DNA from: Muscardinus avellanarius
Lineage: Eukaryota > Chordata > Mammalia > Rodentia > Gliridae
Assembly (NCBI GenBank): GCA_963383645.1
Contig: OY726560.1
Location: 26,537,800 to 26,601,799, forward strand
Direction: 5' to 3'
DNA: 64,000 bases
Positions 1 to 64,000 of the stretch are shown here, piece after piece. The notes under the pieces are model-generated. The model searched no databases, was not told the origin of the DNA, and was given only the letters and a program-made list of their open reading frames with translations. How positions within the stretch are numbered: the first letter of the stretch is position 1; each line of letters begins with the position of its first letter. A program made the position numbers and the translations under genes.

Positions 1-1427
1 CCTGAATGTTAATATTATTGATGTTTCTGAGTCTATACTGCTACATAAAGGGTGGGAAAGATGGTGTATGAAAATCCCAGCTGATCAAACATTGCACTCA
101 TCCCTGGGTAGATTTACTACTTTGCATCGAGAGACCTTCTTTATTCCAAGTCTCTAGACTTATCATTTATGTACACATAGGGTTTTAGGAATTCTAAGGG
201 TTTCCGAGAGATCTGGCAGGTTGTGTGATTGGATGAGCATCCATGTGTGAAATGTCGTATGTTATCAGAGCACTGGGGAAATATTTCTGAATCTCATTCA
301 GGTGCCAAGAGCAGTTCCTGGTCTTGAATCATTTCTCCCATCTCTGTGGTTTGTAATCTCTGGCTACAAGTAGAAATAGGACATTTTAGGGTTATGTATT
401 TTGGGGGAGCAGCCTATTGGTGGTTTTAAATGTTTTATAAGATTTGCGGTTCTCCTGTGACTGCAGATACTTTACTAATGGTAATGAGAACAGCCTCTAG
501 ACTAAAGTTGGCCCTCTGGTCTTTAGATTTCTAAAATGCAACTCTAAATTGAATTTGTTTTATGAATAATTTTATGCAGCTGATGCTGTTCCCTGGCTGG
601 ATCAAGTACATGTGTAATAATGGGAGCCTTGACTGGGATTTGGAATTAGTAGTAGATTTTGGCTGGGGAATCTGATCAGGAGCAGAGTTGTTCTAAAGAG
701 GAATGATTAAAAGAGAAATTGACGGAAGATTTTGTAGCATATGTGCCTAATGTGTAGAGTTATCTGATATATGGTGGCATTTGATGATGTTACTCTTGCT
801 GTGAAGACCTGTTCTCTGTTTCTGAATCTTTATATTACTAGTATTGTTTCTCACCAACCTTATTAATCTCTTTAATACTCATTTTTTAAATTTATAATGG
901 AAACTATTTGGTGTAATTCCTTTGATGAAAAATGTAAGTATTATGTATGTAATTTTAGGGCAACTAAATATTTGGTGAAAGATTATAGCTGAGTTTTGAT
1001 ATATGACGTAAAAGACTGTGAACCTACCAAAATAGGTACGATTTATTAGATTATGAGACATTCATGAACATGACTGTGTCTAAATTCATTTTGAACAAAA
1101 ATTCAGCACATTGTGTAATATATACTAGTTATCATATTATTAAATTAATTGATTGATGATGGAGTTGAACTATTTGTGAAACAAAAAGAATAACCTGGCA
1201 GGGTACCACTACACCGACTTGTGTGCTGTAGAATTAAGTATATGTAACCAAAACTACTGGTACCACAATTTTCTCATCATTATACATGTAAAATAATAGC
1301 TTACTAACCAAAGTCTTTAATTTGTGTATAGGAATTGTTTTCTTATCAACTAGAAATATAATTCCTCTATCATCTTAATTAATTTTAAATGTAATAAAAA
1401 GAAAACCTCTTTATAAGTGTAGAATCC
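1..1427. other. Intergenic, no recognised feature
   Basis: AT-rich sequence with no open frame of coding character and no repeat I recognise. It may contain decayed repeats. Confidence 0.5.
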
Positions 1428-2385
1428 AATCAAAAAATGGGCAAGGGAATTAAATATAAACTTCATGAAAGAAGAAATCCAAATGGCCAATAAATGCATG
1501 GAAAATGTTCAACATTGTTGACAATCAGAGAGATGCAAATCAAAACTACCCTGAGATTTCACCTAACTTCAACTAGAAAGGCAATCTTTCAAAATACAAA
1601 CAACAAATGCTGGTGAGGATGTGGAGAAGTGGGAACCCTAAAACATTGTTGGTGGGATTGTAAATTAGTACAACCACTATGGAAAATAGTATGGAGAATC
1701 CTCAGAAAAATGGGACCTAATTTACCATTTGACTCAGCAATACCACTTCTGGGTATCTATCCAAAAGAAAGCAAACCAAACTACCAAACTATATCTATGT
1801 TCATATCTTTATATCTCTATATAAACTATATCTATGTTCATAGCTGCACAATTCACCATTGCCAAACTATGGGACCAGTCAAGGTGCCCATCAACAGATG
1901 AATGGATTACAAAACTATGGGATATGTACACAATGGTATTTTACTCAGCCATTAAAAAAAAGTTATATCATTTTCAGGGAAATGGATGGAACTGGAGGAC
2001 ATTATGCTAAGCGAGGTTAGTCAGTCATAAAAAGTAAGAAAACGGATGCTTTCACTAATGTTTGAAAGCTAAGGTGAAATGGTAATAGGAGGAACTCCAG
2101 GTGAAAAAGGAGATCCTATACAGGAGCAAACGAGGCAACCTAACTGTGGGAATGGGAGGGGAGAGGAGAGAAACTCTCTAAAACACATGATGTACATAAA
2201 AAAAAAAACTATTGATGTCAATCACTAAGCCAAGCCTGGAGGGAGGGAAGGGATGGGAATGGGATGGGGAGGGGGAAGGATTTAATGGGGTGATGTGTGC
2301 ATGTATACTTTCATGAGATTTTTATCCCATTCAGATGTATGAAGTCAATGCACCAATAAAAAAAAAGAAAAGATAAAAAGGAAAA
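1428..2385 (+). mobile_element. L1 fragment: ORF2 C-terminal end plus 3'UTR
   Basis: The segment reads like the end of L1 ORF2. A degenerate frame around 1629-1770 carries the [10 protein letters not shown] and [20 protein letters not shown] blocks typical of the ORF2 C-terminus. After a G-rich 3'UTR (about 2150-2290) it ends in the tail motif 'caatgcaccaataaaa' followed by A-rich sequence. The same tail motif closes the other L1-type elements in this window, so this is the resident L1 family. Frameshifts and stops make it non-functional, and it is 5'-truncated, as most L1 copies are. Confidence 0.85.
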
Positions 2386-3085
2386 AAAGTATACTAGATC
2401 CAATTTATTCTCATAACATTACTCTAATGGTAAAGGAGCACCCCAGCCAATATAATTTAAAACTTACCAAAAAATTTTGTAAACAAAGAACCTGGTGAAC
2501 ACACTATCAATAAATAAAAGAAAAAGAAAGCTATTGAGGGTAGAACACTCACTTGTAATGCTCTCAATATTTTAGAGATTTTCTATCCATGAAAACCAAT
2601 AATTTATCTAAGACTTTTAGACACAGAGAATATCTCATGCCTGATGGAGCACTCTAAGTGAACAAAGTAATGGGGCTATCAATATGATATCTGTAAAAGT
2701 AGTTCCTAAAGGTAAATGCCCATCAGTGAGCTATTATGTCATATAGCACAAACTCAACCTTTTATTTCAATTTTCAGAAAGATACTTTGGAATTTCTCCT
2801 CATGTCTTTATCTCTTTCAACACCATACAAATAATTATTTTTTCTAATTCTTAGAGATAGTAAAACTATCATTTGCTATTTATTACTATGAAACTATTTC
2901 TTTCTCACACATAACTTATTTCCTATAACAAAATTTTTAAAAGCTTTCCCCCTTTTTCCCCCATATATAAGCTTCTCAATCTATTGAAGGCTGCTTTCTT
3001 ATCCACTCCTGAAATTGCTTTCCCTATAGGTTAGCAAATCTTTGATTCTTAATCCAAAAGACAACTTTAAAAATTTTATTAATTT
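2386..3085. other. Intergenic
   Basis: AT-rich, with nothing recognisable. Confidence 0.4.
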
Positions 3086-3276
3086 AGCCAGGCATGATGG
3101 CACACACTTGACAATCCCCACGATTGGGAGGCAGAGATAGGAGGATCGCGCAGTTTCGAAGCCAGCCACGCTGGCTTAAAAGACCCTGTTTCCAAATAAA
3201 AAAAGTATGAAATAGGTCTGGAAGTATAGCCCAGAGGTAGAATGGCTTCCAGGAACCCCAGTACCACCAAAAAATA
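3086..3276 (+). repeat. SINE, B1-dID-like, short type
   Basis: The left half starts 'agccaggcatgatggcacac'. A short GC hairpin region ('agccagccacgctggctt') follows, then 'gaccctgtttccaaata', then the ID-like right half ending 'ccccagtaccacc' plus an A-rich tail. It belongs to the internally shortened subfamily that lacks the 'cttagtgaggccct' block. Confidence 0.85.
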
Positions 3277-3331
3277 TATTAACTAATTTTTAGTGATATA
3301 TATAGTACTTTGGTCTTCCATGGGCTAATAG

Positions 3332-3540
3332 TTTTTTTTTTTTTATTGTACAGAGATTGATCCCAGTGTACCTCTAAACCATATTCCCAGAAATATTTGG
3401 TTTTTTTTTTCTGTTTTGAAACATGATCTTAGTAAATTACAGAGTTCCTTGCTAAATTGCTGAAGCTGGCCACAAATCTGCAATGCTCTAATTTCAGCTT
3501 CCAATTACTGGGATTACAAGTGGGTGCATCATGCCTAGTT
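3332..3540 (-). repeat. SINE, B1-dID-like, long type, diverged
   Basis: Antisense copy: a T-rich tail, then the ID-like half, a T-rich linker with 'tgaaacatgatctta', then the antisense left half ending 'gcatcatgcctagtt'. Many substitutions. Confidence 0.65.
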
Positions 3541-4728
3541 CATGGACTTTTCTTATGCTACAATTTTCTGCTAGTGTTATTTTTTCTTCTTTGGCCATTT
3601 ATTATCAACCACATCAGTAGGTAATTTTCCTCAAATTGGGAATTAAATATTAAAACTAAATATTTTTCCAAGTTAATTTTTGTTCATATTCTCTTTCTAG
3701 TCAAATTAACTTAAACCCATTGTTTTAGTCATCAACTATATTCTAATCATCCCCAGCATTTTATATCTAACACATTATTCTATATTTTTACTTAATGTTC
3801 CTCTTACTCCTTTTCATTCCTTATTAACAAGTTATCATCAAGTGCTGAGTATTTTATCTCCGTAATATCTCTAGAATACAACTTCTCTATGTCATGTTAT
3901 TATGATTCAAGTACAGCTAACGTATTTGCTATTGGAGTACTATAATAAATTTGTACTTGGTTTCACTCTATCCCTTTTTATCGCCTTATATTGTCTTTGA
4001 GTTGTCACCACAGTAATCTTTATAAATTTGGATTGATTTCAACTTTTTTTTACATACTTACAACCTTTCAGAGATTGCCATCAATCTTCACAAAAAGAAT
4101 AAACATTACAAATAAAAATAAAAATAAAAAACATCCTCAGGAAGCCTGTGTCTCAAACATGTTCCCTATTCATTATTTGGACTCAGTGCATCTTTGTATC
4201 CTCGTATCAAGCTCCAAATTTTTCCCTGAAGTAGAGACAGACTGGTCTCTTTTCAGTTCCTTGTCCAATGATTTTTGTATGATAAACTCTGCCCAGAAAA
4301 ATTTCAACTTCTTTCCTTAACCTATTTAACCTGTAGTCACTTTTTATATACACTTTCCTAATCAGAAGTTGGGTTGGGTTTCTCTTTCATGTTCTTTCTT
4401 GAGACTATTTTTCATTCTCCTTCTTAACCTAGTTCCTAAATACGTTTTCTCATATTTGAGATTATTTTTTATGCCTGTACCCAGCACATTCCTGCTCACT
4501 CTTTAAACTCAGTAGACACAGGACCTTGATTTGGTCACGCCACTATTGAAAACTTGAGATCTGTCAATGTGTGCTGTATAGTCCATATTCAATATGATTT
4601 GTCAAATCTGTCCCTGGATGGCCTATAGTGGCTTATGAAGACAGTGTTTCAGTTTCAAGCTAGAACACTTACTTTTCTCTAATACCTTATCTTTTTTGGA
4701 GAAGGGTAGTAGTGGGGCATTCTAGCTT
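3541..4728. other. Intergenic
   Basis: AT-rich. An open frame at 3991-4320 (109 codons) has no recognisable domain and simple composition, so I do not regard it as a gene. Confidence 0.4.
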
Positions 4729-4855
4729 GGAGCTAAACTCCAGCCCTATTTTATTTACTTTTATTTAAATTTTGAAACAGAGTATCACTAAATTTCTGAG
4801 GGCCTTGCTAAATTTCTGAGACTGGCCTCAAGCCTGAAATTCTCCTGTATCATTT
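4729..4855 (-). repeat. Partial SINE (antisense)
   Basis: Contains the antisense linker and left half ('ttttgaaacagagtatcact', 'gcctcaagcctgaaattc'). The far left end is missing. Confidence 0.6.
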
Positions 4856-5046
4856 CAAGCTTTATGTTTAGCAACTATTTCTTGATGTCTGTTTAAGTGT
4901 AGAACTCTCTGGGATGCAGAGATTGCCCAAATCTAGTACCTGGCTCTACATAACTTTATGTAATGAAGCATGGTCAAGAAGAGAACAAATTCCTTAGTCT
5001 GACTTGTCATTTTTTAATATCTAGAAAAAGGACTTCAATAAACACT

Positions 5047-5256
5047 TTTTTTTGGTACTGGGGGTGGAACCCAGAGGCTTTCTAACTCTGGGCTATACTC
5101 CCAGACCTTTTTTTTTATATTTTATTTGGAAACAGGGTCTCACTAAGTTGCTGAGAGCCTCACTAAGTAGCTGAGGCTGGCTTCGAACCTGTGTGATCCT
5201 CCTGTCTCAGCCTCCCAAGCGCAGAGATTACAAGTGTGTGCCACCACGCCCGGCTA
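5047..5256 (-). repeat. SINE, B1-dID-like, long type
   Basis: Well-preserved antisense copy: 'tttttttggtactgggggtg', a poly-T linker, 'gaaacagggtctcactaagt', ending 'gccaccacgcccggct'. It retains the 'cactaagttgctgagagcct' block that marks the long type. Confidence 0.9.
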
Positions 5257-5920
5257 ATAAACTCATTTTTTAAGAATCTCTTTTACTAAGGATTTGCTTA
5301 TCATACTCTATATTCACCATTATTTCCTTTATAATTTCACAAAAATATTAACAATAAGCTTTTCTGGGCATGAAACATGATCTAAATAATGGTCTTTATT
5401 CTGTTTTGTTTTCCATATTCTGATGTTTTCACATTTGGAACTTAGCAGAATACTCAATATTTCACAGTAAAACCATTGCTACTCAAGACTTAAGTTTAAC
5501 TGTCTAGTTTAATTAGGCCAGTATATAGGTGTATATTAAGGACTCAAGAGGCCAGAGGTATGAAAGAGTTCAGTCTTCAGCTGAAGACCAGAATTAGAAG
5601 TTGATAGAATGGATGTGAACAGAAAAGACTAAAATCTTCCCCTACGTTTAGGAATAAGACAGTGGTGTCGCTTTCACTCTTTCTGTTCAAAATTAAATCA
5701 GAAGTTCAACAAGTTCAGCAAGAAGTGTAAATTAAGAATATCCAAATTCAAAAGGAAGAAATAAAGCCCTCTATTTTCAGTTAACATGATCTTATGCTTT
5801 CAAGAATCCACAAAAAGGCATTAGAACCTGATAAAATCACCAAAGTTGAATGTACATGAACAGCAAAAAAAAATTAAATTGAATTTATATATGCTATAGT
5901 GAATAATTAAAAGGAAATAA
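5257..5920. other. Intergenic
   Basis: AT-rich, with nothing recognisable. Confidence 0.4.
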
Positions 5921-5921
5921 A

Positions 5922-6102
5922 GCGCTAGGCATGGTGGCGCACTTTTGTAATCTCAGTACTTGGGAGGCTGACACAGGAGGATTCGGGTTTGCGGCCAGCC
6001 TCAACTACTTAGTGAGGCCCTCCACAACATAATGAGACAAAATTGGGCTGGGAGTGTAGTTTGGAGGTAGAATGCTTCTGTTCAATTCCTAGCTCCACAA
6101 AT
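5922..6102 (+). repeat. SINE, B1-dID-like, long type
   Basis: Starts 'gctaggcatggtggcgcact' and contains 'ctacttagtgaggccct'. The ID-like half is 'gggctgggagtgtagtttgg'. Confidence 0.8.
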
Positions 6103-6104
6103 AG

Positions 6105-7500
6105 AGGAAATAAAGAAAATAATTTTTCTATGTATCACCAATAGTATCAAAATGCCAAGGAATAAATTTATCTTATGAATGGCAAGACTTGTACAATAAA
6201 AACTACAAAACAGAACTAAAGGAAATTAAATGAAAATTAAAAGTAGAAAGAAGTACCATGCTCATGGGTTGGAAAACTAACATATAGTATTAGTTAATAA
6301 TATATAGTTTATTATATAGTTTATATTTTTGTATATATTATATATCTTAGTTTTTCCACCCATGAACATGGTATAGTTCATATATAGCATTGGAGAGTGA
6401 ACCTAGTCTTACCTTCACCACAACCCTCTTTATTTTTTATTACTTTATTTTTATTTTGAAAAGGGTCTTACTGAGAGTCTTGCTAAGTTGTTCAGGTTGG
6501 CCTCAAACCTGTGAAATTCCATCTCAGTCTCCCAAGAATTAGGATCACAAGCTTAACCACCATGCCTGCACAGCCACAATATGAAAATACTTTCCAAAGT
6601 GACCAGTAGATTCAATACATTTTATATGAACCTACCAATAGCCTCTTCTGGTAATAGAGGATAAAGGGAAAATTCAATGGATTTTTACTAGCAAAAGAAT
6701 AAAAGTGGATCCTTACCTTATACAATATGCAAAAATAAGCTAAGAATGGTTCAAAGGTCTGAATTTAATAGACTTAAAGACAAAAAAAATCTCTGAATAA
6801 AACAATAAATCTTCAAGACCTTGGGTTTGCCAATGAATTTTTTGATAACATGAAATCAATAGAAACAAAATTTTAAAAAGTGGTCATATTGAACTTCTCC
6901 AAAATTAAAAATAAATGTGTGTTGAAAGATACTATAAAAGATAAAAAGAAAACAGTGAGAGAATATATTTGAGAATTATAAATCTTCTAAGGACATATTT
7001 AAATTATAAGAACCCTTCAGCCTCAAGACAAAAAGGCACAAAACAAATCCTAGTTAAAAATGATCAAAGGAGGTGAATAGATATTTTTAAAATAAAACAT
7101 AAATATTCAATGAATACATGAAAGGTGCTCAATGTTGGTACTCTTTAGGGAAATGCAAACCAAATCCACTATGAAATACTACTACTTTATAGCTGTTAGG
7201 AAGCTATGATAATAATTTTCAAAAGGAGATTTCGTGTTGATGAGTATATAAAACAATTACAATCTTTATAAAATCCTGTGAAGTATAAAAAATTATGTAG
7301 TCACTGTTGAAAATAGTTTGATATTCTCACAATACATTAAATGTAGAGTTGCCATATGGCTTTGGAATTCCTCTCCTGGGTATATACCCAAAGAAAAAGG
7401 TTAAAAATTCCACATATGTGTCCATTAAAGTATTATTTGCAATAACCTATAAGAAGACATTTATGGATAACTCAGTATAAGTCATTAGCACCTCCAAGGA
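6105..7500 (+). mobile_element. Old L1 ORF2 fragment, interrupted by a SINE
   Basis: Sense-strand resemblance to the C-terminal third of L1 ORF2: 'taccatgctcatgggttgg' near 6254, followed after the SINE at 6411-6572 by A-rich blocks including 'cctctcctgggtatataccc' near 7371. There are many stops. An inverted copy of the 6254-6280 block lies at 6347-6373. Confidence 0.65.
6411..6572 (-). repeat. Partial SINE (antisense)
   Basis: 'ttttgaaaagggtcttactg ... cctcaaacctgtgaaattcc ... accaccatgcctgca' is the antisense left half. The ID-like half is largely missing. Confidence 0.65.
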
Positions 7501-8156
7501 TTTGAATATGTATATAAAAGAATACTCACATACGATGTATATAACACATACACAAAACACACAATGCTAGTATTATTAAAAATATACAGAACTATTTCAT
7601 ATCAAAAATTTGCTTAGCATTGGCTAGTGCCTATTTCTAATCAACTCAATACTACTTTCGTGCACATATTTTCTTTATTCAACTTAAGGGAGTCTAGTAA
7701 ACTTTTACAAACTTCTTTATACATTTTGTAAAATTTATAGCAATTTAAAAATCTATGTATTCTTTTCAAACAATATTAAATTACATGTCTTGATGAATGC
7801 TATGAGACTCGAAGGCCATGTAAAATATTTAGATTAAAACTCTCTTGGTGGTGTCTGGTTACTTAGATTATAAGTAATCTGTAGAATACCTTGGTGACAA
7901 ATCTTTTATTTTGAAACCATAAAGAGAATCTAATTCAACCAGTCTTTTACACACTTTAATACACTATTACATATTATACATTATATTATAGCAATAAATT
8001 AATTCTAAATATAGAATGATATATTTCTTGCACATGGTAGACCTTTATGAGCCCAAACATTATTTTTAGTATTGTACCTAATTCTGACAAAGAAAAATAT
8101 ACTTGTAACTGCTGGCCCCCAAATCATTCTAATCAGCTAACTTTAAATTCTAACTG
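7501..8156. other. Intergenic
   Basis: AT-rich, with nothing recognisable. Confidence 0.4.
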
Positions 8157-8352
8157 ACACCGGGTGTGGTGGCGCATGCTTGTAATCCCCGCGCTTGTGA
8201 GGCAGAGACAGGAGGATCGTGCAGGTTCGAAGCCAGCTGCGCTGGCTTAAGAGACCCCGTTTCCAAATAAAAAGTATAAAATAGGTGTCTGGGAGTGTAG
8301 CCCAGAGGTAGAAGGGCTTCCAGATCCCCCAGTACCACCAAAAAAAGGAAAA
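8157..8352 (+). repeat. SINE, B1-dID-like, short type
   Basis: Little-diverged copy: 'ccgggtgtggtggcgcatgc', hairpin 'agccagctgcgctggctt', 'gaccccgtttccaaataaaa', ID-like half ending 'agtaccacc' and an A tail. Confidence 0.9.
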
Positions 8353-8725
8353 AAAAAAAACATTCTGATAACTGAAGAAACATCAATTCCCTTCATTCTT
8401 TGCTCTGTGCAGACATATTTAAATACGCGAACAGACATTTGCTAAGCAGCCTTACTTCATGGATTCAGGCTTTATCACACTTTGGTGATGTTCCTTAATG
8501 TTCACTTGAGTAATGTTTTCCTTTATACAGGCATTTATTTAGCCTTCAGTGTTTTCAGATGGTTTCCATGTAAAGATGACAATAAAGATTTTGCAATGAT
8601 TCTTCACACTATAAATATAACAATTAGATTACCACAGTATGATGCTAAACCTCAAAAAATTTTAAAAAATGCAATATATTATTCATGCCAAATGGTGACT
8701 ATGCAACATGTAAGAACGTCAATGT

Positions 8726-8727
<2 letters not shown>

Positions 8728-8774
<47 letters not shown>
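8728..8774. repeat. (TA)n microsatellite
   Basis: About 23 uninterrupted TA dinucleotides. Confidence 0.98.
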
Positions 8775-8775
<1 letters not shown>

Positions 8776-8954
8776 CATTATATAGAGATATTAAATATTT
8801 AATATTATTTCATAACAGTGGTCACTGGGTTTTCTAAATCTTGAACTTCAACTTGGGGAAGTAAAAATCCTAAGTGGAAGATCTACCCCTCTACAATTCC
8901 AAATGGAGTTATAGTAAAGGTAAAAGTTCATGCATAGCTGATTGGCACAGTTTG

Positions 8955-8956
<2 letters not shown>

Positions 8957-8999
<43 letters not shown>
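8957..8999. repeat. (TA)n microsatellite
   Basis: About 21 TA dinucleotides, followed by degenerate TA-rich DNA to about 9080. Confidence 0.98.
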
Positions 9000-9005
<6 letters not shown>

Positions 9006-9082
9006 TATTATATAAAGTATTTAATATATACAGACTATATAATATATAAGGTGTATATTATATTTATATAATATATTTATAC

Positions 9083-9195
9083 AATATGGGGTATTTGGTA
9101 AGGGCTAATTGGGTGATGTGTACATGTATGTCTCCAGCATCTTTTATCCCATTAGGATGTGTGACTACAATGCTCCAATAAAACATTTAAAAATA
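9083..9195 (+). mobile_element. L1 3'-end fragment
   Basis: 'gggtgatgtgtacatgtatg' ... 'caatgctccaataaaaca' matches the terminal part of the L1 3'UTRs at about 2300 and 63,340. It is a severely 5'-truncated insertion. Confidence 0.75.
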
Positions 9196-10590
9196 ATATA
9201 TTATATTAACATAATACTTATTAAATATGATATATGTTATATATGTATATAATATACATTACATCACATATTATAAATATATATGAGTATATGTATATAA
9301 ACATTCATATTTATGATAATAATACTATATAATTCCCATTTTAGTACTCTAAAAAAAGAGGCTCTGAAGAAATAAGCAATTTTTGAAGTCACATGATTAA
9401 TAAGAGTGAGAATTAATTTGAGTGGAAGACTATTTCGTGAGTCTATTCTCTTATGTTTTAAATGCCCTAGTTAATGATTGTCCTTGAAATTTTTACATTA
9501 AGGATAAACATGGGAAGTTACCTATTTAGGAATAGCCAGGAAGTTTTATTTCCTACCAGGTGAAGAAAAAAAATGTGAGTAAAATAAGTAGACATAAAAA
9601 ATGAAAGAATATTGAGAAAAAGAGTACCAGTGAGCATTAAGAATTTATTCTGGCCATTCCTGAAACCACCTGTATCTTTGGTTTGAGTTGTCAATAAATT
9701 ATCTTTTTCTTTTGTCAATTAATTAAGCCTTTCTAATATATACATCTAAAACAATGTTTGAATAATAGCCATTGGGCTTGTTGTTCCACTGTAAGAATGT
9801 TTCGGAGTAAGGACGGTGAGTTAATAGGAGCCCCAGGGCAGGTTGCTAAGAGGGCCTTGTAGACATTGTGCAGACTTCTGCTTATGCTTACATCAAATTT
9901 TGGAGCCAAACCAAGATTTTGAGAAGAGTGACACAATCTGCTTTATGTTTCTAAAGAATCACTTGGAGTGTTGAATACCAAAATCAAAGAAAAGAAGAAA
10001 AGAAATCAGAATAGAGGTCCTTGCAATAAATTAGGTTAGATGTGTTGTGGCATGGACCAGGGCAGTTTAATTGATACAGCAAGAGTAGTGAAAAGTAAGG
10101 GTGGCAAGAATGGGATTTCATGATGGCACAGAAATGGGATGGAAGAGAAAGAACAATCCAGTTGACACCAAGAGTTTTAGTCTGAGTACTCCAAATTATA
10201 AACTTGCCATCAAATAGAGTGCAGATTGCATAAAGTGGAGGGAGGGGGAAATTAGGATTTCAAGAACAAATGAGCAGAGTGATGAATAGCATTAAATGCT
10301 GTATAATAAAGGCTAGAAAGTCATCAGCTAGATTTTCTAATAGTAAATTTATGAGGGATGATTTAAAAATTGACAGAAAATACATGACACTATAAAGTTA
10401 GAAATAATAAATGATGGGCAAATATATGAAAATAGTAAACAAATTAATCTCTTTCAAGAAGTTTATCCCTGAAGAAATAAAAATAAAATTGTAGTTAGAG
10501 GAGGACACAGAATTGGGGAGGATACTTAAGTGTAATTTTGTAAGAATAAAAAAATAATATCCTGAAATACAGTTCACTGTACCATATTTA
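9196..10590. other. Intergenic
   Basis: AT-rich. Short frames only, with nothing recognisable. Confidence 0.4.
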
Positions 10591-10800
10591 CCTTTTTTTT
10601 TTTTTTTTTTTGGTGGTGGTACTGGGGTTCCTGGAAGCCCTTCTACCTCCGGGCTACACTCCCAGACCTATTTTTTACATTTTCATTTTGGAAACAGGGT
10701 CTCCTAAACCAGCGCGCGCGGCTGGCTTCGAACCTGCACGATCCTCCTGTCTCTGCCTCCCAAGCGCGGGGATTACAAGCGTGCGCCACCACGCCCGGCC
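10591..10800 (-). repeat. SINE, B1-dID-like, short type, young-looking
   Basis: Poly-T, then 'ggtggtggtactggggttcc', then 'gaaacagggtctcctaaacc', then the GC hairpin region 'agcgcgcgcggctggcttcg', ending 'gcgccaccacgcccggcc'. It retains many CpGs, which suggests recent insertion. Confidence 0.92.
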
Positions 10801-11989
10801 ATATTTACCTTTTTATAAGTGCAATTCATATGGCTATAATTTAACCTCGAGAAATATAAAATGATGTTTCCTTACTTTTCAGGCTATTTATCTCAGGATG
10901 AGTTAAATCAGGAGCAATTTTCAGTGAACATGACTTTTTCACCTTAACAAATTATAAAGGAAATATATTTTCTTGGCTATCCTCCAATATGATTAAGATA
11001 ATGAAATGCAATATCTGTGAAAACATCTACTTTTCCGGTACCTATTACTTTGTGTTTCCTGAAACTTTAGCACTCCTCAGAGAATTTTGCACTCCACTGG
11101 TGACAGACTATTTTAAGAAAAAATTTGATAACAATCCATTAATGATATCCTCCTCTTAGTTACGTGTTGTCCTATTTCACCTTTACGTTGGTGATTTTTT
11201 TTCCTCTAAGTGAAGTAAGAATAATTACACTATTTCCTAAAGCTCCTGATGGCAAATATGTTATTTTAAGGCTCATTTCTGTTATTTTTAAGGCTGATAC
11301 ATGAAAATACTGGTTAGCACACTATACTATAAAGACTGTGACTGAGCCCAATTTCTGTTTTTCTCTTCCTTCAGAGTTAGCGAATTCTGGGGTACTGGGT
11401 GGTTAACATGCAGCTAATATCAGACAATGATATAATACAATTAGTCTTATGGTAATTTCTTGAAATTTTCTTTAAATAACATTTTATTTATGATGTTTTT
11501 TCTTTCTCTTCATTCTTACTACTGCCTAAAATAGTGATCTATTATTATGGTTTTCAAAGATCATGCCCTAGGAATGAGGAATAATAACCTGGGATCAGTT
11601 TACACCTGAGGATTTCAGTGAGTGAACATGAAACCTTGGACATTTTTAGAAAAAAAATTGTGTATATATGTATGCATATGTTATATGTAAAATACGCACA
11701 TATATAATGTACATAAAATATATATCAAAGGATATAGTACTTTGAAATCATATATGAAATCCTATATTTTCTACCTCTAAATATTTGTATTACATTTTAA
11801 TTTATGGATGCCACCATTTGTGGTTTATAATTTATAGTTGAGCTTTAAATTATATACCATAATTGTTGTTATGAAAATTTAGAACAGTGAAACAGAATGA
11901 TATTCAGTAAATTGTATTCAACATGCATTTTACATAAAATAATTGATAATTCACCTTCCTATTTCTACCACTCATTTTATAGCCATAGT
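10801..11989. other. Intergenic
   Basis: AT-rich, with nothing recognisable. Confidence 0.4.
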
Positions 11990-13110
11990 TTAATACTTTG
12001 TTTAAATTTTTATTTGAAATGTTACATATACACTGATAAAAATATAGAGATAACTAAGATAATTTAGCTGTATAAGCTGCACCCAAATATAGAAATAGAA
12101 GATTAGAGGAAAAATAAATACTTTACTATTTGACAAGATAAACAATTTTGACTTACATTTTCCATAGATTTTGAATATTTTTGAAGTGTGTATTTGACAT
12201 TATTCACTTGATAGTCATTTCTTTTTGGGGGTCATACATATGTAATTTCTTTCGCTCAATGTTAGAGCTATGATATTCACATGGTATGATATAGCAATTG
12301 TTTACACATTGTTACCCTTGTATAGCTTCCTACCATTTGAAGAAACACTATTGATATAGCGTTAATTATATCTACCCTGTCAGAAGGACCTTTTTATTGT
12401 AGAGAGTCTGGTATTGGATAGCTTCCAGTGCTAAGCATCTCAGCATCTGTATTAGTTTTAGATAGACATTTTTTAAAAAGTGTTTTGTTTTTAGTATGTT
12501 TTAGGGTCACAACAAAACTTAGAGGAAGTTTCAGAGTCCTTATATACTTCTGCTCCACACAGGAATAAGCTCTTTCCTCAGTAGCACCTCCACTCATGAG
12601 AGTGCTGTGTTTGTTGCAATTTATGAACCCACATTGACACAGCATTATCAACTCTACAGTTTATATGAAGGTCCACTTTTGATGTTATGTATTCTATTGG
12701 TTGGAGCAAATATGAACGAATACCTATCCACCAATTCAATATCTTACAGAGATTTTCCTTGCCCTACCAGTCTTCTGAGTTCTGCTATTCATCTCTTCCT
12801 TCCTTCTGGTTTTTGACAAATACTGTTGTTTTTACTGTCACCATAGTTTTGCCTTTTCCAAAATGTCATGCAGTTGAAATCATTCAATATTCATCTTAGT
12901 TTATGGTACTTAATAATATGCATTTAATTTCCTCCATGTCTTTTTGTCTTTGTAGCGCAGTTATTTATAGAATTAAATACTATTTCATTGTTTGGATGTG
13001 GTACCGTATCTTTATCCATTTGTTGGTCTCCAAAATTTGTCAATGATAAGTTGCTATAAATATCCATAAGTAGAATTTTTTGAACATAAATTTTTGACTT
13101 ATTTAGCTAA
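11990..13110 (-). mobile_element. Ancient L1 fragment (antisense)
   Basis: The plus strand reads like the antisense of an old L1 3'UTR and distal ORF2, for example 'catttgttggtctccaaaat' and 'gttgctataaatatccataa' near 13,015-13,070. Preservation is poor and the boundaries are uncertain. Confidence 0.5.
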
Positions 13111-13171
13111 ATATTAAGGAAGATGATGACTGAAACTTATAATAAAATACACTTAGCTTTACAAGAAACCA

Positions 13172-13361
13172 CCAAGCTGGACACAGTGGCACACACCTGC
13201 AATCCCTGTAGCTAGGAGGCTGAGACATGAATATCACAGGTTTGAGACCAGCTTGTTGTCATAACTTGGCGAGACTTTTCAAAATACCAAATAAAATAAA
13301 GCTGTAGGTGTAGCTCAAAGGTAAAGCATCCCAGTTTCAATTCTCAATAAAAACACAACCC

Positions 13362-13362
<1 letters not shown>
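13172..13362 (+). repeat. SINE, B1-dID-like, diverged
   Basis: 'gctggacacagtggcacaca' to 'gctgtaggtgtagctcaaag'. The A-rich tail passes into a (CA)n tract. Confidence 0.75.

Positions 13363-13399
<37 letters not shown>
13363..13399. repeat. (CA)n microsatellite
   Basis: About 18 CA repeats, grown from the SINE tail. Confidence 0.97.
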
Positions 13400-13400
<1 letters not shown>

Positions 13401-14184
13401 CACAAGAAAATCACCGTACTGTCTAAAGGGGCTGTATCATTTGTCATTCTCATCAGCAAATGATCAATAGTTCCTGTTGCTCTATAATCTTCCCAGAAGA
13501 TTCTAGGGGTGACTGTCAGGGCCTTCGGGATTTTACTACCAAATAAACCACCGATGATGGCTCAGACCGTAGTTGAGGGGAAAATAAATATGGAATCTAT
13601 AGTGCAGAAGATTGATGATGAGTATCAATTGCCTTCTGAAGACTAACTGCAGCAGCAGGAACCATAATTTGCTTCACAAGCCTCCTTATTGTAAGTCTCC
13701 TATTGGCAATAAAGATCCAGAAGAATCCTGGAGGAGCAGTTTCCTGAAAATAAATGAAGAAGTGGATTTGAGTAAGGCTAGGAGTGAACTTCAGTAAATA
13801 AAAATATGTGCCACTCAGATTTTCCATCAGGAAAATATTTGCTATTCAGTTATATTCATTTCATTTTATAGTTTGGATAATAAATAATAGTATGGCACAT
13901 TGTTTTATTTTTTATTTTTCTAATGGTTAAAGAAATGGAATTTTTATATTTCTGATCATTGAAAACTATTTATTTAAAAATTTTAATATTTTTGTAAAAT
14001 AACTATATAAAACATTTTTAGGATCCAGATTTATTATTTCTTCAAAGTTGATTTTAACGACTTATTTACATGTTCAAGATATGAGTTTTTTTTATCAAGT
14101 GTATGTTTTAAAAATATATTCTCCTGTATTGTGATTCTTCATTACTTCCTTTATGGTGACTTTTAAATTCAGATTTTTTTTTAC
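13400..14184. other. Intergenic
   Basis: Two overlapping opposite-strand frames of about 60-76 codons (13,597-13,827) show no recognisable domain. I make no gene call. Confidence 0.4.
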
Positions 14185-14262
14185 ATACTGGGGATTAAGC
14201 CTTGCACATACCATACAAATTTTTTTTTTTTTTTTAACCACTGAGCTACATCTCCAGCTCCG
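14185..14262 (-). repeat. ID-like SINE fragment (antisense)
   Basis: 'catactggggattaagcctt' ... 'aaccactgagctacatctcc' is the antisense of the tRNA-like half, with an internal poly-T insertion. Confidence 0.65.
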
Positions 14263-15717
14263 GAGAATTTAAATTTTAACATATTCTAATCACTCATGTT
14301 CTCTTATTAAAATGACTATAATTTGAGTACTGATAAAGAAATCCTTTATATTCCAAAGCCATGAAGAAATTCTTGTAGATGTTTAGTAACAGCTCTGATG
14401 CTTTATATTTCATACTTATATCTACACAATATTCAGAATTGATTTTTATGAGTCATATAAAGTAGTAGTTTTTTCAATGTTTTTCAATTGATCCAAAACA
14501 ATTTATTGATTTTTTAAAAAAATATAGTGGAATAGATAAAGGCAACATGTTTTATTTGCTCTGAGATTTGGAACTCAACTAGTGGGAAGACTTCCTCTTG
14601 GCAAACAAGAAAGGCAGAAATAATGCAACATAATAAATACAGTAGAAATGTGCTTAAATTGTATGCAATAGAGAGAGAAGAGGATGAAAAAGAGCCCTGG
14701 GTATCACATCTGGTGAGCAGAGGTGGACCTCATTCGGGTGAGCTTTTGTGGGAGTAGGTGGCTGCCAGGACCCAGTGGCTCTCTCAGAGACCAATTCCAG
14801 CAAAGCAGCAGCTAAATCTTGTTGAGCAAGTGATTGCAGAGAGCCATCACCAAAAGCAATCACATTCCTCTCTCCACATTCAAATTCCTCAATTTTAACT
14901 CCTCAGGCCACCCAGCCAAACTGCCTAGTAAACTCAAGTGGCTGCAGATAAACATGTCTATTCTAAGAAAAAACAGAATCTTCCCATAGGGACCTCAGTG
15001 GCTATGCTATGCCTCATCAAGACCACTTTGAATCTACAGATTAAACAACCACATCTTCCAGAAAACTGTGAGGATAGAGAAGATACACACCCTTCATTCA
15101 GGGACCTGATCACCAGTTGTCAAGATCACGAGTCTACAAACTATCCCAGTAGTAGCCTGCATGGTAACAGGGACTTGGATGGCAACAAAGAAACCAACCC
15201 ATGTGGATCTGTGAGTTGGCAAACCATACCTGTGGATGTGGACTACAACCGGACACAATAGAAATATGAATTAGCAGATTGTCTCTAAGGACACTCTAGG
15301 GACATTCAGGAGGGGGAGACCTAGGTTAGACAGATTGCTGCACTTTTGTGGAGTCTATAGTGGTCACCGCAGGACTGCTACTAGTGTTGTCTGTGGAGTG
15401 AAATAACTCAACCAACAGAGCTGTAGGTTTGGAGGGCTATAAACTCTCATCCATAATTTCTTGGGTTCCACAAGTTCCAAGGCCATTGTCCATGAAGGTC
15501 TCACATGATCCCAAATGCCAAGAGCAGCAGAGGTGTCCCTGAGTCACCCAAGCCTCAGGCTCAGAACAGTACAGTATTTTCCTGCTAGAGTTTGAACCTT
15601 GAGTACAGTAAGACCAGAGGCCAGGAGCCAATGGGTGATTGCAGCTGGTGAAGAAACAGGAGTATCTCTGGGGCAATTTATCTCAGTCAGCCATGCTGTG
15701 GGCTCGGAATGTAATAC
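14263..15717. other. Intergenic, possibly an old LINE 5' region
   Basis: Less AT-rich from about 14,650 onwards. It lies just upstream of, and on the same strand as, the ORF1-like segment at 16,480-17,250, so it may be the decayed 5'UTR of that element. There is no direct homology I can confirm. Confidence 0.3.
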
Positions 15718-15718
15718 T

Positions 15719-15793
15719 TTTTTTTTTTTTTTTTTTTGGTGGTGGTACTGGGGTTCACGGAAACCCTTCTACCTCCAGGCTTCACTCCTAGAC

Positions 15794-15884
<91 letters not shown>

Positions 15885-16008
15885 TTTTGTGTGTGTGTGT
15901 GTAAACAGGGTCTCTTAAGCCAGTGGGGCTGGCTTTGAACCTGCGTGATACTCCTGTCTCTGCCTCCCAAGCACAGGGATTACAAGCGTGCGCCACCACA
16001 CCCAGCTA
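15719..16008 (-). repeat. SINE, short type, with (TA)n(TG)n expanded inside it
   Basis: Poly-T, 'ggtggtggtactggggttca', ID-like half to 'ctcctagaccc', then 86 bp of TA/TG repeat, then 'aaacagggtctcttaagcca', ending 'gcgccaccacacccagct'. The microsatellite sits exactly in the A/T-rich linker between the two SINE halves. Confidence 0.92.
15796..15902. repeat. (TA)n(TG)n compound microsatellite
   Basis: About 22 TA units followed by 20 TG units, a short break and 7 more TG units, all inside the SINE linker. Confidence 0.98.
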
Positions 16009-16479
16009 GGAATGTAATACTCTTTAAGCCAGGAGAGTTTGGGCTTGGTGATAATAAATACCAGTGCATGACTATATCTCAGATATATCTCAGATAATCA
16101 CAACCAGCAGATGAGTGGTGGTGTCCCTGGTTCATCAAATTTCAGCCAGCTAGGCTACAAGCAAAGTACATCGTAAAGTCTGGCCCTGCTGAAGATGTGC
16201 TCAGAGACTATAGATACTATAGGCCAATACCCTGCAATATTTTACATGTTAACAACCAGCAGAGTAATGGAGGTATTCTTGAGGCATTAAATCTCATCCA
16301 GAAGTCCATAGGCTCTGAACAGATCATTTTATTCTCTGGTCCTGCTGAGTTTTTGTCTAGAAAATATGGAGGCCTATGGACAATCAGAGACTCCTGCTTG
16401 CCTGCAATGACTAAGAACTAGATTGTGCTAAAGAAGTTCTGAGGTACTAACTCAAAAGTCTGACTATATGAGATAGATT
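16009..16479. other. Intergenic, possible continuation of an old LINE 5' region
   Basis: Moderate GC. Continuous in character with the sequence before the SINE. Confidence 0.3.
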
Positions 16480-17250
16480 TGTTAAGGCAAATACATAACC
16501 CCAGAATAGTTTTTTTTTTTCTGTAAAAGATAACAAATAGATATAAGACTCCTACATAAAGAGGTAGAAGATTTCAAGACAAAAAAGATACACACCTGAT
16601 AATTTTTAAAAATAAGAATGAAGGCCAAGGAGTTAAGAAAAAACTCCCATAACTCAACATCAAGGGAGATTACCAATACTGAGCTGCAGAAAATGCCAAA
16701 AGAATTCAGAAATTTGAATTTCAATATAATCAAAGTCCTTAGAAATTAAATCAGAGAAAATGTACAGGAAACAAAAGAATATATTAAGAGAAAAATTGAG
16801 GCTCTAAGTAAGAACTATAAAGAGTCTTTGAGCAAAATAAAGGAGATAATAAATAAACTAAAGACCACAATGGAAACCATTTCTGGCATACTAGATCATA
16901 TAGAAAATAGAATTTAATTTTTAGAAGATAATTCATTTAAAACTGACCACATTGTCAACAATATAAAGAAGACAATGCAATAACATAACCAGAATATTCA
17001 GAAAATATGGGATGGTATGAAATAACTGACCCTGTGGATAGTAGGCACTGAAGAATGTCTAGAAACACAAACCAAGGTCATTAGAAATCTCTTCACAGAA
17101 ATAGTATCAGAGAGTTACCCAAATATAGAAAACAAGTTAAATATTCATATAAAGGAGACATTCAGAACCCAGATTAGACAAGATCACAGAACTTCTTTAT
17201 GCTACATGATAATCAAAATGACAAACATAGAGGATAATGAATAAAACTTA
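16480..17250 (+). mobile_element. Degenerate L1/HAL1-type ORF1 region
   Basis: A-rich sense-strand sequence with the codon texture of an L1-type ORF1. A coiled-coil-like stretch encoded around 16,760-16,930 is followed by blocks near 17,020-17,220 resembling the ORF1p RRM and C-terminal domain ('atggtatgaaataactgacc', 'gacaaacatagaggataatg'). Stops are frequent. It may be HAL1 (ORF1-only LINE) or an old L1. Confidence 0.5.
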
Positions 17251-17470
17251 AATGCATTGAAAGCAAAAGAATGGCTGACAATCAGAAGAAAACAATAAGA
17301 ATCACTCAACAAAATTTATGTAAAGTATTTGCTAGGATGTACTCCAGACCCTAAAAGAAAACAATTTCCAAAAATGACTGCTAAATTTAGAATAGATATT
17401 ATTCAAGAAAAAAGAAAGAAATTTGAAGTGTCCCATTCTCTCTGCTTTCTGTCACCATGCTCTCTCTGAT

Positions 17471-17473
<3 letters not shown>

Positions 17474-17518
<45 letters not shown>
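17474..17518. repeat. (TA)n microsatellite
   Basis: About 22 TA units. Confidence 0.98.
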
Positions 17519-17524
<6 letters not shown>

Positions 17525-17672
17525 ATAATAGCTTAAGTAATTAGTATGTATGTCAAAAAAGCTGTTTTCTCTTGAGAGGGAGAGAAGGCTAGTAATGTGT
17601 TTGGGAAAGAGAGCCAATAACATTGAATTGTATTTGTGCTAGTTTATTAAAAAGTAATATTAAGAGACTTAA

Positions 17673-17866
17673 AGAGAGCCAAGTGTGGTGGCACATGCTT
17701 CTAATCCTCGTGTTTGGGAGGCAGAGATAGGAGAATCACACAGGTTTGAAGCCAGCCTTCCTGGCTTAAGAGACCCTGTTTCCAAATAAAATATAAAATA
17801 GGTCTGGGAGTGTAGCCTGGAGGTAGAAGGATTCCATCCCCAGTACCACCAAAAAAAAAAAAAATT
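17673..17866 (+). repeat. SINE, B1-dID-like, short type
   Basis: 'agccaagtgtggtggcacat' to 'ccccagtaccacc' plus an A tail. The hairpin core is decayed ('agccagccttcctggctt'). Confidence 0.88.
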
Positions 17867-19350
17867 CTAAAGATAAGAAGATTTCTAAAGCATACACAGC
17901 CCATATTACATATTCAAGAGCTCACAACTTAAAATCAAGCACAAATAAAAAGTAAAAACAACAATTTTAAAAACAGAAATTCAATGAACCTGGTTAAACT
18001 ATTTAAATAGTTTTCACTTTGCCTTAACAAAAGTCCCAACTTCATTTAGATTAATGTTATATTTAGGAGCTTATAACTGCTCTTTTCTCTAATATTTCCT
18101 GGATCTCTTTCTTTAGGTTTACTTATATGCAACTTCTTTCAGCTTGATAACTGATCTACAGAATCTTCTACCTAGATTCTTACACATACTGGGCTTTGCT
18201 AGTTTCATAATATGGTTTGCTAATCCTTACCATCTTCAGATTTCTAAGAGGGCACCAAGCACAGTCTGAATGTATGCCATTTTCAATATGATCCACATAA
18301 AAATTTAAAAAATATTGAAAAATAAAAATAAAACCAAATGTCTTTTCCTCAAAGGAAAAAAAAAGCCTTCCTTGGCCACTCAGGTCCTTTTCAAGTTAAA
18401 TCCTGTAGATAATATGGTTTTATATTTTATGGTAGTATTAAGTTATTGCTTTTCCTACCAGTTCTAATAATCACTTATAGAAGTGCTTGTGTCTAGCATA
18501 GTCACTATTAATCCAGGTATCTCACACTGTGGATGGCATGTAATAAATTTAGTTTGTTTTGTGTGAATAAATGAACACACATTTAAACAAGTCACACAGT
18601 CACAATTAAAAAGTTACCTTCAAATATCTTTTACCATTAAATTTATTATCTCCTGAAATCTGGGATTTAATTTCTAATTAACAAATTAAAATATACAGGT
18701 CTAAAAGTATTACTAAAGGTTGTTTTAATTCTGAGGTCAATAATTAAACAAAAGAGATTCATAGGCTTAAAAAATCATCCTAGAAACCAGAAGACCCAAT
18801 TACTTTGTCCATTCACATACGATTTCAATTAAAAATATAATATTCTTCTTCTCTGCCTGTTCTTCTCCCAGGCTACACATTCGAAAATAAAAGGGTATCA
18901 TATATGCTGAATGAGGAATCTGTCCATGGCTCTTTAAGAGGAATTTTTTTCTTTTCTTTTAACATGTCAGTTTTGTTCCTTTAATGAAATTTGGCATGCT
19001 GTGCCTTCTAACACATGATAGATGCAAGATGACTTAGCTGCATGAAAACTAATAACTATAGCCAAATTCTTGACAAAAATCACACATAATGGCTACAGAT
19101 ACTCATATCTAAGAGGGGAAAGCTAAAAACTATGTGTAACACAGTCAAACCATGAATTCATACTAAGTAGCAGACAAAATTAGTATTAATAACAAAAATA
19201 TGAATCATATTTGGCCATAAGTCATTGGCAGTTCTAATTATCTTGCAAAAGCCAGTACATTTTCTGAAACATTTCATAGATCTCTTATGGAATTTTTGGA
19301 AAAGAATCAATATCATCAAAATCATCATCATCATCTTCATCTTCATGAAA
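17867..19350. other. Intergenic
   Basis: AT-rich, with nothing recognisable. A short (ATC)n/(TTC) stretch lies at 19,314-19,345. Confidence 0.4.
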
Positions 19351-19904
19351 AACTGGCTTATGCTTTGGGGCTGGGGGCAGAATAACGAACCCCAGGGATT
19401 GAATTTTATTTATGTTAAGGAAGAGAAGGAGCCTCATATGAGTTTCATGAAGCAGTGGATGACAGGGGATCGTTGAAGGATAAGATATCTGGGATATATT
19501 TAACCCTGAATTGTGATGTGAGAAGTAATTCTATGGTTTCAGCTAGGGGACCTATCAATGTCCTGCTATCTAAAGTGGAGAGGAGGATTGAAAGAATTCA
19601 TAGAGTAGCAGGGAATTTTTATCCCATTGTTTTCATATCAAGTTCTCCACAGCATCTGTTTCAACACATACCATGGCCTTAAAATTGCCTAACACCTTCT
19701 GTTTTGGAATACGACCTCAAAGATACTTCACTGTCAAGTTCATCTCACTTGAACTCATTTCATTTCTGTCTTCCCCCTCTTTTCAAGTTTCATCAGGCTC
19801 ACGCTTTATTCCTGACTCCTCTGTTTCACACCTGACAACAAAACTCTCAGCACATGTTGTGAGCTTCTGAGTAAAACTATTTCCAGAATCTTACCACTCT
19901 GACT

Positions 19905-20360
19905 AAAGACTGGCTTGTACCCAGCAGCTGTCTTTTCTCACCTGCAGTATTGTAACAGCCTCCTACCTGGTCTCCTCGCTCCCAGCTCATTATTGTGCTT
20001 CTACAATCTCTCTTTGACACAACAGATACAATCCCCCTTTATATGCAACTGATCTGACCAGATCTCTCCAATAGCTACCTGTTTCACATGAAAAGCCAGA
20101 AATCTTGAAATAGCCAGCCATCCTCTACAGGAACTTAACCCTCATTACCATCCTGTACTGCTTTCTTTCTGGTTCAGTCTAGCCCCATTTGGGCTTCTGT
20201 TCTCACACCGTAGCTATGATTCCACCTGAGGGCCTTCAATCTGGCCCATTACCTCAGCCTGAAGTTTTTCTTTTCCCTCAAGTGTTCATATAGGAAAACT
20301 TCATTCTTTTCTTAGTTCAGTTTTACTTTGTCAGTAAATTCTGTCCTGACTAGTTTAAAA
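19905..20360. repeat. Ancient interspersed repeat, possibly L2-like
   Basis: A pyrimidine-rich stretch ('cctcctacctggtctcctcg', 'ctgagggccttcaatctggc') has the texture of a mammalian-wide L2-type fragment. Family and orientation are uncertain. Confidence 0.3.
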
Positions 20361-20473
20361 TTAGATACCTATCATTTTATTACTCCCTATAACCTTGACC
20401 ATTTTATTAGCTCTCCTTTACTTTTTTTTCTCCCCTCTCTTTTTCCCTCTCTTTATAATCCAGTTGAAACCAG

Positions 20474-20677
20474 ACCAGGTGTGATTGCCCATGCTTGGAA
20501 TCCCAGTGCTTGGGAGGCTGAGACAGGGGGATCACAGGTTCAAAGCCAGCCTCAGCTACTTAGTGAGGCTCTCAGCAACTTAGTGATACCCTGTTTCCAA
20601 GTAAAATAAAAAATAGTTATAGGAGTGTAGCCTAAAGGTAGAAAGTCCTCGGTTCTATCCCCAGTACCATAAAAAAT
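20474..20677 (+). repeat. SINE, B1-dID-like, long type
   Basis: 'gaccaggtgtgattgcccat', 'cagctacttagtgaggctct', 'aacttagtgataccctgttt', 'aggagtgtagcctaaaggta', ending 'ccccagtaccat' with an A tail. Confidence 0.9.
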
Positions 20678-20690
20678 TCAGTTGATTGAA

Positions 20691-20724
20691 TTATATACTG
20701 TTCCTCTGAGCTACATCCCTAGCC

Positions 20725-20773
<49 letters not shown>

Positions 20774-20885
20774 TTTGAGACAGAGCTCCACTAAGCTATT
20801 TAGGACTAGCCTCTACCTTGTAATCCTCCTGCCTCAGCCTCTCAAGTAGCTGGAATTAAAGGCATGAGTCACTATGTTCCACCAT
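20691..20885 (-). repeat. SINE (antisense) with an ATT repeat in the linker
   Basis: 'actgttcctctgagctacat' is followed by a (TTA)n linker at 20,727-20,771, then 'gagacagagctccactaagc', ending in 'ggcatgagtcactatgttcc'. Confidence 0.8.
20727..20771. repeat. (TTA)n microsatellite
   Basis: About 15 trinucleotide units inside the SINE linker. Confidence 0.97.
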
Positions 20886-21333
20886 TGAATGGCTACTTTC
20901 AGCAATCAAATGGTTGCCAACTAGAGGACAAGTCCTGAGAAAAAAGGGTTTGGGATGCGGTGGTTACTGCTATTCTCCAAACCTGGACAAAATTAGGACT
21001 ATAAAAAGACACTAAATACATTTTAATTAAAGGAATGAACTAATTGTTTTATTCTTTCATTATTTTTACCCCAAAGTGAAAGAAAGCAGAAAATAATCAA
21101 CTCATGCCCCTTTTTCTCACTTTCCTATGAAAGAAGACTGGATTGGTGGATCAATGGGCTACACCCATTCCACCATGGTTTTGAATGTCACTTCTTCTAC
21201 CTGAGCCTAATCTCTTCAGTGGTTGAGTTTGAGAAAAGAGTTTCAGGGAGGTTATATATTGTGCTCTCTTATTACATACCCATGATTAAGAGGCCAGAAG
21301 GATCTGAGTTTACTTGGTTCTAGGTTTGTTTTA

Positions 21334-21772
21334 GGCTTTTTTTTTTTTTTTTGGTACTGAGGGTTGAATCCATGAGCATTTTACCTCTGAGCTACATCCC
21401 TAGAGTTTTTATTTACTTATTTTAATTTTAATTTTTTATGGTACTGGGGCTTGAACTCAAGGGGCATTCTACCTCTGAGCTACACTCCCAGCCCTAGATT
21501 TTATTTTTTAATTTTTGAAACAAAGTCTCACTAAGGAGCAGAGAGCCTCACTAAGTAGCTGAGTCTATCAGCAAACCCAAGATCCTCCTTTCTCAGCTTC
21601 CCAAATATTGGGATTAAAATTGTGCACCACCATGCCTGGCTTTTTAAATTTTGAAACAAGTTCTCACTAGGTTACTGAGGATCTTGCTAAATTGATGAGG
21701 CTAGCCACTAACATGCAATTCTTTTGTTTGAGCCTTATAAGTACTGGGATTCCAGGTGTGTACTGAGCACCT
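21334..21772 (-). repeat. Two nested SINEs (antisense)
   Basis: The outer SINE has its ID-like half at 21,334-21,413 ('tttggtactgagggttgaat') and its left half at 21,642-21,772 ('ttgaaacaagttctcactag'). A complete second SINE lies between them (about 21,437-21,641, 'atggtactggggcttgaact' to 'caccaccatgcctggc'). The inner copy landed in the A-rich linker of the outer one. Confidence 0.8.
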
Positions 21773-24151
21773 ATGGTGTCTATTTTTACTATTCAACAAA
21801 TTATGTTCTTAGAGCATAATTATTCTAATTTGTATCATAAACATTGTGTTGAATTAAAGTCTCTCGGGCTATAAATTCTACCATTATTTTAAGCATAACC
21901 CATTTGCATGAACATTATATTATACCCAAATGCTATTTTTTCTGCCTTTCTTCATTTTACATTCTATTTTTTATAGGTTTCCTGAGGGAGAACACATTAA
22001 TTTATCCCTAGCAATTGTTCCTCTGGATGGACATAAATTCTGAAACACCCAGAATTTTCAGTTTGGAAGATAATTTGTCAGATTGTGTTAAAGGTTAATA
22101 GTAACTTTCTTTCTAAATTGGTAATTTATTTTGCAGAAAATTATTTGCCTAATGAAGAAGATTGCATTGATGTTATTTACCTTTGATCAACATTCGGGAG
22201 TTGCAGAGAAGCACTACTGAATTAAGTGAGCATAAGATGTGTTAATATAATACAGCTTGGATATGCTGTGCAAAAGATGTGGAAGGTTATGAAAAAATCA
22301 TCTCAAATGATAAACATATTTTCCTAGGTTTCCCTCAGGCTTCTAAAAATATTTATTATCAAGAATTTCAAAGGGAAATTTAAAAACCTGAATGCCTTAA
22401 TTGGAATATTTATAAATTAGCTTAGACAAAGGTTAAAGAACATTAAAAATAAATTAAATACTAGTTATATGAGTGATTTTTCATATACTATTAGAAATCA
22501 GAGTTAATCTCATATAAATATTTGAAAACTAGAAAAACATTATATTTATTGTTTGTTGAATAAAATTATCCTAATGTTCTAAGTACTTGGCCAACAATTT
22601 GTTACTTGAAAGGTTTAAGATGATTATGTTTTGTTATAATATGACTTTTATTGAACTCATCGTATGATGTGTTACTTGGAATTTAAAATGTGTAAAAGTA
22701 CTTTGAAACCTCTTCAGGGAGATCAAAATTAGTTGGCAGCCTCTGGATGATTTAGAAGCAGAGATAAATTCTATTCATTCTGATGAATTAGAAAGACTTA
22801 TGTATAATATATTAAGTGAATATAAGAGAGATATAAATTTTCCCATAGGAATAGTCTAGGTGGATAGAAAGGTATTTATGACAGGCTATTTAGAATCTGA
22901 GTTATCCAATTAAAGAAAAGTAAAAGAGAAAAAGGGATAGAATTTAACAAAGACTATGCAGATTGAGCAAGGGCAGGATTAAAATGCTTAGTATACCTGA
23001 CAAATCAGATAATATGAATATTATAACAAAATATAACAAAAATAGAAGTAGAGTTACAAAGAGAGCAGTGGATCTGCCATACCACAGCAAATACTGCTGT
23101 TGCCCAACTATATCTCCTTTGTTTTATGTTGTTGTTGTTTTGGTTGTTGTTGTTTTGTTTCTTGTTTTCCCATGCATCCATCCTGTATTATTTCCAACTG
23201 TCTGAGGGCTCTCCCTGGTGGCTGAAGCTGGCTCTGGTTATGATACTGGAGAATAAATGTCAACTGAAAGATACCCTCTGCAGATGGCTGCAGGTTGTTG
23301 GTATATTAATACTCCAGCTCCCTCACCCTTAGCTGGATCTCTATGAGACACCTGGTCTATACTGGTACTTCCAGTTTTATGGGATAAGGCTCCAGTTACA
23401 ATATATGATTTCATAATGTCTTCTTTATTGACCACTTTCTTTTCTCTCTCACTTTCATCTTCTCTGATACATTAGCTTGAGATTAAACCTAAATAATCAA
23501 ATAAATTTAAATAGCTGTCACAGAATCTGTTGCTAGTGGAATGCAAATTCAGACCTATTTATTTTTAAGTGATATATGATAATATCTAATAATATTTAAT
23601 GCCTTCATATTTTCAATAAAGATACTGTAACAATATCTTGCTTTCTCCTCTTTTAAACTCCTCAGAAGAGGTCCCTGTGACTGGTAATATAAATGTATAA
23701 CTTAGTGTAATTTAGAAGTTGAGGGTTTTATTATTATATCTTAAGAAGTGTGGTCATTTCAGTGGTTGTTACTGCTTCCTTAGTTAAAAAAAGGACGCAG
23801 AGCAGGTTGTTCAAAAGCGAAGAATTGTGGGTAAGATCAGTTTGCATTCTGTTTCTGCCATTTTCTGTTAGTTTTGATGATTACCATCTTGAAGTCTGAT
23901 TTTTAATATTAGAAACAAGAACATTATTAAAGTGAAATGAAATTTTTTAAAGTTTCTAATATACATAAGAAAGTTCATTAATCACCTCTTGATGTTGTTA
24001 TTGTTTTGTTGAATTTTTTTGGATAGACTAGCTATGAACATACTCAATATGCAACAAATTATAAATCAAGATTCTAGGTTTAAAATTAAAATGTATATTC
24101 ATCAGTCAGGTTGTTTTATCTCATTGTTAATTTAGAATTTAATATCTTTTT
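21773..24151. other. Intergenic
   Basis: AT-rich. A (GTT)n-rich stretch lies at 23,127-23,162. No gene or repeat I can name. Confidence 0.4.
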
Positions 24152-24262
24152 TTGAGGGTCTTTTTTTGTTGTTGTTGTCTCTTTGAAACTAGGGATGGAA
24201 CTCAGAGTGCCATGCCTGCAGGGCAGGCACTTTGCCACTGAGCTACATCCCATCCCCTAGAA
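24152..24262 (-). repeat. ID-like SINE fragment (antisense)
   Basis: 'gaaactagggatggaactca' to 'tttgccactgagctacatcc' is the antisense of a tRNA/ID-type unit without a 7SL half. Confidence 0.65.
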
Positions 24263-24739
24263 TCTAATATCTAATCTATCATTTATTTACCCATTCACCA
24301 ATGAGATTTTTTACTCTTGTGCCATGCCCTGTGTTAAGTGATGAATATTTTCTCATTCTTGACTTAACAGTATAAAATTTTGAGAAAATTATATTTTTAT
24401 TGAAATTAGAATAATCAACTATTCATTATCATTGTTCTAGAATTTTTGTAAATCCTACATAATTTCTACTATTAACATTCTTAATTGTCCTTCTGGCAAT
24501 CACTGCAATTATGAGTTAGTAAATTCAGTTATTGTGGATTATGAGATATCCTTGTTTCATTACTATTCTTCCTTTCTATGATTTCAGTTTTTCTAACTTT
24601 ATATCCTTTTTTCTTATGATGGCTTTTTCCCAATCTGTAGGTTTCTTATATTTTTTTCTTAATAGTATCTTACTATGGAGGTAGATGTTTACCACCAAGT
24701 ATGCCTTATAATTAAATAGCCTTCACTATATGGTTGTCC

Positions 24740-26480
24740 TCTTTTTTCTGTTATGTATTTATCACCCTTTGATATCAGCCTTGAAAACTCTGTCTACTAT
24801 CACCCCACTGTTTTTCTACCTATAGATAGTCAATATTGGGTTGCATTTACTTTTTGGTTTCTTCTGCTCACTGCAAAGGTAGATTTAATGGGTTTCAGGT
24901 GTAAAGGTCTATTGTTCTTTCTGTCATCTCCTTCATAGAGAGTCAGCTGAGAGCTGTGAGCAGAATGGTTTGTGACCCTTGTTTTTATAAACCTCAGTGT
25001 GCAGGCTCTTGGGTGTTTTCTTCTATCTGCTATGTTTAGTTTGTCCTTAGTGACTGGCAATTCATCTCTCTGGTTTAATCTCAGCAGTAGTAATTTAGAA
25101 GTGTCAGCTCGTATATACAGGAAAAGTTGTGTTGTAGTCAAGTGAATGTTGTATAAGGTGGCAGGAGCCTGAGTGATGGGTGAAGGAATAAAATACAGAA
25201 TATGATGAGTAGAATGATAGTTTAAGTGTAGTAAGTTAATAAATGATAGATAGCAAATACATAGGAGGATTCTATTACCCATATAGAGTATTTAGGTATA
25301 GTTGATATAAAAGGATTTAATATATGACAAAGAAAAAAGATGAAAAAGTTTGGAGGGAAGAAAGCAGATAGTAAAGAGGTAGAAAGCTTGTAAAAGGAAT
25401 GGGGAGGTGAGCAACAACAACAACAACAAAAAAAAAAACACAGAAAATAACATAACAACTAATATACCTACTAAACAATGAGCCAAACAAACAAAAAATA
25501 ACCCCTGCAAATATACAAGTGTCAATCAGACTTTGCTGCTACAGTCCTCCTGAGTCTTTTTATATACTTTTAGATCTTTGATATTTACTCACTATGGTAG
25601 ATTCTTGAACATGTTCCAAGTGTTCTCATTTGCTTAGTAACTTATAGCAATGATGTCAATTTGCTGCCACATTTTTTGGTCTATTGCAATGATTATAACA
25701 CTGAGTTGGTATATCTTTCTCTCAGTGCAGGCATGAAGCACCACTAATGCTTATCCTACTGCACACTTAGGTCTCCAAGCTCTCTACAATGTCTTTTTTA
25801 TGTATCTTTCTGTTTATGCTGATAGCAAGTGTCACTGGGAATGTACTCCGTGTAAGGGCAGGACTCTGTGCTTTCTTCAGGCCCTGGGAATGGACCACTC
25901 TCTCTGCCTACACTGGTGAAAGGTGTCCAGTGTAATCACAGGGTAGTCTCCTGAGACCCTGTTCATGTCTTGTTCCCTGGATATTATGGGCTTCTCCTAC
26001 TCCTCTGCTGTGTTTAGCAATAGCTTTCAATCCAACCTTCTCAGAGGTGGATCACAAAGTTTCAGACTCTGTGAGTCTATCTCTTGCCATGAGATTCCCT
26101 GCTGAGATGCACAGTTAACTTACTGTCCATCATTACTCTGGGCCTCTGGAGGGCGTGGTGGGCTGTGTGCTGCTGTCACTGTAGATTCTTGCCCGGTTTC
26201 TTGAGTATCAGATCTCTTTGAAACCTAGTGCAAGATGTAGAGTGCTTAAGATACTGAAGATCTGCATCTGAATACTTCACATCAAGTTCCTGGCTTTTTT
26301 TTTTTTCTTGTCAGGAAACCTTTAAGAGCTGAAGTGCCAGCAGCTCTGGCTTGGAGGAAAAAGGCCAAGTTAGTGTGGCAGGCCATGGTGGCACCATTCC
26401 CCAAGTGAGGCATTCACTGCACACTTTGCTATCCCCTGTGCAACTATATTTTTAGATTGAGAAATCTAATAGGAAAGCAC
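24740..26480 (-). mobile_element. Possible decayed LINE 5' region (antisense)
   Basis: A 1.7-kb stretch, richer in GC from about 25,550, whose plus strand reads like an antisense L1/HAL1-type 5' region. The call rests on texture only. Open frames of 60-150 codons inside it have no domain. Treat as tentative. Confidence 0.25.
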
Positions 26481-26942
26481 TGATAATCTTGTAGGGCAGC
26501 ATTGACAACACTGACACAGGCATTCCATAAGGTTGCCCTCAGCAAAGGAAACACATTGTTTACAAATTACTATAATAATTTAATAAGGCTGATTTACTTG
26601 ATATAATCAAGTGTCATTTTCTATGAGGATTGAGCTTATTTGAAATTTTAGAAATTCTCTTTAGGTATGAGAACATACTTAATGAGGCATTATGAAAACT
26701 TAATGATTGTGCACTTAGACATTTTCAAATTCTGTGACACAACAAACTTTGTCTTTGTATGCTCCCACACTAAAATACTTTTGAGCTATTTGATAAGGAT
26801 TGTGTGAAAGCAAGTGTTAAAAAACTACAGCTACAACGATTCATCCATATTTTTAATGGAAGAGAAGAATAAGAAAAGCAGAACTACAGTGAACCATAAA
26901 TTGGGGAAATAAAAAAATCTGAGAAATTAAAATAATAAGTCA

Positions 26943-27150
26943 GCCGGGCATGGTGGCACACACTTATAATCCCAGCATTTGGGAGGCTGAGACCAGAGGA
27001 TTGCAGTTCACAGACAGCCTCAGCTACTTAGTGAGGCCCTCTGCAATTTAGTGAGACCCTGTTTCATAATAAAGAATAAACAAAATAGGGCAAGGTTGTA
27101 GCTCAGAGGTTGAATGTCCCTGGGTTCCATCCCCAAACCCCCACACACAA
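26943..27150 (+). repeat. SINE, B1-dID-like, long type
   Basis: 'gccgggcatggtggcacaca', 'cagctacttagtgaggccct', 'gcaaggttgtagctcagagg', ending 'ttccatccccaaacccc' and an A/C tail. Confidence 0.92.
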
Positions 27151-27177
27151 AAAACCCTAAAAAATAAAATAATGAGT

Positions 27178-27403
27178 CAGCCAAGTGTGGAGGTACATGC
27201 CTATAAGCTTGTAATCCTTGTAGTTTCTAAACTGAAAATACTGAGAAAGGAGGATCACAGGTTCACAGCCAGCCACAGCTACTTAGTGAGGTCCTCTGCA
27301 TTTAGTGATACCCTGTTTCAAAATAAAAAATAAAAAGTAGGGCTGGGAGGTGTAGCTTGGAGGTAGAATACCCATGGATTTAGTCCTCAGTACTGAAAAA
27401 AAA
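27178..27403 (+). repeat. SINE, B1-dID-like, long type
   Basis: Tandem neighbour of the previous copy: 'agccaagtgtggaggtacat' to 'agggctgggaggtgtagctt' and 'cagtactgaaaaaaaat'. It carries a short insertion in the left half. Confidence 0.88.
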
Positions 27404-27696
27404 TTAGGCACATGTTTGTATAAAATAATAGCATGGAAAAGATTAAGAAGCATGAAAAGATTAAGAGTGAGAATTTATAATTCTAAGAAACAATTGTGAT
27501 TGAATGTTTACTAAAATTGATTGTTTAGTAATATAGAAGAAAGTAATCTGGGGATATAATGAGAGACATTTCTTCAATAGCACACATATAAAATACTGGT
27601 TTTAGTTTTCTTCCAATAGAGAAGAATGTACCTTCCCACTATGAGGTAGCTGTGTTACAGCACTTTGGAATAGCAGTTAACTAAGAAGTCTGTCAA

Positions 27697-27898
27697 AGGC
27701 TGGGTGTGGTGATGCATGCCAGTAATCCAAGTATTTGGAAGGGTATGACAGAAGGATTGCTGGTTTAAGTCCAGCCTCAGCAACTTATCCAGACCCCCTG
27801 AAATTTATAAGACCCTCTTTCTAACTACAAAGTAAAAAGGCCTGGGGTTTTACTTCAGAGTTAGAATGCTTCTAGGTTCAGTCTTCAGTACAAAAAAA
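27697..27898 (+). repeat. SINE, B1-dID-like, long type, diverged
   Basis: 'ggctgggtgtggtgatgcat', 'cagcctcagcaacttatcca' and a decayed ID-like half. Confidence 0.82.
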
Positions 27899-28404
27899 AT
27901 TAATAAAAAGATAAAAAAAGAAACCTGTCAAAGTCTTTGCTAGGGTTAAAAATTATATTATGCAATGAATCCTTATTTTGTGCTAAACATTTTAGCCAAG
28001 GGCTTTATACTACTGTAAAAGCCCTATTCTTTACTCCATTAAATATCCACATTCATGTTAAATGATCATTTTACCCATTTTATAGGTAACAAAACTGATT
28101 AAAGTCAGTAATTTGACTAAAGTCAGAAAGATTGTATATGGTGCAAGTAGAATTCAAAATCTGAGCTAACCTTATTTATTTGATATTTTACCTGCTGTAA
28201 AAGTTCTATATATCAATGCTGATACACCGTATCTAAAGCAGGAGTTCCCAGTACAGTGGTTAACTTTGCTGGCCATAAGTAAAATTCAGCATGTATTAAT
28301 CAAGTTCCATATTTATAAAACTTGACCAAAAGTATTTCAGTTCAAATGATACTATGGCAAAATATGAAGTTATTACTACCAATTTCACTGACATATACCA
28401 GGAG

Positions 28405-28518
28405 GAAGAAGGGGGCAACAGGGTGGAATGTGGCAGAAAATATGCCCTGGACCCCCTTCTTCTTCTATCTCACCATCATGTATAATTGCAATGCACTAAT
28501 AAAATTATATTTAAAAAA
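28405..28518 (+). mobile_element. Possible L1 3' tail
   Basis: 'catgtataattgcaatgcac' followed by 'taataaaat' resembles the terminal L1 motif, preceded by a G-rich stretch. Confidence 0.4.
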
Positions 28519-29659
28519 TCTTCACTCTGTCTCTCTACTTTCTCTTCCTCCTCTTCTATTTTTATGTCAAGTAGATGAATACAATGGTCCACTCCATTTT
28601 CTGTTATTAATGACACTACCATCTACTACATTTATTTATATTGATGTTTGCCCTCTGGCTGTTTTATTTTTATTCAACAAAGTTGCTCAGCAGGTATCTA
28701 CAAATTGTACCATTTCTTCCAAATTCCTTTGCTTCATTTTGCAATATAAGCTATTTGATTTTCTCCCTTTAATTCTCTTGAATCCAACTTATCTACAGCC
28801 ACTGAATGAATCATTTCACATTTATTCTAAGTGATAATTGGACTACCAGTGATTCTCTACATGGCCTGTCACTGCCAGAGATTTTCCAATATGTCTACCT
28901 CTCTGCCATAAGTATGTACAAGCCAAATAACTAATCTAGTTGGTCTTTAACATTATTCTAAAGGTCTTTGCATTTTCTGTTGTTGTAAGATAATATTAAA
29001 ATTTCTCAATGAAATAGGATTCCCAGACATGCTATTCCATCTACTCATCTACATAGACAATTCCTAATACAGCTTGTATTATAAATATTCATAATTTATT
29101 TTTACTAAATATTCTACTTTTAAAATATATTCTCATTTTGCCCCATTTAACCTGCTTCTCAAATGCCTCTTAGCATATGTGAACACAAATACTTTCTTTT
29201 CAAATTCATCCTGGTTAAATTTATCAATACCCTCTTCTGTGTACTCTCAGACTTTTTGCATTGTTTCTTATGTTAAATTTCTTCACAGTCATCTTGTGTG
29301 TATACATGGTTTTCCTTTTAGTATTTTAGTGCCTCTATTATCTATTTCTTTCTCACGATGTTCACTGGCTATCAGGCATAGGATCTGGTACAAAGCAAAA
29401 TTTAATAAAATGGATGAATGGGGAAAATGTGTTTTCATCATTATGGCATAGTATGGATTTAGGATTTTTATTTTCAGAATGTCTTAGAGATGTGCAGCTT
29501 TATATTTGGAGAGACAATGTAGTGACATAAACAATGTAAAGCTATCATATTGCCTAAAGACAATGTCTTAGTTTTACCTAAAAATTTATCTAACTGCATT
29601 TCTAAGTACATTGTCTTTGTTTCTTAGTTTTTCAGAAAGAGATTTAACCATGGCTATGA
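28519..29659. other. Intergenic
   Basis: A 170-codon open frame (28,322-28,834) overlaps this stretch and the L1-like tail. It has no domain, is rich in hydrophobic and aromatic codons, and is probably chance. Confidence 0.4.
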
Positions 29660-29797
29660 ATTGTTGTGGTTTGAATTTAGAATATTCCCCTAGATGGCAT
29701 GGAAATAGACAAGGCATCCATGTTAGAAGTGGGATTGGTTGCTGAGGAAGTCCCTGGGGGTAGAGAGTTGGAAGAAATTATATTTGACTCTGTTTAT
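29660..29797 (+). repeat. Possible MaLR-type LTR start
   Basis: 'ttgttgtggtttgaatttag' followed by 'attggttgctgaggaagtcc' resembles the 5' part of MaLR/MLT-type LTRs. The rest is replaced by a polypyrimidine tract. Confidence 0.4.
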
Positions 29798-29945
29798 TCC
29801 TCCTCCTCCTTCTCCTCCTCCTCCTCCTCCTCCTCCTCCTCCTCCTCCTCCTCCTCCTCCTCCCCTCCCCTCCCCTCCCCTCCCCTCCCCTCCCCTCTCC
29901 TCTCCTCTCCTCTCCTCTCCTCTCCTCTCCTCTCCTCTCCTCTCC
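29798..29945. repeat. Polypyrimidine tract (TCC)n-(CCCCT)n-(CTCTC)n
   Basis: An uninterrupted 148-bp C/T run on the plus strand made of three successive simple-repeat blocks. The minus strand is pure purine with G4-capable GGGGA repeats. Confidence 0.98.
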
Positions 29946-31692
29946 ATATTATGCCCTGAATTCCACAGATTTTACCTGTCCTAAGATGGACTTAATTTCA
30001 AAAATCTCCAGAGATGTAAACAAATCTTGTTCCTCTAAGATGTAATCATCAGATGTTTTGGGTTACAGATGTGACAATTTTGACTGAAACAGGGATGCAT
30101 TTTGAGTGGCCATCTCTATTCCAGGAAAGATAGTTTCTTTAGTATATGGGACTTTCAGAGTTAAAACTGGGGGCAAAAACAGGTAAACCAATATTTTAGT
30201 CGGAGAAATTTTGTATCATTTAATAAGTGAGACCTCTCATGAGAGAGTGGGGTAGCAAGTACAGTCAAGGAAAAGAGCTATATTGAACAAACATAGTCAA
30301 GTGCTGAAATCAATAGAGAGCAATTTTCTGTGGAGAAGGGCATCTGGGAGATTTTTAAAGCAAACTTGGAGTGGGACAAGGATGGCTGTTTTTCCTACAT
30401 CTCTGTTATACAGGGGAACATATATGTGACACATCAAGTTATGGGTTTGCATGATAGCAATGTCCACTCAAGTATTTTCAATAAAGCATAACCTTATTTA
30501 TAGTATATGCTGGCACTCTTAACTTTAGATAAGATATAATGCAATAGACCTATCATTTTAGAACTTAAAATATGGAAAGATTACTATGGAAACCAGTATG
30601 TCTTCTTTGGCAAAATCTATGTATTTGATTTAAAAATGTCTATGAACCTTTAATATGTCACCATTATACCTTATCTATTAAAAGAAGAATCAGAAACTTT
30701 CAATTCTATGAGATGAATCAGCCAATGTACAGTAGGTAAATGAAGCTCTGATATAATAAAAAACAAGTTAGGTCTTTTATTTTATTTGATAAATTTGAAT
30801 CTTCTCCAAATTTCTGGAATATTTTTAAAAGACATTAACTCTTTAAATGATAATGCACTGTTAGTGTTAAAGTTCTCAGAGTTGGCAGATGTGAAAAATA
30901 GAGATATCCCATTTTATAGATTTAAACAATTGATACTTCACACTTAGAAAGACTATGGAATACTTTATTTTATATAATAACTGCTATTTTAGTATAATAT
31001 ACACATCTGTTAGTTTCTTGGTAATTTGTTTCATAGCAAACATGGGGATAATTCATGTAGAATTTAGGGGGAGGTAGTTGAAATAGCAATGAAAATCAAT
31101 GTGCAGTTTAGAGTGAAAATGTGAAAGATTCCAAGGCTTAGTGGTACAATAAATATGAAAACAAGAGAGAAGATAAAGTGTTCAAGGGCAAAGATATAGA
31201 ACCTTGACAAAACAAGTATCATCAGAATGTTTCAAAACTCATAAGTACTGTCACATAGAATTATTTCTTGGTAAACAAAATCTGCTCAATTGTTCTTATT
31301 CCTCTGAAAAGCAAACTTTTATTTCCTCCTGGCTAGAATTTGACAATAGAACTTTTCAATTTAACTTCTAATCTTTTTTTTCCCAGATTCAAATTGTCTC
31401 GTGCATCCTATTGTCTAGTCACATGTTATCATTTAATATTTTTCAAACACACCAAGCACTAAATTTCTCTTTGTTTCAATTTATGCTGTTTTCATGGCCT
31501 ATAGATATTCTCTTTCTTTTCAACCGTAAAATATTTAACTCTTGTTCAAGGTTAAGCTCAACACTATTATAAGGACTATCCACCTCCCTGTCTAGAAATA
31601 ACCCCTATCTCTTCTTTTCTCCCATAGTGTATTCTTGATATCTATTAATACACATCTTAATTCATCCTTGTTACCTCTTAAGAAAAAGTACA
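29946..31692. other. Intergenic
   Basis: AT-rich, with nothing recognisable. Confidence 0.4.
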
Positions 31693-31895
31693 GGCCAGGC
31701 GTGGTGGCGCACGCTTGTAATCCCCGCGCTTGGGAGGCAGAGACAGGAGGATCGCGCAGGTTCAAAGCCAGCCGCGCGGGCTGGCTTAGGAGACCCTGAT
31801 TCCAAATAAAAATGTAAAAATAGGTCTGGAGTGTAGCCTGGTGGTAGAAGGGCTTCCAGGAACCCCAGTACCACCAAAAAGAAAAAAAAAAAGAA
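31693..31895 (+). repeat. SINE, B1-dID-like, short type, young-looking
   Basis: 'ggccaggcgtggtggcgcac', 'cgcgcttgggaggcagagac', hairpin core 'gccagccgcgcgggctggct', 'ccaaataaaaatgtaaaaat', ID-like half 'ggtctggagtgtagcctggt', ending 'ccagtaccacc' and an A tail. CpGs are retained. Confidence 0.95.
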
Positions 31896-33862
31896 AGAAA
31901 AAGTACATAGGTTTATTCTGTTGAGTTGCACAAGGTGGATGGGGCCTTGAATGCCATACTCATTTTGGGGATTCAACAATATCAAGTTATTACCTACCAA
32001 ATTTTGCATTGTTTAGAAGTCCTTCCAAGGACTCAAAAGAGGCATAGGAAGCCAAGAAATTTATGATAAGTAGCTGAAAACCCAATAATTAATATTAAAA
32101 TAAATGAGAGTTTGGACTCTACCAGGGTTATAAAAACATGAAAGTTTATCAGCAAACTTGACAAAGATCTTTCAGTAGATGGTTAGAGCTGAATGCCACA
32201 TCTGAGTGGGAACATGAGAACTGAAACAGATGATGAAACTATGCACAATTATTTGATGTAAAGAGACCCAGGATGATAACAATAAAAGCAAGACAAATGA
32301 TAGTAAGCAAACTGACTTAATTTCATTTTAAAGATATTGGTGACATCAGGCAACACTGATTGGGAACTTAGAGCCAATTAAAATTGTATTTATCATCGAT
32401 GCTCTGGATGTTTTCAATAACAGTATGTCAAGAGAAGAGTTATTATATTTGCATTCTCTGTTACCTATCATGGTGACTTATTTAAAATAAGTACTATAAA
32501 TGTATATTGACTTTTGGCATATTGTAAATATATATCCAGATGAATAAAATGTGAATCTATGGTTGTATGAAAGTAATTTTTCATCTGTTACACAATACTT
32601 TGACATGTTCCTAAGAACTGGAGAAGTAATGTGCTTAAATAAAAATTGGGGCTTACGGGAAAAAAAAAGAAAAAACACTTTTATTTACAAGGCTCAAAAA
32701 TATTGATCACTGAAAAAATTATATCATTACTATGATTCTCAAGCTCTTGAAATACAAAATAAATAATGATCAGAACCCTTCATCTTGGTACTAGCATCTT
32801 ATTCTTTGCCATAAACCTATAGTTATGATAAACTTTCCTGGTTTTTCATTAACTGCAGAGATATGTCCCCTTTTCTGTTGCCCATTCATTAGGGGAATTC
32901 AATTATTTTTAATAATAAGGATAAAGTTATGTTACTGCAGTGCCCCTCCCACCAATACTTAAAGATTCTCATTCTGTTTGGCATATGAAATTTACCATAA
33001 GGCTTTGCCACAATGCCATAAGAATGTCCTATTCAGCCTATATGGGCTGCCCCAGTATGTGCCTTCCCAGTGTTTCTCAGTTCTGTAGAGACCTTTTTCC
33101 TCTTGCTTGAGCTTAAAAACCCCATGTTGGGTTACTGACTCCTCTGCCACTAGCCTCCCAAACACTGACTTATAGCTTTCTTTTATATATGGTTTTACCT
33201 AATGACTAAATGAATAGAAGAAATTCTAGGAGGATAGTATACTGTGATAAATAATCTACAACAGGAAATCTAAATAATTCAAAAACATATAATGGACAAT
33301 AAAACATTAATTGATTACTTTGAAATTAAAAATTTTTGTGATGGAAGATGACACAAAATATCAGTTAAATGACAAAGAGTAAACAGCAAAAAATAACTAA
33401 TGCCATTATGTAAAAATATATTTCATCAACTTTAAGATACCTTTGATATGATTCTATTCAATAAATTATAGCATAGCATTTTATAATCACTTGGAATGTT
33501 GAATTTACATATATTAAAAGCCCCATTTTAATATTAATTAGCTAATGAAAGTGGTGTTCTATATGAACAGCTGTGGCCAAGTTCATGCTTATAAAATACA
33601 TTTAATTTCAGAAATTAGATCTGTAGCTATGTTCCTATATAGGACATATGGTGACATCTAGATATATAATGATTTTTTAAAATCATTAAGAAACATTAAT
33701 ATCTAATTGGAAAATAAGAAAGGAATATGAATAGACAAGAAAAGTCTAATTGCCTCTAACACTACAAAGACATGTAATAACATATCAGATAAGCATAAAT
33801 TTTAAAAATACAGACACTTATTTTTAGAGCCAAAAGATTGGGATAATTATAAATTATGTAAA
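31896..33862. other. Intergenic
   Basis: AT-rich. A slightly GC-richer patch at about 33,000-33,180 looks LTR-like but I cannot assign it. Confidence 0.35.
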
Positions 33863-34049
33863 GCAAGGGCATGGTGGCACATACCTATGATCCCAGAACT
33901 TTCAAGGTTGAGAGAAGAGGATCATATGTTTAAGGATGGCCTCAGAAATTGAGCAAGATTCCAGTAACTAAGTGAGACTCTGCTTCCAAGTGAAAAGTAA
34001 AAAGTGTGTAGATCAGAATTAGAATGCTCCTGGATTCAATCCCAGTTAC

Positions 34050-34050
<1 letters not shown>
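33863..34050 (+). repeat. SINE, B1-dID-like, diverged
   Basis: 'gcaagggcatggtggcacat', 'ctaagtgagactctgcttcc', 'cctggattcaatcccagtta'. The A tail extends into an (AAGAA)n tract to about 34,120. Confidence 0.75.
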
Positions 34051-34065
<15 letters not shown>

Positions 34066-34082
<17 letters not shown>

Positions 34083-36923
34083 GAAAGGAAGAAAGAAGAA
34101 AAAGGAAAAAATAAAAAAGAAATTAATATTAATGTAATGTAAAATGTGCTAATATACATAAACTAATTATTCACGTATGCTATAATCTTTATATTTCACC
34201 TTTAAATATATATACACATATACATATATATCAGATACATTCAGAAGCTTATGTGGAAATATTTTTCACATTATTTATTAACAAATAGCTGATGGCAACC
34301 TATATTCTCATCATTAGAATAATGGACAAATAAAATGTGGTAGATAAAATTTATGGAATTTCTCTCATCTAATAGAAATAAAGAACTAGTTGTGTACATC
34401 AACAGAAATAGAATTTAATAAAATGTGATGGAAGGTAACATTGAATGAAAAGACCCCGTTTGGTTTGAAAGTAACCCAAATCATAATGAAATTCAAATTC
34501 AAATTCAAATGCTTTAAATTTTTTTTGAGAAAGTACATACCATAACCTGAAAGTTAAGTAGTAGTAGACACTAAAATTTAAATCTTTCTAAACATTTTTT
34601 TCAAGTTTTGAAGTTTTTTTTTCCCCTGAGGGAATCCCTAGTATCCGTTTCTTTTTTTTTCTTTTTGTTTAAAGAGATGTTTTATGAACACACCCATATG
34701 ATTTTGCACATATGTATTTAATTATATATTGCTTTTAAAATATATGATTGATTTCTTGACATTTTATTCATTAAGATGAATTCTTTGTGAAATTAGAGAA
34801 AGAGCATTTCTGAATGATCATACAAATACTTTGCCAACTCCTGGAAATAGGTACTATGGAGACCACCAGATGTTGGTAACCTGGTTAATGTCTAATTACA
34901 AAGGGCTACTGAATCTCTCAAACTGCTTCCTGTATTTGGGTCACCCATAGAGAAGGTAATTAGGCTCAGACCTGTTAAAACTTTCACACTAAGGCTTACT
35001 ATTTGAAAAGCTTATGCTCTGGTTGGAACAATCACCACATGGGAATGTTAACAATCCATTTAGGGCCCAATTTCCTTACAGGCCCCAGGAAGCTTAGCTC
35101 TAACTTTGTACAGTGCAAAGAGCTTCTAATGATACTAACTTTCTTTGTTATTGAGACTTACTCTAAAGCTGAAATAAAATATTTCTAACCTGTCACTAGA
35201 AATTTCTTTCAAAATTCATTCTCATATTCTCTTTACATCATAGAAAAATAAGAAGTAGAAATGTGTTCCTTGCAATAAAATTTAACTATAAAGTACAGCT
35301 ATTTTAAACTAATGCTCAATAAATACATGTATTTGTGTATTATATATGATACTTGATCTGTGCATACATGATCAAAACTGACTTTTAGTATGGCAGTGGC
35401 ATCAGAGTTTAAGAAGATATAAAATGCTGCAAAGAAAAAAAATGATTGCTGTTCTCATATAACAGCTATTTACTAAATGAACAATGCTTGCAAAGGTTTT
35501 TAAATATGTACTTTAATTAACTTTATTAATATAATACTCTCTACCAAATGAGCATTCTCTTTTAGTTTATTTTAGTGATGTAAGCATTTTAAATTTTCAG
35601 TGATGTTCTTAAGGGTTTTTTAAAAAAGACAAGAAAGAAATCTGAGAAATTGGCTATGAACTTATACTCAAGAAAACCATGTCCCTAAAAAGATATAAGC
35701 TGTGAAGCTTCCAGAAGCTAAGGAAATAACAGTAACACTTTCAATTAGTTTTAATAAGGAAGAAACTCTTTCCCTAGGAAAATTAAACTCACCATCAGAA
35801 GTGTTTCACCTCAATGAAATTTGATTATATGGTACAGAATATTTCTTCTGACTTTTAAGCTTTGGAGGAAATAAAAACTGGAGCAATAAGTGATTCAAAC
35901 TTAGCCTTTGAAAGCTCACTGTACTGTTTGCTAAAGGTCTGCATCCAAAGACACCATGTGTGGAGCCATTCACAAATTCTCAATCTTATGCAAGCCTCCA
36001 CATAAGTCCTTGAAGTGGTCACTCACAGAGACGCCTTCATACACTGATGCTTGCATTCAGAAAACCTACTCATCATAATAAAGGGTGATGAATAGTTAAG
36101 TGGAATTGGTGGTTACAAACTGGCAATAAACTTGAGGCCATTTGAGGCCCTTTATTAGGCTGGATAGTGTAAAATTCTCCCTCAAGGCTTAAAAAATGTT
36201 GTTGCTATATAATAATTGGATTGAAAGTGGTTATAGAAAACTGTTCCTGGGGCCACATTCTGCTAAGTGGTCTACAGAGAGATAGGAAATGAAAAGAAGG
36301 ATAAAAAGAGTACTTTATTGGCTAAGGAGTAGATACAATGTCAATAATGGTGTCTCACATTTCAAATGAACCATAAAGCCATAACACAAATTCACCTTCT
36401 TTTCTAGAGTTTAGTCAGAAACATGCATGCCATAATATTTAATCCTAAAAGTACTTTATTGCTATCTTGTGTTAAGTCACATTAATACAATTAAATCAAA
36501 CAACTATACAATGAACAACTGCATGTAGAAAGTCTGTGCTTGGCTATTTGAATGTTAAGGATATACTTTTTATTCTTAGCAAAGAAATATGCTTACTAAT
36601 TTTCATAGCTTTCTCTAGGTACTGAACCAAAAGATTGTTAATTCTATATTCATCATCCCTCACTTGAGTATATGAGTAGAATATTCTTTATCTGAAATAT
36701 TTGAGTCCAGAAGTACTGCAAATTTCAGATTTTTCTTTTTTGTATGTTGTAATATTTGCATGTACATATAAGGTTTCTAGGGAATGGGACCTAAGTATGA
36801 GATGTACTTATATTTAATATACACCTTAGATATATAGACTGAAGGTAAATTATGCAGTTTTTTGGTACACTTCAAGTTTCACTAAAATCTGTTACATAGG
36901 ATCAGCTATGAAAATTTTCACTT
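34066..36923. other. Intergenic
   Basis: AT-rich, with nothing I can name. Confidence 0.4.
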
Positions 36924-37475
36924 CTGTCAGAGGCAGGACAAGAGGACTTGGGTGCAAGAAGGGTTAAATGTGTCCATCTGTAGAAAGGACAAAAACAGGG
37001 AAGGTTAATAAGATAAAAGTCTAACAATGACCAGGTAAGGAATATGAAAATAAAAACTATAGCCCTTTATGTAGGGTGCATTCTGAAAACAATCTGTGTA
37101 AACAAGGATGAGGGAGGTGGGCACACAGGTGCCTCCAGAAGATTAATGCCCACTGATCCAAAATAATGATTCAAAATAAGGACTGAAAGTGACCAAAGAC
37201 AGTGGATCCCCAAGAAAAAATTCTGACCAATGACAAAAGAGAGATGAGGGACTCCAATAAGATATAAAAGCTCACCTCCAAAGAACCTCATTGGTTACTC
37301 TCTTTTGGGAACCCTCTGCCTGTGTGTGTGTGTGGGGGGGGATGTTTCTGTTTTCTATCTTTCCTTGGCTTACAAAAAATTTTTTATATTTACTGAACTA
37401 TCTTTAGTCTTTGGATTTCATTTGTTGAAATCCACTGGCCAAGAACTCAGTAAGAGGAGACACCCTGTATCAGTA
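36924..37475 (+). repeat. Possible solo LTR (class I-like), uncertain ends
   Basis: It opens with 'tgtcagaggcaggacaagag'. 'ccaatgac' and 'gatataaaagctc' (37,261-37,273) have the spacing of CCAAT and TATA elements, followed by a pyrimidine-rich R/U5-like stretch. I found no matching flanking duplication. Confidence 0.35.
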
Positions 37476-40400
37476 GCATGTTGTGCTCAAAAGTTTCAGA
37501 TTTAGTATTGTAAGGATGCTCAAACTGTAATATATTCTACTTTAGGAATCCACAGATACTTATCTTCATATTATCAGTTCATAAGATAGTACGTGATATA
37601 AGAGACAAATGATTCTCCTGAGGTAATTGAACCAATAACCAATTTTTTATTGTTCTGTTGTGAACACTTCCTAACACATTGGAAGTGTTGTGATTTTGTA
37701 TAATACAAATTTATCACGTCATAAACCCCTGCTATGAAGTAGGGGTTTCTTGATAAGGGAGTACTGACCTACCTATGGCTTCTCTTTCTCCAGTTTTCTT
37801 TGTTTTTCTGTTCTCTCTTTTCTTCCTTTTTAGTACCTTTATATTTCTTTTCATTTCTTTTTCTTTTTCACATAAATGTGTTTTTCTATGATGATCTCAC
37901 TAATCAACAGCCATTTTTACAGATGTGATATATTATATAATTTTTAACTCTCTGTATTCCTTAGTTCCATTTTCTCTTACCGATGAACACCATACTGAGT
38001 ATGTTCTTAACTAAATTTGTCATTTCTTTCTCCTACCTATATCCACTCACATAAGCCTTACAAACTATTTCTTTATTTTTATCATTGACATTATTATTCA
38101 ATAAGTTTGAAAACATAGTTTTTCAACTCTAAAATACACCACCAACATAATAATATCAAGCATCATATCACACTCTCTGTTACAGTTTCTCAGGCTTTTC
38201 ATCATATTGTGTGGTTTACTTATGGGTACAGGCTTAGTGGTTAGAAAGACATGGATTCCAGTCCCACCCAGTAATACCTTGTTGTAGTTATGTGACCATA
38301 TTTTAGTATTGATTGTCTCATGTTGTATATGTAATAATTAAATATATGTAAGTATATAAAATATAGGGCATATATAATCATATGTAAATATGATTATGCT
38401 GCATTGTTTTATGTAGTGATTGAGATAAGTAAAGAGAATTGTTAGTGCTTTATGAACAGCAAAGCTCCAAGAAATTGTAATCTTGTTACCAACCCATCAG
38501 TTTGAAGTCTTGAGTATTTGATTTGGAACACCTATCAGCCGAGAATTCATTGAATAATTATTCAATGAATACCCTATGTCTGATACCTATATTCTATCAT
38601 AAATATTTTACTAAAGTTGCTTTTCACCTTTCTGCTTATCCATCACTCAATCCACTTGTCAATCTATCTCATTTCAAAATAAATTGCAAACAGAACAATC
38701 TACTCTGGATACGAGCATACAGTGCATGCTCAGAGTTTTCATTCACTTTGAATTTTTATTTTGGTGAATAATAAAAAGATGAGAGAAATCTTAAGAACAA
38801 AAACATAAGCTCTGCATAATCCAAATCATATCAACAAATATTACCCTCATTCCAGAAAAAGTCTTTATAACCCTTCTCAGTCCATCTTCATTTCCATCTT
38901 TCAAATGTTTTACTGTTTTCTTTTACCACTGTATCAGTTTTACCTTCAAGACTATTCAGTATGTACTCTGTGTAAAATAAATGGCATAATTTTGAGGTTA
39001 TCCACATTGGTGAATATGGCAGCAATTCACTCTGTGAAAACTGACAGTTTATCTCATTTATTGATAGACATGCATAATATTTCCAGTTCATGACTATTAC
39101 AATAAGCTTGTTTGATAATTAAATAAAATATTTTACAGACACATATTTTTATTTCCCCAGCATGCAAACTTCATCTAGCAGTTCCCTATGAAGTGAACGT
39201 ATGAAGGGGCCTGTAAAGGTATACGAAAAGTTACTCATATTTTTCCTAAAATGGCTGGAATCGTATAACTACAAACTGTAGATGAGACTTCAGTAGCTCT
39301 GTAGCTCATTCACATTTGGTTTTGTCTTCCATTAAGTTAGTTTCCAGTGGCAGAAGATATCCTAAATTCTGTCATTTTTAGAAAAGTTCAGAAGTCTTCA
39401 GGTTTCCTTGAGTTTCTGGAGTTGATACTGACAACTTCCCCAGTTTACCCTCTAGAATCCATCTGCTTTTTAATCATGCTCTAGTTGTTTTAAACTTGAT
39501 TTGTTTTCTCAGAATTTATGTTTATCACTGGGAGGTTTCTGTAAAGTAGGAACTTAGCCACACAGAAAACTGAACCACTGTTCTTATAAGCCTTTTCCTA
39601 TGTCTTCATAATTGTTTTCTTGTCTCCCATTTTCAACTTCTACCCCATTAAGGTGCATGACTATGATGTACTAATAAAAATTAAAACAGAGAAAAAATTA
39701 GAAATTAGTATTATCTATCTCAGATGAAATAGACTAATGTCCATGATCCATTCCTCTGTTAAAAACGTTTCTAGTGGTTCATCCACTCAAAGAAAAAATA
39801 ATCCCAGATCCCACAATCTTAGCTTGGATTTTTGTGTTCCCCATTATCCAATCCTATACTATTTTTGAATTTATTTTCTCACTATATAAATACTATTTTA
39901 GAGAGAGATTCTGTGGAATACTTGTTATTGTTAAATATATATAGCATTCTCACCATTGAGATATTGCTTAAAAATTTGTCTTTAAATTTAGCCTCCTACT
40001 TTGTTTGGACTTGAATTGTGTCTTCAATATTTATTAGATAATTTTTCTCTAGCAATATACATTCTAATAATAGTATTAATGTTATTACTACTAATAAAAG
40101 CAACTAAAATTATAATTACTGTGAATCAGAAAGTGCTCTAAATATTTGTTATTATAGATAGTTCTAATAATGATAAAATATGCTACATATTATTTCTGTT
40201 CTCATATGCAGATAAAAAGACATTTAAAGGATTAATGAAGTGTGTTCAATATTACTTGAGTATGAAATAGAAAGGCTCAGATTTGGACCAACTTGGAATG
40301 ACCTGACCCCAGCCACTAATGTCTACTTCATTAGGGTAATAATGAATGTTGTTAATAATATAATTAATTTTATATGCTTATTATAAGAACATAAATTTTT

Positions 40401-40639
40401 AAAAACCTTGATTATATATGTTCAATAAAGTTTTTTTAAATTTTCACATTCTTCTCATTCTTTGGCATACTACTTAGCTTTTATTTGTTTCAATTTCTTT
40501 ATATATAAAATAGAATAAAATAAATAAAAGCTAGAGTAGTAGCTAATATTTTAAAAGTTTTTGTTAGGTTTAAATGTGTACCGAATATATGAACAGGTTT
40601 TATGATTACTTATAAACTGTTAAATCCTAAAAAACAAAC
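37476..40639. other. Intergenic
   Basis: AT-rich. Contains a 26-bp perfect palindrome (38,545-38,570) and a possible L1 tail remnant near 39,650-39,690. No gene. Confidence 0.4.
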
Positions 40640-40641
40640 AT

Positions 40642-40832
40642 TATGGTGTGCATGAGCACATAGTACTGGGGATTGAACCTAAAGTCATTCTTCCTGTAAT
40701 ATATACCCCAGCCCATTTTTATTTTGAAAACAGAGTCTCACCAAATTACCATGTTCTGGCCTCAAACCCACAATCTTTCCATTTCAGCCTTCAAAGTACT
40801 GAGATTACAGATGTGTGCCATCACTCACAGCT
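40642..40832 (-). repeat. SINE, B1-dID-like, diverged (antisense)
   Basis: 'agtactggggattgaaccta', 'ttttgaaaacagagtctcac', 'tgtgccatcactcacagct'. Confidence 0.75.
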
Positions 40833-41442
40833 AAAGATTATATTTATTCAACACTATATTTTATAGTTTTTATAAAGTTATATTTTCATTAACTGTAAAA
40901 AGATTTAGAAGTTCTCAAATATTAATTATAAACACTTGATAATACAGGATCAATATGCCAAATGAAGGAAATCAATGTGTACCAGAAATTAGAGTGAATG
41001 GCCTTAAGCTAACTCCTAAATGTGTAATAGAAATCGGCTTTGTTCTCCCTCAATAACTGTGCTATCAGCTACTTTTTTCTTTTCTATGTTGCTCTATAAA
41101 ATGTGTTGACAATCTGTTGCCTAAAAGTAAATATACCAGAGAAACTTATTTCAGTCAAATAAAATTTAGTGTAACTGAAATAATTCAAAACATGACTTTA
41201 TCTTCAAAGAGACATTATCGTTATTAACTTATCATTGATTTAAAAAAATTACCAAAGAAATCCAGTATTTTTTCTTAATAAACTAGGAGCCACAGAAATC
41301 TATTTTACAATAAAAGTTTTATTATAAGCACTGAACTTTAAATTGCAGTTAAAAACTACTTATGTTATATATCTTCTTCATAAATCTTCTATATACATAG
41401 ACCCATAGTGGTCTATTAGAGAAATTCAGAAGGACCATTATT
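40833..41442. other. Intergenic
   Basis: AT-rich, with nothing recognisable. Confidence 0.4.
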
Positions 41443-41838
41443 AGTCCATTTTGTATTATTTTGGCACAGTATCTGAGGCTGAGTAACTTCGTAAAAATAA
41501 AAGAGTTTCATTTGGATCATAGTTCTGGAGGTTCAAGAGCCTGAATTTTGGGGTGTTTTTTCCCTGACAGTGCACTACGATAATATAGGGCTTCATATGC
41601 AAAAGACAGAGAGTGCATATGTGTGTCTCTCTTCTGGTTTTTCTCCTTATAAATCCACCAGTATTTATACTAGGTGGTGTGTGAAATCACCCTGATAACT
41701 TGAACTAAAGTCCTTTTAACTCCTAAAGGGCTCGGCTCTATACAGTGAGATTAAGTTTCTACTCTCTTAATCTCTCATAATGGTTAATAAGTTTCAACCC
41801 ATGAACATTTGGAGAACACAATCAAATCATATCTATAG
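41443..41838 (-). repeat. MaLR (MST/MLT-like) LTR, antisense
   Basis: The plus strand has the antisense pattern of MaLR LTRs: 'tatctgaggctgagtaactt', 'agtttcatttggatcatagt', and at the far end 'tcaacccatgaacatttgga' and 'aatcaaatcatat'. It is heavily mutated. Confidence 0.65.
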
Positions 41839-42094
41839 CAAGGAGAGATGGTTTATGATAACCATGTTTCTACTATTCATTATGTAGCTCATTTACATAC
41901 ATCATATATCAGGTACTGTGTTGTTCTATAGGACAATACAATATACAAAAAATTGCTTATTGCTTCTACCTATGAAAATAGGACTGGCCTAACTATTATC
42001 ACTACCCCTAAAAAAGCATAATCCTCTAACAGGATTTCAGTATTGGTGAAAAACAATGTAGTAAATTTATTTATATTTTGTCCATTAACACTTT

Positions 42095-42107
42095 TCATAT
42101 AATTTTA
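42095..42107. repeat. Target-site duplication, left copy (composite A)
   Basis: 'tcatataatttta', matched exactly at 44,870-44,882. Confidence 0.93.
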
Positions 42108-43158
42108 TTTTTTTTAATTTTTTATTGGTGCACTGTATTCATACATCATAGTGGGATACAAACTTTTGTAGACATACATGCACACATCGCCCAGTTAGCC
42201 CCCACCCGATCCCCACCCCATTCTCTCCCCATCCCTCCCTCCCATGCTTGGCTTAGTGGTTGACATCTAGTATTATAGCAATTTATCCAAAATTAAAAAT
42301 GATAATCTCACATAACAGTTTCATTTGTCTGATACCAAGCTTTTGATGACTTAAAGATAACATTTCAATATTTCTTTTTACTTTCTTACCAGAGAATATT
42401 TTTTTTCTATTTTTTTAGGTGAAACTATCATATATTTATATATTTATTTTTCAGAAAAAAACTCTATCCTAATATGGAATATGGACTCTAGATACCCAAA
42501 ACTATCTTTAAAAAGAACAAAGCTAGAAGATATATATTTTCTGATTTCAAACCATATAAAGCTACAATAATTGAAACAGTGTAGTACTATTCTAAAGGCA
42601 GATATATAAACCATTGGAGTTAATTAAAAGCCTAGAGCTAAATTCTTCCCTATATTGTCAAGTTATTTTTGACAAGGTTTCCACGAACATTTGGTGGTAG
42701 AAATACTAATCTTTTAACTAAATATTGTTGAAAAATAATAATTACATGGAAAAGAATAAAGTTGGACCCTTACCTAATCCCATATACAAATATTAACTCA
42801 AAATAGATAAAAGACCTAAATATAAATCTTAAGACTATAAACTTTTAGGAGAAAATCTGGGTCATAAAACCTCACAACACTGAAATTGGCAGTGATTTCT
42901 TGGATATGATTTCAATGGCACAGGCAACAGAAGAGTATACAAACTCCCTAAAAAAAAATATTGTATATCCAAAGACAATGTAAACAGAGTTAACAGTTAC
43001 TAATAGAATGGGATAAAATATTGCCAAATGCTATATCTGAAGGTATATTAATATTCCAACTAGAAATCCTAAAAATTAACAACAATAAAGGCAAACAATA
43101 CCATTTAGAGATAGGTAAAAGACTAACATAAGTAATGAATCTCCACAGATAACCAATC

Positions 43159-44121
43159 TTAGTTGACTGTTGGATGGAAACTCTTGTTTCTCTGGTTCTG
43201 GTGTGTGTTACCTATTTCTTCTTTGTAGTTAATCTCTTTGAGTATTTTCTCTAGCGCTGGTTTTGAAGACAAAAATTCCTTCAGTTTCTGTTTGTCATGG
43301 AAGCTTCTTATTTCTCCATCTAATTTGATAGAAAGTTTTGCTGGGTAGGAAATTTTTGGCTGGAAGTTGTTTTCTTTCAGTGTTTGGAATATGTTACTCC
43401 AAGCCCTTCTGGCTCTCATTACTTGGTTTGGGAAGTCGAGAGCGATTCTAATTGGTTTGCCTCTGAATGTCACTTGGCCCTTTGTTTTTGTTGCCTTTAA
43501 GATTCTCTGCTTGGCTTCCACATTGGTCATTTTGACAATTATGTGGCATGGGGATCCTCTTCTCCGATCCTGTCTAAAGGGAGTTCTATAAGTTTCCTGG
43601 ACCTGTGTATCAACCTCTTGCTCTATGTTTGGAAAATTTTCTGCTATTACTTCCTTGAAGAGATTGTTGATCCCTTTGGTTTCACTTTCTTTTCCCTCTT
43701 CTATTCCAATTATTCTTAGGTTAGCTCTCTTATAATGGGCCCATATTTCTTCAATGTCAGATTCCTGCTGTCAGATATTTTTTCCTAGATTAGAAACTAT
43801 GCATCCATTTTTGGAATGATCATCTTCTAAGAGCGAGATTCTGTTCTCCATGTGGTCTAATCGGTTGTTTGTGCTTTGAATTGAGGCCTTTACTTCATTA
43901 ATTGCATCCTTTATCTCTTTTTGGCTCTCTCTGAGTTCTTTTCGAAGCACCTCTATTATTTCTACAGTTATTTTCCTAATTTGATCTTCTAGAAATCTCT
44001 GATTTTCTGTTTTATCGGGTTCTGATGTTGTGGGGTTGTGGGCATTCATTGCTCCAGTATTATTCCTCTTTCCCATGATTTCGGAAGTTTGTGCCTTCTC
44101 TGGGTTCTTCCCTTGGGTCAC
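43159..44121 (-). pseudogene. L1-type ORF1 (RNA-binding protein), one in-frame stop
   Basis: 320 codons plus stop. In L1 this protein coats its own RNA as a trimer in the cytoplasm and acts as a nucleic-acid chaperone. A hydrophilic N-terminus is followed by a heptad-rich coiled coil (about residues 50-105, from IRKITVEIIEVLRKELRESQ to NRISLLEDD). An RRM-type core follows (ANLRIIGIEEGKE), then a C-terminal domain with the ISYPAKLSIKLDGE and FLSSKPALEKILKEI blocks. The frame is broken by a single TGA at 43,771-43,773, after the coiled coil, and continues in the same frame to 43,159. Copy B lacks this stop and has a different one, so the source gene was presumably open. Confidence 0.9.
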
Positions 44122-44869
44122 TATGACTTCACTTAAGGTGTTCTGGATCTCGAGTCAGTAGTATCTCAGACCCCACTACTCCTTTACTGGGTTGTATCAC
44201 AGAGTCTCTGACCCAGAGAGTCGATAGAGGCTGCTTTAGACTGTGGGGGGTGCCAGGTTGCAAGTTCTCCTATGGTGTGATATCTCTGCCACCACCCCTC
44301 CCCCACTGGGTCAAGTTCCAGGGAGTACAGTACTGGGATTTCTCCTCTGTGGCCCGCAATTTGACTCACTGTTCTTGAGTACGCAGATGTAGCTGTACTG
44401 GATTCGGTGAATTCTCTGCTGCTGCCGCTGGTGGCAATATGGCGCCGCTGCTACGCCCTCGGCTCTGAAGCTGGTGTATTTCTTCTTGGTTTTGATTTCC
44501 ACTCTGAATCCCTGCGGCGTGTGCTGAGCTCAGCCACTGGGAGCTTTAGATTTTACCTGTGGCGAGAAATACCGCCTGGCTGTTCCGCAGCAGCTCACCT
44601 CGGCTTGCTGTTGCCGTCTGGTGAATTTGCCGCTGCCGCCAGCAGTATGGCGTTGCTGCCGCGTCCTCGGGCGTGAGGCTGGTTATCTCCTCTGTGGCTC
44701 TGAGCTCTGTTCTCAGTCCGCTTTCTCTCTGGAGCCTGGGGATTTTTTTGTTTCTCTGGTGTTGGGGTTTTCTGGCTATGAAAGGTGCTGATTTTGTGGT
44801 AATGGAGATTGGTTGTTAGCAGGGCTCTTAAGCCCCGCTTTTCTCGGTCGCCATCTTCCCGGAAGTCCC
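44122..44869 (-). promoter_or_regulatory. L1-type 5'UTR with probable internal promoter
   Basis: 748 bp, CpG-rich and much richer in GC than its flanks. It begins with 'gggacttccgggaagatggc' at the transcript start, a position where L1 elements commonly carry a YY1 site that fixes initiation. GC-rich triplet runs lie near 44,410-44,460 and 44,590-44,660. Promoter activity is inferred. Confidence 0.65.
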
Positions 44870-44882
44870 TCATATAATTTTA
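44870..44882. repeat. Target-site duplication, right copy (composite A)
   Basis: Same 13 bases as 42,095-42,107. Confidence 0.93.
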
Positions 44883-45760
44883 ATCATACTTTACTAATGG
44901 ATTCTATTAAGAGTAGTTAAAACAAATAGTTTCCATTGATACTTTCTTGATGTGCAAAAATGTATAAAATATTTAAAAGCATTTAGGCAATGAGTTAAAA
45001 ACAACTTCCCAAAATATCTAAGTGACAAAAATATCACTTTATACTGTAATTAATAATAACATTTTTAAAGTTTCTACTCCTTTGAAATAATACAATTTAT
45101 AACAGATATTTTTCATTCCAGATATTATTTTCTACAGGCAAGTTAGGAATATTCAGTAATATTTGACAGTATATTAATTAAATTTTTACATTTGGTTTAA
45201 TAATTAATCTTTAATTCACTTATAGAAGCTTGTGTTTATTTTATCCATTTGTTATTAACTGAGCATGTGGCATGTTGCATTTTGGGGGGACTTTAAAACA
45301 GAACTAAATAAAATATATTTAAAAATAAATACTTTCCATGTAGAATTGTGTCAGTGACTTACTGAATTACTGACAATCGCTTACTTCTATTTATTTACCA
45401 TCTGTTCTTCTCAAATTACAATAAGCCATGAGTATAAAAATGAAAGAAAAAGATATGGCTAGTGATAAACTAACACCTAAGAGATTTTCTAATGTGTTAA
45501 CCTGTTGTTAAGCAAACTGCTAAGTGTTTAAAGAAAAATATATATTTCTCAATGTTTAGGTATAATTCATTTTGAGTTTAAAGTTTAAAAAATTTATATT
45601 CTACCACAACCAATTTTTGTCTACAATATTCATTATTAAATAATTATGAATTGTATATCAACAATCATGGAATGAGTAAAAATTATGCATAAGATACTTT
45701 GCTAGTTTGAAGAAATTACATTTTAAATATTGCATAAATATACACATAACTAAAAACATC
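44883..45760. other. Intergenic
   Basis: AT-rich, with nothing recognisable. Confidence 0.4.
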
Positions 45761-45958
45761 ATTTTTTTTTGTGGTACTGGATATTGAACCCAGGGGTATT
45801 CTACCTCCAAGCTATACCCTCAGACATTTTTTTTATTCTGTATCTTGAAACAGGGGCTCACTGAGTTGCAGAGATCTCACTAGCTGAGGCTGGCTGGGAA
45901 CCTGTGATATTCCTGTCTCAGCGTCCCAAGTCCTGAGATGTGCACCACAGCACCGAGC
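45761..45958 (-). repeat. SINE, B1-dID-like (antisense)
   Basis: 'tttgtggtactggatattga', 'cttgaaacaggggctcactg', 'tgtgcaccacagcaccgagc'. Confidence 0.85.
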
Positions 45959-45989
45959 TTGGATTGGTAAAACCATCTTCTAATATGAT

Positions 45990-47160
45990 ATTTTAGAGTA
46001 TGCATTTATTTTAGTGATTGTTTCCTTTGCTGTGTGTAAGATTTTTAGTTTGATTTCACCTGATATGTCTTGCTTTTAGCCTTCGGTTCAAAAAAATCTT
46101 TACCCATTCCAGTGCCTTGGAGTGTTTTCCCTGTGTTCTTTTTTTCTTTAATAGTCTCATGGTTCTGGCCTTTGCATTTGAGTCTTTAATCCATTCTGAG
46201 TTGAGTTGTGTAACTGAAAAGCAATATGGATCTACTTTCATTCTTCTGAATATTGATATTCAATTTTCTCAGCACATTTATTTAAAACACTGCTCTTTCT
46301 TGAATGTTTGTTCTTAGCAATTTGTTTGTCACAAATTAGTCAACTGTAGAGGCATAAATTTACTTCTGGGGTCTTCATTTTGTTCCATTTAGCTAAAAGA
46401 TACCACTTTTGACTGATATTTCAGATAACTCACTTTGGAGTATAGCAATGAAACTGCTTTGGGGTACTGACTTTGTATCCTGCTGAATTGTGTTCATTAG
46501 TTATAATAGTTTTTGGAGGGATTTTAGAGGATTTTTTAATATGTGAGATTTTTATCATTTGTAGTAAAAATTTGTCTTCCTCTATTCCGACTTGGATGTG
46601 CTTTATGTCTTCCTTTTGCCTGTTTACTCTGGTTATGACTTGCAATGATATGTTGAGCAAATGTGGTAAAAATGAGAATCCTTGTTTCATTTCAGATCTC
46701 AGAGAAAGAAACATTCAGAAAAAAAAATTTCTTCATTCTGCAAGCTGTTTTTAGTTTATTATATATAAACAATAAAGTTTAACTATATAAACTATATAAC
46801 TATATGACTATATAAAATATAAAGGATTATTAGCATATACGTTGTTGATCAACTATTGAGATACGTTCCTTCTCTACCTACTTTGTTTAAAATGTTTATT
46901 ACAAATGGGCACTCAGTTTTCTTAAATGCCTTTCTTCATATATTTATAGAATCATAAGGATTTTGTATTTTATTCTACTGATGTGCTATATTACACTTAT
47001 TGTTTGTGTATGCTGAAACATTCCTGTATTCCAGGGACTAATACAACTTGATCATGTTAAATAATCTTTTTTTAAATGTGGCCTTGGATTCAGTTTGCTA
47101 GCATACTGTTGAGGATGGGAGAAAATATTTTTAATTATGCATCTGACAAGGGGATAAGAT
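45990..47160 (-). mobile_element. L1 ORF2 fragment (antisense)
   Basis: The plus strand is the antisense of distal ORF2. 'tagtctcatggttctggcct' and 'gagtctttaatccattctga' (46,150-46,200) match the inverted ORF2 block of the composites in kind. 46,420-47,160 continues upstream into the RT region. Broken by many stops. Confidence 0.7.
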
Positions 47161-47639
47161 AATATGTAGATTGTGTAGGAAATTATAAAATTCCAATATC
47201 AAAAACACAGCCTAATTAAAAAATGACCAGTAGGTTTGTACAGGAAGAGGCACTGACATTGCTGAGAAGCTAGCTCATCTCTACCACAAGGAAAGAGGAA
47301 GATGCACACAGACGAGGTCAGGGCAAGGCTCCTGTAGAAGTGGGTGCATCAAGGAGAGGCAAGGTGTGAAGTAGATCTAGCAAGTCTTGATTCTTCTGGA
47401 GTCCAGAATTCTAGCCACGAGAGTTCATGTGCTTAGAGAGTTGAGTGATAGAAAGAATGCACTAAGATACAATATTGTACAGTCAGAGACTTGGAGGGAC
47501 TCAGAAATTTTGGTGACTGAAATAGAAAACCAAAAACAATTTCTCAACCCCTAACAAATCAGGCTGGGTAAGGAGTAAGGAATGAAAAAGGAAAAAAGAT
47601 GGAGAAACAAAACTGACAAAGGCTAGGATTGCTTGGAAC
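47161..47639. other. Unassigned, possibly LINE-derived
   Basis: Intermediate composition between two LINE-like segments. No family recognised. Confidence 0.3.
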
Positions 47640-48450
47640 AATGTATTTTAATCTCTGAAAGAAAATAACTGCCATCCAAAAGAAGTACAGAATCAGAGAA
47701 GAAATAAAACACTTTTCAAGATGAGCATAAAGTAAAGGAATTCACAACCATTAAACCAGCATCACACAAAGTACATGAAGAAATTCTGCACACAAAGAAG
47801 AAAATAAAACTATGTGAGCTAAGAGTAAAAGCAAATCTCATTAAAAGAATAGATAAACAAATGAAAATTAGGACTGAATCAAACTTTAGACATAAAACAA
47901 AGCATCAGAAAGTAATTCATTCTTCTCTATAATAACAGCTAAAGCAAATGGTCTCTGTTCAACTAAAGCATACAGACTAGTAGATTTTATTTTTTTCAAA
48001 AGACACTTATAAATGTTGCTTACAAGAACCACACATCATTGGCAAAGATATAAACTGACTGAAAATTAATTAATGAAAAAGTACATTCCCATGCAAATGA
48101 ACCCCAAAACAAGTAAGATAGCTATTCTCATATGAGAAAAAGTAGATTTCAAGCTAAAATTAGTTAGAAGAGACAAAAAGTTCACTGTCCATTACATATT
48201 GTTATAAGAAATTATTCAAAAGGAAAAATAACAATCAAAAATATTTATTGCCAAATATCAGCACTTTTATATATGTATAATAAAGGCTCAAATAGTTCCC
48301 TATAAAATAGCATTAGATGATTTTAATATACCTCTTTTTGTTACTAGCTAGGTCAGAGATAAAAACAACAAAGTTATTGCAAAGTTAAAACTTACTATAG
48401 AGCAAAAGGACTTGCAAGACATCCTCAGAATATTTCATCTAAAAATAGCT
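47640..48450 (+). mobile_element. L1/HAL1-like fragment
   Basis: A-rich sense-type sequence ('ataacagctaaagcaaatgg', 'gcttacaagaaccacacatc') resembling the ORF2 endonuclease-RT linker of old L1/HAL1. Non-coding now. Confidence 0.5.
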
Positions 48451-48479
48451 AAAGCCACTTTCTTTTTTGCTGTTCATAG

Positions 48480-48541
48480 GACTTTTTTTTTTCTGGTTTT
48501 GGGGGCTGAACCCAAAGGAATCCTACCTCCATAGACTTTTT
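48480..48541 (-). repeat. SINE, right-half piece (split by the 2.4-kb insertion)
   Basis: Poly-T then 'ctggttttgggggctgaacc' and 'cctacctccatagac'. The remainder of the same SINE resumes at 50,910-51,062. Confidence 0.85.
48528..48541. repeat. Target-site duplication, left copy (VNTR composite)
   Basis: 'tccatagacttttt', matched exactly at 50,910-50,923. Confidence 0.9.
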
Positions 48542-48890
48542 GTAAAATTTTATTTTTAATGGTGCATTGTAATCATACATCACATTGGAATACAAGACTT
48601 GAGAGGATATACAAGCACACATCATCCAATTAACCCTCATCCATTCCCCATCCTATTCCCTCCCCCTCCCTCGATCCCATGCTTGTTTGGTGATTAACTT
48701 GATATATTTGTTTATGTACATCCTGAGTTTTAAAGAGATTCCATCCTCCCCTATCCCATACCCTCTGATTGGTTACCTTAATTGCTTCGCTATAGGGCCC
48801 TTTCTATAACCTGACCTCTTCCTGTTACCCCTTTCCTCCTAGTTATTGCTGATTAGGGGAAGCATCTGGATTTTATTTTCTGCGATATTT
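48542..48890 (-). repeat. L1 3'UTR module of the composite
   Basis: 'aatggtgcattgtaatcata' to 'ccctccccctccctcgatcc' is colinear with the antisense L1 3' ends at 42,120-42,270 and 59,500-59,870. Confidence 0.85.
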
Positions 48891-48932
48891 CTCTGTGCAT
48901 GCCACATTGCAAGTACCAATCCCACTCTTGAT

Positions 48933-49775
48933 GGCCCTAGTAGTGGCCTGGCTACCCGGTGGACTGATCCGGACCTCGCTGGCTCAAGCAGAAGCCTTAC
49001 CTCATGGGAGGCCCCTTTTCTGGCCTCGCTGGCCCCCACACCAGCCTAACCCCTTGGGTGGCTCCGATCCTAGCCTCGGTGGCCCCAGCACTGGCCTTAC
49101 CTCACGGCAGGCTCTGATTCCAACCTTGCTGACCCCGGCACCAGCCTAACCCTTTGGCAGGCTCCATCCCAGGCTTGGAGGCCTCAGCACCGGCCTTGCC
49201 TCATGGTAGGCTCCTCTCCCAGACTTGCTGGCCCCAGCACCGGCCTAACCCCTCGGCAGGCTCCGATTCTGGCTGTGGAGGCCCCGGCACCGGCCTTGCC
49301 TCACAGCAGGCTCTGATCCCAGCCTCGCTGGCCCTAGCACCGGCCTACCCTCTCAGAAGGGTCTGATCCCGGCCTCGGAGACCTTAGTAGTGGCCGTGCC
49401 TCAAAGTAGGCTCCAGTCCCGGCCTTGCTGGCTCCGGCACTGGCCTTACCCCTTGGCAGGTTCCAATCCAGGCCTCAAGGGCCCCAGTACTGGCCTTGCC
49501 TCATGGCAGACTCCAATCCCGGCCTCGCTGGCCCCAGCACCAGCCTAACCCCTTGGCAGGCTCTGATCCCAGTCTCAGAGGCCCCAGCACCGGCCTTACC
49601 TCATGGCAGGCTCTGATCCCAGCCTTGCTGGCCCTGGCACTGGCCTAACCCTTTGGCAGGCTCCAATCCCTGTCTTGGAGGCTCCAGCACAGGCCTTGCC
49701 TCATGGCAGGCTCCAATCCCAGCTTTGCTTTCCCCTTCGCTGGCCTCATCCCTCAGCAGGCTCCAATCCGAGCAC
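48933..49775. repeat. 50-bp tandem repeat array (about 17 units)
   Basis: Unit anchor 'ggccccagcaccggcct' recurs every 50 bp (for example 49,530, 49,580 and 49,630). Units alternate between a 'cttgcctcatggcaggctc' and a 'ctaaccccttggcaggctc' type, giving a 100-bp higher-order period. The period is not a multiple of 3, so the array is not a protein repeat. Confidence 0.95.
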
Positions 49776-49793
49776 CCTCTTTGCCCAGCAGGT

Positions 49794-50330
49794 TATCCCA
49801 CATTCCCGAGGGTGTGTGGTGGTAGCATTCTGCCTCTGGGGTTATTACTTCAAAAGTTCCAGGTGTAATACATCAGATCTCTGCCTCCCCTGAGTACTGG
49901 CCACTGCCATTGCCACTATCTCCACCATTTCAAATCTTTCCCAAGCTCTTTTTCCACTCTGAATGTTGTCCAGTGTTCCTAAGCATGTGCGATGGTAGCA
50001 GTCGACGTTTGGTGTAATTTCTCCAAAAAATAAGGTTGGTATGATCAGATTTCTGCCTCTCCTGAATACAAGTCTCCACTGCCATCGCGGCGACCGCTTC
50101 CAACACCGCCTTCCTCCTAGGTCTCCCCTAAACTCTCTCCTTACAGGTGATGTCCAGGATTCTTAAGAATGTAGAGAAGAAGCAGTCCTTCTTCGCGGGG
50201 AATTTTTCCAAAAGTTCCAGTTCATTTGGATACGTTTTGTCTGCATCTTCAGTATCCTGGCATCCTCTGCGGCCTTCTTGGCCCCTCTCTGATATTTTTC
50301 TTTTCTTTTTTCTTTATCTTTTCCTTTAAA
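49794..50330. repeat. Three tandem units of about 175-185 bp
   Basis: Units begin near 49,794, 49,967 and 50,151, each with a 'tgtccag.gttc.taag'-like start, a 'tggtagca' or 'aagcag' block, then 'ttttccaaaagttcc' or 'acttcaaaagttcc'. The first two share 'cagat.tctgcctc.cctga'. They are more diverged than the flanking VNTRs and are reminiscent of L1 5'UTR monomers. Confidence 0.7.
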
Positions 50331-50394
50331 AAAAAATAATAAGAGAAGACAGTATGTGTAGTTTGAAGAGGTTGTGGGATCAGGCACTCAATAG

Positions 50395-50890
50395 CACTGC
50401 GGCCCGGGCCTGGTTCTTCCAGGAGTCCTGCGTGCCCCAGGCGACTGCCGCCCGGGACTCAGGGTCCTGTGGCCTGGGCCTCGGTTCTTCCAGGGGTCTG
50501 GCGTGTCCCGCGCAACCCCCGCGCAGGGCCCAGGGCCTTGCGACCCAGGCCCGGGTTTCTCCGGGGGTCTGGCATGCTCCACATGACTCCGCCCGGGGTC
50601 CAGAGTCCTGTGACCCAGGCCTAGGCTCTTCTGGGGGTCCGGCGTGCCCCGCCTGACCCTGTCCAGGGCCCAGGGCCTTGTGACCCAGGCCCACGTTTCT
50701 CCTTGGGTCTGGCGTGCTCTACGCGACCCCACCTGGGGCCCAGGGTCCTGCAACCCGAGCCCTGGTTTCTCAGGGGGTCCAGCGTGCCCCGCCTGATCCC
50801 TGCCTGGGGCCCAGGGCCTTGCAACCCGGGCCAGGTTTCCCCGGGTTTCTGGCATGCTCTGTACGACTCCGCCCAGGGCCCAGACTCCTG
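50395..50890. repeat. 70-bp GC-rich tandem repeat array (about 7 units)
   Basis: 'cagggcccagggccttgcga' or 'cagggtcctgtgacccaggc' recurs about every 70 bp, with alternating unit types ('ccttg' versus 'tcctg'). Very CpG-rich. Confidence 0.93.
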
Positions 50891-50909
50891 TGATCCGGGC
50901 CCCAGCTCT

Positions 50910-51062
50910 TCCATAGACTTTTTTTTTTTTTAATTTTGAAAGAGGGTCTTACTAGGTTAATAAGAGTCTTGCTAAATTTCCAAGGCTGAAGTTGAACCTG
51001 TAATCCTCCTATCTCAGCCTTCTGAGTATTGAATTTACAGGAATGTCCCACCAAGCTCAGCA
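50910..51062 (-). repeat. SINE, left-half piece (split SINE) including right TSD copy
   Basis: TSD 50,910-50,923, then poly-T, 'aattttgaaagagggtctta' to 'gtcccaccaagctcagc'. It completes the SINE begun at 48,480. Confidence 0.88.
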
Positions 51063-51073
51063 CCTATAAAACC

Positions 51074-51494
51074 TGCCAGAGCCAGCCAGCAAAAGTACGG
51101 ATTCCTTAGAGAGGAGTGAGGATTGAAGAATTCCAGCATGGGAGAGCTACTAGTCACTACTAGTGTCAAGTTTATTCTCTCATGGCCCTTTTATACAGTT
51201 TCTAGCTTTGGGTTGCACAGGATTCCAAGAAAGACAAGTCCAAAGTATATACATCACAGGCAAGTCAAACAATACCCTGGTACAACACAAACCTAATCTT
51301 ATGTAGCAGACAGAACAATAGCATCAATTGTTCTGAGAGAGTCTTAATTACTTTGAAACCCCCATGACTCCAAACCTTGTTGACTCTGGGTGAAGGACTG
51401 TCAGAAGTACTCTTTTAGTAAAGATAAAGGGAAGACCTTAATGGTTCCCCACAAATGGCCAAGGACATGGGTAAGTACTTAATGGCTCCCCACA
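51074..51494 (-). repeat. Solo LTR of a retrovirus-like element
   Basis: On the minus strand it starts 'tgtggggagccattaag' and ends '...gctggctctggca' (TG...CA). It carries 'ctgtataaaagggcc' (TATA box) and 'gagaataaacttg' (poly-A signal) at LTR-like spacing. Flanks share 'aaaac' on each side, not a clean 6-bp duplication. The start resembles class II (IAP/ERVK-type) LTRs. It is older than the adjacent provirus and a different family. Confidence 0.75.
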
Positions 51495-51593
51495 GAAAAC
51501 TAAACAAAAAATATATAAAAGTTTAGGCCACAAACATCATAATAGAATAAGAACAGAAACTAATAGCAAGAAAAATAAATAAACTGCACAAAT

Positions 51594-51599
51594 ACATGG
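51594..51599. repeat. 6-bp target-site duplication, left copy
   Basis: 'acatgg', repeated exactly at 58,562-58,567. Six bases is the usual integration footprint of betaretroviruses and class II ERVs. Confidence 0.95.
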
Positions 51600-51926
51600 T
51601 GTCGGACGCCCTGTAATGCACGACACTCGAGACGATCTTCTTCAAGCTCTTTATTGCCCCAAGCTGTTACATCTTCTTTCCCGCCAAGCCCTTCGCGCCC
51701 CGCTTATAAGCACCCATCAGCCAATCATGACGGCGATCACGCGGACATCGCCTGATTCTCTAACCACCCATTGGCCGGATGCCGATGGCATGACCTGTTC
51801 CCGTGCACACCACGCTCTAGTCGTTGGACTGCGCATGACTTGTTTACAACTTTGGTGCCTCTCCGTACTTCCGTTCAGCGCCATCTTAGAAAAGTCCGCC
51901 AGCAAACAAGGGTGGGGCTCGCCACA
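51600..51926 (-). repeat. 3' LTR (327 bp)
   Basis: Minus-strand termini TG...CA. Same 327 bases as the 5' LTR as far as I can see. Poly-A signal AATAAA at 51,650-51,655 (minus), TATA-like 'cttataag' at 51,703-51,710, CCAAT motifs in both orientations upstream. Confidence 0.96.
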
Positions 51927-51928
51927 GC

Positions 51929-51944
51929 TCCCCCTTTTTGTTTT
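51929..51944 (-). other. Polypurine tract
   Basis: Minus strand 'aaaacaaaaaggggga', directly upstream of the 3' LTR. It serves as primer for plus-strand DNA synthesis in retroviruses. Confidence 0.88.
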
Positions 51945-52180
51945 AAAAGCGCAACAGGCAAGAGTAGAGGTCTGATCTCTGATGCTGGAAGCTAGGACAT
52001 TGTACTGTCTCCCATCCAGGTGTGTTTCCCTTGATGAGAGCCAGACCCGTCCGATACCCTTTTTCTCAGAGGCGGGATTTGGGGTATCTACCCGCGTGCA
52101 ATCAGACATGCTCTTCTTGAGATCGCTATCTGCAGGCCGCGTATCTCAAGTGCAATGCTTTGCTTGTCATCCTGAGCGCA

Positions 52181-52983
52181 TTATGCCTTTTCCATTACTG
52201 CCAGCCAGACGGTGGGCGACTGACCCGCCTCAACGGCCACAAAGGCCTGGGCTAGAAGTATCTGATCTTTGGCTCTTTGTGTAAATAGCCGTCGCAGACA
52301 ACAGAGACATAGAATGCACAGGAAGACTAAACAAAATCCCAGAGCCCCCAACCCAGTCCATTCCTTAAGATGGAATGCCGCTCTTTGTATCCAGGAGGCC
52401 AACGTCTGGGCGACTTCAGGATCGATTCGGGTGGTGTTGACCTTGACGATCTCCGCATGTAGCTGTTCAGTAAGCATATCAAACTCCTTACTCCAATTTC
52501 CTGTAAGATGAGAAGACAACTCTCGAGATAGATTAGCAGTAGTAGCATTCCAGCACAAAACTCCGCATAGTAGCCATATATCAAAGGGATTACTAAAGAT
52601 AGATTGAGTTGGATTTTGATTAGTGAAATTATAACCTCTGAAGGTGGAATTAACAAAGGTACCAATGCGGGGAGAAAAGGTAAAATGGGGGGAGGCCCAT
52701 TGCAAAAGGCGGGCCTGGCAGCCTGTCCAAGGGGGCGCTAAAGACTGCCTCGACAACGTGGAGCCCATCGTGGCTGAGCCCTTGGGGTATCAGAAGAATT
52801 TAAGAACTGTACAGGCCACAAACCCTGTATCCAATATGCAGAAGCATTAGCAATACCATCGCTAGAAACATTAGGTGTCATAAACCATCCTGCAGCCTGA
52901 GGGGACAAAAATATACACGGCCTGGAATCATCAGGGGATTGAAGCGTAAAACATAAAGCTCCAGGAAGCTGTATATTATAAGA
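52181..52983 (-). pseudogene. env remnant (partial SU and TM, deleted and frame-split)
   Basis: Only about 0.8 kb lies where an envelope gene of roughly 2 kb would be expected. Right after the pol stop, 52,983-52,738 encodes an 81-codon surface-subunit-like piece with several N-glycosylation sequons (NVSS, NASA, NSSD), ending at a stop. A different frame (52,768-52,181, 195 codons) carries a transmembrane-subunit-like tail. It has sequons (NSTF, NFTN, NATT, NLSR, NWSK, NTTR), a hydrophobic anchor (LGALGFCLVFLCILCLCCLR) and a cytoplasmic tail of about 38 residues. No signal peptide, furin site, fusion peptide or CX6CC motif is visible. A large internal deletion plus a frame change is the simplest reading, so no functional envelope is expected. 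Confidence 0.8.
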
Positions 52984-55590
52984 TTACTCCATGCTGGTTG
53001 TAGGCCGATTGTCATAATGAGGAGGTATATCCATGTCCCTGATGCCATCTTGTGGAATCCGACGTGTCAGCCTTTCCGGTACCCAGAGTGGATCTGTTCC
53101 GTCCTGTGGAAACACACAGACAGAGCCTCGGGCCCATGTGAGCACTGGATCAGGGCCCTTCCACTGACCTGTGAGTACATCCTTCCATTTTGCCATCTCC
53201 TGAGGAATCGCAGTGGATCCAAAGTGCCGGTCTGCAGCCGATTTACCATTGACATCCAGATTTAAAAAATTTAGAGTAAAAAGTGCCACTGATAATCGCT
53301 GTTTTGGTTTGAGATCCGCCCCTATTCCCCCTCTTTGTTTTATTAAACATTCTTTCAATGTGCGATGTGCACGTTCAACAACGCCTTGGCCCTGAGGATT
53401 ATAAGGGAGACCATGTTTAAGCAGTATTCCCATCTGCTTGCAGAAAGATGTAAATTTTTGTGAGGTGTAAGCCGGGCCGTTATCGGTTTTAATCTCTTTA
53501 GGCGCATTCCATGCTGCCCAAGCCTCAAGGCAATGTGCAATAACATCATAGGCCCTTTCTCCTGCATGAGCGGAAGCATATATAATCCCAGAGGCCGTAT
53601 TAATAGACACATGCACATACTTAACAGTGCCAAACTCAGGTATGTGAGTCACATCCATCTGCCATAAATGTAATGGAAGTAGGCCTCGCGGGCAAACACC
53701 AACAACCGGGGAAGGTATAAACGGTGCACAAGCACCGCAAGTCTTAACAATTTCACGGGCTTGGCTACGAGGGATAGCAAATTTAAGCTGCAAAGTTTTA
53801 GCATTTACATGGAATTGGTGATGAAACTCCTTTGCCCGTTGTAGCGGTGTAAGAAAGAAGATCATAGGCAACTTAGTGAGTTTATCCACAATATCATTAC
53901 CATGGGTAACCGGTCCAGGCAGACCCGTATGTGCCCTAACATGTTGTATATAAAAGGGATTATTTCTTTTCCAAATTAAGTGTTGAATGTCCGAGGCCAG
54001 ACAATGGATTGGGGTCTGCGTAGATATTTGTCCCGCGCATTCCAAACTTTTAACTAATTCTACAGCATACGAGGAATCTGACAGCAAATTAAAAGAAAAT
54101 GTATATGTTTTAAATACCTCTAAAATAATATGTAATTCAACTAGCTGAGGTGACCTATGCTCATATTGTATGACTACGGGGTCTTGGCCTTCAATTACAA
54201 AGGCTCCTAACCCTGTTTTGGATCCGTCTGTAAATATATTAGGAGCATGGGGTATCGGCTTATCTTTGGTTACGATGGGGAAGATTATAGGATGCTTTTC
54301 CACAAAATGCAATATAGGGTCTGAAGGCAAATGATTATCTATCTCCCCTACAAATGTGTAGCGTAATATGGCCCACTCATCTATGGTCGTCTGTAATGTT
54401 AATATTTGATGTTTACTATAAGGAATGATAAGCTTATCGGGGTTTTGGCCAAAGTGTTGAATGCATTGCTGGATAGCCATAGTAGCAACCTTAGCTACCA
54501 TAGAGGGGTAATGTTCTATAATCCTTTGAGGGGAAATTTTAGGATGAATCCACAACAGAGGTCCTTGCTGCCACAAAACTCCAGTAGGTTGTAACTTAGT
54601 AGCTAATATACATGCCCAAATGGGATCCTCTGGTGATACACGTTTAAGGGAGGCCTTAGTCAAAGCCTGTTCAATTAATGTTAAGGCACTCCGAGCTTCA
54701 GGTGTCAGTGTTCGCGGGGAAGTCAATGAAGAATCCCCCATCAGGATCGTGTATAAGGGCTTCAACATATGATTGGGAATTCTTAAAGCAGGTCGAACCC
54801 AATTGATATCCCCTAGTAATTTTTGAAAATCATTCAATGTATGCAATTGGTCTGTGCGTATAATAACCTTTTGGGGCCTAATAAAACGGGGATAAAGAAC
54901 ATTTCCTAAAAATTGAATGACAGTGCCCTTTTGTATCTTTTCAGATGCTATTATCAGATTCCTACTCTCTAGAGTCTTGACAAGCATGCAAAATGCCTCT
55001 TCTAGTTGTTTTTCCTCTCCACAGGCTATCAAAATATCATCCATATAATGGCAGCACCGTACGCACGGAAATTCCTCTCTAACAGGTTGCAAAGCAACAT
55101 CCACATACAATTGACATAGAGTAGGGCTGTTGGCCATACCCTGAGGAAGCACTTTCCACTCATATCTCTGATCAATTTGTTCGTGATTCACAGAGGGCAC
55201 TGTAAAGGCAAAGCGTGGGGTATCCTGAACATGAAGAGGTATAGAGAAGAAGCAATCTTTTATATCTACTACTATAACAGGCCAAAATTGTGGGATAGCC
55301 GAAAGAAGAGGAAGACCATGTTGAACAGGTCCCATACTTTGCATTTGATCATTAATAGCTCGAAGATCATGCAATAATCTCCATTTTCCTGATTTCTTTT
55401 TTATTACAAATATGGGCGTGTTCCAGGGGGACGTGGAGGGCTGGATATGGCCTAATGCTAACTGTTCTTTGACTAACTCCTGAGCTGCCTCTACTTTTTG
55501 CCGGGGGAGGGGCCACTGGGAAACCCATATTGGATCCCCCGTTTTCCAAGTAATGGGAATTGTCTTCCCAGTGGCTACTTCCCAAAACCC
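52984..55590 (-). CDS. pol: pol: reverse transcriptase, RNase H, integrase (open)
   Basis: The frame is open from 55,602 to the stop at 52,984 (about 872 codons). It would be entered by a -1 shift at 55,584-55,590, so it has no start codon of its own. In order: RT with KKKSGKWRLLHDLRA, catalytic Asp in VVDIKDCFFSI, LPQGMANSP and YMDD at 55,047-55,036. RNase H has FTDGSKTGLGAF, a Glu in LVELHIILEV, LSDSSYAVE and GNDIVD. Integrase has an HHCC-type N-terminus ending in CGAC, and D, D-35-E catalytic residues in WQMDVTH, KTDNGPAY and GVVERAHRT. No internal stop or frameshift is seen and all catalytic residues are present. The length fits betaretroviral pol. Whether it is expressed cannot be judged from sequence. 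Confidence 0.95.
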   Translation of the reverse strand, partial: GFWEVATGKTIPITWKTGDPIWVSQWPLPRQKVEAAQELVKEQLALGHIQPSTSPWNTPIFVIKKKSGKWRLLHDLRAINDQMQSMGPVQHGLPLLSAIPQFWPVIVVDIKDCFFSIPLHVQDTPRFAFTVPSVNHEQIDQRYEWKVLPQGMANSPTLCQLYVDVALQPVREEFPCVRCCHYMDDILIACGEEKQLEEAFCMLVKTLESRNLIIASEKIQKGTVIQFLGNVLYPRFIRPQKVIIRTDQLHTLNDFQKLLGDINWVRPALRIPNHMLKPLYTILMGDSSLTSPRTLTPEARSALTLIEQALTKASLKRVSPEDPIWACILATKLQPTGVLWQQGPLLWIHPKISPQRIIEHYPSMVAKVATMAIQQCIQHFGQNPDKLIIPYSKHQILTLQTTIDEWAILRYTFVGEIDNHLPSDPILHFVEKHPIIFPIVTKDKPIPHAPNIFTDGSKTGLGAFVIEGQDPVVIQYEHRSPQLVELHIILEVFKTYTFSFNLLSDSSYAVELVKSLECAGQISTQTPIHCLASDIQHLIWKRNNPFYIQHVRAHTGLPGPVTHGNDIVDKLTKLPMIFFLTPLQRAKEFHHQFHVNAKTLQLKFAIPRSQAREIVKTCGACAPFIPSPVVGVCPRGLLPLHLWQMDVTHIPEFGTVKYVHVSINTASGIIYASAHAGERAYDVIAHCLEAWAAWNAPKEIKTDNGPAYTSQKFTSFCKQMGILLKHGLPYNPQGQGVVERAHRTLKECLIKQRGGIGADLKPKQRLSVALFTLNFLNLDVNGKSAADRHFGSTAIPQEMAKWKDVLTGQWKGPDPVLTWARGSVCVFPQDGTDPLWVPERLTRRIPQDGIRDMDIPPHYDNRPTTSME

Positions 55591-56528
55591 AGGCCCCGGG
55601 CATCATTTTGTCCTTCATTAGGAACGGGGCTCTTGCGCCCTTGAAGATGTTTGCCCAGCCCGTATGACGGGTGAAAGCCCTGTTTTATAAGCATTTGTTG
55701 TGCTTGGGGGGAGTAGTCATTTTGTAAATGAAAACCCATATCCGAAAGTAAATCTCGTCCCCACAAGGAGACCGGAATTTCCAACTTATATGGTGTAAAA
55801 GTGCCAGAGTGCCTTTCCTGATCCTCCCAGTGGAGAGGCCTTGCACTGACATCAGGAGTTTGGACGTATCCCAGCCCTCTAAGCTGTGTGTCAGCCCTTT
55901 TTATAGGCCAAGCAGGCGGCCAATCTTTGGAAGCTATCACACTTGTATCTGCTCCTGTATCAAGTAACCCTAGAATAGATTTTCCTTCCACTTTTAAGGT
56001 AATTAAGGGTCGCTTCCCCATATCAAACGCAAGTGATATAATGTTAGTACCAGAGGAACCAAACCCCTTTTCCCCCCGTTGATTTTGCTTAGAGGGGAAC
56101 AGAGAATGTAAACTGGGTAACACTAGTAACTGGGCTATTCTATCACCGGGAGAGATGGCCACAATTCCCCGGGGGGCAGAAATCATAACTTTTATAATCC
56201 CCTCATAATCTTGATCAATAACCCCGGGATGGGTGACGAGGCCTTTTAAGGTGGATGATGATCGTCCCAAAACCAGGCCCACGGTTTCTGGGGGTAATGG
56301 ACCAGACATATCGGTTGGCATGACTTGAATTCCCATTCGAGGGGTTAATACCAACCGGGTGGTGGCACAGAGGTCCAATCCCGCTGAACCGGGAGTGGCT
56401 CTCCTGATTCCTTGGGTTGGTGCAGATTGGGCCATGGGGGTGTCTGGTCCGTCTCCATAGCACTGTACATTTGTTGGCCCCCATACTTGTAAGGGCCCTG
56501 AGGGGAAGGGCCCCGTTTCCCGTTTTTT
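55575..56528 (-). CDS. pro: pro: dUTPase-protease with C-terminal G-patch (open)
   Basis: The frame is open from at least 56,603 to the stop at 55,575 and is entered by a -1 shift from gag at 56,522-56,528. The N-terminal half is a dUTPase: PGSAGLDLCATT, HPGVIDQDYEG, SPGDRIAQLLVLP and the C-terminal GFGSSG arm, covering all main dUTPase motifs. Next is a retropepsin aspartic protease with LLDTGADTSVI (catalytic DTG near 55,955-55,963) and a WGRDLLSDMGF block. The C-terminus has a glycine-rich G-patch (GLGKHLQG ... ARGLGFGK). dUTPase-protease fusion plus G-patch is the betaretrovirus layout. dUTPase limits uracil in viral DNA, and protease cleaves the Gag and Pol precursors. No disabling mutation is visible. 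Confidence 0.94.
   Translation of the reverse strand, partial: KKRETGPFPSGPLQVWGPTNVQCYGDGPDTPMAQSAPTQGIRRATPGSAGLDLCATTRLVLTPRMGIQVMPTDMSGPLPPETVGLVLGRSSSTLKGLVTHPGVIDQDYEGIIKVMISAPRGIVAISPGDRIAQLLVLPSLHSLFPSKQNQRGEKGFGSSGTNIISLAFDMGKRPLITLKVEGKSILGLLDTGADTSVIASKDWPPAWPIKRADTQLRGLGYVQTPDVSARPLHWEDQERHSGTFTPYKLEIPVSLWGRDLLSDMGFHLQNDYSPQAQQMLIKQGFHPSYGLGKHLQGRKSPVPNEGQNDARGLGFGK
55584..55590 (-). promoter_or_regulatory. pro-pol -1 frameshift heptamer G GGT TTT
   Basis: The heptamer fits X XXY YYZ in the pro frame, three codons before the pro stop. The downstream 'tgggaa-gacaa-ttccca' hairpin is a candidate stimulator, although its spacing of about 13 nt is long. Confidence 0.8.
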
Positions 56529-58012
56529 GGCGGTTGACGGCCCTGTTCTGGCAAAGCATGAGAAGATAAAACATTGCCATCGATATCCTTCACAGATCGA
56601 CACTCTGCGGTGGGATGCCTGCCTTTTCTGCAGCGTTTACATAAATCTGGCGGAGCTTGCTGTGGCGGGGCAGCACGTTTAGGGCAATCCCTCTTTAGGT
56701 GTCCCGCCGCCCCGCAGGAAAAACAATTGCCCAACCGGGTATTATTGTTGTTCTTTTGCCGACCAGAGGCCTGCAAGATCGCAGCGGCTAACCCTGAATT
56801 TGATAAAGGCCCACCAAGTTCTCTGCACAGTTTCATCCACACCTCTAAGCCTCTATTTTTATAGGGGTTTATGGCCTGTCTGCATTCTGAATTGCATTGT
56901 TCAAAAATAAGTTGTTTAACAAGAGGCATGGCTGCATCGACATCTCCAAATATTCATCCAGCAGCCTCTATTATTCTGGCCACAAAATCAGCAAAAGGCT
57001 CGTTAGGCCCCTGAATTATTTTGGTAAGATTGCCCGATACCTCCCCTTTATTAGGAAGCCCTTTCCAGGCTCTAATGGCTAAATTATTTATTTGTTCGTA
57101 TATCTGTTGAGGAAAACATGTTTGGTTATTTGCGAACTGTCCCTGCCCCAAGAGCATGTCTACATTCCAGGCAGGCTGCCCAGCGGCTTGATTGGCTGCC
57201 GCCTGTTCAGTTGCAAACTCGATCAAGAAAGCCTTCCAATCCAAGTACTGTCCTGGAGTCAGGGCCGCTCGGGCCAAATTTTGCCAATCTCCAGGAGTCA
57301 TGGCATATCTGTGAATACTTTCCAGGGTAGCCACAGTATACGCAGCATTTGTGCCGTATGTTCGCACTGACTCAGCAATATGTTTTACTAGTTTGTAATC
57401 TAAAGGCTCATGGTAACGAGGCCCTCCGCCCTGCGGCTGAAATACGGGAAAAGCTTGTCTAGCCATCAACACCTCCGGCTCCCTCCATACCTTTTCATGA
57501 AAGGAACGACCCCCGGTCGGTCTTAAACGCTCGGGGGCCGAAGGATTATAGGGAGGAGGAAGGGACCCCTGGGAGGAATATGTATCCACGGTCATTTTGC
57601 TGACTTCCTTTTCTATGGCAACAAGTTCCTCATCCGATTCTCCCTCCCCATCCGAGCCCTGTTCGCTAGTGGGGTGAGAGGAAATAGATCGTTCCTCTTT
57701 TAGCTGATCTAGGGCAGCTTGCCCCTCCTGTACTAATGGTTTATAGCATTTTTGTTCTAGGCACGCTCGTATGAGGCGCCACAAAGGGTAGGTTCCTCCT
57801 GATACCAGATTGTCCTTCTCTGCCCGTTCTATGTCCTTACCTAGTTTATCCCAGCTCGACAGGGTTAAATTTCCCGAAACTGCAAACCAGGGAGCTGCCT
57901 CATCTACTTGGCTTAGAAAGTTTTGAATGGTCTTGTCTCTTAGTTTTAATCCCTTTCCATTTAATAGGGCTTTTAAAGCCTTCTGTATCGGGTGTGAAGG
58001 GTTATTCCCCAT
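56345..58012 (-). pseudogene. gag: gag: matrix-capsid-nucleocapsid, one in-frame stop
   Basis: It starts at an ATG with strong Kozak context (G at -3 and +4). The first residues MGNNPS fit N-myristoylation, so Gag would be directed to the plasma membrane. In order: matrix-like N-terminus, acidic linker, a PPPY late-domain motif (57,543-57,560), capsid with a major homology region (IIQGPNEPFADFVARII), then nucleocapsid with two Cys-His boxes (CFSCGAAGHLKRDC and CKRCRKGRHPTAEC), and a Pro/Gln-rich tail. Total span is about 556 codons. A TGA at 56,954-56,956 lies in frame near the capsid C-terminus, just past the homology region, and the same frame stays open on both sides. Translation would therefore yield a truncated 352-residue product lacking nucleocapsid and unable to reach the pro frameshift site. 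Confidence 0.95.
56478..56528 (-). promoter_or_regulatory. gag-pro -1 frameshift signal: A AAA AAC plus pseudoknot
   Basis: The slippery heptamer A AAA AAC (56,522-56,528) is in register with the gag frame, and the -1 frame is the pro frame. After an 8-nt spacer, 'gggccct' (56,507-56,513) pairs with 'agggccc' (56,493-56,499). The loop CCCC (56,502-56,505) can pair with GGGG within 56,478-56,482, forming an H-type pseudoknot. Confidence 0.88.
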
Positions 58013-58214
58013 AGCGACGCTCAGGACCAGCCTGAGAATCTAGTACAACCTCCTTTTGGAGCTCCCCTTTGTCTGTACGGAGTTGGGGAAATAATATTTT
58101 TACCTTTATAATCCTCTGTTCTCCAGAGCCTCCCAAATCCCGGGAGTACTTACCAGCCGGCTGCCTTGGGAGAGCGGAAGTTCTGATCGTCTGCAAAACG
58201 AAAGCTGCTTCGAT
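58013..58214 (-). promoter_or_regulatory. 5' leader with probable major splice donor
   Basis: Between the primer site and the gag ATG. 'ggctg|gtaagtact' puts a consensus donor at 58,154/58,153, as expected for making subgenomic env RNA. Packaging signals usually lie here, but none can be pinpointed. Confidence 0.7.
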
Positions 58215-58232
58215 TCCCCGTACGGGCCACCA
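58215..58232 (-). other. Primer binding site, tRNA-Ile type
   Basis: Minus strand 'tggtggcccgtacgggga', two bases inside the 5' LTR. It is complementary to the 3' end of nuclear tRNA-Ile (AAT) as I recall it ('ccccgtacgggcca' plus CCA). The next bases (58,214-58,208) still resemble the T-loop with one extra A. Confidence 0.8.
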
Positions 58233-58234
58233 AA

Positions 58235-58561
58235 TGTCGGACGCCCTGTAATGCACGACACTCGAGACGATCTTCTTCAAGCTCTTTATTGCCCCAAGCT
58301 GTTACATCTTCTTTCCCGCCAAGCCCTTCGCGCCCCGCTTATAAGCACCCATCAGCCAATCATGACGGCGATCACGCGGACATCGCCTGATTCTCTAACC
58401 ACCCATTGGCCGGATGCCGATGGCATGACCTGTTCCCGTGCACACCACGCTCTAGTCGTTGGACTGCGCATGACTTGTTTACAACTTTGGTGCCTCTCCG
58501 TACTTCCGTTCAGCGCCATCTTAGAAAAGTCCGCCAGCAAACAAGGGTGGGGCTCGCCACA
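58235..58561 (-). repeat. 5' LTR (327 bp) with promoter and poly-A signal
   Basis: U3 on the minus strand carries 'aagatggcgctga' (YY1-like), two CCAAT motifs ('ggccaatggg', 'gattggctga') and TATA-like 'cttataag' (58,338-58,345). The AATAAA signal at 58,285-58,290 follows in R. It is short and CpG-dense, with a layout like IAP-type LTRs. Confidence 0.95.
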
Positions 58562-58567
58562 ACATGG
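58562..58567. repeat. 6-bp target-site duplication, right copy
   Basis: 'acatgg', identical to 51,594-51,599. Confidence 0.95.
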
Positions 58568-58608
58568 AAGTTGAATAGTACACATTTGAATCATAAAAAT
58601 TTGGGAAG

Positions 58609-59064
<456 letters not shown>

Positions 59065-59099
<35 letters not shown>
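59065..59099. repeat. (CA)n microsatellite
   Basis: About 17 CA units at the outer SINE tail. Confidence 0.97.
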
Positions 59100-59101
<2 letters not shown>

Positions 59102-59107
59102 AAAAAA

Positions 59108-59480
59108 ATTAGGGAAGAAATTAAAAATTGCTTGAATAAATTTAAAATAGAAATATAACCTACAAAAATGTTTGAGATACAATAAAGACAGTTCTATGGG
59201 GAAGATTTATAGCTATGAATGCCAGCATTAAAAAAAAATTCAGAAAGCTCTCAGGTAAATAACCTAATGATACACTTCAAAGTTCTAGAATAACAAGAAA
59301 AATCCAAAAAGTAGAATTCCCAATTCAATAGAAGGAAGGCAATAATAAAAAAATACCAAAGATAATGAAATGGAAAACTAAAAAATAAATACAAAGATCA
59401 GTGAAATACAGTTGAGAAATGAAAAACAAACAGCACTACTGTCTCTTTTGCAGCTTCAGTTTTATTTGGTATTTATTTTA
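59108..59480 (+). mobile_element. L1 ORF2 fragment, decayed
   Basis: 'agggaagaaattaaaaattg', 'atagctatgaatgccagcat' and 'ctcaggtaaataacctaatg' match in kind the ORF2 region seen better preserved at 63,760-63,950. Many stops. Confidence 0.65.
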
Positions 59481-59484
59481 TTTT

Positions 59485-60515
59485 TTAAATTTTTTATTGA
59501 TGCATTGTAGTCACAGATATTTTTTAAATGTTTACTGATGCATTGTAGATATATATCCTATTAGGGTACAAAATGTTAGAGGCATACTTGCACACTTCAC
59601 TCAGCCCTTTCCCACTTCTCACCCCATTCCCTCCCCTCCGTCCTTCTCATGTTTGGCTTAGTTATTGACTTTAATATGGTTGTGAATGTGCATCAGGTAT
59701 GTTATGGAATTTCTCTCTTCCCCTCTCCTATCCCCCTCAGTTAGGTCACCTTATTTGCATGTCTATATTTTCTCTATCTTAGTCTAGTGTCCCTCCTATA
59801 ACCCCTTTCTCTCTCACTTCTGCATATTAGGGAGAACATCTGATTTCTTACTTTTTGTGACTAATGTCACTTACCATAATATTCTTCAGTTCCATCCATT
59901 TCACTGTAAATGACCAAATTTTGTTCTTTTTTATGGCTGAGTACAATTCCACTGTGCACATATCCCATAAATTTGTAATCCATTCATCTGTTGATGGACA
60001 TTTTGACTGATTACATAGTTTGGTAATTGTGAATTGTGCAGCTATGAACATAGATATGCATGCATTAGTTTGATATTTTGGTTTCTATTACTTTGGGTAG
60101 ATACCTAGAAGTGGTATTGCTGGATTATATGGTAAATTTGTTTCCATTCTTCTGAGGATAATCTGTACTGTTGAACATGTTTTCATAGATTTATAGGCCA
60201 TTTGAATTTCTTCTTTTGTGAAGTGTCTATTTAGTTCATTTACCCGTTTTCTGATTGGGCTATTTGTTTTCATAGTGCTGGTTTTCTTGAATTCTCTGTA
60301 TCTTCTAGATATTAGTCCTCTATCCAAAGAATAGTTGGCAAAAATTTTCTCCCATTCTGTTAGCTCTCAAAGTTCTTTATAGTTTCCTTGGCTTTATAGA
60401 AGCTCTTCAGTTTATTGAAATCCCACCTGTTGATCTGCCTTTTAGTTACTTTTGCCTTTAGGGTCTTGTTGAGAGATTTTTACCTGTCCCTATGTGTTGC
60501 AATGTTGCATCTTAA
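59485..60515 (-). mobile_element. L1 fragment: ORF2 end and 3'UTR (antisense)
   Basis: From the 3' tail ('ttttttattgatgcattgta') through the pyrimidine-rich antisense 3'UTR to distal ORF2. 60,088-60,327 on the minus strand still reads [19 protein letters not shown] residues. The first tail is partly duplicated (59,485-59,550). Confidence 0.85.
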
Positions 60516-60660
60516 AGGAGTACAAGATGGTAGAGGCATACAGACACACATTACTCATTTATCCCTTCCCCAATCCTCACCCCATCTCTTCTGTCCTCCC
60601 TCCTTCTTAGTCATTGACTTGAATATGTTTGTGAATGTACATTATATACATTAGGGAATT
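60516..60660 (-). mobile_element. Second L1 3'UTR piece (antisense)
   Basis: 'agtacaagatggtagaggca' to 'gtcctccctccttcttagtc' repeats the antisense 3'UTR of the preceding fragment. It may be an internal rearrangement or a second insertion. Confidence 0.65.
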
Positions 60661-61100
60661 AATGAAAACCTGAAAAACTTTCTAGTTGCTATTTTTATAT
60701 TTAATGTCCAAAATATGCTCACTTTTGTTCAGTCTAAAAAGAAATCACATTAAAAGGAAAATTCTGAAAAATAAAGTTGATAATATAGCAATGCAGCCAA
60801 AAATAAGCATACCAAACAAAACAAGAGATAAAATTGTTGTCCACTTCTGTCCCATAAGTTACTAGAACAAAAGAAAAACCTTCCTGTGATAAACTAGATG
60901 AACAAACAAACATAAAATGAATTTTAATGAAAATAGAATAGAATAATTGGCTATTTCTTGATCATATTCCTTAGAAATTGCATCATATTGGACTTTGTAT
61001 GTTTGATATAAATAAAGCTACCTATATTTAAGAAAAGTTAGGCCATATAATATATGCTGGTAATCTTAGACATTTAATATATGCTGATAATCCTAATTAA
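60661..61100. other. Intergenic
   Basis: AT-rich, with nothing recognisable. Confidence 0.4.
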
Positions 61101-61112
61101 TAAGGAATTTGG
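61101..61112. repeat. Target-site duplication, left copy (composite B)
   Basis: 'taaggaatttgg' versus 'taagcaatttgg' at 63,418-63,429, one mismatch in 12. Confidence 0.75.
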
Positions 61113-63417
61113 GAATTCACCGAATCCAGTACAGCTACATCTGTGTACTCAAGAACAGTGAGTCAAATTGCGAGCCACAGAGGAGAAATCCCAGTACTGT
61201 ACTCCCTGGGACTTGACCCAGTGGGGGAGGGGTGGTGGCAGAGATATCACACCATAGGAGAACGTGCAACCTGGCACCCCCCACAGTCTAAAGCAGCCTC
61301 TATCGACTCTCTGGGTCGGAGACTCTGTGATACAACCCAGTAAAGGAGTAGTGGGGTCTGAGATACTACTGACTCGAGATCCAGAACACCTTAAGTGAAG
61401 TCATAGTGACCCAAGGGAAGAACCCAGAGAAGGCACAAACTTCCGAAGTCATGGGAAAGAGGAATAATACTGGAGCAATGAATGCCCACAACCCCACAAC
61501 ATCAGAACCCGATAAAACAGAAAATCAGAGATTTCTAGAAGATCAAATTAGGAAAATAACTGTAGAAATAATAGAGGTGCTTCGAAAAGAACTCAGAGAG
61601 AGCCAAAAAGAGATAAAGGATGCAATTAATGAAGTAAAGGCCTCAATTCAAAGCACAAACAACCGATTAGACCACATGGAGAACAGAATCTCGCTCTTAG
61701 AAGATGATCATTCCAAAAATGGATGCATAGTTTCTAATCTAGGAAAAAATATCCGACAGCAGGAATCTGACATTGAAGAAATATGGGCCCATTATAAGAG
61801 AGCTAACCTAAGAATAATTGGAATAGAAGAGGGAAAAGAAAGTGAAACCAAAGGGATCAACAATCTCTTCAAGGAAGTAATAGCAGAAAATTTTCCAAAC
61901 ATAGAGCAAGAGGTTGATACACAGGTCCAGGAAACTTATAGAATTCCCTTTAGACAGGATCGGAGAAGAGGATCCCCATGTCACATAATTGTCAAAATGA
62001 CCAATGTGGAAGCCAAGCAGAGAATCTTAAAGGCAACAAAAACAAAGGGCCAAGTGACATTCAGAGGCAAACCAATTAGAATCGCTCTCGACTTCCCAAA
62101 CCAAGTAATGAGAGCCAGAAGGGCTTGGAGTAAAATATTCTAAACTCTGAAAGAAAACAACTTCCAGCCAAAAATTTCCTACCCAGCAAAACTTTCTATC
62201 AAATTAGATGGAGAAATAAGAAGCTTCCATGACAAACAGAAACTGAAGGAATTTTTGTCTTCAAAACCAGCGCTAGAGAAAATACTCAAAGAGATTAACT
62301 ACAAAGAAGAAATAGGTAACACACACCAGAACCAGAGAAACAAGAGTTTCCATCCAACAGTCAACTAAGATTGGTTATCTGTGGAGATTCATTACTTATG
62401 TTAGTCTTTTACCTATCTCTAAATGGTATTGTTTGCCTTTATTGTTGTTAATTTTTAGGATTTCTAGTTGGAATATTAATATACCTTCAGATATAGCATT
62501 TGGCAATATTTTATCCCATTCTATTAGTAACTGTTAACTCTGTTTACATTGTCTTTGGATATACAATATTTTTTTTTAGGGAGTTTGTATACTCTTCTGT
62601 TGCCTGTGCCATTGAAATCATATCCAAGAAATCACTGCCAATTTCAGTGTTGTGAGGTTTTATGACCCAGATTTTCTCCTAAAAGTTTATAGTCTTAAGA
62701 TTTATATTTAGGTCTTTTATCTATTTTGAGTTAATATTTGTATATGGGATTAGGTAAGGGTCCAACTTTATTCTTTTCCATGTAATTATTATTTTTCAAC
62801 AATATTTAGTTAAAAGATTAGTATTTCTACCACCAAATGTTCGTGGAAACCTTGTCAAAAATAACTTGACAATATAGGGAAGAATTTAGCTCTAGGCTTT
62901 TAATTAACTCCAATGGTTTATATATCTGCCTTTAGAATAGTACTACACTGTTTCAATTATTGTAGCTTTATATGGTTTGAAATCAGAAAATATATATCTT
63001 CTAGCTTTGTTCTTTTTAAAGATAGTTTTGGGTATCTAGAGTCCATATTCCATATTAGGATAGAGTTTTTTTCTGAAAAATAAATATATAAATATATGAT
63101 AGTTTCACCTAAAAAAATAGAAAAAAAATATTCTCTGGTAAGAAAGTAAAAAGAAATATTGAAATGTTATCTTTAAGTCATCAAAAGCTTGGTATCAGAC
63201 AAATGAAACTGTTATGTGAGATTATCATTTTTAATTTTGGATAAATTGCTATAATACTAGATGTCAACCACTAAGCCAAGCTTGGGAGGGAGGGATGGGG
63301 AGGGAATGGGGTGGGGATCGGGTGGGGGCTGACTGGGCGATGTGTGCATGTATGTCTACAAATTTTGTATCCCACTATGATGTATGAATACAGTGCACCA
63401 ATAAAAAATTAAAAAAT
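61113..63417 (+). mobile_element. Composite L1 derivative, copy B (5'-truncated)
   Basis: Same order as copy A: the last 293 bp of 5'UTR, ORF1, linker, inverted ORF2 block (about 62,420-63,130), then sense L1 3'UTR ending 'gcaccaataaaaaatt'. It is near-identical to copy A by eye over long runs, including across both inversion junctions. It starts within the 5'UTR at 'gaattcaccgaatcc', a typical 5' truncation. Its TSD and target differ from those of copy A, so the two are independent insertions and not a segmental duplication. Confidence 0.9.
61406..62368 (+). pseudogene. L1-type ORF1, one in-frame stop (copy B)
   Basis: Same 320-codon frame as copy A. It is open for 245 codons through the coiled coil and RRM core (RANLRIIGIEEGKESETKG), then has a TAA at 62,141-62,143. 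The remaining 75 codons of the C-terminal domain continue in frame to the natural stop at 62,366-62,368. The stop differs from that of copy A. In L1 the protein binds the element RNA. Here it would lack most of the C-terminal RNA-binding domain. Confidence 0.9.
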
Positions 63418-63639
63418 TAAGCAATTTGGTACTAAAGTAAAGCACTGAATGGGGTGATGATTTTAATAGTACTTTTTTAAGGCCCTAGTGCCAGAGTCTA
63501 AATGGACAAGTAAAGGACAAATAGACAATGGTTAAATAGACAAGCAAAGGACATCCAAGAGTTTACAAAGTAAATGCTTCCTGAGAGCCAGGAAAGCACT
63601 GATAGAAGTGAAAGTTACTGGAAGAAGCCCTGGATAATA
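63418..63639. other. Short unassigned stretch
   Basis: TSD then A-rich sequence between composite B and the next L1. It may belong to the L1 to the right. Confidence 0.4.
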
Positions 63640-64000
63640 ATCACTTGCATCTTTTCAAACCATAATGGAATAAAAATAGAAATCAACAAAGGGAAACTCA
63701 AAAGAAACTATTCAAATACATGGAGATTGAATGATACACTATCGAATGATGAATGGGTAAGAGCGGAAATTAGGGAAGAAATAAAGAAATTTATGGAAAC
63801 AAATGAAAACAGAGACGCAACTAACCAAAATCTATGGCAGACTATGAAGGCAGTATTAAGAGGAAAGTTTATTGCATTGAGTGCCCACATAAGAAGGACA
63901 GAGAATCACGAAGTAAAGAACCTAATGACACAACTCAAGGACCTAGAAAGACTGCAACAGTCTAATCCCAAAGCCAGCAGAAGGCAGAAAATTATTAAAA
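63640..64000 (+). mobile_element. L1 ORF2 fragment, open to the window edge
   Basis: The frame containing 63,721 is open from about 63,640 to the last base. It encodes [62 protein letters not shown] and [16 protein letters not shown]. This is the stretch of L1 ORF2 between the endonuclease and reverse transcriptase. It shows little decay, so a longer L1 probably continues beyond the window. Confidence 0.88.

Follow-up and report, generated by a model that had tools for sequence, protein, structure and literature searches.

In the 64-kb window analysed here (the whole stretch of DNA given above, at its full length), we found a composite element at positions 48542-50909, which is oriented along the minus strand (5′ end at 50909) and which is, in our judgement with little room for doubt, one copy of a large dispersed family of non-autonomous VNTR-composite non-LTR retrotransposons with the module order A70-M180-V50-L1 3′ UTR-A tail. 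We further consider it probable that the VNTR-composite design evolved independently in a rodent lineage, as a small radiation of at least two subfamilies and perhaps several thousand copies, which carry different 5′ modules and have a core of monomers and a 50-bp VNTR in common. The minus-strand orientation and the existence of a relative, apparently older, whose 5′ end is a different one are new beyond the first reading of this DNA.

Architecture of the element

Read in sense direction, the element consists of a 70-bp array, a degenerate array of approximately 175-bp units, a 50-bp array, an L1 3′ UTR portion of about 345 bp and, at the end, a short A-rich tail. The 5′ module A70 (50397-50909, minus strand) is a GC-rich array (71% G+C) of about 7.4 units of 70 bp, delimited with a script and with Tandem Repeats Finder, the latter calling 7.2 copies at 50397-50901. 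The middle module M180 (49774-50396, minus strand), recognised by a self-match of 71%, a period of 173 and its homology to subfamily B (see below), is composed of a leader of about 60 bp, which is common to subfamily B, an A-rich tract (about 50290-50335) and three degenerate monomers of about 175 bp. V50 (48886-49773, minus strand) is the central GC-rich VNTR with 50-bp units and a 100-bp higher order; Tandem Repeats Finder reported 15 copies with a 100-bp higher-order unit at 49023-49773, and the last approximately 80 bp of the module, next to the L1 homology, are decayed 50-bp units. The three tandem-repeat domains of 70, about 180 and 50 bp, proposed in an earlier note on this DNA, are all present, the “180-bp” domain being very degenerate: two of its units are 71% identical, and the best period of 173 comes with a self-identity of 38%.

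The 3′ module L3 (48542-48885, minus strand) comprises an L1 3′ UTR, AATAAA and the short A-rich tail. Over 346 columns it is 71% identical to the L1 3′ UTR found in one of the genomic copies described below (L015), and it aligned at 67-70% to three others, among them those of copy L035 and of window positions 2038-2365, with 338-346 columns for all four; to the end of a HAL1-like element it aligned at 78% over 154 columns. We take the compared sequences to be L1 3′ UTRs from their ends and from characteristic sequence features of L1, and on this reading an L1 3′ end with an A-rich tail is joined to the repeat domains, as had been proposed. The SINEs of the window had no match inside 48542-50909, and Rfam at gathering thresholds gave nothing in the window. 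Only two stop-to-stop frames of at least 110 amino acids occur in the window copy, both of them over the 70-bp array, and no ORF1 frame was seen; the longer of the two (186 amino acids) was compared with 280 candidates and matched none of them at E 0.01. A 22-base word of M180 gave 0 matches in bacterial and archaeal genomes and 0 in the viral contigs scanned, as expected for a mammalian repeat.

Target site and neighbouring elements

The element is bounded by TCCATAGACTTTTT at 50910-50923, beside its 5′ end, and at 48528-48541, past the A-rich tail, a direct repeat identical at 14 of 14 positions, to which no strand is assigned. Among 1,332 mismatched flank pairs 0.15% score as high, so that the claim of a clean target-site duplication holds. 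The insertion interrupts a SINE on the minus strand, whose parts, which we presume to be ID-like (48481-48527) and B1-like (50924-51064, outer end set by eye), were identified by aligning the joined flanks; dimers of B1 and ID are typical SINEs of the squirrel/dormouse group, and this dimer type is a sign of a rodent host. The statement that the two halves rejoin perfectly has to be narrowed: the alignment of the joined flanks to six further SINE copies in the window does run on across the junction, but 14 alignment columns are missing in the host SINE, inside the duplicated 14-mer. Since the same deletion is present in both copies of the duplication, it is older than the insertion.

Other mobile elements were observed nearby. 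Two HAL1-like elements, at 42110 to about 44870 (minus strand) and at 61113-63416 (plus strand), are 99.26% identical over 2,305 bp and carry an L1 ORF1-like frame (PF02994 at 61373-62143 in the plus-strand copy, split by a stop in the minus-strand copy) and an L1 3′ end, with no ORF2 frame of at least 110 amino acids; the plus-strand copy is shorter at its 5′ end, and for the minus-strand copy the outer 5′ boundary given here is a presumed one. This pair points to recent L1 activity in the genome. An endogenous retrovirus with gag domains (PF00607, PF02337) occupies 51600-58561, 0.7 kb from the composite element; with its two identical 327-bp LTR-like ends (51600-51926 and 58235-58561) and a possible 6-bp flanking repeat, acatgg, noted by eye, it is apparently a very young insertion.

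A dispersed family with a fixed module order

Searching the assembly which contains the window (2,497,143,478 bases) with the whole element yielded 17,113 first-look candidates, of which the best 40 were scored; all 40 match, the window's own copy (G000 C4:26586340-26588708) included, and the other 39 places, spread over many contigs, show 79-84% identity in their best stretch. These 40 distinct copies are numbered L001-L049 (L022-L030 repeat L031-L039 and were dropped) and form a non-random sample that favours full-length copies. In the fetched sequence every one of them has the order A70-M180-V50, even where A70 is reduced to about one unit (L048). An L1-type end is present in 37 of the 40, for 36 seen in the sequence and for L016 by match coordinates, and is missing in L009, L015 and L041, of which L015 runs into an unrelated L1 3′ UTR. 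The earlier note had asked for further copies with the same module order as a check of its reading, and 39 besides the window's can now be named, which supports that reading.

A second search, with the core of M180, gave 4,456 first-look candidates, and again all 40 that were scored match, here at 93% or more and with the window's own copy among them. First-look candidates are unconfirmed copies, and “thousands” should therefore be read as an estimate. From these 40 rows five further copies were picked by hand; M180 is followed by V50 in all five and preceded by A70 in three, and one element (L061) begins shortly after a SINE, where the A-tract meets the monomers. Altogether, V50 follows M180 in 45 of 45 copies examined (the 40 scored and the five found by M180), and in the copies studied the two modules abut with no coding frame between them. 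The element in the window is a copy of a dispersed non-autonomous family and moved as a unit.

Insertion marks and probable dependence on L1

For the 37 copies with an assigned 3′ end we compared the 5′ flank with the sequence after the tail, taking every other pairing of the same 37 (1,332 mismatched pairs) as the null; L009, L016 and L041 are outside this set, whereas L015 is inside it although its assigned 3′ end belongs to another L1. A flank match at the 5% level or better was found in 26 of the 37 copies, and at the 1% level in 20; the remaining 11, L015 among them, gave no significant match in this test. The matched duplications of the 26 measure 13-20 bp (median 15), so that the expectation of own target-site duplications in further copies is borne out. 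At the cut, 20 of the 26 have [T/C]AAA, as compared to 12.5% of positions taken at random from these flanks, a difference to be read with the matching step in mind, which is itself somewhat biased towards A-rich sites. In 36 of the 37 copies an AATAAA is located no more than about 30 bp from the end. Four copies (L005, L034, L036, L047) sit in near-identical A-rich SINE targets of the TTTCAAAATAAA type, a recurrent target.

These observations bear on the proposal that the structure is merely a local satellite cluster whose flanking 14-mers are alike by chance. Three tandem arrays do lie side by side, as such a cluster would have them; however, copies of the same order are found on many contigs, 26 of the 37 tested have a flanking duplication of their own, and joining the window's flanks restores a SINE. 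The dispersed same-order copies together with their own duplications refute the satellite reading, to which we attach practically no probability.

Judged from sequence, the duplications, the target sites and the 3′ end of the dispersed family are what target-primed reverse transcription by L1 leaves behind, the 5′ ends being variable. A transcription start fixed inside the 70-bp unit was looked for as well and not found: the 5′ ends do not favour any one phase of the unit (Rayleigh test, p about 0.86 for the 40 copies and 0.93 for the 26 anchored by a duplication), which leaves such a start unsupported, and a tendency towards two ends per unit is at most weak (p about 0.055 and 0.33, respectively). 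The family has very probably been copied by L1 in trans. The duplications of 13-20 bp, the [T/C]AAA sites and the L1-derived AATAAA end support the mobilisation suggested in the earlier note; that L1 would act in trans we infer from the window copy, which has only two frames of at least 110 amino acids, the longer one without homologue.

Based on these features we propose that RNA polymerase II would transcribe the element from its GC-rich 5′ region, and that the transcript would be polyadenylated through the L1-derived end; L1 proteins would then nick the target and reverse-transcribe the element RNA in trans, and the arrays would lengthen and shorten at the DNA level. A mechanism of the same kind is described for SVA and LAVA in the accessible text of PMC4432496.

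Array length, divergence and amplification

As had been suggested, repeat numbers vary between copies. A70 measures 66-675 bp (median 350, n=40) and V50 508-2,590 bp (median 1,009, n=37, the value of L015 being overstated), the longest 50-bp array, of approximately 6.4 kb by coordinates and near satellite scale, being that of the family A copy L016 (G000 C17:56193476-56201619). The non-array parts, M180 and the L1-type end, are well conserved among 36 copies (the alignment of L3 has 36 rows, L015 being left out): the non-CpG distance to the column consensus has a median of 4.4% (2.8-8.0%), the pairwise non-CpG distance a median of 8.1%, and at 42 of 1,005 non-CpG sites a minor base occurs in at least 20% of the copies. 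Assuming 2-2.5 substitutions per 1,000 sites per million years, the divergence of these best-matching copies would correspond to roughly 20 million years.

Could the copies instead be a processed pseudogene family, in other words retroposed host transcripts that by chance included repeats and extended through an L1 end? Such transcripts would bear the same L1-made insertion hallmarks, and a middle module without known source would suit a host gene. No notable coding frame was found, though, the 186-residue one remaining unmatched in the search given above, and the 4,456 first-look candidates for M180, the two subfamilies with different 5′ domains and the shared variant positions speak against this origin, which we regard as very unlikely. 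Candidate numbers, subfamilies and shared variants point to the serial amplification of source elements.

Subfamily B and the origin of the modules

A relative with another 5′ end came to light in L049 (G000 C21:10668000-10677900), where a younger composite has landed on the 5′ margin of an older one. This second composite, behind the family A copy, has neither A70 nor M180 and consists of a 310-bp domain (dom5), V50, a more diverged L1-type end and an A tail, and its L1 end is 85% identical to the window's over 321 aligned bases. An L1 3′ UTR ends 37 of the 40 family A copies as well as the single B-type copy that was read to its 3′ end. The start of dom5, GGGGAGGCAAGATGGC, resembles the starts of L1 elements. 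A search with dom5 gave 1,934 first-look candidates; 40 were scored and all match at 83-100%, L049's included. In four of the other 39, dom5 is followed by a GC-rich sequence of 40-bp repeats in every case, with 220-331 bp read in three of them; L051 has an array of 40-bp units with a higher order of 80 bp, the other three have one to about two 40-bp units, and in L063 no array was called.

One of these copies, on contig C5 (L063, L064 and L065), was followed over 1.77 kb and has the order dom5, 40-bp repeats, X, M-type monomers, X′ and V50. It contains a unit of approximately 175 bp whose end is formed by the leader (about 60 bp) and the A-tract of M180 (profile E 3e-21) and M180-type monomers (profile E 2e-21, 3e-20 and 2e-14); after the monomers come a partial unit of the 175-bp kind again, a SINE (by eye) and V50, 80% identical to the window's. 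Leader, A-tract, monomers and V50 are hence common to family A and the C5 copy, and the 5′ domain differs: the A70 array of family A occupies the place which in B is taken by dom5 together with the 40-bp repeats and the greater part of the 175-bp unit. On the basis of this one copy read at length, up to V50, and of the variant in L049, subfamily B is apparently the older of the two, and the simplest history we infer is that family A arose by 5′ replacement, in which the A70 array would have been joined into an older composite, replacing its L1-like start and 40-bp repeats.

With respect to the origin of the modules, a different account, which is compatible with the mechanism proposed above, would have the element descend from an internally deleted L1 whose 5′ UTR (M180, dom5, perhaps A70 and V50) became fused to its own 3′ UTR. 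The 3′ end is indeed that of an L1, the start of dom5 recalls L1 starts, and AAGATGGC, which stands near 44857 in the 5′ region of a HAL1-like element of the window, also occurs in M180 past the A-tract, in four (L008, L041, L043, L048) of the 36 copies where this position could be located. The consensus at the start of the first monomer reads AAGAAGGC instead, and AAGATGGC is possibly an older L1-type start motif. Against a deleted L1 stand V50, which follows M180 in all 45 copies, the 40-bp repeat sequence behind dom5 in all four copies, and the two L1 5′ regions compared (near 44857 in the window and in L041), in which nothing similar to A70, M180 or V50 appeared at the thresholds applied. 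We therefore consider such a descent for the element as a whole possible but rather unlikely, even though the most distant origin of dom5 and M180 may lie in L1; a composite assembled from separate modules and carried by L1 is the reading we retain. A YY1-type motif at the start of M180, AAGATGGC, was also considered and is a weak candidate, the motif being found in only four of the 36 copies.

Significance

If the design did evolve independently in rodents, then placing GC-rich arrays upstream of an L1-compatible end would be a recurrent way to parasitise L1. The biology of VNTR composites rests on a single group, that of the apes, which makes it hard to tell which features (a GC-rich 5′ repeat, a central VNTR, an L1-compatible tail) an element needs to become a preferred passenger of L1. 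A rodent family of independent origin, in which the 5′ modules differ and the arrays vary several-fold in length, would permit this question to be put to comparative tests and cell assays. The family also supplies GC-rich, CpG-bearing insertions with a possible regulatory role in a genome outside the primates.

Comparison with known systems

To our knowledge, no other VNTR composite is known outside primates, and the search of the open-access literature (Repbase, Dfam and most subscription papers lying outside it) found none of this kind in a rodent, in line with the statement that no rodent equivalent had been described. Of the characteristics of VNTR composites in a broad sense, the rodent element shows a fixed order of several unrelated modules with a variable array, target-site duplications at sites of the L1-endonuclease type, and no coding capacity of its own, the frames having been scanned in the window copy and the other copies judged by the adjacency of M180 and V50. 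HAL1 (half-L1) likewise is non-autonomous and has an L1 3′ end, but by definition retains ORF1, of which the rodent composite has none. The monomer arrays in the 5′ UTR of mouse-type L1 resemble it in their tandem GC-rich 5′ units and in 5′ ends that lie inside the array; their monomers, however, are of about 200 bp, whereas the units here are of 70 and 40 bp, with no ORF following in the copies read.

The closest parallels are the VNTR composites described as hominoid-specific in the portions of PMC4432496 and PMC7353768 that could be consulted. The rodent element resembles SVA in being a non-autonomous composite with a repetitive 5′ module, a central GC-rich VNTR, a distinct 3′ domain, an A tail and target-site duplications; the VNTR units, compared by length alone, are of 30-50 bp in SVA (PMC4432496, as far as its text was accessible) and of 50 bp here. 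Mobilisation by L1 in trans is demonstrated for SVA and inferred for the rodent element. The parts differ, as the earlier note had it, SVA being compared by description. According to the same accessible text of PMC4432496, the hominoid families have a 5′ region of CT-hexamer and Alu-like sequence and a GC-rich VNTR in common and differ at the 3′ end. The rodent 5′ end, in contrast, is a 70-bp array without a CT-hexamer/Alu-like region, and comparison with the window's own SINEs revealed no 7SL-type SINE inside 48542-50909; at the other end stands an L1 3′ UTR, and not the HERV-K-derived SINE-R of SVA. The host order, to judge from the B1+ID-type dimer at the target site, is probably a different one as well.

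LAVA, PVA and FVA of gibbons are, like subfamilies A and B, families with common modules that differ at one end. Yet it is the 3′ end that varies in hominoids and the 5′ domain that varies in the rodent, where the M-type monomers and V50 (C5 copy) and the V50-L3 end (L049) are shared; and LAVA carries an L1ME fragment within a 3′ domain of unique, Alu and L1ME sequence, whereas the L1 part of the rodent element is an L1 3′ UTR with AATAAA. The rodent element works like SVA, LAVA, PVA and FVA, and yet is not a member of their group.
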